Shown in pieces: positions 1-64,000 of a stretch of 64,000 nucleotides of DNA (the first letter of the stretch is position 1; every line of letters starts with the position of its first letter). The position numbers and the translations under genes are program-made. The notes below the pieces were generated by a model, which was not told where the DNA came from, ran no database searches, and saw only the letters and a program-made list of their open reading frames with translations. This stretch comes from Methanobrevibacter sp. (lineage in GTDB: Archaea > Methanobacteriota > Methanobacteria > Methanobacteriales > Methanobacteriaceae). The stretch is from positions 62,001-126,000 of the forward strand of contig JAFRFB010000097.1 in NCBI GenBank assembly GCA_017434555.1, in the 5' to 3' direction.

Positions 1-147
1 AGTCAACGTGCATTGAATGCTTGGCAAGAACGTTGCAATGTTCTAAGAGTTAATAATTCTAAATGGCAAGCAGCTCGTAGATGGTGTAGAGAACATGGTT
101 TTGTTTTCAAGGTATTGACAGAAGAAGAAATCGGAATAAATTACTAA
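1..147 (+). CDS. Head completion protein gp4-like, C-terminal part (truncated by window edge)
   Basis: Only the last 48 codons are in the window, read in frame from base 1 to a TAA at 145-147. The segment with NNSKWQAARRWCREHGF followed by FKVLTEEEIGI resembles, from memory, the C-terminus of T4-type gp4 head-completion proteins, where a helix with KW..A..YC and a strand ending in (L/I)TE(D/E)E(L/M)GI closes a restriction-endonuclease-like fold. In T4, gp4 acts at the end of packaging to stabilise the filled head. The small terminase gene follows after 38 bases. The N-terminal part is outside the window, so the assignment rests on this tail only. Another PD-(D/E)xK protein with a similar tail is the main alternative. 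Confidence 0.55.
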   Translation, partial: SQRALNAWQERCNVLRVNNSKWQAARRWCREHGFVFKVLTEEEIGINY

Positions 148-155
148 TATAAATA
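148..155 (+). promoter_or_regulatory. Late promoter TATAAATA before small terminase
   Basis: Exact match to the T4 late promoter core, directly after the stop of the gp4-like gene and 30 bases before the ATG at 186. A second element, TATATTTG at 173-180, lies 5 bases before that ATG and could be an early-type -7/-10 box. Confidence 0.6.
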
Positions 156-185
156 TATTTAAATAAATTTACTATATTTGAATTT

Positions 186-737
186 ATGGGAGTTTTTGAT
201 AATTTAAAAGAAGAATTCAATATTGAAGAAGCAGAATCACAGGTTAAGTCTGTGATTTCAACTGCTAATGAAAAGATTGAAGAAGTCAAAGAAGGTATAA
301 AGACACAAAAGTATACCATTGAAGATAAGGAATATATTAAAGCCGAACTTCAAGATTTGATTGCATCTGACCGCGAAGTCATGGAATCTTTAAAAGACAT
401 GATTGTAAATGGCGGTGGAACTCCAAATTTATATGCCGTTTATGCAACGGTTTCTAAATCTGTCAGAGAGAATGTTCAACAATTAAAAGAACTTTGCAAG
501 GACATTACAAATTATCAGGTTATTGAATCCAATGAAGAATTCAAAGAAAAAGCCTTAGCAAGTAAAGAAAGACTTGCAGAAAAGAGACTTGCTGGTAAGA
601 GTAATGGAAACAATGCCCCTGGACAGATTACTCAAAATAATACGTATATTTTTAATCCAAAAGAACAATACGAAGTAATGAAAAAATTAGATATACCGGC
701 AGTTCAAGTAGAACATCCGGATTTTGATTTGTCGTAG
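186..737 (+). CDS. Terminase small subunit (gp16-like)
   Basis: A 183-residue, mostly helical protein. In T4-like phages gp16 recognises the DNA and regulates the packaging ATPase gp17. The central segment around residues 70-105, with GTPNLYAVYATVSKSVRENVQ and then QLKELCKDI, follows the pattern of T4-like small terminases: (P)R.(Y/F)EV.A.L...., then ....K.L.D(I/L). The C-terminus contains QITQNNTYIFNPKEQYEVM, similar in style to tails of this family. The size is close to T4 gp16 (about 164 aa). Position next to a gp4-like gene fits a packaging/head-completion block. No Shine-Dalgarno is visible. Function is inferred from pattern and context, not from an alignment. Confidence 0.55.
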   Translation: MGVFDNLKEEFNIEEAESQVKSVISTANEKIEEVKEGIKTQKYTIEDKEYIKAELQDLIASDREVMESLKDMIVNGGGTPNLYAVYATVSKSVRENVQQLKELCKDITNYQVIESNEEFKEKALASKERLAEKRLAGKSNGNNAPGQITQNNTYIFNPKEQYEVMKKLDIPAVQVEHPDFDLS

Positions 738-745
738 AGGTAAAA

Positions 746-1048
746 TTGTTGTTTTCTGTATATTACAAGATAGAACATAGGGAAGAATTTCTTAAAAAAC
801 ACTTTGATAAAGTTTTCAAAACTTATACTGAAGAAGAAAAGGAAATTTCTATTGATCGTCTTACAGATTTAATGGAATTAATGGTAAATATGCTGTTAAC
901 AGGTGATAAATGTGGACTTTATGACCTTTTAACTAAGAAAAATACAAAATCTGCAAGAGTTTTCTTCAATTATTTGACTTGTTCAAATATTCGTAGTATA
1001 AATAAAGAAATGATTAAAGACAGAATTAACGAAGTCTTTAAGATTTAA
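746..1048 (+). CDS. Hypothetical protein, 100 aa
   Basis: The start is a TTG codon preceded by AGAGG 7 bases upstream, and the gene begins 8 bases after the small terminase stop, so the two are probably co-transcribed. The product is helical and lysine/leucine-rich (TYTEEEKEISIDRLTDLMEL; NYLTCSNIRSINKEMIKDRI). No family is recognised. The tight spacing between small terminase and a Gly-rich protein suggests a packaging or head role, but the sequence itself does not show one. Confidence 0.6.
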   Translation: MLFSVYYKIEHREEFLKKHFDKVFKTYTEEEKEISIDRLTDLMELMVNMLLTGDKCGLYDLLTKKNTKSARVFFNYLTCSNIRSINKEMIKDRINEVFKI

Positions 1049-1059
1049 GGAACGCGATT

Positions 1060-1872
1060 ATGAAAAATATTAAAGAAATGTTAGATGCCGTAATTGAACC
1101 GATTAAGCTCGGTAGTGATTCCGGTTTTTCTAATTTTTTAACTGAAGAATCAGATTTTGAAGGAACTAGAATCATAACCGAAGAAGATGATCCATTTGGT
1201 AGTGCCGGTGGAGATATGGGTGGTGGTGATGCTGGTGGTGGAGATGCTGGCGGCGATCCATTTGGCGGTGGCGGAGATGCTGGTGGAGCAGGCGGCGGTG
1301 CTGACCCATTTGGTAATGATATGGGCGGTGGAGCTGGTGGTGGCTCTGATAATGACGGTAATGGCGGCGGTGCTGAAGGTGGTGCCGAAGGTGAAGATGA
1401 TGAAGAAAAAGATCCAGATGAAAATCCGGCTTTAACTGACGGTTCTCATGAACCTGACCCAGAATTCAATCAGGGTGAAACTGATCCAAATGATGTAACA
1501 TTGTCTAAGAACGCTTCAATTAGCAATAAGTTCAATATCACAGATATTATGAAGACTGTCTCAACAGTTATTCAGACATTGAGTGAAGACCAACTTGTTG
1601 AAATTGAAAAGGTAAAGAACGATGTTGAGTTAATATTTAATGGCTTCTTGCTCAATGAAGAAGATCTTGAATTCGATAATGTAGAAAATGCAATATTCTT
1701 AATTGAAAAGATTGCTGAAAAGTTAGATATTAAGCCAAAGTCTTATTTAATCCGAAAGATGAAAGAACCTTTGATTAAGAAACGTGATAGTATTAAGCAA
1801 GATATTGCCACTAAGAAGGGTGAACTTAATACGACACGAGACATTCTTACAAAACTTGATACTAAGATATAA
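1060..1872 (+). CDS. Gly/Asp-rich low-complexity protein with helical C-terminus, candidate head protein
   Basis: 270 aa. Residues about 45-125 are a low-complexity run of Gly, Ala and Asp with repeated DPFG and GGGDAGG units, followed by an acidic Glu/Asp stretch. Residues about 155-270 are helical and charged. The N-terminal 40 residues contain two (L/I)xE sites, FLTE|E and IITE|E, which match the T4 prohead-protease rule. A processed head-internal or linker protein is therefore possible. The gene starts 12 bases after its upstream neighbour with weak ribosome-binding sequence and ends at a strong terminator. The Gly-rich run could inflate in length by slippage. Function unknown. Confidence 0.6.
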   Translation: MKNIKEMLDAVIEPIKLGSDSGFSNFLTEESDFEGTRIITEEDDPFGSAGGDMGGGDAGGGDAGGDPFGGGGDAGGAGGGADPFGNDMGGGAGGGSDNDGNGGGAEGGAEGEDDEEKDPDENPALTDGSHEPDPEFNQGETDPNDVTLSKNASISNKFNITDIMKTVSTVIQTLSEDQLVEIEKVKNDVELIFNGFLLNEEDLEFDNVENAIFLIEKIAEKLDIKPKSYLIRKMKEPLIKKRDSIKQDIATKKGELNTTRDILTKLDTKI

Positions 1873-1876
1873 AAAG

Positions 1877-1905
1877 AAAACCGGTTTTTAAACCGGTTTT
1901 TTATT
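1877..1905. terminator. Bidirectional terminator, CCGGTTT hairpin
   Basis: AAAACCGGTTT pairs with AAACCGGTTTT and is flanked by A-run and T-run, so it serves the convergent genes on both sides. The same AAAACCGGTT stem recurs at 13431 and 20537. Confidence 0.85.
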
Positions 1906-1919
1906 TTATTAAATATTTT

Positions 1920-2435
1920 TTAGTTCAAGTCAAATTCTGGAAGTTCAGACTTTTCACCTTCGGTTTTTCCATCATCTGGATAAACTGGAGATTCTGTCTG
2001 TTCTTCAACTACTGGTTCTTCCTGAACTGTCTCAACCACCTCTTTCTTCTTTCTTGTTTTCTTAGGCTTATTTTCAACAACCGGAGTTTCTTCAGTTGCT
2101 TGTGTTGTTTCAACATTTGTTTCAGGAACATTTGTAACCTCTACTTTATTTTCTTGTGCTTGTTTTTGTGCCTTCAAATTGGCAATAAATGCTTCATATT
2201 CAGCTTCGAAAGTATCTAATGCTGGAGTTCTACGAGAACTATAACCACCATGGCCACGACGTTCTGGAATAGCAGGTGCTACAGGTTCTGGTAAATCTAC
2301 GCCAATTAATTCTGCACGTTGCATGTCCATTTCAGAGTATTGAGTACCATTATGAATTGAATTATAACGGTCTTTCATACGTGCCTGTAAATCGGCTAAA
2401 AAGTTCTTATTTCTTGTGTTGATTTTTCTTCCCAT
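1920..2435 (-). CDS. Hypothetical protein with acidic/lysine repeat tail, 171 aa
   Basis: The ATG at 2435 (MGRKINTRNK) is preferred because AAGGA lies at good spacing upstream and it leaves only a 4-base gap after the stop of the preceding gene at 2440. An upstream ATG would overlap that gene. The N-terminal third is basic (NTRNKNFLADLQARMKDRYN) and could bind nucleic acid or a core. The C-terminal half is low complexity, rich in Glu, Val, Thr and Pro with a KPKKTRKKK patch. No family recognised. A virion-internal protein is conceivable, but nothing shows it directly. Confidence 0.6.
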   Translation of the reverse strand: MGRKINTRNKNFLADLQARMKDRYNSIHNGTQYSEMDMQRAELIGVDLPEPVAPAIPERRGHGGYSSRRTPALDTFEAEYEAFIANLKAQKQAQENKVEVTNVPETNVETTQATEETPVVENKPKKTRKKKEVVETVQEEPVVEEQTESPVYPDDGKTEGEKSELPEFDLN

Positions 2436-2439
2436 TTTA

Positions 2440-2820
2440 TTATTCCTTAATATGTAATAACATTGTTTCAGGGACATTATAGACTATATATCCTGGTGGA
2501 TTAGTTTTATTTCCCTTGATAATTTTTAGTGTAAATAAATTTATACTATTTATTGGATCTGACTGACCAATTATTTGATAAATACATTCATCGCCATTTA
2601 CATTACTTGTAACTTTATCATTTACTTCAAATGGACGATATGTTTCTTCAATTTCTATGCAATTAGTAGATTTTTCAATATTTTCGGAATTTATAGTTTT
2701 TGCATTCTTAACGGCAACGGTAAGATCACGAGCAATCCATTCAGGACAGTTCTTACTACTTACTACTTTTTTAATGCCATTTAATAAAATATTTAGTTGT
2801 TCTTTACGTATATCTTCCAT
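2440..2820 (-). CDS. Hypothetical protein, 126 aa
   Basis: A small acidic protein. Residues 1-50 are helical (EDIRKEQLNILLNGIKKVV). Residues 60-126 look like a small beta domain (PFEVNDKVTSNVNGDECIYQ followed by IIGQSDP). The stop overlaps nothing and the start shares one base with the stop of the upstream gene at 2820, which indicates translational coupling in one minus-strand operon. No family is recognised. Confidence 0.55.
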   Translation of the reverse strand: MEDIRKEQLNILLNGIKKVVSSKNCPEWIARDLTVAVKNAKTINSENIEKSTNCIEIEETYRPFEVNDKVTSNVNGDECIYQIIGQSDPINSINLFTLKIIKGNKTNPPGYIVYNVPETMLLHIKE

Positions 2821-3407
2821 TAGTCACTACTCAAATTATCTTCGTCTTTAAACAATATCTTTAGAATATGAAGTTCCTTTTTAAACTTCTGTAAACAGTC
2901 AGATATTGTTTTGTCAAAGTCGTTAAGATGAGTACTAATTTGTCTTGCGACACGGCCCGCACTAGCAGCTCTGGTTGGTGGATAGTTATATGATTCAAAG
3001 CCCTTCATGAAATCTGCGCTTGGTTTTGACAAATCAGGAAGTTCTTTCTTAAAAATTTTTGCATAAAGTGACCAACAAGCATTTTCGAAACTTTCGATGG
3101 TATTAGCAAGTTCGACACCTTCACGTAATTTACGTTTTTTCTTCTTTCTTTTCTTCTTTTTTGGAATCTGGTTTAACCAATATCCAGGATGATGAGCATC
3201 AGGAACGCCTTTATAAAGTGGATTAACACTAAATGGAGAACGCTGATATAATAATCCCATACGTTGAGGACAACAACCTTTGCAGTCACCACCATGTGGA
3301 ATACCTTGGTCAGCACCAAGAGGTGCACCAACACCGATTCCAAAATCCTCGTCTAAAACCTTATAACCGTTTTTCTTAAGAACTTCTACAGCTTCTTCTA
3401 AAGTCAT
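2820..3407 (-). CDS. Candidate processed head protein carrying a copy of the capsid N-terminal arm
   Basis: 195 aa. Residues 1-18 (MTLEEAVEVLKKNGYKVL) match a short module also found at the start of the proteins at 25403-26350 and 28317-28871. Residues 18-20 are LDE, a T4-type (L/I)xE protease site. Immediately after it, residues 25-44 (GVGAPLG, then DQGIPHGGD) repeat residues 59-78 of the major capsid protein encoded at 22485, which also directly follow an LTE site. The middle contains a very basic run of about 14 Lys/Arg residues (KKKKRKKKKRK) and the C-terminal half is helical. The likely reading is a head protein targeted and cleaved by gp21; the function after that is unknown. SD and start are conventional. 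Confidence 0.6.
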   Translation of the reverse strand: MTLEEAVEVLKKNGYKVLDEDFGIGVGAPLGADQGIPHGGDCKGCCPQRMGLLYQRSPFSVNPLYKGVPDAHHPGYWLNQIPKKKKRKKKKRKLREGVELANTIESFENACWSLYAKIFKKELPDLSKPSADFMKGFESYNYPPTRAASAGRVARQISTHLNDFDKTISDCLQKFKKELHILKILFKDEDNLSSD

Positions 3408-3413
3408 AAAAAC

Positions 3414-3851
3414 CTAGCTAATCTTTAAATTATACTTATTATTTATATCAGTTACGTAAGAATTCCATTTATTTCCATGCGCATAATTTTCTAAATACAG
3501 AATTTTATTGAATAAATCTGTATTTTCTGTATTATATGCATCAAATGCTGCAGCAATTTCGCCACCAGTAAGTTCTAAGAATACTTTATAATGGAGCATT
3601 TCATGAAGCATTGTTCTTTCTAAAGCTTCATAAGGTCTTTTATGCGTTTTAGAGATTTCAATCCTTGGATTCTTTAAAATTTTATTTTCAAAGTCAATAT
3701 CAAATTTAAAATAACCATTGACTTCAGAACTATCGATGATATTGACTGGAATTTTAATCAAAGAATTATCGAAATACATATTATTACATGCATCAAAAAT
3801 TTTGCTTAAATATTTTTCAGTCAATTCAAAATGTTTACTAAAAAGATTCAT
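3414..3851 (-). CDS. SprT-like zinc metalloprotease
   Basis: About 145 aa with the zinc-protease motif HEMLH (H83, E84, H87 counted from the chosen start), preceded by an acidic/aromatic strand region (NIIDSSEVNGYFKF). This is the layout of small SprT/Spartan-like peptidases, which bind Zn by HExxH plus a later His. Family members cut DNA-bound proteins; the phage role is not known. The ATG at 3851 (MNLFSK) overlaps the upstream stop by 14 bases and is favoured over the ATG at 3908, which would overlap by 71 bases without a visible SD. It sits in a minus-strand run of small late genes. Confidence 0.6.
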   Translation of the reverse strand: MNLFSKHFELTEKYLSKIFDACNNMYFDNSLIKIPVNIIDSSEVNGYFKFDIDFENKILKNPRIEISKTHKRPYEALERTMLHEMLHYKVFLELTGGEIAAAFDAYNTENTDLFNKILYLENYAHGNKWNSYVTDINNKYNLKIS

Positions 3852-4101
3852 AATCTCGCCATGATGATTTAAGGAAATCTGTTCTATCCTTTGTAAATGT
3901 TTTGCCATTAACGGTTACAGTTACAGTTCTCGAAGTAGATTCTACAACTTGAACTTTTACTGGACAACATGCTTTTACTTCAGGAATTTTTGTCCAATAA
4001 TAGTAACCATCTACTATATTAAACCCATACTTTTCTTTTTCGCTCTGATATAATCGTTCACATTCTGGACAACGTGGTTTTGGCGGAGGTGGAAAAAACA
4101 T
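3838..4101 (-). CDS. Small Pro- and Cys-rich protein, possible zinc ribbon
   Basis: 87 aa. It starts MFFPPPPKPRCPECERLY and has a later ACC pair (EVKACCPVKVQVVES), so CPEC plus CC could bind one zinc. The rest is a beta-rich stretch (STSRTVTVTVNGKTFTKDRT). An AAGGAAG ribosome-binding site precedes the ATG. Its 3' end overlaps the metalloprotease gene, suggesting coupled translation. No family recognised. Confidence 0.55.
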   Translation of the reverse strand: MFFPPPPKPRCPECERLYQSEKEKYGFNIVDGYYYWTKIPEVKACCPVKVQVVESTSRTVTVTVNGKTFTKDRTDFLKSSWRDYESF

Positions 4102-4102
4102 A

Positions 4103-4642
4103 TTAATGCTTCCTTAATATAGTGTCTAACTCACTGTTTAACTGTCTGACAACATATTGCTTAGAGATTATCTCGGAATTTAAAAGATAGTTTTGAATTC
4201 TCTTGTCTTTATATAAACCTCTAATCCAGTTGACAGAAGATAAACAATACATTTTTGGACGTAACCATTCTCTAAGCTTGAACATCAATAAATCAAGATT
4301 AGAAATTGCGTTATGTTCTTCCTGGGTTTTCGGATTTCTTATCAATTTTCCATTACGGTCAATAAGACCTAATTTATAAGCCTTTGTTGTCGTTGGAATT
4401 GTTGTAATAGATTTAAGAAAAACAAAAACAAGAACATTATCAATGTCCCTATTATGTGTGCTTAGGTTTATTTTCTTATTATGTGATTTTAAAGAATATA
4501 GTGTTTCACGTGCTTCTGTCAATATTCCATTTGCTTCAAAATAAGCAGACATGGTTTCGGCATTGTTTACTAAACGCTGTAAACCAGAAACACTATTTTT
4601 ATCTTCTAAGGCGTAAAAAAATCTTTCCCAGAGTTTTTCCAT
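4103..4642 (-). CDS. Conserved T4-like structural/hypothetical protein
   Basis: 179 aa. The stretch KAYKLGLIDRNGKLIRNPKT at about residues 87-106, followed by helices (LDLLMFKLREWLRPK), resembles from memory a conserved hypothetical of T4-like phages with (A/F)(F/Y)KLG(I/L)(I/V)D..GK(I/V). The role of that family is not known to me. The gene has TATAAATA only 4 bases before the ATG (4647-4654 on the minus strand) and no SD, so its late mRNA would be leaderless. Confidence 0.55.
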   Translation of the reverse strand: MEKLWERFFYALEDKNSVSGLQRLVNNAETMSAYFEANGILTEARETLYSLKSHNKKINLSTHNRDIDNVLVFVFLKSITTIPTTTKAYKLGLIDRNGKLIRNPKTQEEHNAISNLDLLMFKLREWLRPKMYCLSSVNWIRGLYKDKRIQNYLLNSEIISKQYVVRQLNSELDTILRKH

Positions 4643-4646
4643 ACAA

Positions 4647-4654
4647 TATTTATA
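4647..4654 (-). promoter_or_regulatory. Late promoter 4 bases before ATG at 4642
   Basis: TATAAATA on the minus strand with a TTGT spacer to the ATG. The upstream gene's stop lies at 4658, so promoter and start occupy the whole intergenic gap. Confidence 0.65.
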
Positions 4655-4657
4655 GCT

Positions 4658-5518
4658 TTATCGACACCATTCAGTCTCATTGATAGAATTTCCATCATTG
4701 ATTATCTCATCGCAGTGAGTATTATAAGTGCAAGATTCTTGTTTAGGTCTATACATTCTCTGTGTTCCTAAATATGGATCTTGTTGTGTAGAAGATGAAA
4801 TTTCTGTTTTAACTTCCATTGGTGTTCCATCAATATCTGCGCCTTGTTTAGTACTTTTTACGGTTTTATGCGTAATCGGGTCAGTTCTGACATCACCAAA
4901 ACTTTTCTTGGATTCTGATTTCAAGAAATTGTTATATTTCTCAGAAATTGAATCTGCAATCTTTTTCATCATACTTCTAATATTTAACATATTATGAAGT
5001 TTTGTGTTTGGGTCATCTTTTAAAGTTCTTTGGTGTGCAATCATACATGTAGAATCATTACAGTATTTTTCATAACCTCTAATAACACTTATGAACGTCG
5101 TTTCTTTATGACATGTTGGACAATATCCTTCATCTTCTTTTCTGACATAAGTATCATAATAGAGCTTTGGATTATAGATATTGTGCTCTTTTTTCAAGTG
5201 ATTATTAAACTTTTTTGATGCTGCATTAGCAGAATCGGCAGAAATAACCATATCACAGATTTCACACTTTAATTCTGTATATTCTTGTTGTTTTGGCGCT
5301 TTATTGCTACAAGTTGTTGAGCAATATTCTGCATAACCTTTATTTAAACCATTATAAGTGGTTGGTTTTCCACAGATTTTACAGATTCCTTCGCCTTCTT
5401 TCTTAAGAAACTTGTCATAATACTCTTGCATGCCCAATTTATGGTCATTTTTGATATGAAGAGCAAAAGACATAGCGTCTTCATAGGTTCTTCCACATAT
5501 TTTACATTCGTAACTCAT
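4658..5518 (-). CDS. Double zinc-finger protein related to homing-endonuclease DNA-binding modules
   Basis: 286 aa. Two tandem copies of one module are visible: residues about 4-75 (CKIC..TY...SFALHIKNDH, then CKICGK and CSTTC) and residues about 84-170 (CEIC...HLKKEH, then CPTCHK and a C..C pair). The same module begins the endonuclease genes at 55139 and 62866. The C-terminal 110 residues lack a full nuclease signature but hold GADIDGTPMEVKTE, a possible D...ExK remnant. It may be a degenerate or domesticated endonuclease, or a DNA-binding protein. A late promoter lies 7 bases upstream of the ATG and no SD is seen. Confidence 0.55.
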   Translation of the reverse strand: MSYECKICGRTYEDAMSFALHIKNDHKLGMQEYYDKFLKKEGEGICKICGKPTTYNGLNKGYAEYCSTTCSNKAPKQQEYTELKCEICDMVISADSANAASKKFNNHLKKEHNIYNPKLYYDTYVRKEDEGYCPTCHKETTFISVIRGYEKYCNDSTCMIAHQRTLKDDPNTKLHNMLNIRSMMKKIADSISEKYNNFLKSESKKSFGDVRTDPITHKTVKSTKQGADIDGTPMEVKTEISSSTQQDPYLGTQRMYRPKQESCTYNTHCDEIINDGNSINETEWCR

Positions 5519-5525
5519 CGTTAAA

Positions 5526-5537
5526 TATTTATAAATA
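5526..5537. promoter_or_regulatory. Palindromic bidirectional late promoter TATTTATAAATA
   Basis: TATAAATA can be read on the minus strand (5526-5533, toward 5518) and on the plus strand (5530-5537, toward 5568). The 12-base palindrome is identical to those at 20981-20992 and 31328-31339. Confidence 0.6.
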
Positions 5538-5567
5538 ATATAAAATCAATAATAAGGTTTAAAAAAT

Positions 5568-8500
5568 ATGGCTGAAATTGGAAATAAGTTTATTTTTACT
5601 ACAGAAGGTCGTACTTCATTAGTTGCCCAGCTAGGTGGTATACGATTTTCAGTTTTAGGTGCGATTTTAATTCAGGGTCTTAAACCAGTTGAAGTATCAG
5701 AAGATAAAGAAGATACTACTTTTGAAGATGCTTTCAAAAATTTGACATTAGAAAGTCTTTCACTTGATAATGGTGTTGTATTAGGTTTAAAGAATGTTGA
5801 TTATTCTGCAATAGGTAATCAAAAGATTTATCCAGTAAATCTTGATAGCTATCAAAGTGCATTTAGTAATATTACACAAAATTTGATACCATTACACTAT
5901 GTTCCAGCACAGGAAGTAGAAGACACGATTGGAAATGTTTATGGTATTTATGAATTAGATGTTGACCAGACATTATTAGCATGTAATTTTGCTGGGGATG
6001 ATTCTGATGTTTCTTTTGTACATATTGGTCTTATTGGTAAGCAATATACGCAGACTGATGATGCAACATATAATGTTGATCATACTCAAAAACCAATATT
6101 AGTTGGTATTGCTCAGTTAGATGGCAAATATGTCGAAGAAACAAATATTTATGAAGGTGGTATTCAACTTCTTGCTGACCAAAATCAGTATGTCAATATC
6201 AAATTAAAGCTTCGTTTTACATTAGACGAGCGTGATCGTGATATTGATCTTGATATTGATGTTGATAATCAGCAGACTAAAGAAATTTTGGATATTTCTA
6301 ATAAGCTTTCTTTAGTTAATAATGGACTTAAGACCAAGGCAAAAGAAGGTGTTAAAGTTGCATCTGATAAGAGCATTATTGCAAATTTCAATCTCAATAA
6401 GGAAGGTGCATTAGCAACAGATAAGACTTTAATGGTTGCTGAAACATATAATGCTGATGAACTTGAAAATGAATGGAATGGTGTTGGTTTGATTCATCTT
6501 ATTAACCGTGAAAATCAGGAAGACGATGATGAAAATCCATATACACCGCAAGTTGTTTTATCTACAATAGAACATTATGAAAACTTGGAGACTGAACCAG
6601 TCGTAAGTTATAACGTCATGATGTTATTGCAAGGTAAAGGCAAAGAAATTTCTGTTGATTATGAAAGTCATTATGGTTCAATAATTGAAAATGCTGCAGA
6701 AGCTATTCAGTCCTATGATCTTACTGGTATGGATGAACATGGATTTAAAGCTACCGGTGTAGAAGTTCCAAAATTCGTAATGTCTATGAAACCAGAATAT
6801 GATAATATTGCAGTAGACATTTTTGGTTTGGAAAATAAAATTGTTGATGAAAATAATACTGATAAATTCTTATTCTCTAAGAATAACTTTTCTTATTCAC
6901 CAAGAAAAGATGTAGATTATGATACTATTGTTTTGGGTGCTGGAGATAATTATTTAGAAGGAAATGCTGGAAATACTTTAATTAATGCTGGTTGGAATGT
7001 CCTTAGAAATAATAGTAAGTATAATACGCTTGAAAATTCATGGGACAATATTATACAATGTAACGGTCAAGAAAATATTTTATTAAATTCTAATAATAAT
7101 ATAATTGATATATATGGCTTTATAGATGAATACAAAAATAATGCATGGTTTTATAATTGTACTTTAATAAATTCAGATAATAATATAATTCAAAATCTTG
7201 AAGATAGCGTATTAATAAATGCACGATATAATGTAATTAATACAAATAATCCAGATGATGATAATAGTCTTTATAATCTTAATATTATTGGTGGTGAAGG
7301 TAATATAGTTGATTATGGTGCTGATGATTTATATTTGATGTGTTCTAATACAGTTATTCATAATTCATATGCCGTGCCAATTAAGAATAATATTAGAACA
7401 CTTATTCTAGGAAATAATGCAAAATGGGAGCCTCGTGAATGGACATCCAGACCAGGTATTCTTTATGGTAATGGTAATGTAAATGGTGGTAACGCAATAA
7501 ATGCATTAGAGTTCTTCCCAGATGAAGGATTATTAAAGCTTTATGACAAAGACCGTACAAATACAATAATAATTGGCGGTGATGTAGGTATTCAGTTTCC
7601 TAATAGTGTTAATCAAAGTCTTGAAATGACGATGAAAACACTAGATATAACAGATAAACTTTTACTTTCAAAGGGTAATAAGTCAATAACATTATCAACC
7701 GTTGATAATGAAAATATTGTCGTATCAGATAGTGATAGTCAATATACACTTAAATATAAATCTAGTAATAGTACATTGACTCTTATTGGTCATGGATATG
7801 AAAGTAATATCTCTAATAATTATTTAAATTATAAACATGATTCTTATACTGCACAGGTTGATTATAACGAATTTAGCATTGGCTCAAAGGTTAATAATAC
7901 AACTAATAAAATATCAATAACAGATACAGGCATTGTTATTAGTAAAGATAATAAGCCAGTAGTTACAATTAATGAAAATACTTATTATCAAAAAGCACGT
8001 GTGGATATTTTTTATGCTGCATTAGATACCGCGGCAATTCCTATTGCAGATATAACTTATTTTAAAGGTCCTGCAGATTTAAGAACATGGTTTGAAAATG
8101 TTTGGAAAGCAGCACCTATAGCATGTGCAGAAGATGGTGATGGTAATCCATGTCCAAATGAAGCATTTTGGCCATATAGATCAAATGGTAGTGTAACTAG
8201 ATTTCATGTTGATGAAAATGGTAGTTCAAATTGGACGCAATTTGCTAACCTTGTTACTACTACAAGTAATGGCGTTACTGAGGCATGTAAATTTAGTTCT
8301 GATGGTGATGATATGTTTTACTTTAGAAGCATGTTGCCTGAAGTATCACAATATTTAGATGAAATAGAAATTAATCTATATATAGATGATATGGCTAGTT
8401 TAAATTATGGTTTGGTATGGATATTAACACCATATAATAATAGTTTAAAAGGACCATTAGTTAAACTTAATATCATATTGTCTAATGGTTTATTTGGTAA

Positions 8501-8717
8501 TGGCGAAGGTGAAGATTTCTGGTATTGGGCTAGTAAAAATGTTACAACTTCAATACCACAACATAATCCTAAGTCAATGGAAGCTGAAAAAGTAGATTTA
8601 GATTATGATAGAGCATTATGTTTAATATCAAAACCATTATATGTTACATCTAAATATAGAACAAATATTGGTAATGCCGGCGCAAATTATGGTTGGTTTA
8701 GAGTAGGCGGATATTAA
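5568..8717 (+). CDS. Large beta-helical tail fibre / adhesin
   Basis: 1049 aa. Residues 1-60 (NKFIFTTEGRTSLVAQLGG and so on) look like a fibre-attachment or folding head. Residues about 440-620 form a ladder of short N/I/L repeats (NTLINAGWNVLRNNSKYNTL; NNNIIDIYGF; NVINTNNPD), typical of a right-handed beta-helix. Residues about 850-1049 are a globular tip with several Trp residues, ending RVGGY. This architecture fits a virion surface fibre that contacts the host. The style resembles the protein at 45392-48370. Expression: bidirectional late promoter and AAGG ribosome-binding sequence. Host receptor and T4 counterpart are not deducible. Confidence 0.7.
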   Translation: MAEIGNKFIFTTEGRTSLVAQLGGIRFSVLGAILIQGLKPVEVSEDKEDTTFEDAFKNLTLESLSLDNGVVLGLKNVDYSAIGNQKIYPVNLDSYQSAFSNITQNLIPLHYVPAQEVEDTIGNVYGIYELDVDQTLLACNFAGDDSDVSFVHIGLIGKQYTQTDDATYNVDHTQKPILVGIAQLDGKYVEETNIYEGGIQLLADQNQYVNIKLKLRFTLDERDRDIDLDIDVDNQQTKEILDISNKLSLVNNGLKTKAKEGVKVASDKSIIANFNLNKEGALATDKTLMVAETYNADELENEWNGVGLIHLINRENQEDDDENPYTPQVVLSTIEHYENLETEPVVSYNVMMLLQGKGKEISVDYESHYGSIIENAAEAIQSYDLTGMDEHGFKATGVEVPKFVMSMKPEYDNIAVDIFGLENKIVDENNTDKFLFSKNNFSYSPRKDVDYDTIVLGAGDNYLEGNAGNTLINAGWNVLRNNSKYNTLENSWDNIIQCNGQENILLNSNNNIIDIYGFIDEYKNNAWFYNCTLINSDNNIIQNLEDSVLINARYNVINTNNPDDDNSLYNLNIIGGEGNIVDYGADDLYLMCSNTVIHNSYAVPIKNNIRTLILGNNAKWEPREWTSRPGILYGNGNVNGGNAINALEFFPDEGLLKLYDKDRTNTIIIGGDVGIQFPNSVNQSLEMTMKTLDITDKLLLSKGNKSITLSTVDNENIVVSDSDSQYTLKYKSSNSTLTLIGHGYESNISNNYLNYKHDSYTAQVDYNEFSIGSKVNNTTNKISITDTGIVISKDNKPVVTINENTYYQKARVDIFYAALDTAAIPIADITYFKGPADLRTWFENVWKAAPIACAEDGDGNPCPNEAFWPYRSNGSVTRFHVDENGSSNWTQFANLVTTTSNGVTEACKFSSDGDDMFYFRSMLPEVSQYLDEIEINLYIDDMASLNYGLVWILTPYNNSLKGPLVKLNIILSNGLFGNGEGEDFWYWASKNVTTSIPQHNPKSMEAEKVDLDYDRALCLISKPLYVTSKYRTNIGNAGANYGWFRVGGY

Positions 8718-8735
8718 TCAATAGAATAAATAATT

Positions 8736-8765
8736 AAAACCTTATACATTACGTATAAGGTTTTT
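8736..8765. terminator. Bidirectional terminator
   Basis: Stem AAACCTTATAC / GTATAAGGTTT with flanking A and T runs, between two convergent genes. Confidence 0.8.
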
Positions 8766-8786
8766 ATTTTATTTTTTTTTAAGATT

Positions 8787-11663
8787 TTAGTTCATTTTAT
8801 ATTTTACATTAATCTTATTGAAGAGAACTGGTAATTCCATATCAGTACTGAAATTTACAATATTATTATTGTCATCCAAGATAGAATCACAAATACCTGG
8901 CTTAATTAATGGATAAATATCCATAATTAATTTTGTAGCAGCTTCCCATTCTTGAGAATCATAATCAGTAGATTCATTAATTGCTTCTCTACCAGCATCT
9001 GCATTTTTATATGGACTTAATATCATATTAGGAACTACGTAATTCCAGAAGCTATCTTCTGAAATCGATCTACTTTGTGGAGTATTTAAGCTACCTCTAC
9101 GTAAAATAGTTTCTTCCCTGATAGTAAATTCTGCACTTCCAAGAGCATTAATTAATATACTTATTTTATATGGTAATTCTATTGCTCTTTGAACACTTGT
9201 AATTTCTTGTAATTGTGGCGGTTGTGTTTGATCAGATAACCAATATTTAAGTAAGAATACTACAAGACTAAAATCATTAAATGAAAGTTTATAGTCATCA
9301 ATATTATTTTCAGAAAGATTAGATGTAGATTCATAATCTTCATCAGTTTTAGTGACAATTTCCATTTCAATAACACCATCTTCTGTAGCATTTCTTATTT
9401 CTGAATCAGAACTAGTACTCAAATCTACAGCAGTTGTACCAGCATTACGATAGAAATCCATACTTCCTTCACGTTGAAGCGTTAATGGATATAAGTAAAT
9501 ATATTTATCGTCAGATGCTGTTTCACAAACAATATCATATGTTTGCTGATTTACATTATAACTAGGACTTGACGGATTATGATTACTATCTACAAATTTA
9601 ATTTTAAATGTTACATTTCGTTCTCTAAAGATTGCTTCATTTATGCTATTACCATTTTGGTCAACTTTAGAAATTTGAATAGCATTCCACCAACCACTTC
9701 CGTATCTTTCATTAACTTCGTAATCATATTTAACAGCAGAACGTGCAACAGCATAAGAATTTAAATCGTAATCTTGCATAACGCGGAAATCACTATTATA
9801 TAAGTCATTCCATTTAAATCTCATTGTTGGAGATTTAATCATGCTAGAAATCTTAAAGTCAATATCTACAGCTTTAGTTCTATCATTCTTATTATATAAG
9901 TCAATAATTTCAGATTTATAAATACGTCTATCAGATGCAAGTTTTTGATCAAGATATTCGTAAACCTTATTTTGCATTTCTTTAGTATAAGCTTCAATAT
10001 CGGTTAATGGATCAACATAGACTGTTCCAACAGCATCAAAATATTGGACAAATGGAACCATTGGAAGTAAAATACTATTAACTTCAATCTTGTGTTTACA
10101 GTTATCATAGATTAGTCTTACATTCTTAAGCCATTGTTCATCTGCTTCAGATTTGAATATCTTATTATAATATCCTTCATAAGAGTAAAGCATTTTAATA
10201 AAGTCACAAATATGGTCCAAATACTTATCACCATAAATTGTAACAGCGTCATTATTTTCATCATGCCCAGTTAATAAGTTAACTGGTGCCCAGTTTCCGT
10301 TATTTTTCTTATAGAGATGTCCAAGAATTGAGTAGAAAATATTATTCTGAATAAGTTTGTGAACAATATTTTGTGGTAATTTCTGTTGAACTTCTTGCTG
10401 ACCATAGACAAGAGCATTTTGAACAGTTATTGGGCTAGTCAAACCTCTAAAGTAAGAAGTATAGTCATCTTTAGTAACAAGCTTTCCGCAAGAAGAGAAA
10501 TATGCAGGAGCATTAATCTTGATACTATCCTGAGTTTCAAAGAATTCACCACCGTAAATATCAGAATTAATAATGAACTGAACGTTGTTAGTTACGTCAA
10601 TAACATTACCATCAACAGAAACGTTGATTTGGTTATTGTGGGACATAACAGAACCTTTAACACCAGTTACATTACATTCCTTACCCTTAGTGGCAATATA
10701 CTTAACATAGATATTATCATTATAAGATTTCAAACCAATATCACAGATTTTTGGTTCTGTGCTAAAGCTTAATCTAACAGTTTTATCGGAATTAGTATCA
10801 ATAAGACAGATTTTGAATTTATTGTCTCTTGGTTTATCTGCTGGCCAGTTTACAACTTCATCATTTAAGTGAATTGCTTGTGTTTCAATAGTAAAGAGGT
10901 TATCCTTTTCCATTGCGGTATCAAGATCAGGACCGATACCGACTTTACACCAGCTTAAATCTTTATAGAAAGTATTGTTTTTGTAACCATATGGGTCACG
11001 CTTACCATACCAGTTAGAAAAGTCAAGGTCATTAATATCATAGAACTGGTTAGTCTCACCAATTTTATCCATATTTGCAGTTCCAAGGATTTCTACAGTT
11101 TTTCTTTCACCTTGGAAGCACTTAATAGGAGTAGTATACTTTGTATCGTAATAAGAAATACCAGCTAATGGAATATAGACTGCTTTTTCATTAGGAACAG
11201 AGAAATAAAGTTCCTTAACCCAGTCATTAGATTGACCATTAATAACGTCTTCTTGCGTTAATGTATAGCTATATCCACTGTCAAGAATATATTTGTTACC
11301 ATTGAAAGATAAATCCATATTTTCTTGACTAAAGAAGATGTCTGTTCCAGCTTTAATTCCTTCTGGGAGTGGTCCTTTTAATCTGATTATAAGTTCACAT
11401 CTTGCTGGAATTGCTCTTCTAGGGTTATAACCAAGACCTTTAGCATGCTTGATAACACTAGAATCTAATCGAGCAGTGGAAATAAACGATTCTTCTGCAG
11501 TTCTCTGTAAATAAAAGTTTGTCATGTCCATACATGCACAAAGCATTTCCTGGAACATGCCATAAATTGTAGCAGAACCGATATTCTTAAATCGCGGGTC
11601 AGAATTTAATCTAGCTCTGAAATCTTGTAGGAGCTGTTCGTAAGTTACATTTAAATAATTCAT
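8787..11663 (-). CDS. 6: Baseplate wedge protein gp6 (baseplate J-like)
   Basis: 958 aa (T4 gp6 is 660 aa). The N-terminal 110 residues carry the hallmark ISTARLDSSVIKHAKGLGYN followed by PRRAIPA, which is strongly conserved in T4-type gp6. The region before it (MYGMFQ-type helix IYGMFQEMLCACMDMTNFYL) also fits. In T4, gp6 dimers join the six wedges into the baseplate ring that triggers sheath contraction. The excess length lies in the middle and C-terminal regions. The late promoter at 11694 and an AAAGG site lie upstream. It is transcribed away from the portal gene. Confidence 0.88.
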   Translation of the reverse strand: MNYLNVTYEQLLQDFRARLNSDPRFKNIGSATIYGMFQEMLCACMDMTNFYLQRTAEESFISTARLDSSVIKHAKGLGYNPRRAIPARCELIIRLKGPLPEGIKAGTDIFFSQENMDLSFNGNKYILDSGYSYTLTQEDVINGQSNDWVKELYFSVPNEKAVYIPLAGISYYDTKYTTPIKCFQGERKTVEILGTANMDKIGETNQFYDINDLDFSNWYGKRDPYGYKNNTFYKDLSWCKVGIGPDLDTAMEKDNLFTIETQAIHLNDEVVNWPADKPRDNKFKICLIDTNSDKTVRLSFSTEPKICDIGLKSYNDNIYVKYIATKGKECNVTGVKGSVMSHNNQINVSVDGNVIDVTNNVQFIINSDIYGGEFFETQDSIKINAPAYFSSCGKLVTKDDYTSYFRGLTSPITVQNALVYGQQEVQQKLPQNIVHKLIQNNIFYSILGHLYKKNNGNWAPVNLLTGHDENNDAVTIYGDKYLDHICDFIKMLYSYEGYYNKIFKSEADEQWLKNVRLIYDNCKHKIEVNSILLPMVPFVQYFDAVGTVYVDPLTDIEAYTKEMQNKVYEYLDQKLASDRRIYKSEIIDLYNKNDRTKAVDIDFKISSMIKSPTMRFKWNDLYNSDFRVMQDYDLNSYAVARSAVKYDYEVNERYGSGWWNAIQISKVDQNGNSINEAIFRERNVTFKIKFVDSNHNPSSPSYNVNQQTYDIVCETASDDKYIYLYPLTLQREGSMDFYRNAGTTAVDLSTSSDSEIRNATEDGVIEMEIVTKTDEDYESTSNLSENNIDDYKLSFNDFSLVVFLLKYWLSDQTQPPQLQEITSVQRAIELPYKISILINALGSAEFTIREETILRRGSLNTPQSRSISEDSFWNYVVPNMILSPYKNADAGREAINESTDYDSQEWEAATKLIMDIYPLIKPGICDSILDDNNNIVNFSTDMELPVLFNKINVKYKMN

Positions 11664-11693
11664 GTGATTCTAAACCTTTCTAAACTTTTATAT

Positions 11694-11701
11694 TATTTAT
11701 A
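11694..11701 (-). promoter_or_regulatory. Late promoter for gp6
   Basis: TATAAATA on the minus strand, about 30 bases before the gp6 ATG. Confidence 0.6.
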
Positions 11702-11741
11702 ATCTTTAGAAGCCTTTGGAGAAATTTTTAGGTAGTCATAT

Positions 11742-11749
11742 TATAAATA
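11742..11749 (+). promoter_or_regulatory. Late promoter for portal
   Basis: TATAAATA 35 bases before the portal ATG, with AGAAGGA as ribosome-binding site in the leader. Confidence 0.65.
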
Positions 11750-11784
11750 ATACAAATAACAAATAATCTTAGAAGGAAAAAACA

Positions 11785-13407
11785 ATGAATCTTAATTTTT
11801 TAAACCCATTTAGCTCTGAATTCTTAAAAACTTCCCCGGAACATAGTGAACAACGTGCAATCGAAGCTGCACGTAATTCTTATGGTAAAGGTGAAGACAC
11901 AATTGACTGGAATGCAATAGCAGGAAGTTACAATAACAATGGTTATGTAGATCCAGCAACACCTTATGACCAAAATAATATTGTTTTTGAAACATTATTT
12001 ACAAATAAATGGCAAAAAATTTCTTGGTATCGTTCTATGGCTATGTACCCATTGGTTGGTAAAGGCCTGAATATTATGGCGGACGAAGCAGTTTGTCCAG
12101 ACGCACTTGGAAATGTTGCAATGTTCGATATTGAGGAACCGTTCAAATCTAAATTTACTGCAACAGAATTTGCAGCATTAAAGATGGAATTTGACTATAT
12201 TGTTGACTGTGTTATTGGTAAAGAAAATATTTGGGATTATTATTATAAATGGCTTGTTGATGCCGAACTCTTCTGGGAAATTTGTTTAAATGATGCAGGT
12301 GATAAGGTTGTTGGTATTAATACTTTAGCACCTTATGCAATGCTCGTAATTTATGACAAGGATTCTGATAATATTAATGGTTATATTGAAAACATTAATT
12401 ATCTCAATCAGGCTCAGGATAAGACTTCTGAAATTAAGAAGTTCCTTCCTAACCAAGTTGCTTATGTCAGATATCCGTTAATTTGGACAAATAGAAATGA
12501 TATTCGTGGTCATTTGGAACGTTCTATCAGACCATTGAACCAATTAAGAAATATTGAAGATGCTTTGACGGTTTATCGTATCACTCGTGCAACTGAACAC
12601 CGTGTATTTAACATTTATACTGGTAGAATGCCGAGAACTGATGCTGCTGCTTATGTTCAGGAAATTAGAAATAAGTATCGTAAGAATTTGACTATCGATA
12701 ATACTACTGGTATGGTCAATGCTGTTAAGAATACTCAAGCAATGACTGAAGATTTCTTTTTCCAGAAGGATGACTCTGGTAACGGTTCTACAGTTGAAAC
12801 TTTCGCATCTGGTTCTACTTTTGATGGTCAGCTCCAAGATGTCTGGATGTTCCAGAAGCAGGTTATGGACGGTATGTTCATTCCTCAGGCAAGATGGAAA
12901 TCTGATGAAGTTGGCGGTGCTACTTATAATCCTGGTATTGATCAGGCTAACCATGAAGAAGTTTCCTTCCAGAGAGTTAATAGAAGATTAAGAAGAAGAT
13001 TTGCAGATATTATTAAGCAGGTTTACCTCGTTCACTTGAGAGTTCGTGGTTATAAGGAAAAATTCCTCGATAAGGCTTTGTATAATATCGATTTACATCC
13101 AGCAACAGACTTTGAAAGAATGCGTGACTTAAACCTTGCTGAAAAACGTGGTTCTGTTATTGGTACTCTTTCTCAGTTCCTTCCAACTTCTTCTAACATC
13201 AAACCAGGTGCTGAAGAACTTGCTCCAATTTTCTCTAAGCAATTCTTCATGGAGAAGATTCTCGGTATGTCTACTCAGGATATTCTCTTAAATAACAAGA
13301 TGCTTGAATCTGAAATTAAACAGATGAGAGAAGAAGCAGAAGCTGCACAAGCAGAAGGTGGAGAATCACCAGATGCTGAAGGCGGTGGAAGCGATTTAGG
13401 TTTCTAA
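11785..13407 (+). CDS. 20: Portal vertex protein gp20
   Basis: 540 aa, close to T4 gp20 (524 aa). Typical gp20 segments are present: YRSMAMYPLVGKGLNIMADE near residue 85, the RYPLIWTN block, HLERSIRPLNQLRNIEDALT followed by VYRITRATEHRVF, then DFFFQKDDSGNGSTVETFAS with FDGQLQDV, and QKQVMDGMFIPQAR. The dodecameric portal forms the unique vertex, the DNA channel and the docking site for terminase and neck. The C-terminus is Glu/Ala/Gly-rich. Unlike T4, the neighbouring tail tube gene is convergent on the other strand. Confidence 0.93.
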   Translation: MNLNFLNPFSSEFLKTSPEHSEQRAIEAARNSYGKGEDTIDWNAIAGSYNNNGYVDPATPYDQNNIVFETLFTNKWQKISWYRSMAMYPLVGKGLNIMADEAVCPDALGNVAMFDIEEPFKSKFTATEFAALKMEFDYIVDCVIGKENIWDYYYKWLVDAELFWEICLNDAGDKVVGINTLAPYAMLVIYDKDSDNINGYIENINYLNQAQDKTSEIKKFLPNQVAYVRYPLIWTNRNDIRGHLERSIRPLNQLRNIEDALTVYRITRATEHRVFNIYTGRMPRTDAAAYVQEIRNKYRKNLTIDNTTGMVNAVKNTQAMTEDFFFQKDDSGNGSTVETFASGSTFDGQLQDVWMFQKQVMDGMFIPQARWKSDEVGGATYNPGIDQANHEEVSFQRVNRRLRRRFADIIKQVYLVHLRVRGYKEKFLDKALYNIDLHPATDFERMRDLNLAEKRGSVIGTLSQFLPTSSNIKPGAEELAPIFSKQFFMEKILGMSTQDILLNNKMLESEIKQMREEAEAAQAEGGESPDAEGGGSDLGF

Positions 13408-13430
13408 TAGAAAATTTAGAATATAAAAAG

Positions 13431-13457
13431 AAAACCGGTTTTAATAACCGGTTTTTT
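13431..13457. terminator. Bidirectional terminator, CCGGTT hairpin
   Basis: AAAACCGGTT / AACCGGTTTT stem between convergent portal and tail tube genes; second copy of this terminator family. Confidence 0.85.
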
Positions 13458-13476
13458 AAATTTAATTTTTTATCTA

Positions 13477-14073
13477 TTAGGTGTAGATAACTTCGAATGT
13501 AGAGTAGCTGAATGTGCAGGTTCTGGTAATCTTAGAATCACCATTCTGGTCAAGAGAAACACTCTGGACAGTCTTCGGCCATACACGATAAAGTCTCCAC
13601 TTCAACGGAAGAAGTTCTTTAAGAGTAGAATCGTAAAGGAGAACTTCAACAGTTGCACAGTAACGAGAAGCGAAGTTAGAATAAGCACCACCAGTAATAT
13701 TATTAGTAGAACCACCAATATCGTCCTGGAAGCCTTGGTTCATAAGAAGGTTTGCCCAACGATGTAATGCCTGAGAAATGGTAGTATCTTGGAATTCGTC
13801 CCACTGAATATCAAAAGTACCACTAACAGTAGCCTTACCAGGATAGAGAAGCTTAGTTCCCATGTATTGGGTATCAAGTTCACCAAATTCCTTTTGTGGT
13901 AATGTTGCTGTTCTTGCCTTAATCATTAAATCGTCGGCATCTAATAATTGTGATAATGGCGAATCGGATTCGTAAAGAAATCTAACCTGGAAAAGATATG
14001 CCTTAGCAAGGTCAGGTAAGTTAGCCAACTTACCCCAGACGCTCATACTTGTATCAAACTTTTGTGTTGCCAT
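13477..14073 (-). CDS. 19: Tail tube protein gp19
   Basis: 198 aa (T4 gp19 is 163 aa). The segments DDLMIKARTATLPQKEFGEL with TQYMGTKLLYPGKATVSGTF, and the C-terminal strand pattern ending CTFSYSTFEVIYT, match the T4-type tube fold (beta barrel plus helix). Hexameric rings stack to form the inner tube through which DNA is ejected. A clear AAGGAG site precedes the ATG and a late promoter sits at 14109. Codon use is richer in G/C-ending codons than in neighbouring fibre genes, in line with very high expression. Confidence 0.88.
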   Translation of the reverse strand: MATQKFDTSMSVWGKLANLPDLAKAYLFQVRFLYESDSPLSQLLDADDLMIKARTATLPQKEFGELDTQYMGTKLLYPGKATVSGTFDIQWDEFQDTTISQALHRWANLLMNQGFQDDIGGSTNNITGGAYSNFASRYCATVEVLLYDSTLKELLPLKWRLYRVWPKTVQSVSLDQNGDSKITRTCTFSYSTFEVIYT

Positions 14074-14108
14074 AATAGCTAATCTCCTTGAATTTTTTTA
14101 TTCTTTAT

Positions 14109-14116
14109 TATTTATA
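14109..14116 (-). promoter_or_regulatory. Late promoter for tail tube
   Basis: TATAAATA on the minus strand 35 bases upstream of the gp19 ATG. Confidence 0.6.
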
Positions 14117-14174
14117 GAAAAATTTAGGAAAAATAATTAGAACTTAAAAATTCTGAAAAATTGTATAAAACCAT

Positions 14175-14182
14175 TATAAATA
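14175..14182 (+). promoter_or_regulatory. Late promoter for tail sheath
   Basis: TATAAATA about 63 bases before the sheath ATG; an AGGAG site lies just before the start. Confidence 0.55.
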
Positions 14183-14245
14183 ATTATATAGTTTAAAACT
14201 TTGTGGAAAAGAAAAAAGGTTTATAATATTTATTAGGAGAAACGT

Positions 14246-17200
14246 ATGGCAAAATATAGTACGCCAGGTATAAGATTTACAGAAATCGATAATACCATCC
14301 GTTCAGAAGCTGAACCGGGATTAGGTATCGGTGCGATTGTCATGAAGTCCAATAAAGGACCTGTTAATCAGCGTGTCGTTACCAGAAATTATAACGAATT
14401 TACAGAAATTTTCGGTGAGCCAGAGACTTTGACCGACTATGGTCACTTTGCTGCAGAAAACTATTTTGCAAATTCGACTCAAATGTATGCCGTTCGTGCA
14501 ACTATGGGTGATGAGCAATACTCTCAAATCCAGTTCACTTATGACGGTGCACCAGTAACCGCAACGAACAAGTCCAAGGACACATGTAAGTTCGTTTACG
14601 TTGATAACCAGAGTGACAATACGCTTAAGCTTTTGTCTCCATTGTCTGCTGTCACTCAAGTTGACGCTATGACCGCAGGTGGTGACTGGTTAGATAATAC
14701 AGATGGTGAATTTGGTTACACACTCAAGCAGCGTGCATATTATGGCACATTCTCTGATATTTTGTCAGAAACAGAAGATTTAATCATTTATAAGGGTAAG
14801 AATGATGAACACGGTGCTGAATCCTGGGAAGGAAACATCGTTGAAAAAGGTATTCATGTCATGTACCCATATTCTGTCGATTCTCAGGGTGAAAATCCGT
14901 TAATCGAAAATAAACTTTTGTTTACTGCTTCTGCATGGTATAATTCATCTGCTAATGCAACTCAGTGTGATGTTAGAAAAGTCGGAACTTTGTTCAAGAC
15001 AACAGTTTCTGTTCCTGCTTCTGCAACTCTTAACAGAAAGCAAGTCAATATTACTTTCTACGGTGAAGAATCTGCAGTTAGTGGCTGGCCAACAAGCGGT
15101 GTTGCTTATAAGGATATTTTCACAGATGATAACTTCTATGGTGATTTCCCGGGTCCATGGGAAAATGGAACTTCTGGTTATGGTTACGTAGACGCACAGC
15201 GTATGGAAATCATGGACTGGGATGATCCAGATATTAAGAAAACTTATTATGTTGATAGCGATAATTTCGCAAGTGGCACATCTGGTGTTTCTGGTATCAA
15301 ATATACAGAATTCTTCAGTGTTGACCCAAGCTATGCAATTATCGGTAATCATCCGACAATGGATTTCGACGGTAATCCTGGTGCTGATGCATTATTCTGC
15401 TCTGCAGTTTCTACAATGTATTTGAATACAGATAAGACTAAGGTTACATATCTCGGTAACGATGATATTGATAAGCGTTCTCCAAGAGACGTTATCATCG
15501 ATATGCTCGATGCTTATAGCTGTAACGACATTTCTGATATTAACGAATACTTCTACCTCAAGTATTACGATGCAACAACCAAGTCCATCGTTGAAAAGAT
15601 TATTAAGGAAGATGCAAAGGATTGCTTCGATCCTAAGGGTAAGTACTTCGATAAGCATGTTGAAAAGTACTTGTTCTGGCTTTATGCTGGTAAGGGCGAA
15701 AACAAGCTCACAAAGGCTCCAGTCTATATTGCTGACGAACCAGAATTGGTAAGCTTACCAATCGATAACACCTATGTTTACACCGATGGTGAAACTGGTG
15801 AAAAGATTATTAGAAATAACATTATTGCTAACCCATCTTCTTATATCTTCAACTCTGTTGATAAGACTTATGCAGATGGTTATACTGTTAGAACTGAAGC
15901 TGACGATGAACCAGGTAATGGTGACATTGAACAGTATAAGTCTGTCTTCGATGATCAGCTCGTTATTGCTTCTATTGGTCCTGGTAAGTATGGTGATGAT
16001 ATTGGTATTTCCATCATCACAACTGAATGTTCTGAAATTCCAGCATTAAATCACCAGAATGCATTTAACTGGAAGTACAGATATGACGACGAAGACCGTG
16101 TTAACAATGATACAACTCCATATAATGAAAATGAAATGGATTTGACTTGGAAGAAGGTTTTCAGAATTAACGTTTACATCAAGTCTAAGACACAGACCGC
16201 AGAAGCTGCTTGGGGCTTTGGTATGGATGCTCTCCTCAAGGATCCTGCAGAATCTTGGTATGTTTCTACTGACCCGTATGCAAAGGATGGTGAAGGCAAC
16301 AGTCTTTATGCTCCAACTGTAATTAACGGTCATTCTGATTATATCTACGTTTCTCGTGCTTCTGTTACTGATGCTGTTAACGGTGTTGGTAAGTATACTC
16401 AACCAACCCAGACATTCGCAATTTACGGTTTAACTGGTGGTAAGAATTCTGAAAAGAATAATATCGCTGAAAAGACCGCAGCATTATCGCTCTATTCCGA
16501 TAGACGTCGTGCACCATTCGATATTCTCTTCAACGTCGATGCAATCGATACCTTCAATGGTCGTCAGCGTTACAACGCTCACCAGAGAAAGATTGCTCAG
16601 ATTGCTGCAGCAAGAACTATGGATATTGGTGTTGTTCAGGTTACATCTAAGTCTGCAAAGACTGCTAAGGCTATGTTATCTGAATCTAAGATGTTCAACT
16701 TCAACAAGGGTGATTATGTAGCTGAATACGGTGGTTACGATAAGTATTACAACGGTACACTTGCTTCTTGGATTTACTTACCTAAGTCTGTTGCTGGTGC
16801 TTGTGCTATGGCTTACTGTGACACATTCTCTTATTCTTGGATGGCACCTGCTGGTGTTGCTCGTGGAACAATCAACTATACCAACGGTCAGTTGCTCAAG
16901 TTGACAGACGACGAAATCGGTCAGCTCTATGACAACAACGTTAATACAACACGTGACTGTGGTAACTATGGCGTTGTTCTTTGGGGTCAGAAGACTGCTC
17001 TCAAGAAGAACAGCTTGCTCAACAGAATCAATGTCCGTCGTTGCTTGAACTTTATCGAAAAGCGTCTTGAAAACATGATGACTCCTTACCTCTTCATGCA
17101 AAACAGTGTTAACACTCGTGCTTCTGCAAGAAACGACATTGACTCCTTCTTACAGAGAGTTAAGGCCGCAGAAGGTATTGACCGTTATCAGGTTAGCGTT

Positions 17201-17326
17201 ACTCAAGACCCAGAAGATCCGACAATCATGAATGTAAATATCATTGTCTACCCGACAAGCGCTATCGAATTCATCGATGTTAAGATTATTATTAACCGCT
17301 CTACAGTCACTGTTACTGAAGAATAA
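14246..17326 (+). CDS. 18: Tail sheath protein gp18
   Basis: 1026 aa, much longer than T4 gp18 (659 aa). The N-terminus (STPGIRFTEIDNT, then GIGAIVMKSNKGPVN) and the C-terminal 300 residues (RRAPFDILFNVDAID, VLWGQKTALKKNSLLNRINV, SFLQRVKAAEGIDRYQVSV, then a final strand of IDVKIIINRSTVTVTEE) are clearly sheath-type. Sheath subunits encase the tube and drive contraction; the N- and C-terminal strands link neighbours in the mesh. The additional roughly 370 residues lie in the central region (about 100-650), probably as surface-exposed insert domains. Codon use is of the highly expressed type. Confidence 0.92.
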   Translation: MAKYSTPGIRFTEIDNTIRSEAEPGLGIGAIVMKSNKGPVNQRVVTRNYNEFTEIFGEPETLTDYGHFAAENYFANSTQMYAVRATMGDEQYSQIQFTYDGAPVTATNKSKDTCKFVYVDNQSDNTLKLLSPLSAVTQVDAMTAGGDWLDNTDGEFGYTLKQRAYYGTFSDILSETEDLIIYKGKNDEHGAESWEGNIVEKGIHVMYPYSVDSQGENPLIENKLLFTASAWYNSSANATQCDVRKVGTLFKTTVSVPASATLNRKQVNITFYGEESAVSGWPTSGVAYKDIFTDDNFYGDFPGPWENGTSGYGYVDAQRMEIMDWDDPDIKKTYYVDSDNFASGTSGVSGIKYTEFFSVDPSYAIIGNHPTMDFDGNPGADALFCSAVSTMYLNTDKTKVTYLGNDDIDKRSPRDVIIDMLDAYSCNDISDINEYFYLKYYDATTKSIVEKIIKEDAKDCFDPKGKYFDKHVEKYLFWLYAGKGENKLTKAPVYIADEPELVSLPIDNTYVYTDGETGEKIIRNNIIANPSSYIFNSVDKTYADGYTVRTEADDEPGNGDIEQYKSVFDDQLVIASIGPGKYGDDIGISIITTECSEIPALNHQNAFNWKYRYDDEDRVNNDTTPYNENEMDLTWKKVFRINVYIKSKTQTAEAAWGFGMDALLKDPAESWYVSTDPYAKDGEGNSLYAPTVINGHSDYIYVSRASVTDAVNGVGKYTQPTQTFAIYGLTGGKNSEKNNIAEKTAALSLYSDRRRAPFDILFNVDAIDTFNGRQRYNAHQRKIAQIAAARTMDIGVVQVTSKSAKTAKAMLSESKMFNFNKGDYVAEYGGYDKYYNGTLASWIYLPKSVAGACAMAYCDTFSYSWMAPAGVARGTINYTNGQLLKLTDDEIGQLYDNNVNTTRDCGNYGVVLWGQKTALKKNSLLNRINVRRCLNFIEKRLENMMTPYLFMQNSVNTRASARNDIDSFLQRVKAAEGIDRYQVSVTQDPEDPTIMNVNIIVYPTSAIEFIDVKIIINRSTVTVTEE

Positions 17327-17347
17327 GTTAATAAAATATAGAATTAA

Positions 17348-17373
17348 AGACACCAGTTTCTGGTGTCTTTTTT
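17348..17373 (+). terminator. Terminator after sheath
   Basis: AGACACCAG / CTGGTGTCT stem followed by six T. Confidence 0.85.
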
Positions 17374-17391
17374 ATTATACCCTTTTAAAAC

Positions 17392-17399
17392 TATAAATA
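17392..17399 (+). promoter_or_regulatory. Late promoter for adhesin at 17415
   Basis: TATAAATA 15 bases before the ATG; GAGG lies in the short leader. Confidence 0.65.
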
Positions 17400-17414
17400 A
17401 CAAAAGAGGAAATC

Positions 17415-20400
17415 ATGGATTTTAACATATCTGAAAACAGCACAGACGCCCGTTATTTTTTAACTGTTGAATTTACAGAACCGATTTTACCATTTTTGAT
17501 GAATGGAACATTTAATATATCGATTAAAGATATGTTAATGATGACTACAATAAACATTGATAGTTTAGATGTTTTACTTAATCAATATGGTTTGACAGTT
17601 CCTTATAGAACTTCCATTCAAGACCAATTAGATAATTCTTTAATTAATAATAAAGGTATTGTTATAACAATTCCTAATGACAACACTTTATCTTTTACAA
17701 TGATTCCTCGTTGCATGGAAATAAACACTAATAAAATTATTGGTTTTTATGATTCTATGATAAATATCCATGCAGAATTAAATGGTACAGAAGTAGATGT
17801 AAATACTACTGCAAAATTATATCCAAGATTAGTAAGATCTGATACTTTAGATAAATATGCACCTGAGCCAGATCCTGTATTACCATCTAATGTAGATAGA
17901 TGTTGTTATACATATCCGGATATTTATCAGGATAATACAAAGAAAATCACACATAATGTTGTTTACAATACAGATTCTGAATTTTATGCTAATTCAACAA
18001 CTTCTGCAAATACTCCACCCGAAGAAGTTCCATCTTATGTCAGTAAGTTAAGCGCATATTTCACAGCAGAAGAAGCGGATGGTTTTATTCCAGACTGGAA
18101 GAATGTTGTTTCTTGGTTATATAATGATAGAAATAAATCTCATGTTGATGTTGACTGGGAATGTTTAGATACACATCAACCGTCTGTTTATACTACATAT
18201 GTTGTAGGTAATTCAGATGATGTTGAAATTCCAGAAATTTATTGGTTAACTATTTCTGCATATCAGATTAATCAATATGTTTTTGCTAAAAATTTACCAC
18301 CAAATAGATATGAAAATAAATTATTCTTTGGATTGAGTGCAGAACATATCGATATTTATCCGCCTCTTGACCCAGTTCATGAACTTTATATGCCAGATAC
18401 TCTTACAATTACACCAGTAAATCCAACATATGTATTTCTTGGTGATGATACTCATACAGAATATCCATGTCCAACAAGAGTATTGGAAATTAATGACTAC
18501 TCTGTTCCAAGAATAATTCAAGATGGTGTTGAACATTTTGAAATAAACTTTAATCCAAATAATAATGGACGTAATGCTTTCTTATATGATCGTAATTATG
18601 ACAATAACATTTATTGTTCATTAAATGTTAGATATTTTGATGTTAATAATAACATAATTCCTACTGGTTCATTGCCATGGGAAACTGTTTATAGTAATCC
18701 ATTTGGTGCATTAATATTAGATAATGAAATTGAAAGTTCTAATATTGAAGTTACTATTAAAGATATAGAAAATGTTATGTTACATTATAATAGTATTGAC
18801 CATGCTGTTGTATCTGCACATATGGAAGTTAATTTAGATACTGCTTTATTAACGGTTGATTCAGAAACAAATAAAGCACCAATCGAACAAGCACCATATT
18901 GGATAAGTAGAGATTATGCACTTACAACTGGTTGGAGATATATTGATTCTGTTCAAACAATTTGGAATAAGTATGAACATCCAGCACCAGAAGTGGAATA
19001 TCGTGCTCCTGCACAAATTAATATGGATATTCTTCCGCAATATGCATCAACAAATGATAGTTCTTGGAAGACTTCTCCAAATCGTATTTTGAATGTAAAT
19101 GCTAATACTCCAGACGAAATTGAATTTGGTAGAGAATTGCTTACAATTTCTATTAATCCAAGTAATTTGAATAATTTTATTGCTAGTGCATCTGATAGAT
19201 TAGATGTAACATATTATATTAATTATCCGGGTTCTCATAGAGGTGAGGATGCAACAATAATGACTACATTTGGTACTGAACCAGTTCCTGAAACAGAAAC
19301 ATTTAGTGTTCCTGCTAATACAAGTGAACCATTAACTGCAAATATTAATTTGTCTGGTGAGTTAGACGAAGATGCAACAATTACTATTGCAGCTGAACTT
19401 GTATTATATGATCCAAATGGAACAAGAGAACAAGAAATAAAAGACAGATACCATGTTGACTTATCGATGCTTCCAGATTGGAATAAGATTCCAGCAGTTA
19501 CTTTGAATTGGACTAGAAGATATACAGAACCATTTATTCCAGATCCATGGAATGAATTTGACAAGTATGTTATCTTTACACAGTCTGAATTGGATATTGA
19601 TAATTCTTATATTGGTGTTAAATCAATTACCGCACCATGCGTTAAGGTTAATAATGGTGGTATAGTTGAATCTGAATTATTCATTACTGGTAAAAAGAAA
19701 ATACCAGATACTACTAGCGCATGTCTTAGCTTTATTAATGCTAATACAACAAAAACATTAGCTGATGGAAGAGTTATAGATTATACTAGTGCAAAAGATT
19801 ATCCAACAACTAAATTAACTCATGAATATGGTGGTGATTTATATGGTAATATTGAAGCATTATCAGATTTCAAAGTACATATTGCTGATGATGCAGATTA
19901 TCCAGAGTTTATTAATACAAACCCATCTTATATTGGAAATAATGTAGATGGAGGCGGTTATCTTGAAGATTTAATTATACCTATAGAAGAACCGCCAGAA
20001 TTAGTTCAATTAGATAATGTAGAATTTATTGGTGAAGAATCTATTATCAGAGATACTGATGCAACAATTAATTTGGATGCGAGTGTTAATAATCATTATG
20101 ATGAATTAAGATGTGGTGATAGAGGTATAATTAATTTAAAGAAAGGAACTTATTACTTTAATTCTGTTACACTTGGTGTTGGAACACAGATTAATATTGA
20201 AAATAATCTTGGTGATGATGAATACGTAAGAATATTTGTAAAGGGTGATTTCAATGCAGCAAATACAATCGATATTAATAATCCTAATGTAAATTTGAAA
20301 TCATTTATGATTTATTCTCATGAAGGTAATATTGATTTCGCAGCAAAAACTTCAAATAATTTCAACTATGGTATTGCGGTTGCACCAGGAAAACCAGATC

Positions 20401-20531
20401 CAAATACTGGAAAACCAATGGCTGGAACTGGTGAAATAAGATTCCATAATTCTGTTATTTGGACTGGTGCATTATGGGCACAAAAAGTTGATCTACAAGG
20501 TAACTGTGAAGTTCATTCTTATGGAAATTAA
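17415..20531 (+). CDS. Large surface protein with adhesin-like C-terminal domain
   Basis: 1038 aa, no signal peptide. The N-terminal 150 residues are beta-rich (FLTVEFTEPILPFLMNGTF). The body is acidic, rich in Asn, Asp, Pro and Tyr. The C-terminal ~200 residues have a regular pattern (GIINLKKGTYYFNSVTLGVG, VRIFVKGDFNAANTIDINN, GIAVAPGKPDPNTG, then IWTGALWAQKVDLQGNCEVH) that resembles a beta-solenoid domain found in bacterial cell-surface proteins with polymer-like adhesin roles. Next to sheath and head genes it is probably a tail-associated or head-fibre protein that binds host or environmental polysaccharide. This is inference. No T4 counterpart is known. Confidence 0.55.
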   Translation: MDFNISENSTDARYFLTVEFTEPILPFLMNGTFNISIKDMLMMTTINIDSLDVLLNQYGLTVPYRTSIQDQLDNSLINNKGIVITIPNDNTLSFTMIPRCMEINTNKIIGFYDSMINIHAELNGTEVDVNTTAKLYPRLVRSDTLDKYAPEPDPVLPSNVDRCCYTYPDIYQDNTKKITHNVVYNTDSEFYANSTTSANTPPEEVPSYVSKLSAYFTAEEADGFIPDWKNVVSWLYNDRNKSHVDVDWECLDTHQPSVYTTYVVGNSDDVEIPEIYWLTISAYQINQYVFAKNLPPNRYENKLFFGLSAEHIDIYPPLDPVHELYMPDTLTITPVNPTYVFLGDDTHTEYPCPTRVLEINDYSVPRIIQDGVEHFEINFNPNNNGRNAFLYDRNYDNNIYCSLNVRYFDVNNNIIPTGSLPWETVYSNPFGALILDNEIESSNIEVTIKDIENVMLHYNSIDHAVVSAHMEVNLDTALLTVDSETNKAPIEQAPYWISRDYALTTGWRYIDSVQTIWNKYEHPAPEVEYRAPAQINMDILPQYASTNDSSWKTSPNRILNVNANTPDEIEFGRELLTISINPSNLNNFIASASDRLDVTYYINYPGSHRGEDATIMTTFGTEPVPETETFSVPANTSEPLTANINLSGELDEDATITIAAELVLYDPNGTREQEIKDRYHVDLSMLPDWNKIPAVTLNWTRRYTEPFIPDPWNEFDKYVIFTQSELDIDNSYIGVKSITAPCVKVNNGGIVESELFITGKKKIPDTTSACLSFINANTTKTLADGRVIDYTSAKDYPTTKLTHEYGGDLYGNIEALSDFKVHIADDADYPEFINTNPSYIGNNVDGGGYLEDLIIPIEEPPELVQLDNVEFIGEESIIRDTDATINLDASVNNHYDELRCGDRGIINLKKGTYYFNSVTLGVGTQINIENNLGDDEYVRIFVKGDFNAANTIDINNPNVNLKSFMIYSHEGNIDFAAKTSNNFNYGIAVAPGKPDPNTGKPMAGTGEIRFHNSVIWTGALWAQKVDLQGNCEVHSYGN

Positions 20532-20536
20532 AAAAG

Positions 20537-20562
20537 AAAACCGGTTTTAAAACCGGTTTTTT
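20537..20562. terminator. Bidirectional terminator, CCGGTTTT hairpin
   Basis: Third copy of the AAAACCGGTTTT stem, between convergent genes. Confidence 0.85.
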
Positions 20563-20581
20563 AATTTAAAATTTTTAATTA

Positions 20582-20956
20582 TTAAACAGCTGCAGGTGCT
20601 GGAACATCATCGTGTTTGCAACATTTACAACTGAAAATTTCAGTATCTGGACCGACCTTAGTTGGCGGAAGCAACTTATGAGTATGACCGTCACCTACTG
20701 GTTGGCAAACACCGTCTTTAATAAAGTGAACGTGACCACCGACCATAGTAATCGGAGTTTCTTTATTAATGTTTGATGGTTCGTTTAATGCATCGCTAGT
20801 TCTACCATAGCCAGTTTCATCAAAAATCCAGTATTCGTGATGATGCGGACCCATAGCTGAAGAACCTTCAAAAACGTCAGTCACACCGATTTGTGAAGTA
20901 TTTTCATTCAAAGCCAATGCACATTGTTCATTTACATAATCTGCATATTTTTTCAT
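20582..20956 (-). CDS. His-rich metal-binding-type virion protein candidate
   Basis: 124 aa. Its spaced histidine clusters are GPHHHEYWIFDETGYGRT, GGHVHFIKDG and GDGHTHKLL, and there is a terminal CKCCKH. This H.H...(D).G.G / GH.H.I / GH.H pattern occurs in small phage proteins of unknown function and suggests metal-stabilised trimers or spikes. It begins MKKYADYVNE, a short helix ending in VNE that resembles T4 capsid-targeting peptides (such as those of internal proteins). The site is V-N-E rather than the strict L/I-x-E, so processing is uncertain. SD AAAGGA and a bidirectional late promoter lie upstream. Confidence 0.6.
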   Translation of the reverse strand: MKKYADYVNEQCALALNENTSQIGVTDVFEGSSAMGPHHHEYWIFDETGYGRTSDALNEPSNINKETPITMVGGHVHFIKDGVCQPVGDGHTHKLLPPTKVGPDTEIFSCKCCKHDDVPAPAAV

Positions 20957-20980
20957 AGTAATTCCTTTTAATCGTTATAT

Positions 20981-20992
20981 TATTTATAAATA
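20981..20992. promoter_or_regulatory. Palindromic bidirectional late promoter TATTTATAAATA
   Basis: Minus-strand core 20981-20988 serves the His-rich gene; plus-strand core 20985-20992 serves 21010. AAGGAG follows on the plus side. Confidence 0.6.
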
Positions 20993-21009
20993 AATATAAG
21001 GAGAAAGCC

Positions 21010-21282
21010 ATGAAAGAGATTAATGAAGGACTTTTTAAAGATAAATATCAGAGATATAAAGAGGCAGTTATTAGCATTTTAAAGTCTCGTGGTATTAATG
21101 CTTTGGCATTAGGACATTATTTAGACGCATATTGTAGAGATTTTTTTGCAGATAAAATGTCTGCTGACGATTGTGCTACATCTATTGCAGAAAATAGACT
21201 TGCAAAAGAGAAAGCAATGGTTGCAGAAGCAATGCGAATTATGCGTGAACATGGGTATAGGGTAAAGCCATACAAGAAATAA
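21010..21282 (+). CDS. Small prohead-core candidate, 90 aa
   Basis: A helical, charged protein placed directly upstream of the scaffold gene, where T4 has the small core genes 67 and 68. It starts MKEINE|GLF, an (I)NE protease-type site after six residues. Its C-terminus (AEAMRIMREHGYRVKPYKK) matches the GY-module found at the N-termini of other head proteins here (EAKRVTKRAGYRI at 25403-26350). It may be a core component or an internal protein. No direct similarity to gp67/gp68 could be established. Confidence 0.5.
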   Translation: MKEINEGLFKDKYQRYKEAVISILKSRGINALALGHYLDAYCRDFFADKMSADDCATSIAENRLAKEKAMVAEAMRIMREHGYRVKPYKK

Positions 21283-21305
21283 TATAAAAATATATCAATA
21301 ATAGA

Positions 21306-21332
21306 CCAACTATAAGATATAGTTGGCTTTTT
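21306..21332 (+). terminator. Terminator after small core candidate
   Basis: CCAACTAT / ATAGTTGG stem followed by a T-rich run. Confidence 0.75.
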
Positions 21333-21368
21333 CTGTTTAAATTTTAACAAAAAAATCAATTTTTAACC

Positions 21369-21376
21369 TATAAATA
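21369..21376 (+). promoter_or_regulatory. Late promoter for scaffold
   Basis: TATAAATA 43 bases before the ATG at 21420; GGAGG is the ribosome-binding site. Confidence 0.65.
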
Positions 21377-21419
21377 AAATATAAAGAATAAAATTCTATG
21401 TTAAATTGGAGGAATCAAA

Positions 21420-22397
21420 ATGGATAAAATTCTTGAAACCCTTTCCCAAAAATTCTCAGCAGAAGAATTGAATGAGGTCAAAAAGGCTATTGAATTCACT
21501 GTTGATGAAAAGGTAAAGGCAAAGTCTGAACAAGAAGCCAAGATGATTGCCAAGAAAGCTGATGAATTTTGTCAGAAGAAGATTAAGGAAGCTGTTGAAA
21601 AGAAGACTGCCGAAATCGAAGAAATTGCTAACAAGTTCTGCGAAGAACGTTGTGAAAAGTTGAGCAAGGAAGCCGATGCAAAGGTTGAATCTTATAAGAA
21701 GAAACTCGAAGAAGCTTCAGAACAGTATATCCTTGAATATTTCGATGAGAAGTTCACAGAAAAGTACGGGCAAGAACTCGAAGCTATCGAAGAAAAAGTT
21801 ATTACAGGCTTGGATAAGTATCTTGAATATAACATCAATGAAAAGATTGGTCCGGAAATGATTCAGAAGACTGCATTGCAAGAAACCTGTCAGCCGATTG
21901 TTGAAGAGTTCATTCACATTCTTGAAGACAGATATGTTGCACCTAACACCACTGGTTCTAAGAGAATTCGCGAATTGAAGGCAGAAAATGCTGAAGTCCG
22001 TGCATCTCTCCAGAAGCAGCTCGATGAAAACATGCGTCTCGCTGAATTGGTCGAAAGCACTGGTAAGAAGTCTTTGATTTCTGAAAAGGTTGCTGACCTC
22101 TCTGCAGATCAACGTCTCAAAGTTCGTAAGTTCTTCAAGGAAAAGAGCTTGAATGAAACTAAGAAGGACATTGATGCTTATATCGAAATGATCCAAGAAC
22201 AAGCTGACTCTATCAATGCTATGCGTTATGAAAGAGAACAATTGTTCGAAAGTCATGAAAAGCCGGTTCGCAAGTCTCGCTATGTCGAAGACCGCACGAA
22301 CGAAACTATTACTGAAAAGTTTAAACCAAAACGCCGTGAATTGAGCGCTCGCGAACGCATGATGCTTGGTTCCGCTAACCTAATTGATGAAAATTAA
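21420..22397 (+). CDS. 22: Prohead scaffold protein gp22-like
   Basis: 325 aa, almost entirely coiled-coil: long Lys/Glu heptads from residue 10 to about 150 and again from 190 to 290. The position directly before the capsid gene, the size (T4 gp22 is 269 aa) and the (L)NE sites (EELNE|VKK near residue 19; KSLNE|TKK near 240) all fit the T4 core protein that is assembled, then degraded by gp21. The gene uses highly expressed-type codons (AAG, CTC, CGT) and a strong GGAGG site. Confidence 0.8.
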   Translation: MDKILETLSQKFSAEELNEVKKAIEFTVDEKVKAKSEQEAKMIAKKADEFCQKKIKEAVEKKTAEIEEIANKFCEERCEKLSKEADAKVESYKKKLEEASEQYILEYFDEKFTEKYGQELEAIEEKVITGLDKYLEYNINEKIGPEMIQKTALQETCQPIVEEFIHILEDRYVAPNTTGSKRIRELKAENAEVRASLQKQLDENMRLAELVESTGKKSLISEKVADLSADQRLKVRKFFKEKSLNETKKDIDAYIEMIQEQADSINAMRYEREQLFESHEKPVRKSRYVEDRTNETITEKFKPKRRELSARERMMLGSANLIDEN

Positions 22398-22426
22398 CTG
22401 AAATGCGAAAAATCTAATTTTTCGTT

Positions 22427-22434
22427 TATAAATA
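22427..22434 (+). promoter_or_regulatory. Late promoter for major capsid protein
   Basis: TATAAATA 50 bases before the ATG at 22485; AGGAG precedes the start. Confidence 0.65.
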
Positions 22435-22484
22435 AAATATAGAAATTCAGAAATAAAGTAATTTTTTAATAGGAGAAAAAACAA

Positions 22485-23807
22485 ATGAAGATTACAAAGA
22501 CACAAGCCGGTATGATGGAACGCTGGGGCAAGGCTCCGGGCGGACTCTCAGTCGCTGGCATTAAGGACAATCTTGTCCGTTATAATACTGCACGTCTTTT
22601 GGAAAACCAGCAGACTAAGAACCTCGGTTCTGAACTCTTGACTGAAGATTTTACTCAGGGCGTAGGTGCTCCACTTGGTCTTGACCAGGGTATTCCACAC
22701 GGTGGTGACGCAAAGGGTGTTTTCGCACCGATTTCTTTGGCACTTGTCCGTCGTGTTTTCCCACAGCTTTTCGCTAACGTCCTCGTTGGTGTTCAGCCAT
22801 TGACTGGTCCTGTCGGTCTTGCTTTCGCACTCCGTTACATTTATAAGACCAATAATCCGAACGAACTCGTTGAAGCCGCATGGAAGGCAGTTCCTCGCTT
22901 CTCTGGTTATACCGGTTCTACCGCTAACACAGATGGCGAATGGGATGCTGGTACTGGTGTTGATACTCAGTCTGCTGAAGGCTGGAAGATCACTGGACCG
23001 ACCTTCGGTTCTACTGACCCGTCTGTAAGCCGTAAGATGCCAGAACTTGGCCTTATGCTTAGCCGTCAGTCTATCGTTGCTAAGACCCGTAAGCTCGCTG
23101 CTAGCTTCTCTCTCGAATCTGCAGCTGATATTAAGGCTATGCAGGGTATCGAAATGATGACTGAAATGATCAACGTTCTCCAGCAGGAAATGACTGCAGA
23201 AATGGACCGTGAAACAATCGGTCGCTGCAAGAGCCTCTGTACTCCACGTGTTTACAACAAGGCTGATGCTAACCTCTCTGACCAGAACGATGCATTCATT
23301 GGACGTAACTCTCAGGAACGTTTCGGTCTCATCATCACTCACATCATGAAGGGTGTTAACGACATTCGTACCGCTACTCGTCGTGGTGCTGCTAACCTCG
23401 CAGTCGTCTCCCCAGACGTTGCTACTGTTCTTCAGGTTGCTAACCCATGGTTCACCAAGGTTGCTCATGAAGTTAACGGTTCTGCAGTTACTCCGGAAAT
23501 GGGTACTCTTAACGGTGTTGTTAAGGTCTTCTGTGACCAGTATGCTGTTGACGAATTCGGTGCAAACGACAACGGTGAAGTTCTCTTAGCATTCAAGGGC
23601 TCTAGCCTCTATGATGCAGGTGTTATCTTCTGCCCATACGTTACCGGTGTTGTCAACCAGGCAATCGATCCTAACGACTTCTCTCCAAGAGTCGGTATCA
23701 TGAGCCGTTATGGTTTCGCACACAACATGCTTGGTGCTGAAAACTATTATCGCTTGCTCAAGTTCAACGGACTCTTCGCAGACGCTCCAGAGTCTCTCGT
23801 TTGGTAA
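22485..23807 (+). CDS. 23: Major capsid protein gp23
   Basis: 440 aa with the HK97-type T4 capsid pattern: ALVRRVFPQLFANVLVGVQP near residue 85, RKLAASFSLESAADIKAMQG around 205, and the C-terminal block GIMSRYGFAHNMLGAENYYR followed by LLKFNGL. A 54-residue propeptide precedes LTE|D, matching the T4 rule of cleavage after (L/I)xE by gp21 (T4 cleaves after residue 65). The new N-terminus would be DFTQGVGAPLG. Codon bias is the strongest in the window (C-ending codons), indicating very high late expression. Confidence 0.95.
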   Translation: MKITKTQAGMMERWGKAPGGLSVAGIKDNLVRYNTARLLENQQTKNLGSELLTEDFTQGVGAPLGLDQGIPHGGDAKGVFAPISLALVRRVFPQLFANVLVGVQPLTGPVGLAFALRYIYKTNNPNELVEAAWKAVPRFSGYTGSTANTDGEWDAGTGVDTQSAEGWKITGPTFGSTDPSVSRKMPELGLMLSRQSIVAKTRKLAASFSLESAADIKAMQGIEMMTEMINVLQQEMTAEMDRETIGRCKSLCTPRVYNKADANLSDQNDAFIGRNSQERFGLIITHIMKGVNDIRTATRRGAANLAVVSPDVATVLQVANPWFTKVAHEVNGSAVTPEMGTLNGVVKVFCDQYAVDEFGANDNGEVLLAFKGSSLYDAGVIFCPYVTGVVNQAIDPNDFSPRVGIMSRYGFAHNMLGAENYYRLLKFNGLFADAPESLVW

Positions 23808-23830
23808 TCGATATTGAACAAACAGATTTA

Positions 23831-23860
23831 AAAATACAGGTCTTTATGGCCTGTATTTTT
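23831..23860 (+). terminator. Terminator after capsid gene
   Basis: AAAATACAGG / CCTGTATTTT stem with trailing T-run. Confidence 0.85.
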
Positions 23861-23881
23861 ATTTAATAATAAATAATACAT

Positions 23882-24508
23882 ATGAGATTTAAGGATTTTT
23901 ACAATTTAAATGAAAGCATTTATGCAAATGTTTCTAAACTTAAAAAACTATTTAATCTTGCATTAGATGGTGGAAACTTAGATGATTATCTTAGGGTTGA
24001 TAGATATGCACCAGAAGAATTAATACTTATTTCACCTATGATTTTAGATGAAATTACTGAAGAAGAAGTTATAAAAATTTGTGATTCTGCAGGTTTCTAT
24101 TGTAGTATTCATCACAATGATAAAGGAAAACCTCTTCCATTTGACCCTATCTATATTACACCAAAGAACCAGAAAGAACCACTAAATATTGGTGCACAAG
24201 AATATTATCATTGTTCTTTAGCTGCAAATTTAGATAAATCTGGTTTACGTTTAAAATCAAGAAAGTTCGATAATGATTATGATGTATATGAAGATAGAAT
24301 TTATTTAGTTCCTGTTGCATTAGCTGGTGATCCAAATGAAATAATAGACATGGTTGCATCAGAACATAATTGCGATAAATCTGAAGTTTATGTCTATAAA
24401 GTAACTTTACCTAAAGGATATGAAGTCTATCAAGACCCGACTAAGCGTGAAGCAGTATATGTAACTAATGCAATTCCACCTAAATATATTACAAAAATAA
24501 ATCTGTAA
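23882..24508 (+). CDS. Putative packaged ADP-ribosyltransferase-like protein
   Basis: 208 aa. It starts MRFKDFYNLNE|S, a short amphipathic leader with an LNE site, strikingly like the capsid-targeting peptides of T4 internal proteins. Residues about 103-205 show EYYHCSLAANLDKSGLRLKS, DRIYLVPVAL, VYVYKVTLPKGYEV and REAVYVTNAIPPKYI. This H...GL...RIYL...E order is seen in mono-ADP-ribosyltransferase / RNA 2'-phosphotransferase-like folds. T4 packages the ADP-ribosyltransferase Alt in the head and injects it. Location right after the capsid gene fits. Family assignment is by pattern only. No SD; AATAAATA lies 6 bases before the ATG. Confidence 0.45.
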   Translation: MRFKDFYNLNESIYANVSKLKKLFNLALDGGNLDDYLRVDRYAPEELILISPMILDEITEEEVIKICDSAGFYCSIHHNDKGKPLPFDPIYITPKNQKEPLNIGAQEYYHCSLAANLDKSGLRLKSRKFDNDYDVYEDRIYLVPVALAGDPNEIIDMVASEHNCDKSEVYVYKVTLPKGYEVYQDPTKREAVYVTNAIPPKYITKINL

Positions 24509-24538
24509 ACTTTTGCGCAAGAATTACCAAAAAATTTT

Positions 24539-24546
24539 TATAAATA
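24539..24546 (+). promoter_or_regulatory. Late promoter for gene at 24600
   Basis: TATAAATA 53 bases upstream of the ATG, with AGGAGA as ribosome-binding site. Confidence 0.6.
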
Positions 24547-24599
24547 AAATAGGTGTATGGGAATGGTCCTGTGCATAGGAAAATTTAGGAGAAATAACC

Positions 24600-24983
24600 A
24601 TGAAACGTAGAGAAGACATTTACAATTTGGGTAATGACTACTTCCAGAAGACCGACGTCTACTTTGTAACTGCTGACGAAGAAGCAGCTAAGTCTGCTGA
24701 CATTGCTGGCTACAAGGCATATTCTGACGGTTTGTTCCACTTCACTACTCAGCCGGTTTACGAACTTTCTGGTGGTGTTAGTGCTCTCAATAAGAGAATT
24801 TTCAACGTCCTCCCACAATCTGGTTGGGATGCACCTGAATACTTTGATGACGACAAGATCGCATCTGGCTTCAGTGCAATCAATGCTGCTTCTGCAGTCT
24901 TGAGCCCAGATTATGCAACTGGTATCGTTGTTGGTCTCAATGGTGGTGACACTACAGACAAGAAATGGAAGAAACCAGAGTAA
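24600..24983 (+). CDS. Highly expressed-type small protein, possible capsid accessory
   Basis: 127 aa, not recognised. It reads KRREDIYNLGNDYFQKTDVY, an Ala/Ser-rich middle (SAINAASAVLSPDYATGIVV) and a charged end. It lacks a signal peptide or membrane segment. Codon use (CTC, AAG, GGT) matches the capsid and sheath genes, so a high-copy virion protein such as a decoration or vertex protein is plausible. This is inferred from codons, position and its strong late promoter and SD. Confidence 0.55.
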   Translation: MKRREDIYNLGNDYFQKTDVYFVTADEEAAKSADIAGYKAYSDGLFHFTTQPVYELSGGVSALNKRIFNVLPQSGWDAPEYFDDDKIASGFSAINAASAVLSPDYATGIVVGLNGGDTTDKKWKKPE

Positions 24984-25012
24984 TCATTAACAGATTATAA
25001 ACTATTTAAAAG

Positions 25013-25039
25013 ACCTTAGAGTAAAATCTAAGGTTTTTT
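25013..25039. terminator. Bidirectional terminator
   Basis: ACCTTAGA / TCTAAGGT stem between convergent genes, T-run on the plus side. Confidence 0.8.
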
Positions 25040-25343
25040 ATTTTAATAATTCTTCAATTTTTTTATCAACTTTATAATTTTCTTTTTCCATCATACCGTC
25101 CATTGCCCAGGAAATATCTTTTTTAAATTCTTCTTCATTAAATACATATTTTTTGAACAATCGTGTATAACCAGCATTAAAGTGAATATAGCATATTAGC
25201 TCGTTAGATACTATAGAAATATTACCAAATAGATAATGACGATTAAAGCCAATTAAATACATATATTGAGAAATACGACAAGAATAAAGCTTATATTTCT
25301 TTATTATGTCAATAATATCTTGTTCAATATATATTCTCTGCAT
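25038..25343 (-). CDS. Hypothetical protein, 101 aa
   Basis: A small protein rich in Ile, Tyr and Lys (YIEQDIIDIIKKYKLYSCRI; LICYIHFNAGYTRLFKKYVF) with a helical lysine-rich end. No family recognised. Upstream there is only ATATATAAAAT next to the ATG and no SD, so it may be leaderless from a weak promoter. AT-rich codons set it apart from nearby head genes. Confidence 0.45.
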   Translation of the reverse strand: MQRIYIEQDIIDIIKKYKLYSCRISQYMYLIGFNRHYLFGNISIVSNELICYIHFNAGYTRLFKKYVFNEEEFKKDISWAMDGMMEKENYKVDKKIEELLK

Positions 25344-25356
25344 ATTTTATATATTA

Positions 25357-25385
25357 AAAAACCGGAACGTTAATTCCGGTTTTAT
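25357..25385. terminator. Terminator, CCGGAA hairpin
   Basis: AAAACCGGAA / TTCCGGTTTT stem between two minus-strand genes; stops the upstream gene at 25403. Confidence 0.75.
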
Positions 25386-25402
25386 TTTTATGTAATATTT
25401 TA

Positions 25403-26350
25403 TTAGCGTCTATTTCTGTGATAAGCAGACTGTCTAGTACCTGCTGCTAAGTCCATGTTAGAACCACCGAACATAGTTCCTTGAATAACAAAGAGAACAG
25501 CATTTGGTGTTTTTGCAGCCTGAATTCTAGTAGTTAAAGTTCTAAAATATTTATCACCTGTTACTTTACGAGCTTTTTCAAGAAATTCTGTTTTTGCGGC
25601 TTCAAGACCGATTTCAGAAGCGAGTTTTATAAAATAACCATCTCTGATATATTCTTCACAGAGCTGAGAAAGTGGTGTTCCACCAGCAGTTCCGAAACCT
25701 TCGTCCAAAGTCATACCTTCTAAATCAAGGTCATCTTCGTAAGATTCATCGACTTTATCTTTCTTCCTTGCCCAGAAAGGAACAAAACCAGATTTCTTGC
25801 CTTTCTTTTTACCTTTCTTTTTCTTACCTCCACAGCAGCAGCTTTCATCAATATCTTCGTCTTTATATAAGCTTGGGTCAGCTAAGACTTCTTCATAATC
25901 GATACCAGAAAGCGGAGTAGCGACAAGATCCGCAATACGTTCAGCTTCTTCAGTACTAATGTCATCATTATCTAATGCACGGTCTAAAATTTCATCATAA
26001 TATTCTGACCAATTCTTGGAGATGACATGATCAATAGCATCGTAAACATCCCAACCTTGTTCATTTACCAATGTATCAACCCAAGAAGCATACTTTTCTT
26101 CATTTGTATCATAATCATTATCATTAGAAATAGAAGCAACGAAGTTAGTAAACTTCTTATCCATTAATGCAGTTTCATAGGGTGTTTCTTCATCTTCATT
26201 AATGATTCGATAGCCAGCACGTTTTGTTACACGTTTTGCCTCTTCGAGTTCTTCACGAGCAACACGTTGACGGAAAGATTCGCCTTCTGAATTCTTGACA
26301 ACGTGATAACCTTTGCCTTCTACAATTTTTTTAGCTTCTAAAAATGTCAT
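25403..26350 (-). CDS. Candidate processed head protein with two N-terminal GY-modules
   Basis: 315 aa. Two copies of an ~18-residue module, FLEAKKIVEGKGYHVVKN (residues 3-20) and EELEEAKRVTKRAGYRIINE (residues 32-51), are followed by (I)INE|D. A second site, MTLDE|GFGTAGGTPL near residue 225, resembles the LDE|DFGIGVGAPL of the protein at 2820-3407. In between there is an acidic region, a CCCGGKKKKGKKKGKK patch and basic stretches. The C-terminal 80 residues are a folded-looking domain. The likely reading is a head protein with targeting modules and several gp21 sites. SD AAAGGA; two late promoters upstream. Confidence 0.55.
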   Translation of the reverse strand: MTFLEAKKIVEGKGYHVVKNSEGESFRQRVAREELEEAKRVTKRAGYRIINEDEETPYETALMDKKFTNFVASISNDNDYDTNEEKYASWVDTLVNEQGWDVYDAIDHVISKNWSEYYDEILDRALDNDDISTEEAERIADLVATPLSGIDYEEVLADPSLYKDEDIDESCCCGGKKKKGKKKGKKSGFVPFWARKKDKVDESYEDDLDLEGMTLDEGFGTAGGTPLSQLCEEYIRDGYFIKLASEIGLEAAKTEFLEKARKVTGDKYFRTLTTRIQAAKTPNAVLFVIQGTMFGGSNMDLAAGTRQSAYHRNRR

Positions 26351-26369
26351 ATTAAAGTCCTTTAATTAC

Positions 26370-26386
26370 TATTTATATTATTTATA
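26370..26386 (-). promoter_or_regulatory. Tandem late promoters on minus strand
   Basis: Two TATAAATA cores, 26370-26377 and 26379-26386, one base apart, read toward the gene starting at 26350. Confidence 0.55.
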
Positions 26387-26419
26387 ACTTCCTAATTCCG
26401 AAAAATTTAAATATTAAAC

Positions 26420-26427
26420 TATAAATA
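26420..26427 (+). promoter_or_regulatory. Late promoter for prohead protease
   Basis: TATAAATA 27 bases before the ATG at 26455; AAGGAA is the SD. Confidence 0.6.
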
Positions 26428-26454
26428 TATTAATAGAATATAAGGAATTTAAAT

Positions 26455-27120
26455 ATGGAAGCTAAAAAGTTATTAAATGAAGCTGCTATTGCCGAATCAA
26501 AGATTCTTAATGAAGAAACTAACGGCGTAAAGCATATGTATATTTCTGGTCCTTTCCTTCAGGCTGTAGATACTAACAGAAACGGTCGTATCTATTCTAG
26601 GGAAATTATTGAAAGAGAAGTTAACAAGTTCCAGGGTCTTATTGAATCTCGTGAAGCTGTTGGTGAACTTTCTCACCCAGAATCAATCGAAATTAACCCA
26701 GACCGTGCAGCAATTTTGATTACTGAATTGAAGATGGACGGTAATCTTGCAATCGGTAAGGCTAAGGTTCTTACTACCCCATGTGGAAAGATTCTCGAAT
26801 CCCTTTTGAATGATGGTGTTCGTATGGGTGTTTCCTCTCGTGGAACTGGTAACTTGACTGAGGGTAATATGGTTGCAGATGACTATTCTCTTGCAACAAT
26901 CGATGCTGTTTATATGCCATCTGCTCAGGTTGCTTATGCTGATGCAATGTATGAATCTGTCCAATATGCTTCTAAGTGGGTTCTTAATGAAGCAACTGGT
27001 CTCTATATTGAAAAGAGAGAAAAAGTTGATGAAGCTACTAAGGCATTCAATAAGAAGGTTGATGATATTGGTTCTAAGATTATCGTTGAAGCCTTCAAGG
27101 ATTGGTTAAAGTCAATCTAA
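26455..27120 (+). CDS. 21: Prohead core protease gp21
   Basis: 221 aa (T4 gp21 is 212 aa). YISGPFLQAVDTNRNGRIYS, then GELSHPES with His74, and GVRMGVSSRGTG with the nucleophile Ser127/128, reproduce the T4-type U9/S78 serine protease pattern. The enzyme is built into the prohead, self-activates and cleaves capsid, scaffold and internal proteins after (L/I)xE. Its own N-terminus contains LLNE|A and ILNE|E, fitting autoprocessing. Unlike T4, the gene lies downstream of gp23, separated by several minus-strand genes. Confidence 0.92.
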   Translation: MEAKKLLNEAAIAESKILNEETNGVKHMYISGPFLQAVDTNRNGRIYSREIIEREVNKFQGLIESREAVGELSHPESIEINPDRAAILITELKMDGNLAIGKAKVLTTPCGKILESLLNDGVRMGVSSRGTGNLTEGNMVADDYSLATIDAVYMPSAQVAYADAMYESVQYASKWVLNEATGLYIEKREKVDEATKAFNKKVDDIGSKIIVEAFKDWLKSI

Positions 27121-27138
27121 AATAAATTTACATAAAAT

Positions 27139-27169
27139 AAAAATAGAGGTTTTAAAACCTCTATTTTTT
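27139..27169. terminator. Bidirectional terminator
   Basis: AAATAGAGGTTT / AAACCTCTATTT stem between convergent genes. Confidence 0.85.
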
Positions 27170-28235
27170 ATATGGATGCTTTTTCACAGAATACATTGTG
27201 GTCCCAATATTGAACCGCATTTGCAAACCATTCAACTTGTTCAATAGAAATAGGCGTATATCTATGATAGTCAGTTGCTAAGTCAAATCCGTTTTTCTTA
27301 GCAAATGCTCTTCCATGGATGTGTCCATAAAGAACAATACTATCAGGATAACGTGGATGTGTCTTACCTTCATCTGGTTCATGAATGACATGATAAGTCT
27401 TCTTATTATGTTCAAACGTAGCCTTAGATACAACGTCTATATGCCTGTTTTTTAGCTCAGAAATGACCTTATTAACATCTTTTTCTATATCCCTATCATA
27501 ATTACCCATGACCCAAATAAGCTGCTTATAATTCAAATCAGATAGGATATTTTTCATCGTAGAGACATCACCGAAGTCGCCAGCATGATAAACAATATCG
27601 TTCATTGTAACAGTCTTATTCCAGTTGCTAATCATTTCCAAATCCATTTCAAAAAGATTAACAAACGGTCTTCTGGAATAATTCAGTGTTCTTTCTTGAG
27701 AGAAATGTGTATCAGAAGTGAAGAACATATCTGTAGGAGACTTTTCAAGTTTCTTGACAACATGTTTCAAGAGTTCTTCAAGATTATTCCAATACTTGAT
27801 TTTCTTCATATCAAGTCTGCATTTAAGATAATCATTCTTTTCTGCCCAGTCAGGAAAACCAGAATAAACACCAGGTTTGTCGAACCAGTCACCAAATTCA
27901 ATATTGGTAGTAAATGCAGGATGTTTCTTTTGAATATCTCTTGCAACCCAGAAGACGATAGCAGAAGCTTTCTTCATTGCGATATATTCCCAAGTGGTTT
28001 GCTTGAGCAATGCCTTATCGCCATACTTTTCACGAAGTTTCATAAAATCCGGATTTGTAGGAGTAATAACTTTACCAGTAAAACCTAGTTTTTCGAGAAT
28101 TTCAAATGCTTCCTTTCTCCAGTCATCTTCATAGTTTTCTCTAGGGCAAGGACCAGCTAGGAAGATAGAATTATTCATGTCCCCAGATAATTGTTCTTCT
28201 GGTTCCATGTCAGTATTAACTTTTATTATATTCAT
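27168..28235 (-). CDS. Fusion: nucleoside 2-deoxyribosyltransferase-like + calcineurin-like phosphoesterase
   Basis: 355 aa from the ATG at 28235, chosen because AGAGG lies just upstream; an ATG 27 bases earlier lacks one. Residues ~20-150 hold SIFLAGPCPRENYEDDWRKE, ASAIVFWVARD and TNIEFGDW, the pattern of the nucleoside 2-deoxyribosyltransferase-like family (base exchange or nucleotide hydrolysis). Residues ~170-345 hold FFTSDTHFSQERTL, VYHAGDFGD, WVMGNYDRD, HVIHEP and LYGHIHGRA, all five metal-binding blocks of a metallophosphoesterase. The combination could form and clean a modified or unwanted nucleotide; this is inference. Both active sites look intact. Confidence 0.75.
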   Translation of the reverse strand: MNIIKVNTDMEPEEQLSGDMNNSIFLAGPCPRENYEDDWRKEAFEILEKLGFTGKVITPTNPDFMKLREKYGDKALLKQTTWEYIAMKKASAIVFWVARDIQKKHPAFTTNIEFGDWFDKPGVYSGFPDWAEKNDYLKCRLDMKKIKYWNNLEELLKHVVKKLEKSPTDMFFTSDTHFSQERTLNYSRRPFVNLFEMDLEMISNWNKTVTMNDIVYHAGDFGDVSTMKNILSDLNYKQLIWVMGNYDRDIEKDVNKVISELKNRHIDVVSKATFEHNKKTYHVIHEPDEGKTHPRYPDSIVLYGHIHGRAFAKKNGFDLATDYHRYTPISIEQVEWFANAVQYWDHNVFCEKASI

Positions 28236-28271
28236 ATTATCCTCTAATAATTCGTAATACAAATATAGAAA

Positions 28272-28294
28272 AAGACTGTCAAGTGACAGTCTTA
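28272..28294 (-). terminator. Hairpin between minus-strand genes
   Basis: AAGACTGTC / GACAGTCTT perfect stem; T-rich run follows only weakly, so termination strength is uncertain. Confidence 0.5.
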
Positions 28295-28316
28295 TGTAAA
28301 TTTTATTTGACTTTTA

Positions 28317-28871
28317 TTAATATAATGGACCGCGGCCACGTTGCGCATTGTTGAAGCTTTGCATTGCCATATCATCAAGGAATTCATCAGCTTCTTCAGG
28401 ACCATATTCGTAAGATTCGTCGTCATTTTCAATATCGAAATCATCAATATCGTTATAGACTTCATTATCTGGAATATTGTTCGGGTCAGTTTCCCAATCG
28501 ATATAACCCTGGAAGTTGCAATGTTCACAACCTTCACCACCACAATCAGGGCAGATATTTACTTCTTGATCGTCACAACATTCTCTGTGGTCAGTTGAAC
28601 AACATTCATCGCCATCACAGTTGAGTCCGCATTCCTTCAAGAGATAATCTTGGAATTTCTTGGAATCAAAAACCGGATGTTTGCCAGAATACTTCTTAGA
28701 TTCCTTAACAAAACGTAAACCGTTTGCATTAACGATTCGCTTTGCTTCAGCAAGCTTTTCTTCTGGGGTCATTTCTTTTTCTTTTGATTCAGAAACCTGT
28801 TTCTTGCCAGTCTTTCTAACAAGATGATAGCCATTCTTCTGAACAATCTTAACTGCGTCTTCAAATTTCAT
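28317..28871 (-). CDS. GY-module protein with zinc-binding centre, candidate head protein
   Basis: 184 aa. Residues 1-20 (MKFEDAVKIVQKNGYHLVRK) and 36-57 (EEKLAEAKRIVNANGLRFVKE) are two copies of the GY-module also seen at 2820-3407 and 25403-26350. The centre has DECCSTDHRECC and CPDCGGEGCEHCNFQGYI, the latter like half of a DnaJ zinc-finger. The C-terminus is strongly acidic (DIDDFDIENDDESYEYG). The role is unknown. The repeated N-terminal module suggests it shares a compartment, probably the head, with the other carriers. SD AGGAG. Confidence 0.55.
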   Translation of the reverse strand: MKFEDAVKIVQKNGYHLVRKTGKKQVSESKEKEMTPEEKLAEAKRIVNANGLRFVKESKKYSGKHPVFDSKKFQDYLLKECGLNCDGDECCSTDHRECCDDQEVNICPDCGGEGCEHCNFQGYIDWETDPNNIPDNEVYNDIDDFDIENDDESYEYGPEEADEFLDDMAMQSFNNAQRGRGPLY

Positions 28872-28883
28872 TTTAAATTCTCC

Positions 28884-29312
28884 TTAGGTAAATTTTAAAA
28901 GTAATCCATATTCATTTTCTAATTTCTGAACTGTATCAGACATTAGATTATTCAATGCAACTTTGCTCTTGAATTGTTCAGAAAGTTTTTCAACTTCATC
29001 AATATAGAAGCGAAGTTTTCTAAGTGCATTTTCTTTATTGTAGATTTCGTCAGAAATCATGTAGTTCTTGGATGCAACCTTGAATGGTGTTCCAGTAGCT
29101 AAGACGATTTCAACGAGTTGGTCTGCAAAATCTCTAATTGTTTCGTAAACTGTCTGGAAATGTGTGTGGTGGAAACCGGAATCACATGACCAGTGGAAAA
29201 TGTGGACCTTATTAGCAAATGTAAGAGAATCTACTGCGAAAGTATACAAATTCTGATATTCTGCCTCATTAGTTCCAGCAAGATATGATATAAAAGTTTC
29301 TGTTTCTTCCAT
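28884..29312 (-). CDS. Dps/ferritin-like phage protein
   Basis: 142 aa, four-helix pattern. The segment ANKVHIFHWSCDSGFHHTHF followed by QTVYETIRDFADQLVEIVLA resembles ferritin-like Dps helices (H..HW....F..H..L...Y......D..AE), as in a family of ferritin-like proteins of large phages. Dps proteins bind iron and protect DNA; here key acidic residues appear but iron binding is not proven. The gene is 12 bases upstream of the GY-module zinc protein and likely co-transcribed. Late promoter 29328 and AAGGA site upstream. Confidence 0.6.
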   Translation of the reverse strand: MEETETFISYLAGTNEAEYQNLYTFAVDSLTFANKVHIFHWSCDSGFHHTHFQTVYETIRDFADQLVEIVLATGTPFKVASKNYMISDEIYNKENALRKLRFYIDEVEKLSEQFKSKVALNNLMSDTVQKLENEYGLLLKFT

Positions 29313-29327
29313 AAAAATTCCTTTTAT

Positions 29328-29335
29328 TATTTATA
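29328..29335 (-). promoter_or_regulatory. Late promoter for Dps-like gene
   Basis: TATAAATA on the minus strand, 15 bases before the ATG. Confidence 0.6.
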
Positions 29336-29358
29336 ATTATTAAACTCTGAATTTTCGG

Positions 29359-31323
29359 TTAATTTTCTATTGGATGATCTGCTCTATATTCCTTAAGTGC
29401 ATTCTTAGCAGTTGAACGGAACAATGCTGGAACATTATCATTAATCATCTGCTCATTTGCGACAATAGTTAATGTTCCTTGTTCATTTTTAAACTTGTTG
29501 AAATATCCTTTAGCCATTGGTTTATAAAGGGTTGGAACATATTTGTCAATATCAGCTTCTGTTAAAGTGATAAGGTCAGGATTTTGTTGAACCTTTGGTT
29601 TTGGTTGTTCTTTTACAGGTTCTGGTTCTGATTTTGTCTGTTCTACTACAGGTTTAGGTTCAGGTTTTGGTTGTTTTGTTGATGCAGTTTGCTCTTGTGT
29701 GGCAGGTTTATTATTTTTAGACATGTAGTTTTCATAAGCAGTTTTAAACTTATCTTTTTCTATTTCACCATTACCATAGAGCATGTTATAATTTAAGCCT
29801 TTGTTATCTTCACGTAAACCATCTTGTATATCTTGATTTGCAGCAATTTCACCCCATTGAGTAGAAGTTAAACCTCGATATTTTCTTTCGTTAGGGTCAG
29901 CTTTAGAAATGCCAGCCTTTGCTAATTTTTCTTCACTGATTTTTCCTTCATTACTTGTATTATTTTCTTGCTGTTCCGGATATAATGTTACTGGTGTGTC
30001 TAGTTTTACAGGTTTCATTGGATCTTCTGTTACAGAAGTTTCAACCTTTGTAGTAACCATAGGTTTATTGTCTGAATTTCCTACTGTTACTATAGTTTCA
30101 TTCGGTAAACTAGTATTTTCATTATTAGCATATTCAGTTTCAGAATTTAGCATATTTAAAACTCTAGCATCATGTCTTTCCTTAAGACCTTCCCAATCTT
30201 TTTCATTAACAATGCTTTGAGCCTTTGCACGTTCTTCTTCTGTATAACCAGCATCATAAGTTTTATCATATCTCGGTTTACCATTATCGAGTTCACCTCG
30301 CATCATTCTATATGCGAGTTCGTCGGTTCTATCTTCAGGAGATAATGACTTTAAGTCAACTGGATTATTCTTTTCATTTGACTGAATAAGAACATTATCT
30401 AATACTATTTCATTATCAGTATTAGTTTCTGGACGTTCTTGTTCTGTAACAGAATCAGTAACAGTATTTTGACCAGTTGGAACTTCGCCAGCCGCATTAA
30501 ATTCATTTTGTAATGCAGTATTATTTGAATCTGGAAGTGCAACGTCTTGACTTGTCTGGTCAACAGTAATATCAGTAACATTTTCTGCTGGCGTTTCTCC
30601 GATATTAGTTGATTCTTGTAATGGACTATCTGGATTAGTTTCTTCAATAACTGGAGCAGTAACTTCTTCTGTCGGAGCAGGAGATTCTTGTGCTGTTACT
30701 GGTTCTTCTTCCTTAGTTTCTTTTGCATAAGCCTCTTCTTCACCAGAAAGAACATAGAAGGAACGATATGAAAATTTTAAAGTCCATTTTGCAATATCAG
30801 CAGAGCTATAATCAAGATCAAATTTAGTATAGTCTACAAGCTTTAATTCTTTGAATACATATTTTAAATAAACGGTTGAAAAAATATTATTAAAAACATA
30901 TACAGTTAATTCTGGAATATAATCAGTCAATTTATATTCGAATGTGTCTTCATCAAATAATTTTGACAAAAATAAATTTACCAGATTAGTAATAGCAAGA
31001 GTTCCATTTTCACTATAATGTTCAATTAGTTCTATTTCTAAATCACCCAAAGATGTTGGGTCCATATAGATAATGGTTTTGCTATTATTACCATATTCAA
31101 AGATTTCTTCTTTTGGTTTATATGACGGTAAAGTAACAGAAGTGCATTCACAAAGCTCAATTTCACCATTTTCTGGCTTTGTGATTTTTAAAGCATATCT
31201 GTTCTCTTTTGGACTATTATCATTCCAAAAATCAGCATCATCAAGTTTTAAACGAACCTGATAAGAATCTGATAATTTTATAGTTTTGGTCGTTAAATAG
31301 CCATAAATATTGCATAAACTCAT
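29359..31323 (-). CDS. Baseplate/tail protein: tube-like N-terminal domain with long disordered tail
   Basis: 654 aa. Residues 1-200 are beta-rich and end with the pattern ADIAKWTLKFSYRSFYVLSG, reminiscent of the tube fold used by gp19, gp48 and gp54. Residues ~205-480 are Glu/Thr/Pro/Asn-rich and probably disordered. Residues ~480-654 contain small helical blocks, a KPEPKPVVEQTKSEPEPVKE repeat and a repeated unit (DIDKYVPTLYKPMAKGYFNK and NVPALFRSTAKNALKEY). It sits divergent to the hub gene cluster and is likely part of the baseplate. A bidirectional late promoter begins 4 bases before the ATG, with no SD. Confidence 0.45.
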   Translation of the reverse strand: MSLCNIYGYLTTKTIKLSDSYQVRLKLDDADFWNDNSPKENRYALKITKPENGEIELCECTSVTLPSYKPKEEIFEYGNNSKTIIYMDPTSLGDLEIELIEHYSENGTLAITNLVNLFLSKLFDEDTFEYKLTDYIPELTVYVFNNIFSTVYLKYVFKELKLVDYTKFDLDYSSADIAKWTLKFSYRSFYVLSGEEEAYAKETKEEEPVTAQESPAPTEEVTAPVIEETNPDSPLQESTNIGETPAENVTDITVDQTSQDVALPDSNNTALQNEFNAAGEVPTGQNTVTDSVTEQERPETNTDNEIVLDNVLIQSNEKNNPVDLKSLSPEDRTDELAYRMMRGELDNGKPRYDKTYDAGYTEEERAKAQSIVNEKDWEGLKERHDARVLNMLNSETEYANNENTSLPNETIVTVGNSDNKPMVTTKVETSVTEDPMKPVKLDTPVTLYPEQQENNTSNEGKISEEKLAKAGISKADPNERKYRGLTSTQWGEIAANQDIQDGLREDNKGLNYNMLYGNGEIEKDKFKTAYENYMSKNNKPATQEQTASTKQPKPEPKPVVEQTKSEPEPVKEQPKPKVQQNPDLITLTEADIDKYVPTLYKPMAKGYFNKFKNEQGTLTIVANEQMINDNVPALFRSTAKNALKEYRADHPIEN

Positions 31324-31327
31324 ACAT

Positions 31328-31339
31328 TATTTATAAATA
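31328..31339. promoter_or_regulatory. Palindromic bidirectional late promoter, both starts 4 bases away
   Basis: TATTTATAAATA. Minus core 31328-31335 has a 4-base spacer to the ATG at 31323; plus core 31332-31339 has a 4-base spacer to the ATG at 31344. The whole divergent intergenic region is 20 bases. Confidence 0.7.
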
Positions 31340-31343
31340 GTAT

Positions 31344-32195
31344 ATGAATCCAAATAACTTAAAAGATTGCTTAACTAAGTTCTGGACACCGAAAAAATGC
31401 GGAAAATCCGGAGAACCTGAAGATTTTATTGAACAACATGATATGATTCTGGGTAGGACTTTGATGGCCGATCCAGCTGATTTATTAGAACAATTAGAAG
31501 AAAATACATTCGACTTTCAGGAATTTGAACTGATTAAATGGTCAGATTTTTTAAGACGTGCGAATTTGGCAGAATATTTAAAATCTGATTATATAAAGCT
31601 TGCATTAGATGTAACAACTACAAGACCAGCTATAGGAAAAGGAGAATTTCTTTTTGTAAGTTGTTTCTCTAATCTTGGATTTGCAAACGGGAAAGGTGAT
31701 ATTGTAGATTTTAAATCAGGTAAACGTTGTGAATTTAAAGGCATTCGTTCTACATTATCAGGTGACAGTAAAGCATATAGACAAATGAATAAATCAATCA
31801 TTTATTCTATATTTTCTCTATTTGGCACTGGTTCTTCTCATGACCATTTTAATCGTAAATGTGCAAGAGATATTGATGAATTATTAAAGTCAAAACCAAG
31901 TTTATTAAATGAAGTATTAAAACGTTTACAAAATTTAACAGAACCAGATTTGGCTTTTATAAAGCCATTTGCTGAATTGTATGAAATTAAGAAAGATATT
32001 TTTATGGTTGTTGGGGCAATGCAACTTTCCATTTATTTGAAGACACAAAATTCACAATATATTTTGTTTACAAATGATGAAGGATTTAGATGTTTTGAAC
32101 AACCAAAGAGTGCAGACGACGCATATTATATCGTTAATGAACTTAAATTATCAAGTTGGCAAACTAGTGATTATGGTATGACTATAGGTATGTAA
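31344..32195 (+). CDS. Baseplate-cluster protein with PD-(D/E)xK-like motif
   Basis: 283 aa. The middle holds AIGKGEFLFVSCFSNLGFA, then KGDIVDFKSGKRCEFKGIRS, an E...D...ExK arrangement like the restriction-endonuclease fold. Similar GKGEF...D...E(F/L)K segments are remembered in T4-like phage proteins near baseplate genes, function unknown. It overlaps the hub gene by TAATG (stop/start share one base), so the two are coupled. No SD and a late promoter 4 bases before the ATG predict a leaderless transcript. Confidence 0.5.
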   Translation: MNPNNLKDCLTKFWTPKKCGKSGEPEDFIEQHDMILGRTLMADPADLLEQLEENTFDFQEFELIKWSDFLRRANLAEYLKSDYIKLALDVTTTRPAIGKGEFLFVSCFSNLGFANGKGDIVDFKSGKRCEFKGIRSTLSGDSKAYRQMNKSIIYSIFSLFGTGSSHDHFNRKCARDIDELLKSKPSLLNEVLKRLQNLTEPDLAFIKPFAELYEIKKDIFMVVGAMQLSIYLKTQNSQYILFTNDEGFRCFEQPKSADDAYYIVNELKLSSWQTSDYGMTIGM

Positions 32196-33610
32196 TGGCA
32201 GACGGAAATGATAAGAACATATTAGACCCATCATCTGCATCGCAGTCTGGTCCAACAGCTTCTGTTAATAACGTAATAGAAGTTTTATATGGTAGTGATG
32301 ATATTCAAAAAGCATATCCTATTCCGACAAACAAGATAGATAAGATTCAGATTAAAGAAAGTTTCTTTTCAAAACTTCCAACTTTGAAACTTGTCTTGTC
32401 TGATGTTGGTACTCTTTTCAATACTGTTGGTTTTCAGATTGGCTATACAATCAATATTAAGATTACACCAATTGTTAAGAATAAAGATGTTATTCCAAGA
32501 CCATATGTAAATTCAAATTTTACAATTCAATCAATTAACTATGTTTTTGATTTGGATAAGAAAGATTACGTATATGAATTGAATTGTATATATCCAGCAG
32601 AAAAATATTTGAATGATATTTGTGTTTGGCCAGTAACTGAAATCGATGCACTTAATATTGAAAAGCAATATACTAGTGAAGAATTGTTACGTTTAATTTG
32701 CACACGTGGTGGTTTAGGATTTTATTCTAATTTAACTACAGAACCAAGCGATAGCATGGCATGGCTTAATTGTAGCTTAACTTATAGTGAGTTTGCTGAG
32801 AAGGTAACAAAACATGCATGGGTTGGCGATGATGATATGCCGATTCTTTATGTAAACAAGGAAGGCACAGCAGTTTATAATACATTAAATACAATGTGTA
32901 ATGGTGCTACAAAATATACTTATATTCATAAAACTTTATATGATATGAAGTATAAGCCGACAGGAAATAATCCGAATAGAAAGCCAAGCGGATATAGAAC
33001 ATTTACAGATATGACGTTTAATAACGTTGGTTATATTCAGAACCAAGGTGCTTATGGTGTAAAAACTTATATTTACAATCCATATCATATTAAGAGCATA
33101 AATCCGCTTTCTATCAAACCGAAAGTTCCGAAGAATATTAAGAATGTAACTCTTAATGATGCATGTTTGCGTTATAAAGAATTCCATGATAATAAAATAA
33201 GAGTTGCACAGATGAGTAACAAATCACCTGGACAAGTACAGAATTTTAGATATTCTTTTTCTAAGATGCACTTTAAACAGACGCATGAAAATTATGATTA
33301 TGCTCCGCAACATAATGAAAGTATTAAACGTGCATTCTTCCAGCAATTTGTTTCTTTGACTGTTGATGCAGTTAACCAACCAGATTATGATTTTGACCCA
33401 TTACAAATGGTTTATCTTGGTGATAAGATAAGTGTTCGTGTGGATTCAACTTATAATCCAGGGACTATTCAGTCTGGTGATTATATTGTAACCGGATTAG
33501 TTCATAATTTTTATCCAAGGTCTAATTACACAATAAATATAATCGCAGCAAACGATGGTATCAATGGTGTAGGCCAGTTGAAAAAAGAAAGTGATATTAA
33601 TAAGAAGTAG
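32195..33610 (+). CDS. 27: Baseplate hub protein gp27-like
   Basis: 471 aa (T4 gp27 is 391 aa). The layout is of the gp27/gpD hub family: N-terminal barrel (IDKIQIKESFFSKLPTLKLV followed by LSDVGTLF), central region with YTSEELLRLICTRGGLGFY, and a C-terminal barrel ending GDYIVTGLVHNFYPRSNYTI. Hub trimers sit at the tail axis, adapting the six-fold tube to the three-fold spike. The spike gene follows after 8 bases, as expected. Assigned by pattern and synteny. Confidence 0.75.
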   Translation: MADGNDKNILDPSSASQSGPTASVNNVIEVLYGSDDIQKAYPIPTNKIDKIQIKESFFSKLPTLKLVLSDVGTLFNTVGFQIGYTINIKITPIVKNKDVIPRPYVNSNFTIQSINYVFDLDKKDYVYELNCIYPAEKYLNDICVWPVTEIDALNIEKQYTSEELLRLICTRGGLGFYSNLTTEPSDSMAWLNCSLTYSEFAEKVTKHAWVGDDDMPILYVNKEGTAVYNTLNTMCNGATKYTYIHKTLYDMKYKPTGNNPNRKPSGYRTFTDMTFNNVGYIQNQGAYGVKTYIYNPYHIKSINPLSIKPKVPKNIKNVTLNDACLRYKEFHDNKIRVAQMSNKSPGQVQNFRYSFSKMHFKQTHENYDYAPQHNESIKRAFFQQFVSLTVDAVNQPDYDFDPLQMVYLGDKISVRVDSTYNPGTIQSGDYIVTGLVHNFYPRSNYTINIIAANDGINGVGQLKKESDINKK

Positions 33611-33618
33611 GTTTATTT

Positions 33619-34398
33619 ATGGCAATGAATACAGATGAAATGCTTAATGAAATAATGAGTAAGGTTGATTCTGGTTTTAAGGAACAACAAGCAGACACTT
33701 ACGAAAAATTTTCACAAGATCCACATGACAGATGGACTGGTAAAGTTATTGATAACGTAGATCCAGAAATGCTTGGTCGTGTAAAGATTCTTATTTTTGG
33801 TTATTACGATGAATTAGCAGAATTCGCATTGCCATGGGCAGTACCTGATATTGGTTATATCGGTGGTTCGAATGGTAGTTTCGTTGTTCCTGAAGTTGGA
33901 ACTTTTGTTAGAGGATATTTCGACCAAGGTGACATTCAGAAACCAATTTATGACTCTATTGCATTCAGTGAAATGACTGCTAAGAATAAAACCAAAAATA
34001 TAATGATTAATAAGTTGGAGAATTATCCTCATAAGATGGTTCTTATGGAAACTGACCAAGGTGATTATCTGACTTTGAACCGTTTTGATGGTGAAACAAA
34101 ATTCCATCATAGAAGCGGTTTTGATATAACAATCGGTGCAGATGGTTCTTTAACTATCAATACTGGTGCTAGATATTCTGAACAAGGAAATATCAAAATT
34201 GAATGTCATGGCGATACAGAAATAAAGACAAATGGTGATACTACTGTTACATCTGAATTTGGTAATGTAACTGTAGATTCTAAGTTGGGATTCGTTATGC
34301 TTGGTAAAAATCAGGCAAAACAGTTGGTTAATAATTTACCTATTTGTCCTATTACTGGAATGCCGCATTGCACTGGTAATACTAATGTTATCTGTTAA
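33619..34398 (+). CDS. 5: Baseplate central spike gp5-like (no lysozyme domain)
   Basis: 259 aa. Residues ~35-115 are an OB-fold (DRWTGKVIDNVDPEMLGRVK, FALPWAVPDIGYIGG, VPEVGTFVRGYFDQGD). Residues ~140-240 form the beta-helical needle (GADGSLTINTG, IKIECHGDTEIKTNG, VTVDSKLG). The end has CPITGMPHCTGNTNVIC, where Cys/His could hold a tip metal ion. The T4 counterpart (575 aa) carries a lysozyme domain between the two parts; here it is missing, so wall digestion must come from another protein or is not needed. Confidence 0.85.
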   Translation: MAMNTDEMLNEIMSKVDSGFKEQQADTYEKFSQDPHDRWTGKVIDNVDPEMLGRVKILIFGYYDELAEFALPWAVPDIGYIGGSNGSFVVPEVGTFVRGYFDQGDIQKPIYDSIAFSEMTAKNKTKNIMINKLENYPHKMVLMETDQGDYLTLNRFDGETKFHHRSGFDITIGADGSLTINTGARYSEQGNIKIECHGDTEIKTNGDTTVTSEFGNVTVDSKLGFVMLGKNQAKQLVNNLPICPITGMPHCTGNTNVIC

Positions 34399-34407
34399 TT
34401 TTAGGTA

Positions 34408-34415
34408 TATAAATA
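34408..34415 (+). promoter_or_regulatory. Late promoter 4 bases before gp25 ATG
   Basis: TATAAATA with TTAT spacer to the ATG at 34420; no SD. Confidence 0.65.
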
Positions 34416-34419
34416 TTAT

Positions 34420-34824
34420 ATGTTAGAACTAAATAAAAATCCAGATTATACTTGGCTAGAAACCAGTAAGATTGACAGCGAATATTATGATTTAAACGCT
34501 GATATGCGTGGTGTCGAAGTATGGAACAAAGATGCATTAGATCAGATGATTGAAATGGTCATTGTTACAGAACCACATGAACGTTTATTTAATTTATCAT
34601 TTGGTTCTCCATTATATCAGGTATTATTTGATAATTTTAATCAATTAGATAGAATAGTAAATACTGTATTTGATACTATTGAATATTGGGTTCCTGTTAC
34701 AATCGATAGAGCAAATGCAGATGTTGAAGCTGATGAAGATAATCATGCATTATTATTTAAGATTCCATATGTTTCAAATAATGGCATGATTAAAGGAATA
34801 TTTGCAAGAAAAATCAGTAAGTAA
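34420..34824 (+). CDS. 25: Baseplate wedge protein gp25
   Basis: 134 aa, same size as T4 gp25 (132 aa). EPHERLFNLSFGSPLYQVLF is the family signature (T.P.ER.F...FG..L...LF), followed by the expected strands (IDRANADVEADEDNHALLFK). gp25 connects gp6/gp53 of the wedge to the sheath and starts sheath polymerisation. It lies in order with gp27 and gp5. Predicted leaderless. Confidence 0.85.
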   Translation: MLELNKNPDYTWLETSKIDSEYYDLNADMRGVEVWNKDALDQMIEMVIVTEPHERLFNLSFGSPLYQVLFDNFNQLDRIVNTVFDTIEYWVPVTIDRANADVEADEDNHALLFKIPYVSNNGMIKGIFARKISK

Positions 34825-34834
34825 GGTATAATAA

Positions 34835-36262
34835 ATGGTTGATACAGAAATAAGAAATTTTGCAGGACCAAAGATAGAACATGACAGCAAAACAGGCTTG
34901 TCACATTTTATCCTTTCAACCACTTATGATACTCCTGCAGGTCCTGAAATTATCCAGTTACATGGATTACTTTCTGATTTACCAGAAATTAGTTTTACAG
35001 TTAATTATGAAGATGGTCCTGGTAATGAATGGCAGGACATTTTATCTAATTTCATGACTAATGACTTAATGTCAATATTTAATGCTATTGGTGCAAAGGG
35101 TGCAGGATTTAAAAATATAGTTAAGGCTGGTTCTTGGACAAAACAGGTCTATGCTGGTTATGCTCCTTCAACAATACCATTAAAGTTTAGAATTTATACC
35201 AGAGATACCTTTGGACAGTCTAATGTTGAAATGTGGAAGAAGTATCTAGTTAAATTTGCATCAATTAATGATGGTAATAAATTTAGTGTAGGTGCAGCTA
35301 CAGATAATATATTTAGTGCTATAGCAACAGCATATAATACTGGTGAAGATGTTGCAGAACTTGCAAATAGTTCTGTAACCGCTTTAAAGAATACTACAGA
35401 TGTTACAGCAGGTCAGTCAAATTCAAATAGCGAAGGTAATGATTTCGTTTCTAAATCTATGACTGTTGAAGCACAAGTAGATGCAATTAAAACCGCATTA
35501 GCAGATATTTCTGCACTTGCATCGGTGAATGATGTTTTTAAAATTGACATGAAGATTGAAAAAAACAATGAAACTGTAACAGAATATTTAGGTTGGGGCG
35601 GTGCATATACTCCTATTACTTTTACAGCAAGTTTTACAGATACTAGATCAGCAAATGCTAATGTAACATTAGATCCGGTTGAAATTGGTAGACTTAATGC
35701 AGTTACTATGACTGGTGCGGAAGACCCTAAAGAAATTTATATTTCTTATAAAGATTTAGAAGGTGCTATTGATGATTTTGTTGGTAAATGTTCATCATTA
35801 AGCAATGAAGCAGCAGCAAAAATTAAAGATACTTTAGGTGATTCTTCAAAAAAGAAAATAAAAGATGCTTTTGAAGCAAAAGCACCACATGAAGCAAAAA
35901 ATAATGATATTCGTAAATTAGGAAAATTTATTAAAGATAATGCCAATGCTATTGGCGAAATTATGGTTTCTAAATATGATGAAAACCGTGTTTATGAAAC
36001 TATGAATATTGAAAATAGCCTAGGTGAAAAGTTATGGCATCTAAATATTTACGATAATGTCATCTTTAACATGGCAAAACCATTAGTCGTTTATATTTCT
36101 GAATGGAGTTATAAACCATCAGAAGAACGCGATGGTAATGATCCTGTTTATTATGATTTTGAAATTACTTGTGCATTAGACCAAGTTTATTCTCGTGATA
36201 CATGGAATAAAATTTTAGCAAGACCAGCACCAGTAATGAAACCGCCAATGAGCGATGTTTAA
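34835..36262 (+). CDS. Baseplate tube-cap/initiator-like protein (gp48/gp54 type)
   Basis: 475 aa. Beta-rich ends flank a helical middle (residues ~160-230). The C-terminus, SEWSYKPSEERDGNDPVYYD followed by FEITCALDQVYSRDTW, has the late strand pattern of tube-like baseplate proteins, and the N-terminal part (WTKQVYAGYAPSTIPLKFRI) also fits. The adjacent, convergent gene at 36259 encodes a shorter relative with the same segments in the same order. In T4, gp48 and gp54 are such paired tube-like proteins that start tube growth. Which is which cannot be told. AAGG site upstream. Confidence 0.5.
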   Translation: MVDTEIRNFAGPKIEHDSKTGLSHFILSTTYDTPAGPEIIQLHGLLSDLPEISFTVNYEDGPGNEWQDILSNFMTNDLMSIFNAIGAKGAGFKNIVKAGSWTKQVYAGYAPSTIPLKFRIYTRDTFGQSNVEMWKKYLVKFASINDGNKFSVGAATDNIFSAIATAYNTGEDVAELANSSVTALKNTTDVTAGQSNSNSEGNDFVSKSMTVEAQVDAIKTALADISALASVNDVFKIDMKIEKNNETVTEYLGWGGAYTPITFTASFTDTRSANANVTLDPVEIGRLNAVTMTGAEDPKEIYISYKDLEGAIDDFVGKCSSLSNEAAAKIKDTLGDSSKKKIKDAFEAKAPHEAKNNDIRKLGKFIKDNANAIGEIMVSKYDENRVYETMNIENSLGEKLWHLNIYDNVIFNMAKPLVVYISEWSYKPSEERDGNDPVYYDFEITCALDQVYSRDTWNKILARPAPVMKPPMSDV

Positions 36263-37179
36263 CATAATATTTCTGTTAAATCAGTATCAGTTAATACATA
36301 CTGTGTTTGTAATGATACATTAAAATCTACATATATTGGATTATTATTATATGTTGTATTTAATGATGGTTTAAATGACCATGATTTTAATAACCATTTT
36401 ACTTTAGGTGACGATTTAATTAAACCATTAATATCAAGTTTTATTAATGGACAACCGCCTGTATCATTATCTTCCATGTTGCCAAGATTTTCAATAAATT
36501 CTTTTAAGTTATCTATGTTCTGTTTAACTTCTTTAGATGCTAGACTTCCTTGAAGTTTATTATTTTTTATAGAATTACCAATATCTCTAAATGAAATCTT
36601 TTCATTGCCAAGACTATTTTTTAAACTATTCATGATTCCAGCTAATTCTTCACCTTTATCATAAGCTTGATAAACAGATTGTGCTTGTGATGTTATAGTA
36701 TCAGAAAGTCTAAAATATTGTGGTGTTGTTACAAAAACTAATAAACGAATAATATCATTAAATGCAGAGGTATTATAATAGTTATTTATCGGATATGCTC
36801 TGAATTTAAAAGATATACTTAATGGTTCAGCGGATTTAGGGAATTGTTGTGTCCAACCATCAGTTACTAACGGCGGTTTGTAAGTATTTCTTTGCTGTGC
36901 AAACATTTTCATCCACTTGTGCTGAGTAAACTTCTTAATCTTTTCATTAAGAACTGCAGCAGGTGAATCACCCCAAGTAGTAGAATATGAAATTTCAGGA
37001 ATTTCATCAATGATTCCAGTAACAGCAGTTTTACCAGCAAGAAAGTTATTCATGCTTTCCACGTCTTCTTGACATGTAGTAACAGTAAGAGTAACAGTAT
37101 GTGCTCTTGTGTAAGGAGAGTCGTTCAAATCTATAATATTTGAACCAGTTGGCTGATTATAATAACTAATTAATGCCAT
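36259..37179 (-). CDS. Baseplate tube-like protein, paralogue of 34835-36262
   Basis: 306 aa (T4 gp54 is 320 aa). Shared features with the convergent neighbour: PEISYSTTWGDSPAAVLNEK against PEISFTVNYEDGPGNEWQDI; GWTQQFPKSAEPLSISFKFR against SWTKQVYAGYAPSTIPLKFR; KSWSFKPSLNTTYNNNPIYV against SEWSYKPSEERDGNDPVYYD. The two genes overlap tail-to-tail by 4 bases, with no terminator between them. The start is 4 bases after the stop of the tape-measure gene's frame (37183), so it is co-transcribed with it. Confidence 0.5.
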   Translation of the reverse strand: MALISYYNQPTGSNIIDLNDSPYTRAHTVTLTVTTCQEDVESMNNFLAGKTAVTGIIDEIPEISYSTTWGDSPAAVLNEKIKKFTQHKWMKMFAQQRNTYKPPLVTDGWTQQFPKSAEPLSISFKFRAYPINNYYNTSAFNDIIRLLVFVTTPQYFRLSDTITSQAQSVYQAYDKGEELAGIMNSLKNSLGNEKISFRDIGNSIKNNKLQGSLASKEVKQNIDNLKEFIENLGNMEDNDTGGCPLIKLDINGLIKSSPKVKWLLKSWSFKPSLNTTYNNNPIYVDFNVSLQTQYVLTDTDLTEILC

Positions 37180-37182
37180 ATA

Positions 37183-38964
37183 TTAATCTTCTGCTTTACC
37201 TGCTGGAACAAATGATTCTTGGTCCTTAACAAACTTGAACCACTTATCTAATGTACTATTTATAGTATCAAGCGTTGTTTTAATTGCTGCACTCTGATCA
37301 TCTTTCTGCATCTGAGAAACATACTGTGCAGAAATATTGGACTGTGTATTGTCAGCATTATTAATACTTGCAACAGTATTATTTTCTTTTAAGATAGTCA
37401 TAACAGACTTTGCAACAGCCTTACTGAATGCGTCAGTTGTGGGATTCATCACTTCTGATGTGACCTTCTCTTTAATTTCGCCAACAGCAGTTTTAATATC
37501 AGTTAATATATTAGTTATTGGAGAAAGTGCTTGTTCAAATGCATTGACTGTTGAAGATGTCTTTGCTTTAGAAGTTTCAGAAGCCGTTTCTTTCTCTTCG
37601 TCTGGTGCACCACTAAATAACCACTTAATACCTTTAATAAGTGCTTTAATTAAACCTCCAAGAAGACCAACTACGATTGTTACAACAACGTCAGCTAGGA
37701 ATTTTATAATTCCTATGATAGCATCATAAATCATACCACCAATCATAGCAAATACTTCTACAATCTTCTTAACTGCTTCTACAATCTTGTCACCAAAGAG
37801 GACGAATACAAGGATAATAAATCCGAGTAATAACAAGACTGCAGCAATGATTATAAGCCAACCACCGATAGAAACAGCAAGTTTAATACCTTCGAATACA
37901 AACTTTAATTTGTTCAATGCCATTTCAGCGATATGCTCGATGGTAGTACAAATTCTCTTGAATATACCGATAGAAACAACCATTGAGTGTTCAGAACTGG
38001 TAAATGTAATTCTTAAAATATGGAATGCAACTTCTAAGCCCCACTTAGCAATTAAGAACATGACCTTCATTACATGGAATACTGTAGTGAGTGTTGTTAT
38101 TAATATTGCAGGACCTTTGAATAGCAAGAATGCAATTCCAGCATAGAATATTATTGTCTTTGTAACTTCTTCAATTTTTTCTTTTATCGGTTTTGCAAGT
38201 TTATTCCAGAATCCTTTAAAGAATGCAATACCTAAAATTATATAAGGTAGCAAGTGCATAAATACACCTGCAATTAAAGCGACAGGATTTAAAATACCTT
38301 TTAAAATCTTTCCCAAACCAGACATGAACTGTTTTCCATTAACTGGGAATTTTGGCATTGGTATTTTAGGGAATTTCTTCATATCAAAGATAAGCTGATT
38401 CTGATTTCCCTTTGGATTGAGTAAACGTTGTCTTGCATCTGCTTCTTGACGTTTCTTTTCATTTTCAACAAATGCTTTTGTTTGTTCAGTTTGTGCTTTT
38501 ACCTGATCGCCACTTGTTTGTCTAATTGTTTCCTGGTTATCAATAAATCCTTTTTCAACAGCTGTTTGTAAACCATTGAATGCAGAAGCTAAAATTGGGT
38601 CCATTGCACTAGCGACACCAGTTGTTCCTTCACCTACGAAAGCTTCTGCATTTTCTGATGGTGGAGTTAATGTCTCTGTTAATTGTGCATCTTGTGCAGC
38701 AGCTTCAGTTGAAACTGGTTTTTCAAAAAAATCTCGCATTATTCCAACAAGCTGATTAATAGAAGTATTAATATCAACAAGAGTTATTCTTATACTATCA
38801 AGGTTAATATTAGTGCTTCCTATTCCATGTCGACATGCAGATAAAACATAATCAATAGAGGTTAAGCTTCCAGAACCATTACCTTTAAGAGAACGCAATA
38901 TTGCTATCTTTTCGTCCTCATCTTTAATATTTTTTTGCACCAATGCCTTATTTAACTCTGCCAT
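37183..38964 (-). CDS. Tape measure-like tail protein with hydrophobic segments
   Basis: 593 aa, equal in size to T4 gp29 (590 aa), the tape measure. Residues ~210-420 contain about six hydrophobic stretches (VALIAGVFMHLLPYIILGIA; IIFYAGIAFLLFKGPAILIT; IIIAAVLLLLGFIILVFVLF; DVVVTIVVGLLGGLIKALIK) with amphipathic helices, typical of tape measures that help form a membrane channel. The ends are polar and helical. It lies beside tube-like baseplate and gp15 genes. No transmembrane role in the host is implied. A late promoter begins 6 bases before the ATG. Confidence 0.6.
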   Translation of the reverse strand: MAELNKALVQKNIKDEDEKIAILRSLKGNGSGSLTSIDYVLSACRHGIGSTNINLDSIRITLVDINTSINQLVGIMRDFFEKPVSTEAAAQDAQLTETLTPPSENAEAFVGEGTTGVASAMDPILASAFNGLQTAVEKGFIDNQETIRQTSGDQVKAQTEQTKAFVENEKKRQEADARQRLLNPKGNQNQLIFDMKKFPKIPMPKFPVNGKQFMSGLGKILKGILNPVALIAGVFMHLLPYIILGIAFFKGFWNKLAKPIKEKIEEVTKTIIFYAGIAFLLFKGPAILITTLTTVFHVMKVMFLIAKWGLEVAFHILRITFTSSEHSMVVSIGIFKRICTTIEHIAEMALNKLKFVFEGIKLAVSIGGWLIIIAAVLLLLGFIILVFVLFGDKIVEAVKKIVEVFAMIGGMIYDAIIGIIKFLADVVVTIVVGLLGGLIKALIKGIKWLFSGAPDEEKETASETSKAKTSSTVNAFEQALSPITNILTDIKTAVGEIKEKVTSEVMNPTTDAFSKAVAKSVMTILKENNTVASINNADNTQSNISAQYVSQMQKDDQSAAIKTTLDTINSTLDKWFKFVKDQESFVPAGKAED

Positions 38965-38970
38965 ATATAC

Positions 38971-38978
38971 TATTTATA
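38971..38978 (-). promoter_or_regulatory. Late promoter for tape-measure-like gene
   Basis: TATAAATA on the minus strand, 6 bases before the ATG at 38964; no SD. Confidence 0.65.
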
Positions 38979-38997
38979 GTTTCTGATTTTTATAATA

Positions 38998-39026
38998 AAA
39001 AATCACTCCCAAAATAGGAGTGATTT
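38998..39026 (-). terminator. Terminator after gp15
   Basis: AAATCACTCC / GGAGTGATTT stem. Confidence 0.75.
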
Positions 39027-39045
39027 ATATTAAATTCTGAAATTT

Positions 39046-40521
39046 TTAGAAGTATTTGCCACCATCAAAATCAGTTTTTGGTTTTATGCCTTGTTTAGAG
39101 ACTCTATAATAGTAGTCATAATCGCCTTCTTTATATTCTGCAGAATTAGAAGTATAGTTTCCTTCTTCATTGAATTGAGAATAATAGGCAGAATATGGAA
39201 CATTATATTGGTCACGTAAAGTTTTATTACCAAAAGAGATTGTTTGGTCGTCATTATAACCGAAACCAGATAATGACATATATTCTTTTTCAACAAGCCA
39301 TTCATTAGTGTATTCAACACCCCAAACTTCTGGATTAAAACCAGTTGTTATATCTTCTGGGTCTAAATACATTGGTTTATAACCAATAACATCACCTTTC
39401 TTGACATGTTGTTCATTTATAATACAGTCAGCAGATGCATAAATTGGGCGTGTGTGCAAGATTGGTTTATCTCCACTAACTGTTTCTGTAGCAGGAATCC
39501 AAATATTTGTTACTTTTGTAAGAAGCTTTGCATCTTCTTCATAAGTAGTCAATTCATCAGTTTCCCTATAATCATAAGTTGTTATGTATGCAGAAGTTTT
39601 TATTCCTTTATATTCATACGGGACAAATTCAGTCTTTGGATTACCGTTTAATACATAGGTTGGACCAACCTTAGTTTGATAAATCTTACTAAATTCATAA
39701 GGAGTAGTTAAAGAACCGTCTTTATTACCGAATGTTGCAGCATGATAAAGATAATCTCCTTTATTTAAAGTAATATAGGTATTAATCTTTTCAATAATCT
39801 GTGCATCTTTAATCGGCTTATAAAGGAATGCTTCCAAAGTAAATGTAAACGAAACCTTGATTTGTCTCCAGTCTTCTTCACCCATAGATTCACTTTGAAT
39901 TTCCCAATTCATAGTGTCAAGTTTCATCTTGATACTTCTACGTTTATTGAAGAACCAGAATTCCTTGACATCAAAGAATGCTGCTGGCTGGAATCTTACA
40001 GCGATTTGTTCGACAATCTGTTCAGCATCTGTCATTTTTTCACAGTTTGCTTCCATTGAAACAGAAATATTATATGGAACCGGTTGGACATCAGACCAGA
40101 ACTTATCTTGCTGGTCACATACCAAACCTGCTCTTTCCAAATCAGAATTATAGAATGCACGAGTTTCATAAATACCCTTTGCTCTTTCAGTAGCAAATTG
40201 CATAGAATCAAGTCTATAAGCAAGATTTGGTAAACTGATATAATATTTGTTACCAGATTCTTGTTCGGTTCTAAAGTCATGAGACTTGTTTCTTGGACCG
40301 AATTTAATAGGAACATTGATTGTTTTGACTGGTTCTCCAAACTTATTATAACGAATAACTTTCAATTCGTTAAAGAAATTTTCGAACCCGATGAACAGAC
40401 TACGTATTGTGTCTGCATAGAAATAATTTTGTGGATAACCGAAATTAGGAGCTCCATCAGCAGTTCCTTTCCAATATCCATGTAAACTTGGGTCATACCC
40501 TTCTTGTGTATAATTTGCCAT
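39046..40521 (-). CDS. 15: Tail sheath stabiliser/completion protein gp15
   Basis: 491 aa (T4 gp15 is 272 aa). The N-terminus, FYADTIRSLFIGFENFFNEL followed by KVIRYNKFGEPVKTINVPIK, parallels T4 gp15 (YFYNSSFRRY..LMGDLFSNIQIKR....IRVPI). Later blocks, LPNLAYRLDSMQF, PVPYNISVSM and ADAEQIVEQIAVRFQPAAF-like sequence, also follow it. gp15 hexamers cap the tail and join it to the neck. The C-terminal 200 residues are an extension not present in T4. Leaderless-type promoter 5 bases before the ATG. Confidence 0.8.
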   Translation of the reverse strand: MANYTQEGYDPSLHGYWKGTADGAPNFGYPQNYFYADTIRSLFIGFENFFNELKVIRYNKFGEPVKTINVPIKFGPRNKSHDFRTEQESGNKYYISLPNLAYRLDSMQFATERAKGIYETRAFYNSDLERAGLVCDQQDKFWSDVQPVPYNISVSMEANCEKMTDAEQIVEQIAVRFQPAAFFDVKEFWFFNKRRSIKMKLDTMNWEIQSESMGEEDWRQIKVSFTFTLEAFLYKPIKDAQIIEKINTYITLNKGDYLYHAATFGNKDGSLTTPYEFSKIYQTKVGPTYVLNGNPKTEFVPYEYKGIKTSAYITTYDYRETDELTTYEEDAKLLTKVTNIWIPATETVSGDKPILHTRPIYASADCIINEQHVKKGDVIGYKPMYLDPEDITTGFNPEVWGVEYTNEWLVEKEYMSLSGFGYNDDQTISFGNKTLRDQYNVPYSAYYSQFNEEGNYTSNSAEYKEGDYDYYYRVSKQGIKPKTDFDGGKYF

Positions 40522-40526
40522 ATTAG

Positions 40527-40534
40527 TATTTATA
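40527..40534 (-). promoter_or_regulatory. Late promoter 5 bases before gp15 ATG
   Basis: TATAAATA on the minus strand with CTAAT spacer; the first A of the ATG would be +1 by T4 late spacing. Confidence 0.7.
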
Positions 40535-40537
40535 AAC

Positions 40538-40545
40538 TATAAATA
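40538..40545 (+). promoter_or_regulatory. Late promoter for terminase large subunit
   Basis: TATAAATA 34 bases before the ATG at 40580; AAGG lies in the leader. Confidence 0.6.
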
Positions 40546-40579
40546 TAGAAACATCTAATTAAAATAAGGTTTAGTAAAA

Positions 40580-41500
40580 ATGTGGCAAAAAACTGCAGAA
40601 CTTAGAGGTCATCTCGAAGAAATTGAGATTACCAAAGAACAAATGGACGAATATGTAAAATGTTCTAAGGACATTTTTTATTTTTCTAAATATTTTTATA
40701 TTTTGAGCGACGAAGGTGAAATTCCTATTAAACTCAGAGAATACCAAGACAGAATTGTAAAAATGCTTGTTGCAAAGTATTATGACAAGAATAATGATAT
40801 TAGAAATAACAGAATCATTATGATGGGTCGTCAGTGTGGTAAGACTACTATTGCAACTCTTTATATTCTTTGGTATGCATTATTTAACAATGACAAGACT
40901 ATTGCTGTTCTTGCTAACAAGGAAGACCAAGCAAAAGAAATTATGCTTCGTATTCGTTCCGCTATTTTGAAACTTCCACTTTGGTTACAACAGGGAATTA
41001 ATCCTGATAGAGGTGGTTGGTCAAAAGAAAGTATCGGTTTTGATAACGGAACTAAGATATTCTGCGCTGCTTCTGGTTCTTCTGCTATTAGAGGTAAATC
41101 CGTTGACTTGATGCTTGTCGACGAATTTGCGTTCTTGCCTGAAGAAGAAGCTAAAGACTTCATTAAGTCTGTTTTCCCTACCCAATCTGGTAGAAAGGAT
41201 GCTATGATGATTCTTATTTCTACACCGCATGGTATGAATGAATTTTATAACATCTGGATGAAAGCTATTTCTGGTGCAAGTTCTTATGTTCCTGCTAAGA
41301 TTCAATGGTATGAAATTCCTGGAAGAGATGAAGCTTGGAAGAAGAGAATGATTCGAGACTTCGGTATTCAGATGTTCCAACAGGAATATGCTTGTTTAAC
41401 TGGAGAACATAAAATAACAGTTCGATCCGAAGAAGGAATCGAACTAACAGAACCGATTTCAAAACTATATGAACTTTGGATGGACGGTTTCTTAAGATAA
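40580..41500 (+). CDS. 17: Terminase large subunit gp17, N-terminal ATPase half fused to split-intein N-fragment
   Basis: 306 aa against about 610 in T4. Residues 1-271 are the packaging ATPase: Walker A GRQCGKTT (83-90), Walker B LMLVDEFAF (177-185), motif III STPHG (214-218) and the following IQMFQQEYA block. At Cys272 the sequence changes to CLTGEHKITVRSEEGIE..., an intein N-terminus, and stops after 35 residues. The C-terminal nuclease half is absent and the next gene is on the other strand. It should be restored by protein trans-splicing with a C-terminal gene elsewhere. A frameshift is unlikely because a terminator follows directly. Confidence 0.88.
   Translation: MWQKTAELRGHLEEIEITKEQMDEYVKCSKDIFYFSKYFYILSDEGEIPIKLREYQDRIVKMLVAKYYDKNNDIRNNRIIMMGRQCGKTTIATLYILWYALFNNDKTIAVLANKEDQAKEIMLRIRSAILKLPLWLQQGINPDRGGWSKESIGFDNGTKIFCAASGSSAIRGKSVDLMLVDEFAFLPEEEAKDFIKSVFPTQSGRKDAMMILISTPHGMNEFYNIWMKAISGASSYVPAKIQWYEIPGRDEAWKKRMIRDFGIQMFQQEYACLTGEHKITVRSEEGIELTEPISKLYELWMDGFLR
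41393..41497 (+). other. Atypically short split-intein N-fragment (TerL intein)
   Basis: Codons 272-306 of the terminase gene. It begins with Cys and block A-like CLTGEHKITV, then an SEEGIELTEPISKLYEL strand/helix and ends MDGFLR. Usual split inteins have N-parts of about 100 residues; a class of environmental phage terminase inteins (for example AceL-TerL) has N-parts of about 25-35, which this matches. The partner is not in the window. Confidence 0.8.
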
Positions 41501-41504
41501 AAAT

Positions 41505-41533
41505 AAAATCACCTTTTTGAAGGTGATTTTTTA
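41505..41533. terminator. Bidirectional terminator after terminase fragment
   Basis: AAATCACCTT / AAGGTGATTT stem with T-run; confirms that the terminase reading frame really ends here. Confidence 0.85.
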
Positions 41534-42415
41534 TTATCGATTAAATGGATTTAATAATTTTGTATATTCATTTTTAGGATATTCTATTGATTTACCAGTA
41601 GGATAATCTTTATATTTCATAGTTGGTAAACAGTCAATCCTAGTTCTATTCATCTTTTCATTCCATTCTTCCAATGAACGGTGGTAGTAATGGAAGAGTT
41701 TAATATCAGAATCAGAAACTTTATATTTTACTTTCGTTCCATCAACTTTCGGATTAAATTCTGAATTATTTGGTAATATTATATTATAGTTATTAATAAA
41801 ATGTGGATATGAAAATACTATATTAGAAATCTGTGTTTTAATTGCTGTATGAATAAATGGTTTTATACTAACAAGAACTTCCTTATAATAATCTTCACTA
41901 ACATATTTGCATTCGTCAATCATCGAACTTTGTCTTGTTTCAGGAACACAAGAAGATTCATAAGAAATATTTACTCTTGGAACACCGAATTGATAAATAT
42001 CATTATCATTTAAATGTTTTAAGTAGTCATTTATATTAGAATACTTTGTTTTATCAAACCATAAATATTCGTCATCATCACAGAAAAATTGATAAGTATA
42101 TTTAATATTATTATTTGCAAATCTATTATAAAAATATTGCTGCATATTAAAAAATTTAGATGGCATTTCTATTACGCTAACTTTGTCATTTCCATTAAAT
42201 TTTTCTTGAATATTACAACATGTTGTTCCATTATCTATAATAATATGGTTAAAACCACACCAATTTAAATAATGATCAACCCATGCATCTATATCACATT
42301 CTTTATATGCTTTTGTTACTAAAATAACTTCAGATGTTATTGGTGCATTTTTATCAAAATTTTTTACTTTATAGTAATTTCTATGTTTTCTATCTTTTTC
42401 TAAAAAATCAAGCAT
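41534..42415 (-). CDS. Glycosyltransferase (GT92/GT2-like)
   Basis: 293 aa. The N-terminal half has SEVILVTKAYKECDIDAWVD, HIIIDNGTT and YQFFCDDDEYLWF, with DDD as the likely metal/nucleotide-sugar site, the pattern of GT-A fold enzymes of the GT92-like type (E..Y....EW..YH...G..H). The acceptor may be a virion protein, the phage DNA or host surface; nothing here decides. Codons are very AT-rich. The gene directly follows the 258-aa hypothetical gene with a 10-base gap. No SD evident. Confidence 0.65.
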   Translation of the reverse strand: MLDFLEKDRKHRNYYKVKNFDKNAPITSEVILVTKAYKECDIDAWVDHYLNWCGFNHIIIDNGTTCCNIQEKFNGNDKVSVIEMPSKFFNMQQYFYNRFANNNIKYTYQFFCDDDEYLWFDKTKYSNINDYLKHLNDNDIYQFGVPRVNISYESSCVPETRQSSMIDECKYVSEDYYKEVLVSIKPFIHTAIKTQISNIVFSYPHFINNYNIILPNNSEFNPKVDGTKVKYKVSDSDIKLFHYYHRSLEEWNEKMNRTRIDCLPTMKYKDYPTGKSIEYPKNEYTKLLNPFNR

Positions 42416-42425
42416 TTGTCACCTA

Positions 42426-43202
42426 TTAAATTACACTTTGATACTGTTCAGCAAAAGTTCTGAAAATTTCAATATACATTTTAATTATATTAACTGTTTC
42501 CTTTGCACTAAACTGATTATTTTTAAATCCATCAGAGTCAATAAAATCTATCTTTAATTTGACTGTAGCATATACAGAACGCTGATTTACTGAATACCCT
42601 AGTATATCTATCCTGGAACCATTATCGACGTTCTGGCGCACGTATGGAGCGAAATATTTATTTAATTGCTTAATATAACTCTTGACATCTGTATTTATTT
42701 CATTACGCATTTCAAAGATTTTAATTTTTAAAACAGCAAAAGCTTCAGTTTTTGTAACTTCGACACCTTTAAGTGCACAATTATCAATATCGTGAACTAA
42801 TAATAAAAGCTGATTTTTTAATAATATATTATCAGCCTTTTTCTTATCGACTTTTATAGTATTCTTTTTAAGCTGTTCAAGGCAATAATTTGTTGGGACC
42901 ATTGCATTATAGCCTTCATTGTAAAAATTAACAACAGATTCCATCAGTTCTCTTGGCATTTTAATTATATTATAACCAAAAGTTCTGACATTTCTTACTA
43001 TTTTATCATAATATTTTGAAAATTCATTATTTTGAGAATTTTCATTAAGTGAGATAGAAGAACGAATAAAATCAATGGGGTTAACGTCATTAATATAAGC
43101 TTCAAACATTTTTTCCATATTAAGCTTAACATCTTTATTGAGATGCTTAGCCTTTCTTTCCATAATTTTTTCGACTTCTTGTTTATAATCTAAAAATTCC
43201 AT
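42426..43202 (-). CDS. Hypothetical protein, 258 aa
   Basis: Helical, lysine- and asparagine-rich (FLDYKQEVEKIMERKAKHLN; IIKMPRELMESVVNFYNEGY), with a C-terminal part containing strands (YSVNQRSVYATVKLKIDF) and a final helix. No recognised family. It is expressed from a late promoter at 43233 with a ~30-base leader, in one unit with the downstream glycosyltransferase, so a late virion or modification role is possible. Confidence 0.5.
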   Translation of the reverse strand: MEFLDYKQEVEKIMERKAKHLNKDVKLNMEKMFEAYINDVNPIDFIRSSISLNENSQNNEFSKYYDKIVRNVRTFGYNIIKMPRELMESVVNFYNEGYNAMVPTNYCLEQLKKNTIKVDKKKADNILLKNQLLLLVHDIDNCALKGVEVTKTEAFAVLKIKIFEMRNEINTDVKSYIKQLNKYFAPYVRQNVDNGSRIDILGYSVNQRSVYATVKLKIDFIDSDGFKNNQFSAKETVNIIKMYIEIFRTFAEQYQSVI

Positions 43203-43232
43203 AAGTTTCGTGTCCCAATAGTAGTCTTTTAT

Positions 43233-43240
43233 TATTTATA
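43233..43240 (-). promoter_or_regulatory. Late promoter for 42426-43202
   Basis: TATAAATA on the minus strand about 30 bases upstream of the ATG. Confidence 0.55.
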
Positions 43241-43249
43241 GTTTAGGGG

Positions 43250-43280
43250 TTTACAATTATTTTGAAAAATGTTATATTTA
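43250..43280 (+). promoter_or_regulatory. Host-type early promoter TTTACA-N17-TATATTTA
   Basis: TTTACA at 43250-43255 and TATATT at 43273-43278 are spaced by 17 bases, before the SPFH gene. The same pair occurs upstream of the structured region at 48465-48495. Confidence 0.5.
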
Positions 43281-43313
43281 GATCAAACACTTAACAAAAA
43301 GGAAAAAACATCT

Positions 43314-44090
43314 ATGAAAAAAATCTATTCAATCTTTATTATGTTGGCGTTTGCACTCTTTACGGGTTGTACGACAGTCGACGAAACTGAAAGAGCAGTT
43401 GTTCTTGAATTTGGTAAGTACAGCGAAACTTTCGGACCAGGATTGCACTTCTATAATGTGTTCACGAAGAGCATTGTTACGATTCCAGTCAAAAAACAGC
43501 TCGAAGCAAGCACATTCGAAGCAGGTTCTAAGGACCTTCAGCAAGTTGTTGTATCGTCAAACGTTAACTATCACGTAGATCCGCAAGCAGTTGGTAAGGT
43601 GTATTCGAATTATGGTGTAAATTATGTTCAGACTATTCTTCAGCCAAAGATTAAGGAGACAGTTACATCTATTACGCCGCAGTATGTTCCTGAAGAAATG
43701 TTGCAGAAGCGAGAAGAAATTAATATCAGAATGAAAAATGCATTGAAGGCAAAGCTTGATTCTGCAGATACACATATTATTATCGATGGTTTCACTGTAA
43801 CTGGTTTCCAATTTACTAAAGCGTTTAATACAGCTATTGAAGAAAAGCAGGTTGCAGAACAGAATGCATTGAAGGAAAAGAACGTTCTTAAGCAGATTGA
43901 ATATCAGAATGAACAGAAGGTCGCAAAGGCAAGAGCTGATTCTACTGAAATGGCAATTAAGATGGCAACTTTGAAGTCTCAGTCTGGAAAGGAATACTTG
44001 ATGCTCAAGTGGATTGAAAAGTGGAATGGTCAGTTACCGAATATGATGCCTGGTGATAACAAGATTATCCCAATGATTAATGGACTTTAA
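43314..44090 (+). CDS. SPFH/prohibitin-like lipoprotein
   Basis: 258 aa from the ATG at 43314, preceded by AAGGA. Residues 1-21 (KKIYSIFIMLAFALFTGC) form a lipoprotein signal with lipobox FTGC. Residues ~25-190 are an SPFH/Band-7 domain (ERAVVLEFGKYSETFGPGLH; SSNVNYHVDPQAVGKVYSNY; DGFTVTGFQFTKAFNTAIEE), then a coiled-coil (KQVAEQNALKEKNVLKQIEY). Such proteins make membrane rings; cellular relatives control FtsH-type proteases. In a phage it could protect the membrane, affect lysis timing or exclude other phages. It is the only membrane-secreted protein seen here and has a host-type promoter instead of a late one. Confidence 0.8.
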   Translation: MKKIYSIFIMLAFALFTGCTTVDETERAVVLEFGKYSETFGPGLHFYNVFTKSIVTIPVKKQLEASTFEAGSKDLQQVVVSSNVNYHVDPQAVGKVYSNYGVNYVQTILQPKIKETVTSITPQYVPEEMLQKREEINIRMKNALKAKLDSADTHIIIDGFTVTGFQFTKAFNTAIEEKQVAEQNALKEKNVLKQIEYQNEQKVAKARADSTEMAIKMATLKSQSGKEYLMLKWIEKWNGQLPNMMPGDNKIIPMINGL

Positions 44091-44127
44091 AAACACCTAA
44101 AAATCTCCATATTTAGGGTCAAATCAA

Positions 44128-44158
44128 AAATACCAGTATTTTATACTGGTATTTTTTA
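44128..44158. terminator. Bidirectional terminator
   Basis: AATACCAGTAT / ATACTGGTATT stem with T-run between convergent genes. Confidence 0.85.
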
Positions 44159-44500
44159 TCTTTTATTATTATTTCTATTATCTTTTGTTTTACTTAATCG
44201 CCATTTTAGAAAGTCTCTTACTTTCTGTAAAGCTGGATATTTAACGATTTGGTTTTCTGTAATATCATTCCAAATATCCATATAACCGTTATACCAACAG
44301 ATAAACCACCAATAGTTTTGTGTCCCATATGCACGATATGAAATAATATCTGGACGACATTCATCCATTTTTCTTACAAACAGATAAGATTCTTTACCAA
44401 AGTCATATCCGTCCTGGAAGAAAGAACCTAAGTCATATTGGGCAATATTATCGACCAATTCTTTATTTAAAAAGTTTGTTCTACTAGTTATATTATCCAT
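44156..44500 (-). CDS. 53: Baseplate wedge protein gp53-like
   Basis: 114 aa (T4 gp53 is 196 aa). The core DECRPDIISYRAYGTQNYWW followed by FICWYNGYMDIWNDI and a final (I)VKYPALQKVRDFL matches the gp53 pattern RPD.(I/L).Y..YG...YWW.....N.(I/M).D......G..I..P....I..FL. gp53 helps hold the wedges together around the hub. The small size suggests only the conserved core is kept. Late promoter 5 bases before the ATG. Confidence 0.65.
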   Translation of the reverse strand: MDNITSRTNFLNKELVDNIAQYDLGSFFQDGYDFGKESYLFVRKMDECRPDIISYRAYGTQNYWWFICWYNGYMDIWNDITENQIVKYPALQKVRDFLKWRLSKTKDNRNNNKR

Positions 44501-44505
44501 ATTAT

Positions 44506-44513
44506 TATTTATA
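44506..44513 (-). promoter_or_regulatory. Late promoter 5 bases before gp53-like ATG
   Basis: TATAAATA with ATAAT spacer; it overlaps the stop codon region of the upstream glycosyltransferase gene. Confidence 0.7.
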
Positions 44514-45330
44514 TCTGATAATTATTATATAAATTACGATATCTTTCCATTATTAAATGTTTTCCTTTAATATGGTCAAATAATCCGTCAGTTCTTTCAT
44601 GTGCCTGATGCATAATTTCAATATCTTTTGAAATTCCAACATTTAGACCTGCATACATGGTGTCTATACCCATAGCTACATCTTCATAACCCCAACCTTT
44701 AGCAAATGTTTTACTGTCAAATAAGGCATTATCTATACCGTATTCTTTTTTCATAAATTCTATGTGTTTTAGTAATCCTGCTTTAGTTATACCGAAATTA
44801 CATGACCAGCCAATCATACCAGTAAGCATTAAATCCATTTTTTCATCAAATGTTTTTGCATTATTCCATGCTTTTATTGCACCAGAAGTTATCCTAAGAT
44901 CGTCATAATTTAATGGTCTTTTTTGCCAAAGTTCATCCATATTAGCTGTCAATAAATCGGATGCTGGGACTTTTATGTTATCGATTGATGTATGTCTTCT
45001 AGTTCCAAAAACTAAATCATATTTTTCTAATAATTTCTTATAATTTGCAATTACTTTTTTATTTGCTAACCAAGAATCGCCATCTATAAAAATTAATGCA
45101 TCTGTTCTATTATTAAGAAAATATGATATTACAGAATTTCTATTAGTGCATCTTCCAGGATTTTTACTATTATCAATTATATAAACATTTTTATAAAAAT
45201 TAACTGGCATTTTACCATCTGATAATACATATATCATTGTAGGTATTTCAGTTTGATTATATATTGAAAAAATAGCTTTACTTAAAGTTTCTTCTTGATT
45301 ATGATTTGTTATTGCTATTGTTATATCCAT
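44509..45330 (-). CDS. Glycosyltransferase family 2-like
   Basis: 273 aa. It starts directly with the GT2 strand (DITIAITNHNQEETLSKAIF, then SIYNQTEIPTMIYVLSDGK). GRCTNRNSVISYF and ALIFIDGDSWLANKKVI supply the nucleotide-sugar and DxD-like (DGDSW) sites; a GWGYEDVAMGIDT block follows, typical of the acceptor-side ED motif. Probably modifies fibres, DNA or host glycans; target unknown. It lies between fibre and baseplate genes. Late promoter 4 bases before the ATG. Confidence 0.75.
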   Translation of the reverse strand: MDITIAITNHNQEETLSKAIFSIYNQTEIPTMIYVLSDGKMPVNFYKNVYIIDNSKNPGRCTNRNSVISYFLNNRTDALIFIDGDSWLANKKVIANYKKLLEKYDLVFGTRRHTSIDNIKVPASDLLTANMDELWQKRPLNYDDLRITSGAIKAWNNAKTFDEKMDLMLTGMIGWSCNFGITKAGLLKHIEFMKKEYGIDNALFDSKTFAKGWGYEDVAMGIDTMYAGLNVGISKDIEIMHQAHERTDGLFDHIKGKHLIMERYRNLYNNYQI

Positions 45331-45334
45331 GACA

Positions 45335-45342
45335 TATTTATA
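45335..45342 (-). promoter_or_regulatory. Late promoter 4 bases before glycosyltransferase ATG
   Basis: TATAAATA with TGTC spacer to the ATG at 45330. Confidence 0.7.
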
Positions 45343-45347
45343 AAAAG

Positions 45348-45373
45348 AAAACCGTCTTTATTCAAGACGGTTT
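45348..45373 (-). terminator. Terminator after fibre gene
   Basis: AAACCGTCTT / AAGACGGTTT stem downstream of the fibre gene ending at 45392. Confidence 0.8.
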
Positions 45374-45391
45374 ATAATATTCTAATTTAAA

Positions 45392-48370
45392 TTATTGAAT
45401 TGACCATGTACTTGTTGAAGCATTCCAATGTAAATCGCCAGTTCCTAATGATGCAGTAGTTAAGAAGTCAAATAACTTACCAAGCGGAGTGCCAGGATCT
45501 GCTTTATAGGTTCTTGCAGAAACAGTACCATCAGCAGAAACAACCATTGCATTAGAACGTGTTGGAGTATCAAAATCATTAGTTGTATCATTATGATGAC
45601 CATTACCAACAATGAATAATGCACCAGCAGTTACGTCAAAACCATCTCTATCATCAGTTCCAGGTAATGCTTCATTAAAACGACCAATAACAATCTGAGA
45701 ATTAGCTGCAGAAAGTCCTTCACCGATTGCTACACCATTATAGCCATCAGCAGTATTATGATGTCCAATCAAGGTAGAGTTAGAACCAAACTTAACAAGG
45801 TTATACATGCCAAGAATGGTATTATTTTCAAATATATTATTAGTTTCATTAACTAATTGGTTATGACCACCAATAACATTACAGTCACTGAAGTTACTAT
45901 TAATTATGTTATCAAGACCAATTATCTTGTTTCTATAAAGATTCTTACCATCAAGAACATCATTATTGTTACCAATTACATAGTTATCAGCAACCAATTT
46001 ATTGATTAAAATATCATTATTAAAACCAATGTAAACGTTTCTTGCGATTGTATTTAAATTTTCATAATCAGTTTCACCAGAAACGGCATTAGAAGAAACT
46101 GTGTTATTGGAACCAAGAATTACTGTATCATATAATGCTGGTCTATTACCACTAATTACACTTGCTTCCTCTATAGTTTTACCAGCATATGAAATTGGAG
46201 TAATAAATTCATAGTTGTGATTACCAATAATAACTGAATTTTCTGCACCAGTAAGGTTATTGTTGAAACCAAAGATGTGAGTAGAAATAGTTGCGGAAAG
46301 TTCATTGTCAGTACCAATACTTACAACAGATTCGGAGTTTTTAATACCAGCTTTAACATTATTTACAGAATTTCTTTTCTCTGTTCTAACATCACCTTTT
46401 CTTACCTCTGGAGCCAAAATCATTAAGCTATTTTCTAAAGCCTCTCCTTGTGCTTTTACTCCAGGGTCTTCAGTATAGTAAGAAAATGACTGTAATGTAA
46501 CTGTCCATTTATTTTCTCCATAAATTTTATTTTTAAATAAATAACCACTCTCAATATCAGATATATTAGTATATGGTGCTAATGTATTCCTAACATTAGT
46601 TAATACCGTATCAGCTTCCTCTTCAGTATCAAAGCCTATATAATTATCATCCTCATCTTTACTTTTATAGAAATAGAATGTCATTGAAATAAAGTCGCTA
46701 AGTGCTTTTTTACTTGCAATAGAAACAATTTCATGAGAATTATATATGTTACTATTGATTAAGACATTTGAATTATATGAATTATTTGACCAATAAGTTC
46801 CATTTGTATCTATGGTGTAAGATTGTAAATCTTCATCATCAACTGCATAAACAGAATCAAATAAGATATTATGACTAAAGTGTTGTTTTTGATTCTGTTC
46901 CCCGTGTGGGAATGAGTGTTTAGCGGTGTCATATTTAATATCAAAAATACTTTGGTATATTAAATTTTCATCAACAAAAGCACCTCCTCTAGCATTAGGT
47001 GTTAATCCACTATATCCAATGCTGACATAATTTCCAGTGACTGTATTGTATATTTTGTTATAGTCATACATGTATACACCAGATAGACCAAAACCATGAC
47101 TTTCATTTTCTAAATATATGTCATTAAAATTAATAAACTCAGCATTTAAATCAACTCTCATACCATCATAATATCCGCCACCAGCAACAGGTTTATTCCA
47201 TGGTCCCTTACTAAATCTAACAGAACCAAATCTCAAATTATTATGACACATGCACCACAAATCTTCAGCATTTACTGTTATACCACCGCCTTCAATCTTG
47301 TTAACGTTAATTAACTTATAATCTGAAGTTTTCTTAGTACCAGAGCAAACAAAATAACACTTATTAAATTCATTACGTGTAAAGATATTAGAACCATAAG
47401 TGGTATACTGATCAATCCATACATTACAATCTTTAAATACGGAGTCTGTAACCATAGTATCGCCACCATAACGTTCAACCATAGTTACTGCTGCATTATA
47501 AAGGACATTCTTTGTTCTATACCATGAAGAACGTCTATCTGGAACCAAATCATCTATTTCTGTATCAACATCACCAGATAATGTAATTAATTGAGAAGCT
47601 GGACCATAAGCATAGTTTTGATGTCCATAAATAAATGTTCCATTGGTATTAAGAATTACATTCTGTGTTCCATAAGCACTATTATTAACACCATAAATGT
47701 AGTTAAAACCACCATCAGCGATGTTATTAGTACCTATTGAAGTATCAAAATTTCGATAAGATTTATTTGCGATACCTATTGCAATAGGATAGTTTGGTGT
47801 CATAACACCATCTTTATTCCATCTTTCTTTTATTGTTGCAATAAAGCTTCCATCTATGGATGCACTGTTATGGGTACCAACAATAATTGGATTAAATGTA
47901 TCGCTATAGTTATCAGAACCAACAACTAAACCTTGGGTAGGAACATCTGGTATTGTTTCATAAACTGGACTATATCGACCCCAGTAATCTTTTGTCATTC
48001 CTGTAACAACTCGAATATCATTAGTAGAATTTGTTGCAGAAATATCATTATTGTTACCATAAACAATAGAGTTTTTAACTTTATTATCGTTACCGATAAC
48101 AATAACATCACCAAGAGCAGAATTACCGGAACCGATATAGTAATTATTATCGCCTTCTAAATATGTATCATTATCTTCAGACCAATTTTTCCAGCTATTA
48201 CCAGCACCTTCAATGTCTTGTAATAATTCTATAATTTTATCATCACGATTCTTTAATGGTCCAATTGTATTCGCTTGTAACCAGTTACCGTCAGCAACGG
48301 TATTTCTATCCCAACTTGAAACTGGTAGTTCCTCATTAAATTCTTCTACAGTAGGTATATTAGATGCCAT
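45392..48370 (-). CDS. YadA-head-like tail fibre / adhesin
   Basis: 992 aa. The start (SNIPTVEEFNEELPVSSWDR) is followed by many short repeats of the YadA/Hia head kind: IGSGNSALGDVIVIGNDN, IVVGSDNYSD, IIVGTHNSAS, AIGIANKSYR, SIGTNNIADGG, YGVNNSAYGTQN; then again near the end (IIGLDNIINSNF, NVIGGHNQL, TILGMYNL, AIGEGLSAANSQIVIG). A region at ~300-650 forms a larger insert domain. The C-terminus has ADGTVSARTYKADPGTPLG. The trimeric beta-roll layout suits a host-contact fibre. SD AAAGGA and a late promoter at 48396. Confidence 0.75.
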   Translation of the reverse strand: MASNIPTVEEFNEELPVSSWDRNTVADGNWLQANTIGPLKNRDDKIIELLQDIEGAGNSWKNWSEDNDTYLEGDNNYYIGSGNSALGDVIVIGNDNKVKNSIVYGNNNDISATNSTNDIRVVTGMTKDYWGRYSPVYETIPDVPTQGLVVGSDNYSDTFNPIIVGTHNSASIDGSFIATIKERWNKDGVMTPNYPIAIGIANKSYRNFDTSIGTNNIADGGFNYIYGVNNSAYGTQNVILNTNGTFIYGHQNYAYGPASQLITLSGDVDTEIDDLVPDRRSSWYRTKNVLYNAAVTMVERYGGDTMVTDSVFKDCNVWIDQYTTYGSNIFTRNEFNKCYFVCSGTKKTSDYKLINVNKIEGGGITVNAEDLWCMCHNNLRFGSVRFSKGPWNKPVAGGGYYDGMRVDLNAEFINFNDIYLENESHGFGLSGVYMYDYNKIYNTVTGNYVSIGYSGLTPNARGGAFVDENLIYQSIFDIKYDTAKHSFPHGEQNQKQHFSHNILFDSVYAVDDEDLQSYTIDTNGTYWSNNSYNSNVLINSNIYNSHEIVSIASKKALSDFISMTFYFYKSKDEDDNYIGFDTEEEADTVLTNVRNTLAPYTNISDIESGYLFKNKIYGENKWTVTLQSFSYYTEDPGVKAQGEALENSLMILAPEVRKGDVRTEKRNSVNNVKAGIKNSESVVSIGTDNELSATISTHIFGFNNNLTGAENSVIIGNHNYEFITPISYAGKTIEEASVISGNRPALYDTVILGSNNTVSSNAVSGETDYENLNTIARNVYIGFNNDILINKLVADNYVIGNNNDVLDGKNLYRNKIIGLDNIINSNFSDCNVIGGHNQLVNETNNIFENNTILGMYNLVKFGSNSTLIGHHNTADGYNGVAIGEGLSAANSQIVIGRFNEALPGTDDRDGFDVTAGALFIVGNGHHNDTTNDFDTPTRSNAMVVSADGTVSARTYKADPGTPLGKLFDFLTTASLGTGDLHWNASTSTWSIQ

Positions 48371-48395
48371 ATTAAGTCCTTTTTTAATCTTATCT

Positions 48396-48403
48396 TATTT
48401 ATA
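48396..48403 (-). promoter_or_regulatory. Late promoter for fibre gene
   Basis: TATAAATA on the minus strand, 25 bases before the ATG at 48370. Confidence 0.6.
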
Positions 48404-48464
48404 ATATTTTCTGGACATTATAAAATATTATTTTAAAGAAATTTCAGAATTTATTTAAAATAAG

Positions 48465-48495
48465 TTTACAAAATTCTATAAACCTTTTATATTTG
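48465..48495 (+). promoter_or_regulatory. Host-type promoter TTTACA-N17-TATATTTG before structured region
   Basis: TTTACA at 48465-48470, TATATT at 48488-48493, spacing 17. It matches the SPFH-gene promoter in both boxes and in spacing. Transcription would start near 48502 and run into the structured stretch. Confidence 0.5.
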
Positions 48496-48501
48496 TTTCA
48501 T

Positions 48502-48797
48502 ATTTTTTACATTAAAGCCCTATTACTGGCTCGGAGCTCAACCCAATGAGTTGTCGGATAAGTTTAGGCTAGTTGGAATCATAGGTGTGGTTCCAGGTAA
48601 AAACTAATTCACCATCGACGTATTACTATAGCATGTAATACTTTAAGCCGCCATTGGTATTGAAAGATGTAGCTGGAGTACAGGATGACCGACCCATAAG
48701 CTTTCAAATAAATCCACTTAGTCGAAGACAGATGATCTTTTGCCTATTTTCCTAAATAGGCTTATTGTCTCTACAGATATTTGAACGTGTGTGTAGA
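48502..48797 (+). ncRNA. Candidate structured non-coding RNA (about 300 nt), unknown class
   Basis: This ~450-base gap has no credible ORF, and 48510-48790 is visibly less AT-rich than its flanks. Stems that can be read directly: AGCTCA/TGAGTT (48535/48547), AGTTT/AAACT (48561/48601) enclosing TGGAAT/GTTCCA (48574/48590), GTATTAC/GTAATAC (48620/48635), TTGAAAG/CTTTCAA (48660/48701), AGACA/TGTCT (48726/48766) enclosing GCCTATTT/AAATAGGC (48742/48754), and TCTACA/TGTAGA (48770/48792). A host-type promoter lies at its 5' side. It does not look like a tRNA, tmRNA or RNase P RNA. It could instead be a long 5' leader of the gene at 48819. Confidence 0.5.
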
Positions 48798-48806
48798 TAA
48801 GTTTAA

Positions 48807-48814
48807 TATAAATA
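48807..48814 (+). promoter_or_regulatory. Late promoter 4 bases before ATG at 48819
   Basis: TATAAATA with ATAT spacer. A late transcript from here would be leaderless and would not include the structured region upstream. Confidence 0.65.
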
Positions 48815-48818
48815 ATAT

Positions 48819-49289
48819 ATGAATTTTAAAGATTATGTAAATAAACACTTAGATTTATTAAATGAGGTCAAAGGTATTGATTTAATCAATAATTTTAAAA
48901 AAGTATTCCCATATTCTAAGGAAAGTAATCTTACAGTAAAGCATTTTAATATAAAAGGTGAAGATACTGATACATTAGAAGCTACTGGTACTGTTTCTTC
49001 AGAATCTGATCCAGGTAACTCATATGTTTGTATGGCAAAATTTCATAGAGAAAATAATGAATTACCATTTTCTTTACAAAATATGTGTAAAGTTTCTTGT
49101 AATTGTAATGCTTATAGATATAATTTAAGCCATCCAAATTCCAAGAATTCTTCTCAAGCAGAGCCAATTCCAGGATATGCAAGTATAGCTAACACAGTAA
49201 GAAACCCGGATAAAAATGTAGGTGTTTGCAAACATTTATATGCATTTCTGCACTTTTTATATGAAAAAGGAATTATAAGAAATAACTAG
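48819..49289 (+). CDS. SWIM-like zinc-finger protein, candidate head protein
   Basis: 156 aa. Residues ~90-145 hold VSCNCNAYRYNLSHPNSKN and GVCKHLYAFLHFL, a CxC...CxH zinc motif of the SWIM type, which binds DNA or protein partners. The N-terminus MNFKDYVNKHLDLLNE|V resembles the targeting peptide of T4 internal proteins and ends in an LNE protease site. So it may be packaged in the head. Similar small CxC...CKH proteins are encoded by other T4-like phages, role unknown. Confidence 0.55.
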   Translation: MNFKDYVNKHLDLLNEVKGIDLINNFKKVFPYSKESNLTVKHFNIKGEDTDTLEATGTVSSESDPGNSYVCMAKFHRENNELPFSLQNMCKVSCNCNAYRYNLSHPNSKNSSQAEPIPGYASIANTVRNPDKNVGVCKHLYAFLHFLYEKGIIRNN

Positions 49290-49298
49290 GAGATAAAA

Positions 49299-49607
49299 AT
49301 GTATAAAAACAAGTATTTTACAAAGAATAACGAAATTGACGTTACAGAGATGCTTAACGCAATTCCTGCAAAGATGACTCTTGACGAAAAGACAGATTGG
49401 CTTGAAGCTTTTGATTGTCTTGACGAAGAGACACAGGATGAATTGGTAGGTGTTCGTAACATCATGTCTGAACGTCGTCATACACCAGTTGCTGATGATG
49501 AAATTGAAGAAGAAACTGAATTTTCTGACGAAGCAGAAGATGAAGCTGAAGCTTATTTCATGCGTAAAGCAAATGAATTCGATAGAAAGAAATCGATGTC
49601 TCGATAA
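49299..49607 (+). CDS. Acidic hypothetical protein, 102 aa
   Basis: Starts 9 bases after the SWIM-like gene with an AGGAG site. The centre is helical (TEMLNAIPAKMTLDEKTDWL) and the C-terminal third is strongly acidic (DDEIEEETEFSDEAEDEAEA) before a basic end. Could be a small regulator or DNA mimic, but no family is recognised. Confidence 0.55.
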   Translation: MYKNKYFTKNNEIDVTEMLNAIPAKMTLDEKTDWLEAFDCLDEETQDELVGVRNIMSERRHTPVADDEIEEETEFSDEAEDEAEAYFMRKANEFDRKKSMSR

Positions 49608-49627
49608 TTAGAATAATTAGAAAAAAG

Positions 49628-49659
49628 TAACGTATTGTTTACATAGCAATACGTTTTTC
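49628..49659 (+). terminator. Terminator
   Basis: ACGTATTG / CAATACGT stem followed by TTTTT; TATATTTG follows at 49660, so terminator and next promoter abut. Confidence 0.8.
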
Positions 49660-49667
49660 TATATTTG
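49638..49667 (+). promoter_or_regulatory. Early-type promoter TTTACA-N16-TATATTTG
   Basis: The -35-like box lies in the loop of the preceding terminator; TATATTTG ends 6 bases before the ATG at 49674. No SD is present. Confidence 0.4.
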
Positions 49668-49673
49668 TTTATT

Positions 49674-50546
49674 ATGAATTATAATAATCCAAAATTAAGA
49701 ATATTAAATATCACACACTATGACATGGACGGTTGTGGTGCTTCTATTGTCTTAAAGAATTTCTATGAAGATGTTATTGTAGTTCCTGTAACTTATAACA
49801 CAGAATGGAAACTTCTTGATGACATTCGTCAATATGAAGGAAAGTATGATGCAATCATTTGCACAGACTTTTATCCTGCTCAGACAATCAATGATTTGAG
49901 AAAGTTGTCAACTACATTAGTTCTTGACCATCATGAATCAGTTGTCGATAAGAATAACGATACCGATATTATTATCAATACGTTATATTCTGGAACTAAG
50001 CTTGCCTATAAATTTGTCAGTAAATTCAAAGATGTTTCATATCTTGAAAAATTAGTCGATATTATTGATGATTATGACATGTTTAGATTAAAGATTCCAG
50101 CAAGTGTATATTTCAATAATCTTTTCTGGGAAATGGGTCATAAATGGTTTATCAGACGTTTCATTACTGGAAATACTGTAATGTACCCAGAAGAAAAGAG
50201 ATATTTTATCGATGCTAAGAAAGAATTTGATAAAATGTATGAAACTCTTGAAATTACAGATTTGGCTAGAAACGGTGTATTCTTTGAAACTGACCGATTC
50301 CATTATGAATGTATCGAAGCTCTCAAGAAAGACGGTTATAAGTGGTTTGCAATCAAGAATAAAGGTAATATTTCTGTTAGATGTGATGATATTGATTTAA
50401 CTGAAATTTTCAAGAAACTTGGTCGTGGAGGTGGACATGCACATGCAGGTGGAGTTCCTCTCACTAAGACAGATAATGTTGCTGAATGGGTAAGAAAAAT
50501 CGAGTATTTCATCGATGATTACTACATGAACATGATTGATGATTAA
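49674..50546 (+). CDS. DHH-family phosphoesterase
   Basis: 290 aa from the ATG at 49674 (an upstream in-frame TTG is less likely). Motifs: ITHYDMDGCGAS (DHH motif I, D.DG.GA), IICTDFYPA, LVLDHHES (DHH proper) and the DHHA1-type GRGGGHAHAGGVPL near the end. The family hydrolyses phosphodiesters, including nanoRNAs, oligonucleotides and cyclic di-nucleotides. In a phage it may recycle short oligos or degrade host cyclic-nucleotide alarm signals of the CBASS type; the sequence does not distinguish these. Both Mn-binding centres seem intact. Confidence 0.8.
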   Translation: MNYNNPKLRILNITHYDMDGCGASIVLKNFYEDVIVVPVTYNTEWKLLDDIRQYEGKYDAIICTDFYPAQTINDLRKLSTTLVLDHHESVVDKNNDTDIIINTLYSGTKLAYKFVSKFKDVSYLEKLVDIIDDYDMFRLKIPASVYFNNLFWEMGHKWFIRRFITGNTVMYPEEKRYFIDAKKEFDKMYETLEITDLARNGVFFETDRFHYECIEALKKDGYKWFAIKNKGNISVRCDDIDLTEIFKKLGRGGGHAHAGGVPLTKTDNVAEWVRKIEYFIDDYYMNMIDD

Positions 50547-50550
50547 TTAA

Positions 50551-50580
50551 AAAAGCTACCTTAATTGGTAGCTATTTTTA
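50551..50580 (+). terminator. Terminator after DHH gene
   Basis: AAGCTACC / GGTAGCT stem with T-run. Confidence 0.85.
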
Positions 50581-50592
50581 TATAAAGATAAT

Positions 50593-50600
50593 TATAAATA
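50593..50600 (+). promoter_or_regulatory. Late promoter for endonuclease gene at 50662
   Basis: TATAAATA directly before the leader hairpin 50606-50633. Confidence 0.6.
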
Positions 50601-50605
50601 AAGAT

Positions 50606-50658
50606 AGGTTAAGTATCGGGAAATACTTAACCTTTTACAAACATAATAAGTTGAGGTT
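50606..50658 (+). promoter_or_regulatory. Leader hairpin of endonuclease gene
   Basis: Perfect 11-bp stem AGGTTAAGTAT / ATACTTAACCT (50606-50616, 50623-50633). Its 3' arm also contains AACCTT, which can pair with GAGGTT of the SD region (50653-50658), so the two pairings compete. Confidence 0.45.
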
Positions 50659-50661
50659 ATC

Positions 50662-51588
50662 ATGTCTGATGAATTATTTATAAAAAAGCATTCTAAAAAT
50701 AAAATTGTATATAAAGAACCAGTTTTAATAGATGATAATACAAATTTAGAACAATATATACAACAAAAACAAAAAATAAAATTTATTTGTAAAAATTGTA
50801 AAAAGGAAGAAATAAATTTATTACAATCATTTTTAAGACGTAAAAAGATAAATTTTGAAAATTTATTTTTATGTAAACAATGTAGTTATGAAAAAACATG
50901 TTTAGAAAAATATGGTGTTAAAAATACTGATTATATAAAAGATGGCGGCGAAAAACGTATAAAAATTTATCAAAAAGAACCAATAGAAATTTCTTATAAT
51001 GAAGATTTAAATAAATTTAAAAAATCACAAAAATTAAAATTTATTTGTAAACAATGTAATAATGAATCTATACAATTAGCATCAACATTACGTAAAAATA
51101 ATACATTTATTTGTTCAATATGTAATTTAAATAATACAATTTTGAAAAAATATAATGTTAAAAATATAATGCATGTACATGACTTTTTTATTAAAGGTTG
51201 TAAATTTTATTGTTATGATAATGTAATGTTTGATTCATCATGGGAATTAGCATATTATATTTGGTTAAAAGATAATAATATTAATTTTGAATATCAACCT
51301 AATATTTCTTTTGATTATGAATATAATAATAAAATTCATAAATATAAACCTGATTTTAAAGTAAATAATGAGATAATAGAAATAAAAGGTGATCAATTTA
51401 TAAAAAATGGAAAAATGGTATGTCCATATAATCATGATAGAGATGAATTATTTAATGAAAAATATAAATGCATGTTAAAACACAATGTAAAAATATTAAT
51501 GAATAAAGATATAAAACCAATTATTAAATATATAAAAGAAAAATATGGAAAAAATTATCTGAAAAACTTTATTGTAAACAAAAATTAG
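50662..51588 (+). CDS. Free-standing homing endonuclease, PD-(D/E)xK type
   Basis: 308 aa. The N-terminal two thirds have zinc-ribbon pairs (CKNCKK...CKQC; CKQCNN...CSIC) and KYGVKN-type helix modules (CLEKYGVKNTDYIK; ILKKYNVKNIMHVH). The C-terminal nuclease core is FDSSWELAYYIWL, then KYKPDFKVNNEIIEIKGDQF, that is E...PD...ExK, as in I-Ssp6803I-like and related phage enzymes. It is closely similar to the end of the gene at 62866. It lies just before the fractured uvsW gene. Codons are almost all A/T-ending, unlike replication genes, which suggests mobility. Confidence 0.75.
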   Translation: MSDELFIKKHSKNKIVYKEPVLIDDNTNLEQYIQQKQKIKFICKNCKKEEINLLQSFLRRKKINFENLFLCKQCSYEKTCLEKYGVKNTDYIKDGGEKRIKIYQKEPIEISYNEDLNKFKKSQKLKFICKQCNNESIQLASTLRKNNTFICSICNLNNTILKKYNVKNIMHVHDFFIKGCKFYCYDNVMFDSSWELAYYIWLKDNNINFEYQPNISFDYEYNNKIHKYKPDFKVNNEIIEIKGDQFIKNGKMVCPYNHDRDELFNEKYKCMLKHNVKILMNKDIKPIIKYIKEKYGKNYLKNFIVNKN

Positions 51589-51608
51589 CTATATTTGAAT
51601 ATATAATT

Positions 51609-52622
51609 ATGACAGATATTATTATAGAAAAAAATAATGAAAGTTATGTTCAATTACACTGTAATGAAGAAATAAACCATGAGATAAATAATTTATTTTC
51701 AGCATTTGCGGCCGGCTATCGTTTTAACCCCAGGTATGTCAATAGACTCTGGGATGGCCGGGTTCGTGTTTATTCTCCTATTACACAGTTGCTTCCAATA
51801 GGGTTAGTTTCTAACCTTATGAAGTGGTGTGATACTAAGAAATATACGTATAAAATGGATTTTTTCGATGATTTTACTGATGAAATTGATAAGGATGAAT
51901 TAAGAGAAACTATCAATGGATATGTAAAAAAATTCGATGTAAGAGAATATCAGTTTAAGGCAGTTTATGAAGCATTAACCAATAAGAAAGGTATTTTGCT
52001 TTCTTGTACTGGTTCTGGTAAATCTTTGATGATTTATTGCATTTTCAGATATTTGCTTGAAAAGAAGAAATTGAAGCATTTATTGCTTATTGTTCCTAAT
52101 ACATCGCTCGTAGAACAGATGTATACCGACTTTATTGATTACGGTTGGGATAATATCGAAGATTCTGTTGAACTATTGTATTCTGGTAAGAAACCAACTT
52201 ATAGATTACCAGTTTTGATTTCCACTTGGCAAAGTTTACAGACACAGGATAAGAGTTTCTTCGATAAATATAATGGTATTCTTGTTGATGAATGTGTAAA
52301 TGAAAATACATTAATATTAACACCATCAGGTGAAAAACAGATTAAAGATATTAAACCAGGTGAATTAGTAATAACGTATAATGAAAAAAATAAAATATAT
52401 GAACCTAATAAAGTCTTAGAAGTTCATCAAAATCATATTAGTAGCAGAAATAAAAAAATGTTACGATTAGAATTAGAAGACGGTAAAATATTAGAATTAA
52501 CAGAAAATCATCCAGTTTTTACTACTAATAGAGGTTGGGTAAGAGCTGGAGAGTTAAATGAAAATGATGATATTGAAATTATAAATAATATAGAAACGAG
52601 TGAAGACGGTTCTAAAAAATAA
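51609..52622 (+). CDS. uvsW: UvsW helicase, N-terminal part fused to split-intein N-fragment
   Basis: 337 aa. Residues 1-228 are UvsW: FSAFAAGYRFNPRYVNRLWD and GRVRVYSPITQLLPIGLV in the N-domain, Walker A TGSGKS (134-139), motif Ia LLIVPNTSLVEQM, ISTWQSLQ and motif II start GILVDE. Residues 229-337 are an intein N-part: CVNENTLILTPSGEKQIKDI (block A) and GKILELTENHPVFTTNRGWV (block B with TENH). UvsW is a recombination/fork-regression helicase that also unwinds origin R-loops. The C-terminal part is at 53430. No late promoter; TATATTTG lies 11 bases upstream of the start. Confidence 0.92.
   Translation: MTDIIIEKNNESYVQLHCNEEINHEINNLFSAFAAGYRFNPRYVNRLWDGRVRVYSPITQLLPIGLVSNLMKWCDTKKYTYKMDFFDDFTDEIDKDELRETINGYVKKFDVREYQFKAVYEALTNKKGILLSCTGSGKSLMIYCIFRYLLEKKKLKHLLLIVPNTSLVEQMYTDFIDYGWDNIEDSVELLYSGKKPTYRLPVLISTWQSLQTQDKSFFDKYNGILVDECVNENTLILTPSGEKQIKDIKPGELVITYNEKNKIYEPNKVLEVHQNHISSRNKKMLRLELEDGKILELTENHPVFTTNRGWVRAGELNENDDIEIINNIETSEDGSKK
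52293..52619 (+). other. Split-intein N-fragment within UvsW
   Basis: 109 codons beginning with Cys229 in the DExH motif of UvsW. Blocks A and B are intact; there is no endonuclease domain in the frame. After the stop at 52622 the leader of a free-standing endonuclease gene begins. The partner C-fragment is at 53430-53534. Confidence 0.92.
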
Positions 52623-52634
52623 GTTTTATTTTAT

Positions 52635-52706
52635 AAATTGTAAAGGATATATCTGTTCTTCACTTTAGGATATATTCTTTACAATTTTTTTAAATAGGAG
52701 TGAAGA
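52635..52706 (+). promoter_or_regulatory. Endonuclease leader with SD-sequestering pseudoknot potential
   Basis: AAATTGTAAAG..ATATAT (52635-52652) pairs with ATATAT.CTTTACAATTT (52670-52687). The loop contains TCTTCACT (52657-52664), an exact complement of AGTGAAGA (52699-52706), which overlaps the SD AGGAG. Two extra G-U pairs would close over GG of the SD. A weak late core TATAAATT lies at 52632. Confidence 0.55.
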
Positions 52707-52709
52707 CCT

Positions 52710-53426
52710 ATGCCAAATAAAATATGTAAATATTGTAATACAGAATTTAATACGTGGCAAGCTAGAGTTGCACATGAAAATTTTTGTAAAGATAATCCAA
52801 ATAAATTAGAAAGTTATTTAACTACATATAGAAAAGAACATTCAGCTTGGAATAAAGGATTAAAAGGAAAAAGTGGTGTTCATGGCTGGTGTTATGGAAA
52901 AAATAAAGATAATGATGAAAGATTAATGAAGTTATCTTTAGAAAGAATGGGTGATAATAATCCAAGTTCTTATAAAAATAGACCAGATAGAAGTTTAGAT
53001 ATTAAAAAACAATCAGAAACAATGAAAAGAAAAATTTTGGATGGAACCTTTACACCAAATACTGAAAATAGATTATGTCATAAATTATTTGTATATGATA
53101 ATAAAAAATTTAGAAGTAGTTGGGAAGTTGTTTTTTATTATTTTCATAAAGATTTTGAGTATGAAACAAAAAGAATTAAATATACATTAAATAATAAAGA
53201 ACATATTTATATATCAGATTTTTATGATCCTATAACAAATACAATTTATGAAATTAAACCTGATAGAATGATGTATAATATACAAAAAGAAAAATATGAA
53301 ATAATTAAAAACGAATGTATAAATCAAGGATATAATTTTATTCATTGTGGTGATACTTGGAAAAATTCTATTATTTTAGAAAATACAGATATTAATGAAG
53401 AAATTATAAAAAAGTTTAATAATTAA
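52710..53426 (+). CDS. Homing endonuclease between UvsW halves, PD-(D/E)xK type
   Basis: 238 aa. N-terminal zinc finger CKYCNTEFNTWQARVAHENFC, then a NUMOD3-like stretch (HSAWNKGLKGKSG), a central basic region, and the nuclease core SSWEVVFYYF, then EHIYISDFYDP and IYEIKPD (D...ExK). It sits exactly where the split intein is opened and carries no intein part of its own, so it presumably cuts intein-less uvsW alleles and spreads the whole cassette. This is the arrangement called fractured genes in environmental phage DNA (split intein plus free-standing endonuclease). AGGAG at a good distance from the ATG. Confidence 0.8.
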   Translation: MPNKICKYCNTEFNTWQARVAHENFCKDNPNKLESYLTTYRKEHSAWNKGLKGKSGVHGWCYGKNKDNDERLMKLSLERMGDNNPSSYKNRPDRSLDIKKQSETMKRKILDGTFTPNTENRLCHKLFVYDNKKFRSSWEVVFYYFHKDFEYETKRIKYTLNNKEHIYISDFYDPITNTIYEIKPDRMMYNIQKEKYEIIKNECINQGYNFIHCGDTWKNSIILENTDINEEIIKKFNN

Positions 53427-53429
53427 ATT

Positions 53430-53534
53430 ATGAAAATTAAAAAAATTACAGAAATAGAAAAACCAGAAATTGTATATAATCTTTCAGTAGAAAATAATGA
53501 AAATTATATTGCAAATGGAATAGTAGTGCATAAT
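53430..53534 (+). other. Split-intein C-fragment within UvsW
   Basis: 35 codons with the sequence pattern YNLSVENNENYIANGIVVHN before Cys. Size and pattern fit canonical split-intein C-parts; together with the N-fragment (109 aa) the intein is about 144 aa, a mini-intein. Confidence 0.92.
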
Positions 53535-54332
53535 TGTCAGCAGTCAAAAGCAAACGTTCTTTCTAAAATTTTGAAAGCTTCATTCAATGCAGAATATAAG
53601 ATAGGAACTACTGGTACTTTACCTAAGGAATTATCTGACCAGTTGGTTATTAATTCTGTTATTGGTAACGTTATTTTCGAATTGAAATCCTCTCAGCTTA
53701 TCGATGAAGGATATTTGGCTAAAATGTCTGTTGCTGGTATTTTCTTAAAATATCCAGATGAATTTATTGCAGAAAATAAGAATAGAACATATCAAGAAGA
53801 AGTAAAGATGGTCGAGGAATATGAGAATAGAAATGATGTTCTCAAGTTTATTATTGACCATTCGAAACCTACTGACAATATGCTCGTTTTATTAACTCAT
53901 AAAGCACATTTACAGTCTACTATTGAGTATTTGAAGAAGTTATATCCTGATAGAAATGTAAGCGAAATTAGTGGTGATATTAAGACTAAGACTAGAGAAA
54001 ATATTAGAACTGGAATTGAAAATGAAGAAGGTTCGATAATTGTTGCTACTTATAAAACTATGGCAGCAGGTGTCAATATTCCGAAATTACACAGTGTCGT
54101 TCTTTATTCTAATAGTAAATCCAGAATCCAAGTTTTACAGTCTATTGGTAGAGGATTGAGACTTCATAAGACTAAAAATAAGGTCATTATTTACGATATT
54201 ATTGACGATTTAAGTTATAAAACAAGAACTGGAAAAACCAAGAAAAATTATTGTATGCAACATTACGATGAAAGATTGGAGTTCTATAAAGAACAGAATT
54301 TCCCGGTAATTACGATAAATCGCAACATTTAA
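53430..54332 (+). CDS. uvsW: UvsW helicase, C-terminal part preceded by split-intein C-fragment
   Basis: 300 aa. Residues 1-35 (KIKKITEIEKPEIVYNLSVE, then NNENYIANGIVVHN) are an intein C-part with block F and the terminal HN. Cys36 is the +1 nucleophile and starts the C-extein CQQSKANVLSKILKASF. Extein motifs: GTTGTLPKE (motif III), LVLLTHKAHLQSTI (IV), SIIVATYKTMAAGVNIPKL (V) and SIGRGLRLHKTKNKV (VI). Spliced, UvsW would be about 493 aa (T4: 503) with motif II DECQ. The start is 4 bases after the endonuclease stop, no clear SD, likely coupled. Confidence 0.92.
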   Translation: MKIKKITEIEKPEIVYNLSVENNENYIANGIVVHNCQQSKANVLSKILKASFNAEYKIGTTGTLPKELSDQLVINSVIGNVIFELKSSQLIDEGYLAKMSVAGIFLKYPDEFIAENKNRTYQEEVKMVEEYENRNDVLKFIIDHSKPTDNMLVLLTHKAHLQSTIEYLKKLYPDRNVSEISGDIKTKTRENIRTGIENEEGSIIVATYKTMAAGVNIPKLHSVVLYSNSKSRIQVLQSIGRGLRLHKTKNKVIIYDIIDDLSYKTRTGKTKKNYCMQHYDERLEFYKEQNFPVITINRNI

Positions 54333-54333
54333 A

Positions 54334-54341
54334 TATAAATA
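54334..54341 (+). promoter_or_regulatory. Late promoter for membrane-anchored basic protein
   Basis: TATAAATA 40 bases before the ATG at 54382; GTGAGG lies in the leader. Confidence 0.55.
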
Positions 54342-54381
54342 TCATACACACAAACGTATAAACAAAAGTGAGGAATAAAAA

Positions 54382-55014
54382 ATGAACTATCTATATATTG
54401 GCATTCTATCAATTGCCGCAATAATAATTGGCTTGGGTATCAAGCTTGCAATCACAAAAGCAAACATTAAGAAAAAGAAGGAACTTGCAGCAAAACGTAA
54501 GGAACTTCTTGCAAAGCGTGACCATGAAATCATGGAAGACACAGCTAAGATTCTTGAAAAGTTCCCGCCTGCAAATGGTCCAGATCCTATTAAGGAACCA
54601 GACTATGATAACCAGTATACTTCTGAAAATTCAGAACCGTTGGTTATTGCAGAAAAGGATGAACTTACTGAACTTTCTGAAAAGCTTGATGAAGTCGATA
54701 CTCATGGTAATGTTATTTCAGCTGCAACCGATAAACTTGGAATCATCGCATCTAAGCCAATTCCGGTTGAAGGTGTTATTGATGAAGAATCCTTGAAGAC
54801 AATCGGTGAAGCAGTCGCAGCACTTGAACCTAAGAAGACTAGAAAGAAGACAACTAAGAAGGCTACAAAGAAGCCTGCCAAGAAACCAGCTAAGAAAGCA
54901 ACTCCTAAGAAGGCAGTTAAGCCAGTAAAGGCTAAGGATATTGGTATTACAGTTGTTGAAGAACCAGTCAAGCCAAAACGTAAATACACTAAGAAAGCAA
55001 AGGTAACTGAATAA
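54382..55014 (+). CDS. Membrane-anchored protein with histone H1-like tail
   Basis: 210 aa. Residues 3-24 (YLYIGILSIAAIIIGLGIKL) form one transmembrane helix; the next 25 residues are a basic amphipathic coil (KKKKELAAKRKELLAKR). The middle is acidic. Residues ~150-205 are a run of KK/PAKK/TKK repeats (KKTTKKATKKPAKKPAKK), like the tails of bacterial H1-type histones, which bind DNA nonspecifically. It could tether DNA or a replication complex to the membrane. No family match is recognised. Confidence 0.55.
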   Translation: MNYLYIGILSIAAIIIGLGIKLAITKANIKKKKELAAKRKELLAKRDHEIMEDTAKILEKFPPANGPDPIKEPDYDNQYTSENSEPLVIAEKDELTELSEKLDEVDTHGNVISAATDKLGIIASKPIPVEGVIDEESLKTIGEAVAALEPKKTRKKTTKKATKKPAKKPAKKATPKKAVKPVKAKDIGITVVEEPVKPKRKYTKKAKVTE

Positions 55015-55040
55015 ATTTAATAAATAGAGGACAGGCATTC

Positions 55041-55138
55041 TTTTGATCTCATGCTTGATAAAAATTGGCGTTTTTATCTAACTCTATTATAAATATTATA
55101 AATGAACGCCAATTCATTTAAAAATTAGGAGATCAAAA
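55041..55138 (+). promoter_or_regulatory. Endonuclease leader: SD sequestered by distant arm, late promoter in the loop
   Basis: TTTTGATCTC (55041-55050) is the exact complement of GAGATCAAAA (55129-55138), which covers the SD and the bases up to the ATG. Inside, AATTGGCGTT (55063-55072) pairs exactly with AACGCCAATT (55105-55114). Between these inner arms lies TATAAATA (55088-55095). A transcript starting there lacks both 5' arms and frees the SD. Confidence 0.7.
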
Positions 55139-56215
55139 ATGTTAGAATGTAAAATTTGTAACAATAATTATAAAAATTATATTGCATTAGCTAAGCATAT
55201 TAGAATTACTCATAATATTTCTTCACAAGAATATTATGATTTATTTTTTAAACAAGAAAATGATGGTAAATGTGAAATTTGTGGTAAATTAACAAAATTT
55301 AGAAGATTATCTAATGGATATAATAAATTTTGTTCAAATAAATGTGCTGGACAATCTGAATTAATAAAAGAAAAAATAAAAGAAACTTGTTTAAAAAAAT
55401 ACGGAACTGATAATTATTCTAAAACGAATGAATATTTAGTAAAACGAAAAGAAACATCATTAGAAAAATATGGTTTAGAAGATTATTCTAAAACGAATGA
55501 ATTTAAAGAAAGATTAAAAACTACATGTTTAGAAAAATATGGAGTTACTAGTTATACAAAAACAGATGAATGTAAAGAAAAAATAAAAGAAACTTCAATT
55601 AAAAAATATAATGCAAATCATTACTCAGAATCTATAGAATATAGTAAAAAACGTAAATCTGCTACAAGTAAAAAATATGAAAAAATATTAAATGATAAAA
55701 AATTAGGAAAAATAAATTTACATAATAAATATTTTGTAAATTATCATTGTAATATATGTAATAATGATTGTATAATTAATTTTAATACATTTAGAGCAAG
55801 ATTATTATACTGTAATACAAATCCTTGTTTAATATGTAATCCATTAGAAAAACAATATTCGGAAAAAGAAAAAGAAATATTAAAATATATAAAATCCTTT
55901 TATATAGAAGATATTATTGAAAATGATAAAAATGTACTTAATGGATTAGAATTAGATATTTATATACCTAAATTAAAAATAGGAATAGAATTTGATGGAA
56001 CATATTGGCATGCAGATAAACGTTTTTACAAAAAAGATGATAAAATAAATTTTAAGTATACTGCTGAAGAAATATGGAAACATGATGCATATAAAGATTA
56101 TTTATGTGAAAATAAAAATATAAAATTAATTCGTATAAAAGAGTATGATTATGATATAAATAAAAATGAAATATTTAAAAAATTAAGAAATATTATAGAT
56201 GAGGTTAATAAATGA
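55139..56215 (+). CDS. Free-standing homing endonuclease, Vsr/EDxHD-like, with zinc fingers and helix repeats
   Basis: 358 aa. Residues 3-32: finger CKICNNNYKNYIALAKHIRI then TH. Residues ~43-70: CEICGKLTK...CSNKC. Residues ~78-175: four copies of a ~24-residue module, T.L.KYG...YSKT.E. Residues ~195-240: another zinc group (CNICNND...CLIC). Residues ~245-345: nuclease LELDIYIPKLKIGIEFDGTYWHAD, KHDAYKDYLC and IRIKEYD, as in Vsr-type very-short-patch-like phage homing enzymes. Codons are extremely A/T-biased. The stop overlaps the next ATG by 4 bases. Confidence 0.75.
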   Translation: MLECKICNNNYKNYIALAKHIRITHNISSQEYYDLFFKQENDGKCEICGKLTKFRRLSNGYNKFCSNKCAGQSELIKEKIKETCLKKYGTDNYSKTNEYLVKRKETSLEKYGLEDYSKTNEFKERLKTTCLEKYGVTSYTKTDECKEKIKETSIKKYNANHYSESIEYSKKRKSATSKKYEKILNDKKLGKINLHNKYFVNYHCNICNNDCIINFNTFRARLLYCNTNPCLICNPLEKQYSEKEKEILKYIKSFYIEDIIENDKNVLNGLELDIYIPKLKIGIEFDGTYWHADKRFYKKDDKINFKYTAEEIWKHDAYKDYLCENKNIKLIRIKEYDYDINKNEIFKKLRNIIDEVNK

Positions 56216-56619
56216 GTGAAATAAATGAAATGCAATGTCCTATATGTAATAAAATATTTACTAATGGTAGACAACGTGCTAGTCATTTTTGGAATTTACA
56301 TAAAATTAAATACTCTGAATATGTAGCAGGTAATTCTGCAATTAATAACGTTATTGATGAAATGAATAAGCCAGATGTTGCAGTTCAGCAACCACAGGTT
56401 ATTCAAGAATCTAAGACAACAAAGCCTGCAGAAGCATTGTTCCAGCCAGCTCAGATTACCGAAGCTAAGGAATTTGTCAATGAAGCTCCAGCAGCAATTA
56501 TTGACAGAGAACTTATGAAGGAAGCTGAACGTAAGGACACAGATTTTGTTCAGACTGTCAGAAATCCGTATAAGGATTTGTATAATGATGGTGGTCAGGT
56601 TCTTAATGAATGGCTTTAA
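56212..56619 (+). CDS. Zinc-finger protein, chimeric in composition
   Basis: 135 aa. Residues 8-40 (CPICNKIFTNGRQRASHFWN, then LHKIKYSEYVAG) match the finger that opens the endonucleases at 55139 and 62866, and use their A/T-ending codons. From about residue 41 on (NSAINNVIDEMNKPDVAVQQ and so on) codon use switches to the AAG/GCA/GTT style of the replication genes, and the protein is a low-complexity Pro/Gln/Glu region with a conserved-looking end (RKDTDFVQTVRNPYKDLYND). The first part may have been exchanged during endonuclease insertion. Function unknown. Confidence 0.55.
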   Translation: MSEINEMQCPICNKIFTNGRQRASHFWNLHKIKYSEYVAGNSAINNVIDEMNKPDVAVQQPQVIQESKTTKPAEALFQPAQITEAKEFVNEAPAAIIDRELMKEAERKDTDFVQTVRNPYKDLYNDGGQVLNEWL

Positions 56620-56641
56620 AAATTAAATAAAAAATACAAAT

Positions 56642-56675
56642 AAATGTTTCCAAACGTAAAAATTTGGAAACATTT
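56642..56675 (+). terminator. Terminator upstream of uvsX
   Basis: AAATGTTTCCAA / TTGGAAACATTT stem running into TTCTATATTTA, a promoter-like box at 56679-56686. Confidence 0.75.
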
Positions 56676-56678
56676 TTC

Positions 56679-56698
56679 TATATTTACTTATATAAATA
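56679..56698 (+). promoter_or_regulatory. Overlapping promoter candidates for uvsX
   Basis: TATATTTA (56679-56686; middle/early candidate shared with gp41 and gp32 leaders) and TATAAATA (56691-56698; late type). The ~95-base leader holds TTGATAA (56705) that can pair with TTATCAA (56743 or 56750). Confidence 0.4.
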
Positions 56699-56794
56699 AA
56701 CTAGTTGATAATAATAAAATGATGAAGATTGGGCGTGGATTTTTATCAATTATCAATGGAAAGCGCATGACGATGAATAATAAGGAAAATAAAT

Positions 56795-57925
56795 ATGGCA
56801 AATAAATTACTTGCGAAGATGAAGAAGGATAAGGCTTTTGTAGATTTGTTAACTACAGAAAAGAAGCCGATTGAATGGTTAAGCACCAACTGTATCTCAG
56901 TAAACTTATTGCTTTCTGGTAAAATCAGAGGCGGTATTAAGAAAGGCTCAATTAGTATGATTGCAGCAGGTTCTGGCTGGGGTAAATCTATGATTGGTTA
57001 TGCGGTTCTCAAGTCCGCTCAGGATTCTGGTATGAACTGCTTTATTATCGACACAGAAAACAGTGTCAACTATGAATTGCTTACAAAACTTGGTATTGAT
57101 ATGAAGGAAGTTGGTGTTTTCGGTCCGACAAACCTTATTCCAGCAATTAAGCAATTTATTATTAAGCTGGCTGATGGTCAGACTTTAGAAGAAAGACGTA
57201 ATACCTTTATTTTGTTTGACTCTTGGGGTCCACTTGTTACCCAACAGTCTGTTGATAAAGGTGCAGAAGGTAGTTCCGCCGCTGATATGGGTAGCACTCC
57301 AAGATTCAAGAATGAACTTGCTAACCATTTACTTGGTGCTGGTTTTACTACTCTTGTTATGAACCACGTCTATGCTTCTCTCGAAATGTATGGTGATCCG
57401 TATAAGATTCCAGGTGGTATGAGACTTATCTTTAATGCTGATTCCATTATGCTTGGTTCTAGTGCTAAGAAAGAAAAGGACAAGGAAAAGAACATTCTCG
57501 GTAAGATTATTACTGCAGGTGTTGCAAAGGGTCGTTCTGCTAAGGAATTCGTTAAGACACAATATCTTATCTTGCATGCTGGTGGTATTTCTCCATATTA
57601 CGGTTTGCTTGATGAAGCCATGGAATCTGGTTGTGTCTTCAAGCCGAAGCCAGGATATTATGCTAGAACTGATTATGATGTCGATAAGGAAACTGGCGAA
57701 GTCATTAAGCAGTGGAGAGAAACAGAACTTTATTGTGCACAATTCTGGATTCCATTATACAAGGATGAAAAGTTCAGACATTATGTAGAAAATAAGTTCG
57801 CATTCGAAGATCAGGTTCTTATTTCTTCTAACCAGGACGTCATGAAGATGCTTAATGGTGAACAGGAAATCGTCGATGATGCTCCAGAAATTATTGATTC
57901 TGAAGAGTATGAAGACGAAGAATAA
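56795..57925 (+). CDS. uvsX: UvsX RecA-like recombinase
   Basis: 376 aa (T4 UvsX is 391 aa). Walker A AAGSGWGKS (57-65), NCFIIDTENSVNYELLTKLG, the Walker B strand TFILFDSWGPL, and the L2-like region VMNHVYASLEMYGDPYKIPG, GMRLIFNADSIMLG are all typical of T4-like UvsX. The enzyme forms presynaptic filaments on ssDNA with UvsY help and gp32 displacement. The acidic tail (DDAPEIIDSEEYEDEE) is also usual. AAGG precedes the ATG. gp41 follows, so recombination and replication are grouped. Confidence 0.93.
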   Translation: MANKLLAKMKKDKAFVDLLTTEKKPIEWLSTNCISVNLLLSGKIRGGIKKGSISMIAAGSGWGKSMIGYAVLKSAQDSGMNCFIIDTENSVNYELLTKLGIDMKEVGVFGPTNLIPAIKQFIIKLADGQTLEERRNTFILFDSWGPLVTQQSVDKGAEGSSAADMGSTPRFKNELANHLLGAGFTTLVMNHVYASLEMYGDPYKIPGGMRLIFNADSIMLGSSAKKEKDKEKNILGKIITAGVAKGRSAKEFVKTQYLILHAGGISPYYGLLDEAMESGCVFKPKPGYYARTDYDVDKETGEVIKQWRETELYCAQFWIPLYKDEKFRHYVENKFAFEDQVLISSNQDVMKMLNGEQEIVDDAPEIIDSEEYEDEE

Positions 57926-57947
57926 GAAAAAATCTAAATAAAAATTA

Positions 57948-57975
57948 AAGGTAACTGTCACAAGTTACCTTTTTT
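57948..57975 (+). terminator. Terminator between uvsX and gp41
   Basis: AAGGTAACT / AGTTACCTT stem plus T6; TATATTTG follows at 57977. Confidence 0.85.
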
Positions 57976-57976
57976 C

Positions 57977-57984
57977 TATATTTG
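57977..57984 (+). promoter_or_regulatory. Early/middle promoter box for gp41
   Basis: TATATTTG in the shared context TTTCTATATTT(G/A). The ~50-base leader has TTATCC (58002) pairing with GGATAA (58020), next to the AAAGG ribosome-binding site. Confidence 0.4.
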
Positions 57985-58034
57985 CATAAAAATGATTACG
58001 ATTATCCTGGTATATATAAGGATAAAGGTAAAAA

Positions 58035-59414
58035 ATGACTGATATTGAATTTGAACAAATAATTATTAAGACAATTTATGCAAATCCCGAAGTTTCTGGT
58101 AAGATAATTCCAGAACTTGATACTGGTTGGTTCACAAATGTTGACCACAAATACATCGTTAATGCCATTTTGGAATATAATTCTAAGTTTTCTGCAGTTC
58201 CTAATGCGATTGAAGTTAAAAGACTTTTGTCTGACCAGAGAACAGTAGATGAATTCGAAAAGTGTATGTCTATTAACGATGAAGACGTTAATACTCCATA
58301 TATTCTTGATGAAATTCAGAATTTCATTAGAAAACGTTTAGGTAGACAAGTATGTATGGATTATAACGAATATTGTTCTACAGGTAAGTCTAAAGGCAGT
58401 TTTGCTGATGAAATGGCTTATGCTGAAACATTTACGTTTGATACTAAGGTTGGTTTCTCATTCTTCGAAGAACCAGAAGTAATCTTTAATGACATTATTA
58501 CGAATGAAAGATTATATCCTACTGGTTGTAGAGCAATTGATGAAATGATTGGTGGTGGTTTACATCCTAAGTCTATTTCTTTGATTATGGCTCCTACCAA
58601 CGTTGGTAAAACTTTGTTTATGTGTTCTATTGCATCTGCATTATTACTTGCAGGTTTGAGAGTTCTTTATGTTTCATTCGAAGACTCTGAAGTTAAGATT
58701 GGTCAGAGAATTATGCAGAATTTGTTTGATATTAACCAAACAGAACTTAGAGCTTTGTCTAAGGATGCATATAAGAAGCTTTGGATGAAGAATACACAAC
58801 AGATTGGTCATAATAAGCTTGTTATTAAGGAATATTCAGAAGGTTGTATTAATGCACTTGCATTGAAGGCATTGATTAGAGAACTTAGAGACAAGCGTGG
58901 TTTCGTTCCTGATGTATTGATTGTTGACTATATCGGATGTATGATTCCTAATGGACGACCAAATGCAAATGAAAATGATAACTCCAAGTTAAGAGAAATT
59001 TGTGCACAGGTTAGAAGTATCGGTATGGAAATGGATATTCCGGTTCTTTCTGCAGCACAGTCTAACAGAGGTGGTTATGGTAAGGGTGAAATTGGACTTG
59101 ATGATGCAGCTGACTCTTTCGGCCAGACAATGAAGGCAGACGTTATCTTTGGTGTTACACAGTCTCCAGAACTTAAGGAAGGAAGTATGTATTTGGTCAA
59201 GCTTTTGAAGACCAGATATGGTCAACCAAAGTGTCCGTTAGCTACGATTGGTGTCGATATTGGTAAGCAACGTATTTTTGACTTGAAGACATTTAATAAT
59301 GCTGCAGTTCCAACACAAGGTGCCAATATATTTAATCAACCACAAGAGCAACAGTCTGTTTCTGCTTCTAATATTGAAGTAACGCAGAATAATTTAAACA
59401 CTTTTGAATTTTAA
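58035..59414 (+). CDS. 41: Replicative DNA helicase gp41 (DnaB-like)
   Basis: 459 aa (T4 gp41 is 475 aa). A helical N-domain (1-150) is followed by the RecA-like motor: Walker A APTNVGKT (186-193), RVLYVSFEDSE (H1a), DVLIVDYIGCM (Walker B), PVLSAAQSNRGGYG (sensor loop) and DSFGQTMKADVIFGVTQS (H4-like). gp41 hexamers move 5' to 3' on the lagging strand and recruit primase. No intein is present, unlike the gp41 helicases split in some environmental phages. The next gene begins 12 bases downstream. Confidence 0.93.
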   Translation: MTDIEFEQIIIKTIYANPEVSGKIIPELDTGWFTNVDHKYIVNAILEYNSKFSAVPNAIEVKRLLSDQRTVDEFEKCMSINDEDVNTPYILDEIQNFIRKRLGRQVCMDYNEYCSTGKSKGSFADEMAYAETFTFDTKVGFSFFEEPEVIFNDIITNERLYPTGCRAIDEMIGGGLHPKSISLIMAPTNVGKTLFMCSIASALLLAGLRVLYVSFEDSEVKIGQRIMQNLFDINQTELRALSKDAYKKLWMKNTQQIGHNKLVIKEYSEGCINALALKALIRELRDKRGFVPDVLIVDYIGCMIPNGRPNANENDNSKLREICAQVRSIGMEMDIPVLSAAQSNRGGYGKGEIGLDDAADSFGQTMKADVIFGVTQSPELKEGSMYLVKLLKTRYGQPKCPLATIGVDIGKQRIFDLKTFNNAAVPTQGANIFNQPQEQQSVSASNIEVTQNNLNTFEF

Positions 59415-59426
59415 TGAAGGTAACTT

Positions 59427-59807
59427 ATGATAAACGTATCAGACTTATCAGTAAACGAGGAAGTAACAGAATCTGAGAGTAAAGATTCTTTTTACAAGCG
59501 ACTTAAAGCCGCTGGTATAGACTTTGATGACATCGATTCTGATTCCAGATTACCTAAATATATGATTAAGGTAATCAAGAATGAACCCAAGGAATATAAT
59601 AAGTTCAATAATGTTCTTTATAAGCTTAATAAGGATAAGATTGTTACTATTGTCGATTCTATGGCCTATTTGGTCGAGGATTGGTTTGAACCAAATATCT
59701 TGATTAAGTGTTTAGACGAAATGAACTATTATTCCCTTATGAATGGGTTAAAAAAGAAGTATTTAGTAGATAGAAGTTCATCTGATTTAGAAAATTTCTT
59801 TGTCTAA
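59427..59807 (+). CDS. Late transcription coactivator gp33 candidate
   Basis: 126 aa (T4 gp33 is 112 aa). An acidic, helical protein ending SSDLENFFV, an acidic-hydrophobic tail like the sliding-clamp-binding ends of T4 gp33 and gp55. The order here, this gene then gp59 then gp32, corresponds to T4's 33-59-32 cluster. gp33 links RNA polymerase to the gp45 clamp at TATAAATA promoters, which this phage uses widely. Sequence similarity to gp33 is too weak for me to confirm; position and tail are the arguments. AAGG before the ATG. Confidence 0.45.
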   Translation: MINVSDLSVNEEVTESESKDSFYKRLKAAGIDFDDIDSDSRLPKYMIKVIKNEPKEYNKFNNVLYKLNKDKIVTIVDSMAYLVEDWFEPNILIKCLDEMNYYSLMNGLKKKYLVDRSSSDLENFFV

Positions 59808-59808
59808 T

Positions 59809-60441
59809 ATGGTTGATAAATATCAAATTTATATGCTGTATAAAACCGTTAAGAAGATGTGGAATGCAAAACGGTTCAATACAGCAGTTTTTAACGATTT
59901 TTTTGATGATACTTTAGAGAACTATCTTATTTCTCAGTATATACATGAAAGTCCTAGAGTAGAATATATGGCAAATTATGGAATTAAGCTCGTAAATGAG
60001 ATTAATTGCGGTTTAATCGATGTTGAACATTGGTTAATGTATGTCATGATGAAGTGTCTTTGTGACAAAAAATGTCCCGAAATGCCCGAAATAAATTCTA
60101 TAAATAAATTAAAGGACAATATGATTTTCAAAAAACGTCCTATTATAGATTCTCAAATCAAGCTTATTCAGAGTTTAATTGCTGAGAAAGGTTCTGGTTT
60201 GAATGAATTTATGGACACAAGATTCTCTTTGTATGATCTGGACGCGAATCAAGAAAATCAAGCCTACAAAATGTATAGTATAAGCCAGTTGGATCCTGAG
60301 TTTTACATCCAGGGTTTTAAGGCAGGGAAGTTTAAAATAGATATGGACAAGATTAAGAGTATTGATTACAAAAGATTTATAATGTTTACAAAGATGATAT
60401 TAAAATTAAATCAAGAAATATCAGATAAAAATGTAAACTGA
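59809..60441 (+). CDS. 59: Helicase loader gp59
   Basis: 210 aa from the ATG at 59809, one base after the preceding stop (a TTG 9 bases earlier would overlap it); T4 gp59 is 217 aa. The N-terminus DKYQIYMLYKTVKKMWNAKR followed by FNTAVFN has the gp59 pattern Y..Y.(L)Y..IK.H..GKYD..KYN. The remainder is all-helical, as in T4 gp59, with a FKAGKFKIDMDKIKSIDYKRF end region. gp59 loads gp41 on forks coated with gp32, encoded next. Confidence 0.75.
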   Translation: MVDKYQIYMLYKTVKKMWNAKRFNTAVFNDFFDDTLENYLISQYIHESPRVEYMANYGIKLVNEINCGLIDVEHWLMYVMMKCLCDKKCPEMPEINSINKLKDNMIFKKRPIIDSQIKLIQSLIAEKGSGLNEFMDTRFSLYDLDANQENQAYKMYSISQLDPEFYIQGFKAGKFKIDMDKIKSIDYKRFIMFTKMILKLNQEISDKNVN

Positions 60442-60466
60442 TAGAAACGTAAAATTATGTTTCTAT
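60441..60466 (+). terminator. Terminator-like hairpin before gp32
   Basis: ATAGAAAC / GTTTCTAT stem running into TATATTTA at 60464-60471, promoter-like box for gp32. Confidence 0.55.
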
Positions 60467-60523
60467 ATTTAGAGCGTCAATTGAATGGTCAATTGGGATA
60501 AAAACAAAAGGATAAAATAAATT
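60464..60523 (+). promoter_or_regulatory. gp32 promoter box and leader, possible autogenous operator
   Basis: TATATTTA (60464-60471) is followed by CAATTG ... CAATTG (60478-60495), which can form a hairpin, and then an unstructured A-rich run holding AAAAGGA before the ATG. In T4, gp32 represses its own translation through a 5' folded element plus an unstructured A/U-rich RBS; this leader has the same make-up. Confidence 0.4.
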
Positions 60524-61591
60524 ATGCCAATAAAGAGAAATAACTTGAACGCACTTTATAGTGCAATGGATAACCTTAACATCGGTAAGAAAGACAACAA
60601 GCAGAAGTCATACGAAATCGAAGGCTTATTTAAGCCGAAGATGGGTGCTGACGGTAAGTTTACTGTTGTTCTTAGATTCCTTCCAGCACACCCGGATGAA
60701 GAAATCCCTTGGGTAGAAAACCGTTCTCATATGTTCCAGCTTTCTAATGGTGCATGGTTCGGTTGTGACTGTGCTAAGAAGTGGAATGAACCATGTCCGA
60801 TTTGCGATTATAACGCAAAGATTTGGAATAAGTATGGTAGAACCGATGAAGCTCGTTCCCGTGTAAAGGATAAGTGGAAGCCAAAGTTCTATTCTAACGT
60901 TTATATCGTTAAGAATCCGAACGCTCCAGAAACCGAAGGTCGTGTTTATCGTCTTGAATATGGTCGTGCAATCATGAAGATGATTCAGGATGCAATGGCT
61001 GATAAGGATGATGCCGAACTTGGTGTAATTCCAGGTATCAATCCGTTCTCCTGGTGGGGTCCGAACGATAAGGCAGTTCTTGCAGGTGAAGATAAGGCAG
61101 GTGCAAACTTTGTTTGGGAAGGTGTTAAGGGTTCTAACGGTCCTAACTACTCTAGCTCGCACTTTAGCAATCCTCGTAGAATGTGCAAACTTGGTCAGGA
61201 TGGTAAGCTCGTCGAAATGACTGATGCAGAACTTGATGTCGTTGAATCTCAGCTCTTCACATTGAAGGATATTGAAAAGCAGAAGGATCAGCTCCGTTCT
61301 TACGAAGACATCCTTAAGTTCTACAAGACCAAGAGTGGTGAAGATTTGTTTGCAGAATTTGAAGATGGAACAGATTATACTGCAACTGTTAATACAGGTA
61401 AGACTGTAGAAGCTGATGATGACGATATGTTTGAAGCAGCACCAAGGAAGACAGCAGAAGTTCCAATGGAAAAGGAAGTTCCTACTGAACCGCTTTTCGA
61501 ACCAGAATTTGAAGCAACAAAGCCAACAACTTCTAGTGTCGAAGCAGCGGAAGATGAAGAAGACTTCTTTGCAAGACTTGCAAACGGTTAA
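60524..61591 (+). CDS. 32: Single-stranded DNA-binding protein gp32
   Basis: 355 aa (T4 gp32 is 301 aa). Basic N-terminal arm (PIKRNNLNALYSAM), the OB-fold core with VVLRFLPAHPDEEIPWV, and the zinc site H69, C83, C91, C94 in CDCAKKWNEPCPIC; then FYSNVYIVKNPNAPETEGRV, matching T4 gp32 (NILVVKDPAAPENEGKV). The acidic C-tail (EAADDDD-like stretches, EDEEDFFARL) recruits other replication proteins. It coats ssDNA during replication and recombination and is controlled by its own level in T4. Codons are of the highly expressed type. Confidence 0.93.
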   Translation: MPIKRNNLNALYSAMDNLNIGKKDNKQKSYEIEGLFKPKMGADGKFTVVLRFLPAHPDEEIPWVENRSHMFQLSNGAWFGCDCAKKWNEPCPICDYNAKIWNKYGRTDEARSRVKDKWKPKFYSNVYIVKNPNAPETEGRVYRLEYGRAIMKMIQDAMADKDDAELGVIPGINPFSWWGPNDKAVLAGEDKAGANFVWEGVKGSNGPNYSSSHFSNPRRMCKLGQDGKLVEMTDAELDVVESQLFTLKDIEKQKDQLRSYEDILKFYKTKSGEDLFAEFEDGTDYTATVNTGKTVEADDDDMFEAAPRKTAEVPMEKEVPTEPLFEPEFEATKPTTSSVEAAEDEEDFFARLANG

Positions 61592-61617
61592 ATTTTAGTT
61601 CTCCGAAATAAAAAATG

Positions 61618-61647
61618 TAAAACATAAGATGTAAAAGTCTTATGTTT
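61618..61647 (+). terminator. Terminator after gp32
   Basis: AAACATAAGA / TCTTATGTTT stem with T-rich tail. Confidence 0.85.
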
Positions 61648-61664
61648 TATTTTAGGATTTTATT

Positions 61665-61982
61665 ATGACAAAAAAGACAGATACAAAACCAAAGAAAGTT
61701 GATTTACAGAGAGCCAAGGATATTGCAGAAGTAATTGGTGCACTTTCACAGTTTACACCAAGATTCGATACTGAAAATATTCCGCTCTTTTCAAGAAGAT
61801 TTCTTCTCAAGAATTTACTTGGATTTACAGAAGAAGAATTAGAAGAAAATGACATTCTCATTAATGATGAATCTAATGCAATTCTTAAGTCATTAGAATA
61901 TATGAGAGGTCCAGCAAATCAGGAAACTCCTGAAGTTGTAACAAAAACAAAAACTAAAAAACCAACAACAAAGGTAAATTAA
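61665..61982 (+). CDS. Hypothetical protein, 105 aa
   Basis: Basic ends (TKKTDTKPKKVDLQRAKD; TKTKTKKPTTKVN) frame a helical core (DIAEVIGALSQFTPRFDTEN; RFLLKNLLGFTEEELEENDI). The stop is one base before the ATG of the dUTPase-like gene, so the two are coupled. No family recognised. Confidence 0.6.
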   Translation: MTKKTDTKPKKVDLQRAKDIAEVIGALSQFTPRFDTENIPLFSRRFLLKNLLGFTEEELEENDILINDESNAILKSLEYMRGPANQETPEVVTKTKTKKPTTKVN

Positions 61983-61983
61983 A

Positions 61984-62739
61984 ATGATTGATACAAATAG
62001 CATGTATGGTAATGTTCAAGAAGAACAGGATTCATTCGTTCAACTTCAGAAGCAACTTAAGCAGAAGGTTGAAGGACAAAAGTTAACAGCAGAAGAAATT
62101 AAAATTCCTGATGTAGATGAAAATTATCCAACTAATGCTTTACAAGTAATGTTTGATATGCAAGAATCTTTGCAAAATATGCTTGGAAAGAAACGTGGAA
62201 CTTTGACTCCAGATTCTAAAGAAAATTTATTTATTAAGTCTGGTATGTCAATTTATCATTTAGGTAGTGTTGTAACCGAATTATTTGAACTTGATGAACA
62301 AATGCAAAAAGATAATTATGAAATTACAGATTTATCAAGATTTGAATTAACAGATGCTGTTCATTTCTTAATGAATACATTACTTTATATAAATTTAAAA
62401 CCACGTCAAACTCTTGAATTTTATTATGATAAAGCAGTAGAAGATTATAAGACTGGAACAGTTGGTGAAACTAGTATTAAATATCTTATTGGTGATTATA
62501 TTATTGCATTTGGTCAGATTATGCAACAGCTACCATATAAAGCATGGAAAACTTATGAATCTTTTGAACCAAAAGTTCCATACACTGTTCTTTATGATAT
62601 GGTTGATACATTAATGATTAAGTTTATTAAACTTTATGTGGCATTAGGTATGAAACCAGAAGATATTTGGAAGTTTTATTATGAAAAAAACAGAGAAAAC
62701 TTCAAGAGACAGCAAAAAAATGGTCGTTACGAAAAATAA
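61984..62739 (+). CDS. Dimeric dUTPase / all-alpha NTP pyrophosphatase-like protein
   Basis: 251 aa, all-helical. The segment VVTELFELDEQMQKDNYEIT, FELTDAVHFLMN provides the E..(E)...D...H pattern of MazG/dimeric dUTPase-type enzymes, and the end MKPEDIWKFYYEKNRENFKR with QQKNGRY matches the closing Y..KN..N..RQ..GY of type-2 dUTPases. The reaction would be dUTP to dUMP plus PPi, supplying thymidylate synthesis and avoiding uracil in DNA. Some usual acidic positions are hard to align by eye, so another NTP pyrophosphatase is possible. Confidence 0.6.
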   Translation: MIDTNSMYGNVQEEQDSFVQLQKQLKQKVEGQKLTAEEIKIPDVDENYPTNALQVMFDMQESLQNMLGKKRGTLTPDSKENLFIKSGMSIYHLGSVVTELFELDEQMQKDNYEITDLSRFELTDAVHFLMNTLLYINLKPRQTLEFYYDKAVEDYKTGTVGETSIKYLIGDYIIAFGQIMQQLPYKAWKTYESFEPKVPYTVLYDMVDTLMIKFIKLYVALGMKPEDIWKFYYEKNRENFKRQQKNGRYEK

Positions 62740-62761
62740 ATAAAAATGATAAGGACAGGTG

Positions 62762-62862
62762 AAACCTCTAGTTCACTTGGGAAAGGCGGCAACCTTTCCC
62801 TTACTTATTTCATAAATATTATAGTTATGATGCCCATAACTATATTTTTATACTAGAGGTTT
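62762..62862 (+). promoter_or_regulatory. Endonuclease leader: SD sequestered by distant arm, late promoter-like core in the loop
   Basis: AAACCTCTAGT (62762-62772) is the exact complement of ACTAGAGGTTT (62852-62862) containing the SD AGAGG. Inside are two perfect hairpins, GGGAAAGG/CCTTTCCC (62779/62793) and ATAGTTATG/CATAACTAT (62821/62835), and between them CATAAATA (62811-62818), one base from the late consensus. Confidence 0.7.
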
Positions 62863-62865
62863 AAT

Positions 62866-63855
62866 ATGTTACAATGTAAAATATGTAACCAGGAATTTAA
62901 TTCATATACTGGCTTAGCAGGACATATCAATTTAAAGCATCATATTTCATCAAAAGAATATTATATTAAATATTTAAAACAAAATGATGAAGGTATTTGT
63001 CCTATTTGTGGAAAAGAAACAAAATGGTTTTCATTACGAAAAGGTTTTAGAAAACATTGTTCAAAATCTTGTTCATCTGCAGATCCTAATGTTTATAAAA
63101 TAAAGACAGAAACTGAATTTAAAAATACAGGTTATTATAATCAAATGGAAAATCCAATTCATCATAAAAAGATGATCGAATTATCAAAGTTAAAAGAAAA
63201 TCAAGAAAAACGAATACAATCTTGTAAAGATAACAACGGCTATGGAACAGGATTTCAAATAAAATCTGTTAAAGAAAAAGCAGAAAAAACAATCATAGAT
63301 AAATATGGTGTTGATAATGTTTTTAAATTACCAGAAATTCATCAAATAGCAAATAAAACTAAAGAAGAAAAATATAATAATAAAAATTATAATAATAGAG
63401 AAAAAGCAAAAGAAACATATTATAATAAAACTGGATATTATATACCATTACAAAATCCTGAAGTTAAATCAAAAGTTAAAAAATTGTATACATTTAATAA
63501 TATAAAATTTGATTCTAGTTGGGAATTAGCATATTATATTTGGTTAAGTGATAATAATATTAATTTTAAATACCAACCAAATATGCCACTTGAATATAAA
63601 GTTAATAATTTGATAAAATATTATTATCCAGATTTTTTAGTAAATAATCAATTTTATGAAATTAAGGGTAATCAATTTTTTAATGAAAATAATCAATTAA
63701 TTAACCCATTTAATAATACATTAGATATTGAAAAATATCAATGTATGATAGATAATAATGTAAAAATATTAAGAGAAAAAGATATAATTCCAATATTAGA
63801 TTATATAGAAATAAAATATGGTAAAAGCTATTTAAAACAGTTTAAAACTAATTAA
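62866..63855 (+). CDS. Free-standing homing endonuclease, PD-(D/E)xK type
   Basis: 329 aa. Residues 4-33 finger (CKICNQEFNSYTGLAGHINL then KHH), residues ~45-72 CPICGKETK...CSKSC, the middle with basic helices and a KYGVDNVFKLPEIHQIANKT module, and the C-terminal core FDSSWELAYYIWL, YYPDFLVNNQFYEIKGNQF (E..PD..ExK). Its last 130 residues are closely similar to the enzyme at 50662 (same SSWELAYYIWL and ..NNINF.YQPN), so the two share a recent ancestor but have different DNA-binding halves. Very A/T-rich codons. Confidence 0.75.
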   Translation: MLQCKICNQEFNSYTGLAGHINLKHHISSKEYYIKYLKQNDEGICPICGKETKWFSLRKGFRKHCSKSCSSADPNVYKIKTETEFKNTGYYNQMENPIHHKKMIELSKLKENQEKRIQSCKDNNGYGTGFQIKSVKEKAEKTIIDKYGVDNVFKLPEIHQIANKTKEEKYNNKNYNNREKAKETYYNKTGYYIPLQNPEVKSKVKKLYTFNNIKFDSSWELAYYIWLSDNNINFKYQPNMPLEYKVNNLIKYYYPDFLVNNQFYEIKGNQFFNENNQLINPFNNTLDIEKYQCMIDNNVKILREKDIIPILDYIEIKYGKSYLKQFKTN

Positions 63856-63874
63856 ATTCTGACATTTTTATAAG

Positions 63875-63903
63875 AAGAGAAGATTTCATATCTTCTCTTT
63901 TTA
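63875..63903 (+). terminator. Terminator after endonuclease gene
   Basis: AAGAGAAGAT / ATCTTCTCTT stem with T-run. Confidence 0.85.
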
Positions 63904-63904
63904 T

Positions 63905-63912
63905 TATAAATA
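63905..63912 (+). promoter_or_regulatory. Late promoter 4 bases before ATG at 63917
   Basis: TATAAATA with ATGT spacer; identical in layout to the leaderless-type starts elsewhere in the window. Confidence 0.65.
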
Positions 63913-63916
63913 ATGT

Positions 63917-64000
63917 ATGGCAGTTAATGAAGATAAAAGATTATCAGATTATGAACTAAAGACTTTGAGAGATCTTCAACAGTCTAGCAATACAGCATAT
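63917..64000 (+). CDS. Start of an unidentified late gene (cut by window edge)
   Basis: 28 codons are visible: AVNEDKRLSDYELKTLRDLQ and QSSNTAY after the first Met, a polar helical start. It is open to the last base. Called because of the late promoter exactly 4 bases upstream and the terminator before it. The product cannot be identified. Confidence 0.5.
   Translation, partial: MAVNEDKRLSDYELKTLRDLQQSSNTAY

What the first reader, a model, noticed from the sequence alone, without database searches (positions are those of the whole stretch)
40580..41500. Terminase large subunit ends after its ATPase domain with an ultra-short split-intein N-fragment; the nuclease half lies elsewhere
The gene has all ATPase motifs, then at Cys272 switches to an intein block A-like sequence and stops 35 residues later, followed at once by a terminator and an opposite-strand gene. 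No gene in the window encodes the TerL nuclease domain. N-fragments of 25-35 residues are the mark of the atypically split TerL inteins such as AceL-TerL. The phage would therefore assemble its packaging motor from two distant genes by trans-splicing, and it uses two split inteins in two essential enzymes.
Basis: partly seen in the sequence, partly recalled or inferred. Interest (0 to 1): 0.88.

Follow-up and report, generated by a model that had tools for sequence, protein, structure and literature searches.

The report
Phage packaging motor split across genome
A family of giant gut phages encodes the two halves of its essential DNA-packaging motor in genes about 45-60 kb apart, often on opposite strands, each half tagged with a piece of a self-splicing protein (a split intein) that should stitch the halves together after translation.

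Summary
Window 40580-41500 encodes a T4-type TerL ATPase domain that switches at Cys272 to a 35-aa intein N-fragment and stops. The partner lies on the same contig, outside the window (C134:43626-44681, minus strand; 57.9 kb away): a 101-aa intein C-fragment ending HN, then Cys+1 and a TerL nuclease domain with all three catalytic acids. The C-fragment matches the engineered consensus TerL atypical intein CatC (PDB 6dsl, profile E=1e-14). The halves are 45-59 kb apart in six other contigs, including three of 411-424 kb; in five of these they lie on opposite strands, in one on the same strand. A further lineage has them adjacent and head-to-head. No full-length TerL was found, and only one nuclease half per genome. 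Both intein pieces are under purifying selection, and both genes carry a T4-like late promoter TATAAATA about 41 nt upstream. Cultured phages (Aeromonas PX29, Serratia 92A1, Providencia PSTRCR_127) and other metagenomic phages carry the linked version, TerL-N / homing endonuclease / TerL-C. This is a dispersed, endonuclease-free variant of the known AceL/GOS-TerL split-intein system. A second, conventional split intein in UvsW is confirmed. Splicing itself was not tested.

The parts
40580..41392 (+). TerL N-half extein: T4 gp17-type ATPase domain (residues 1-271; Walker A GRQCGKTT, Walker B LMLVDEF, motif III STPHG)
41393..41497 (+). Intein N-fragment, 35 aa starting at Cys272 (Cys1, block A), ending ...LYELWMDGFLR
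   Evidence: conserved length and sequence in 19 N-half loci; dN/dS about 0.08-0.13 where it could be computed between diverged loci
40538..40545 (+). T4-type late promoter-like box TATAAATA, 42 nt upstream of the start codon; the partner gene has the same box at -41
41505..41530 (.). Terminator-like 11-bp hairpin right after the stop codon
39046..40521 (-). Tail sheath stabiliser (T4 gp15), divergent neighbour; gp15 also precedes the terminase genes in T4-like cultured phages with linked halves
   Evidence: Pfam T4-gp15_tss 2.3e-34
51609..52622 (+). Second split-intein gene: UvsW helicase N-half, intein N-part begins at the Walker B VDE|C
   Evidence: Pfam UvsW_N 1.3e-16, ResIII 3.2e-16, Intein_splicing; sequence
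52710..53426 (+). Endonuclease-like gene between the UvsW halves
   Evidence: phrog_15427 endonuclease 6e-18
53430..54332 (+). UvsW helicase C-half with 35-aa intein C-part (...NGIVVHN|C)
   Evidence: Pfam Intein_splicing 3.4e-8 over residues 2-35, Helicase_C 3e-12

Best explanation
The 306-aa protein is the N-half of a T4-type large terminase carrying the N-fragment of an atypical (AceL/GOS/Cat-TerL-type) split intein. Its partner, 57.9 kb away on the other strand (C134:43626-44681, minus; outside the window), carries the C-fragment plus the nuclease domain. Both genes appear to be transcribed late from T4-like TATAAATA promoters. The two proteins would meet, the 35-aa and 101-aa intein pieces fold together into a Hint domain, and class-1 protein trans-splicing (Cys1, terminal Asn, Cys+1) joins ...QQEYA to CSFIGSS..., giving one ATPase-nuclease motor. 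The arrangement most likely arose from a linked 'fractured gene' (TerL-N / homing endonuclease / TerL-C) by loss of the endonuclease and later rearrangement. Shown: both halves, intein residues, conservation, selection, promoter-like boxes, lack of another nuclease half, linked relatives. Inferred: folding, splicing, motor assembly, direction of evolution.
For: Partner found. C-fragment matches CatC 6dsl_B: phmmer 5.7e-5, profile 9.9e-15. AlphaFold model of the C-half (pLDDT 82) matches T4 and RB49 gp17 nuclease (E 3e-18 and 1e-15; TMt 0.88 for RB49) and the VidaL and gp41-1 inteins. H38, N101, C102 and nuclease acids D152, E210, D296/D297 are invariant in 17 relatives. Same 45-59 kb separation in G001, G002, G003, G006, G009, G017. 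One nuclease half per 415-424 kb contig, no full-length TerL. dN/dS 0.05-0.13 in intein parts between diverged loci where computable. TATAAATA at -42/-41, conserved upstream of most N- and C-halves while the rest diverged; a late-sigma-like gene lies downstream of the C-half. Linked versions in metagenomic and cultured phages, and a contiguous cis form at the same site (L121).
Against: No experiment. The 415-424 kb contigs are not proven complete, so an unseen full-length TerL cannot be fully excluded. The match of the 35-aa N-fragment alone to solved inteins is too short to score. The TATAAATA box is assigned by resemblance to T4; one N-half (G001, with an endonuclease gene inserted upstream) lacks it within 100 nt.
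Confidence: 0.92

Rival explanations
1. The two halves work as separate, non-covalently assembled subunits and the intein pieces are inactive remnants.
For: Protein pairs can replace fused domains in principle; splicing was not tested.
Against: Splicing residues are invariant or nearly so and both intein pieces are under strong purifying selection, with dN/dS similar to the exteins. Inactive remnants would be expected to decay.
Confidence: 0.05
2. Assembly artefact: the halves are adjacent in the real genome and were separated by a chimeric contig.
For: The window comes from a bin with 146 contigs; phage contigs can be chimeric.
Against: G001 (415,750 bp, 58.6 kb), G002 (424,163 bp, 53.4 kb), G003 (45.3 kb), G006 and G009 (58.5 kb) and G017 (57.9 kb) show the separation in diverged phages from several data sets, with conserved local neighbours on both sides.
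Confidence: 0.01
3. The real motor ATPase is the stand-alone TerL ATPase paralogue, and the N-half is dispensable.
For: The large relatives carry a second ATPase-only TerL homologue without intein.
Against: The paralogue has no intein fragment and so could not be joined to the only nuclease half. In G006 its Walker A lysine is lost (GITT), whereas the N-half keeps intact motifs and strong purifying selection.
Confidence: 0.02

Closest known systems
AceL-TerL, GOS-TerL and Cat-TerL atypical split inteins (review PMC11766414; PDB 6dsl)
   Same: Host gene TerL, short N-fragment (25, 37 and 30 aa against 35 here), long C-fragment (104, 115 and 104 against 101), Cys+1; the C-fragment is detectably homologous to CatC.
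   Different: AceL and GOS come from environmental sequence. Here the genome context is seen: halves unlinked by 45-59 kb, no endonuclease between them, stable across a lineage of very large phages.
Fractured genes with split inteins and an intervening homing endonuclease (Dassa et al. 2009, known here through citations and general knowledge only)
   Same: A gene cut in two by a split intein; the same phage has a textbook case in UvsW (window 51609-54332).
   Different: TerL halves are not adjacent, not in one operon, and no endonuclease separates them.
Aeromonas phage PX29 genes 17A/17B and similar pairs in Serratia 92A1 and Providencia PSTRCR_127
   Same: TerL split between ATPase and nuclease with intein N- and C-parts (annotated as such in PX29; sequences).
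   Different: Halves adjacent, same strand, in T4 gene order gp15-16-17A-(endonuclease)-17B-18-19.
Cyanobacterial split DnaE (from general knowledge)
   Same: Two halves of an essential enzyme encoded far apart and joined by a split intein.
   Different: A bacterial chromosomal polymerase with an ordinary split site; here a phage packaging motor with an atypically short N-fragment.

Membership tests
T4-type TerL (gp17) | N-terminal ATPase with Walker A, Walker B and coupling motif | tested here: met
T4-type TerL (gp17) | RNase H-like nuclease with catalytic acids | tested here: met
   Met by the second gene, outside the window: PF17289 9e-13, D152, E210 and D296/D297 invariant in 17 rows, fold match to RB49 gp17 nuclease
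Atypical TerL split intein (AceL/GOS/Cat type) | N-fragment of about 25-37 aa with Cys1 or Ser1 | tested here: met
   35 aa, Cys1; lengths of known ones from PMC11766414
Atypical TerL split intein (AceL/GOS/Cat type) | C-fragment of about 100-115 aa homologous to CatC, terminal Asn, Cys+1 | tested here: met
   101 aa, HHN|C; 6dsl_B E=9.9e-15 by profile
Atypical TerL split intein (AceL/GOS/Cat type) | Protein trans-splicing activity | not testable with these tools
   needs expression or proteomics
Fractured gene with intervening homing endonuclease | Halves adjacent with an endonuclease gene between them | tested here: not met
   Halves 57.9 kb apart, neighbours are other phage genes; the linked form occurs in relatives

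The most novel reading that the evidence does not exclude
Unlinking is not neutral: obligate trans-splicing of two separately controlled late genes acts as an assembly checkpoint on packaging, and the conserved ATPase-only TerL paralogue takes part, for example by forming mixed motors or competing with the spliced subunit.
Probability: 0.08. Interest if true: 0.85.

Novelty: new variant of a known kind. Interest (0 to 1): 0.66.

Why it matters
It places the biotechnologically used AceL/Cat-type TerL inteins in whole-genome context and shows states that look like stages of one process: contiguous intein, linked split gene with endonuclease, adjacent divergent halves, and halves 45-59 kb apart. 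Once halves are unlinked and the endonuclease is lost, simple precise excision of the intein is hard, so the phage seems locked into trans-splicing for an essential enzyme (inference). It also supplies many new natural short-N split-intein pairs for protein labelling, and explains why terL looks truncated or missing in such phage genomes.

Tried and rejected
The 35-aa N-fragment alone gave no PDB match (too short). The GTDB scan gave only one locus, in a contig binned as Methanobrevibacter, so no host could be assigned. TerL-type hits in other contigs of the bin (C21, C49, C52, C111) are separate loci and were not followed. Inteins at Walker B (Desulfovibrio phage 7757, L035-L038) were set aside as a different insertion site. 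Phylogeny puts the dispersed lineage in one clade but does not resolve whether the divergent-adjacent state (G010) is ancestral or derived within it. Literature searches found no report of unlinked TerL halves, but the Dassa 2009 paper itself is not held and many subscription papers are missing.

Full report
Observation. The ORF at 40580-41500 encodes 306 aa. Residues 16-249 match T4 gp17 (3ezk, 9.9e-37) and Pfam Terminase_6N covers 79-275. Alignments to TerLs of cultured T4-like phages end at residue 272, where a 35-aa tail starting at Cys begins. A terminator-like hairpin and an opposite-strand gene follow. The window is C134:62001-126000 of a 172,971-bp contig.

The missing half. A search of the assembly with the TerL nuclease family finds it on the same contig, 57.9 kb away on the other strand. 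This 351-aa ORF begins with 101 residues ending TTNGIIHHN and continues CSFIGSSNTLISG, the equivalent of the T4 gp17 segment between ATPase and nuclease. The nuclease part matches T4 gp17 (1.8e-20) and carries D152, E210 and D296/D297, invariant in 17 relatives. The first ~104 residues match the consensus atypical TerL intein CatC (6dsl_B): 5.7e-5 with the single sequence, 9.9e-15 with a profile. An AlphaFold model (mean pLDDT 82) matches gp17 nuclease structures and intein structures.

Conservation and location. In IMG/VR, 14 close C-half loci (one cut at a contig edge) and 19 N-half loci were found; none is contiguous. A wider profile found 50 C-half loci. Gaps between halves: own contig 57.9 kb, opposite strands; G001 (415,750 bp) 58.6 kb, opposite; G002 (424,163 bp) 53.4 kb, same strand; G003 45.3 kb, opposite; G006 (291 kb) and G009 (411 kb) 58.5 kb, opposite; G017 57.9 kb, opposite, probably the same phage as the window. 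In G010 and two shorter contigs the halves are adjacent and divergent, 107 bp apart in G010. G001 and G002 hold one intein-tagged N-half, one over-threshold nuclease half and no full-length TerL. These contigs are not proven complete.

Function signals. Between diverged loci dN/dS is about 0.08-0.13 for IntN and 0.05-0.10 for IntC, as low as in the exteins; several comparisons were saturated at synonymous sites. Both genes have TATAAATA, the T4 late-promoter box (general knowledge), at -42 and -41. The contig has 91 such boxes against about 40 expected from a first-order Markov model. The box persists upstream of most N- and C-halves while the surrounding sequence diverges. A late-sigma-like gene (phrog_234, 4e-5) lies a few genes downstream of the C-half.

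Origin. Linked forms with an endonuclease-like gene between the halves occur in metagenomic phages (L101/L102, L104, L108, L112, L122, L126, L127; fused in frame to the C-half in L098) and in cultured phages: PX29, whose 17A and 17B are annotated with N- and C-intein, Serratia 92A1 and Providencia PSTRCR_127. L121 has the contiguous form at the same site. Six pairs of the jumbo lineage form one clade in trees of the ATPase part, the nuclease part and the intein (bootstrap 96-100). Loss of the endonuclease and later unlinking is the simplest reading; the order of steps inside the clade is unresolved.

Second split intein. UvsW is split at window 51609-52622 / 53430-54332 with an endonuclease-like gene between: an ordinary fractured gene.

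Verdict. This kind of intein and split TerL genes were already known; the unlinked, endonuclease-free arrangement in a lineage of very large phages was not found in the searched literature. Splicing remains to be shown.

Noticed in passing
L060:1315-2091, L061:1342-2268, L184:1492-2283, L185 (relatives G001, G002, G006, G009): A second, ATPase-only TerL homologue without intein or nuclease is conserved in the large relatives; its Walker A lysine is replaced in G006 (GITT). It is not on C134, which seems to cover only part of the phage.
   Followed up: partly
L042:9028-10035: In G001 an endonuclease-like gene sits directly upstream of terL-N, and the first ~400 nt of terL-N are only 72-85% identical to the window while the rest of the gene is 95-100%: a likely co-conversion tract from homing.
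   Followed up: partly
L034:1461-2465 and L111:3-899: The N-half gene begins with an intein C-part at the Walker A site (HN|T), besides the split intein at the ATPase-nuclease site, suggesting a TerL in three pieces. L103 has an extra contiguous intein at Walker B.
   Followed up: no
L098:9062-11131: An endonuclease-like domain is fused in frame in front of the intein C-fragment and TerL nuclease; Vibrio phage Va1 looks similar.
   Followed up: no
L186 (JAFQXD010000042.1): A 191-kb phage contig with a C-half identical over the 147 aa compared is binned as Methanobrevibacter, probably a binning error for a T4-like phage.
   Followed up: no
L102:9355-9990 and similar: GIY-YIG-like endonucleases lie between linked TerL halves in several environmental phages.
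   Followed up: no
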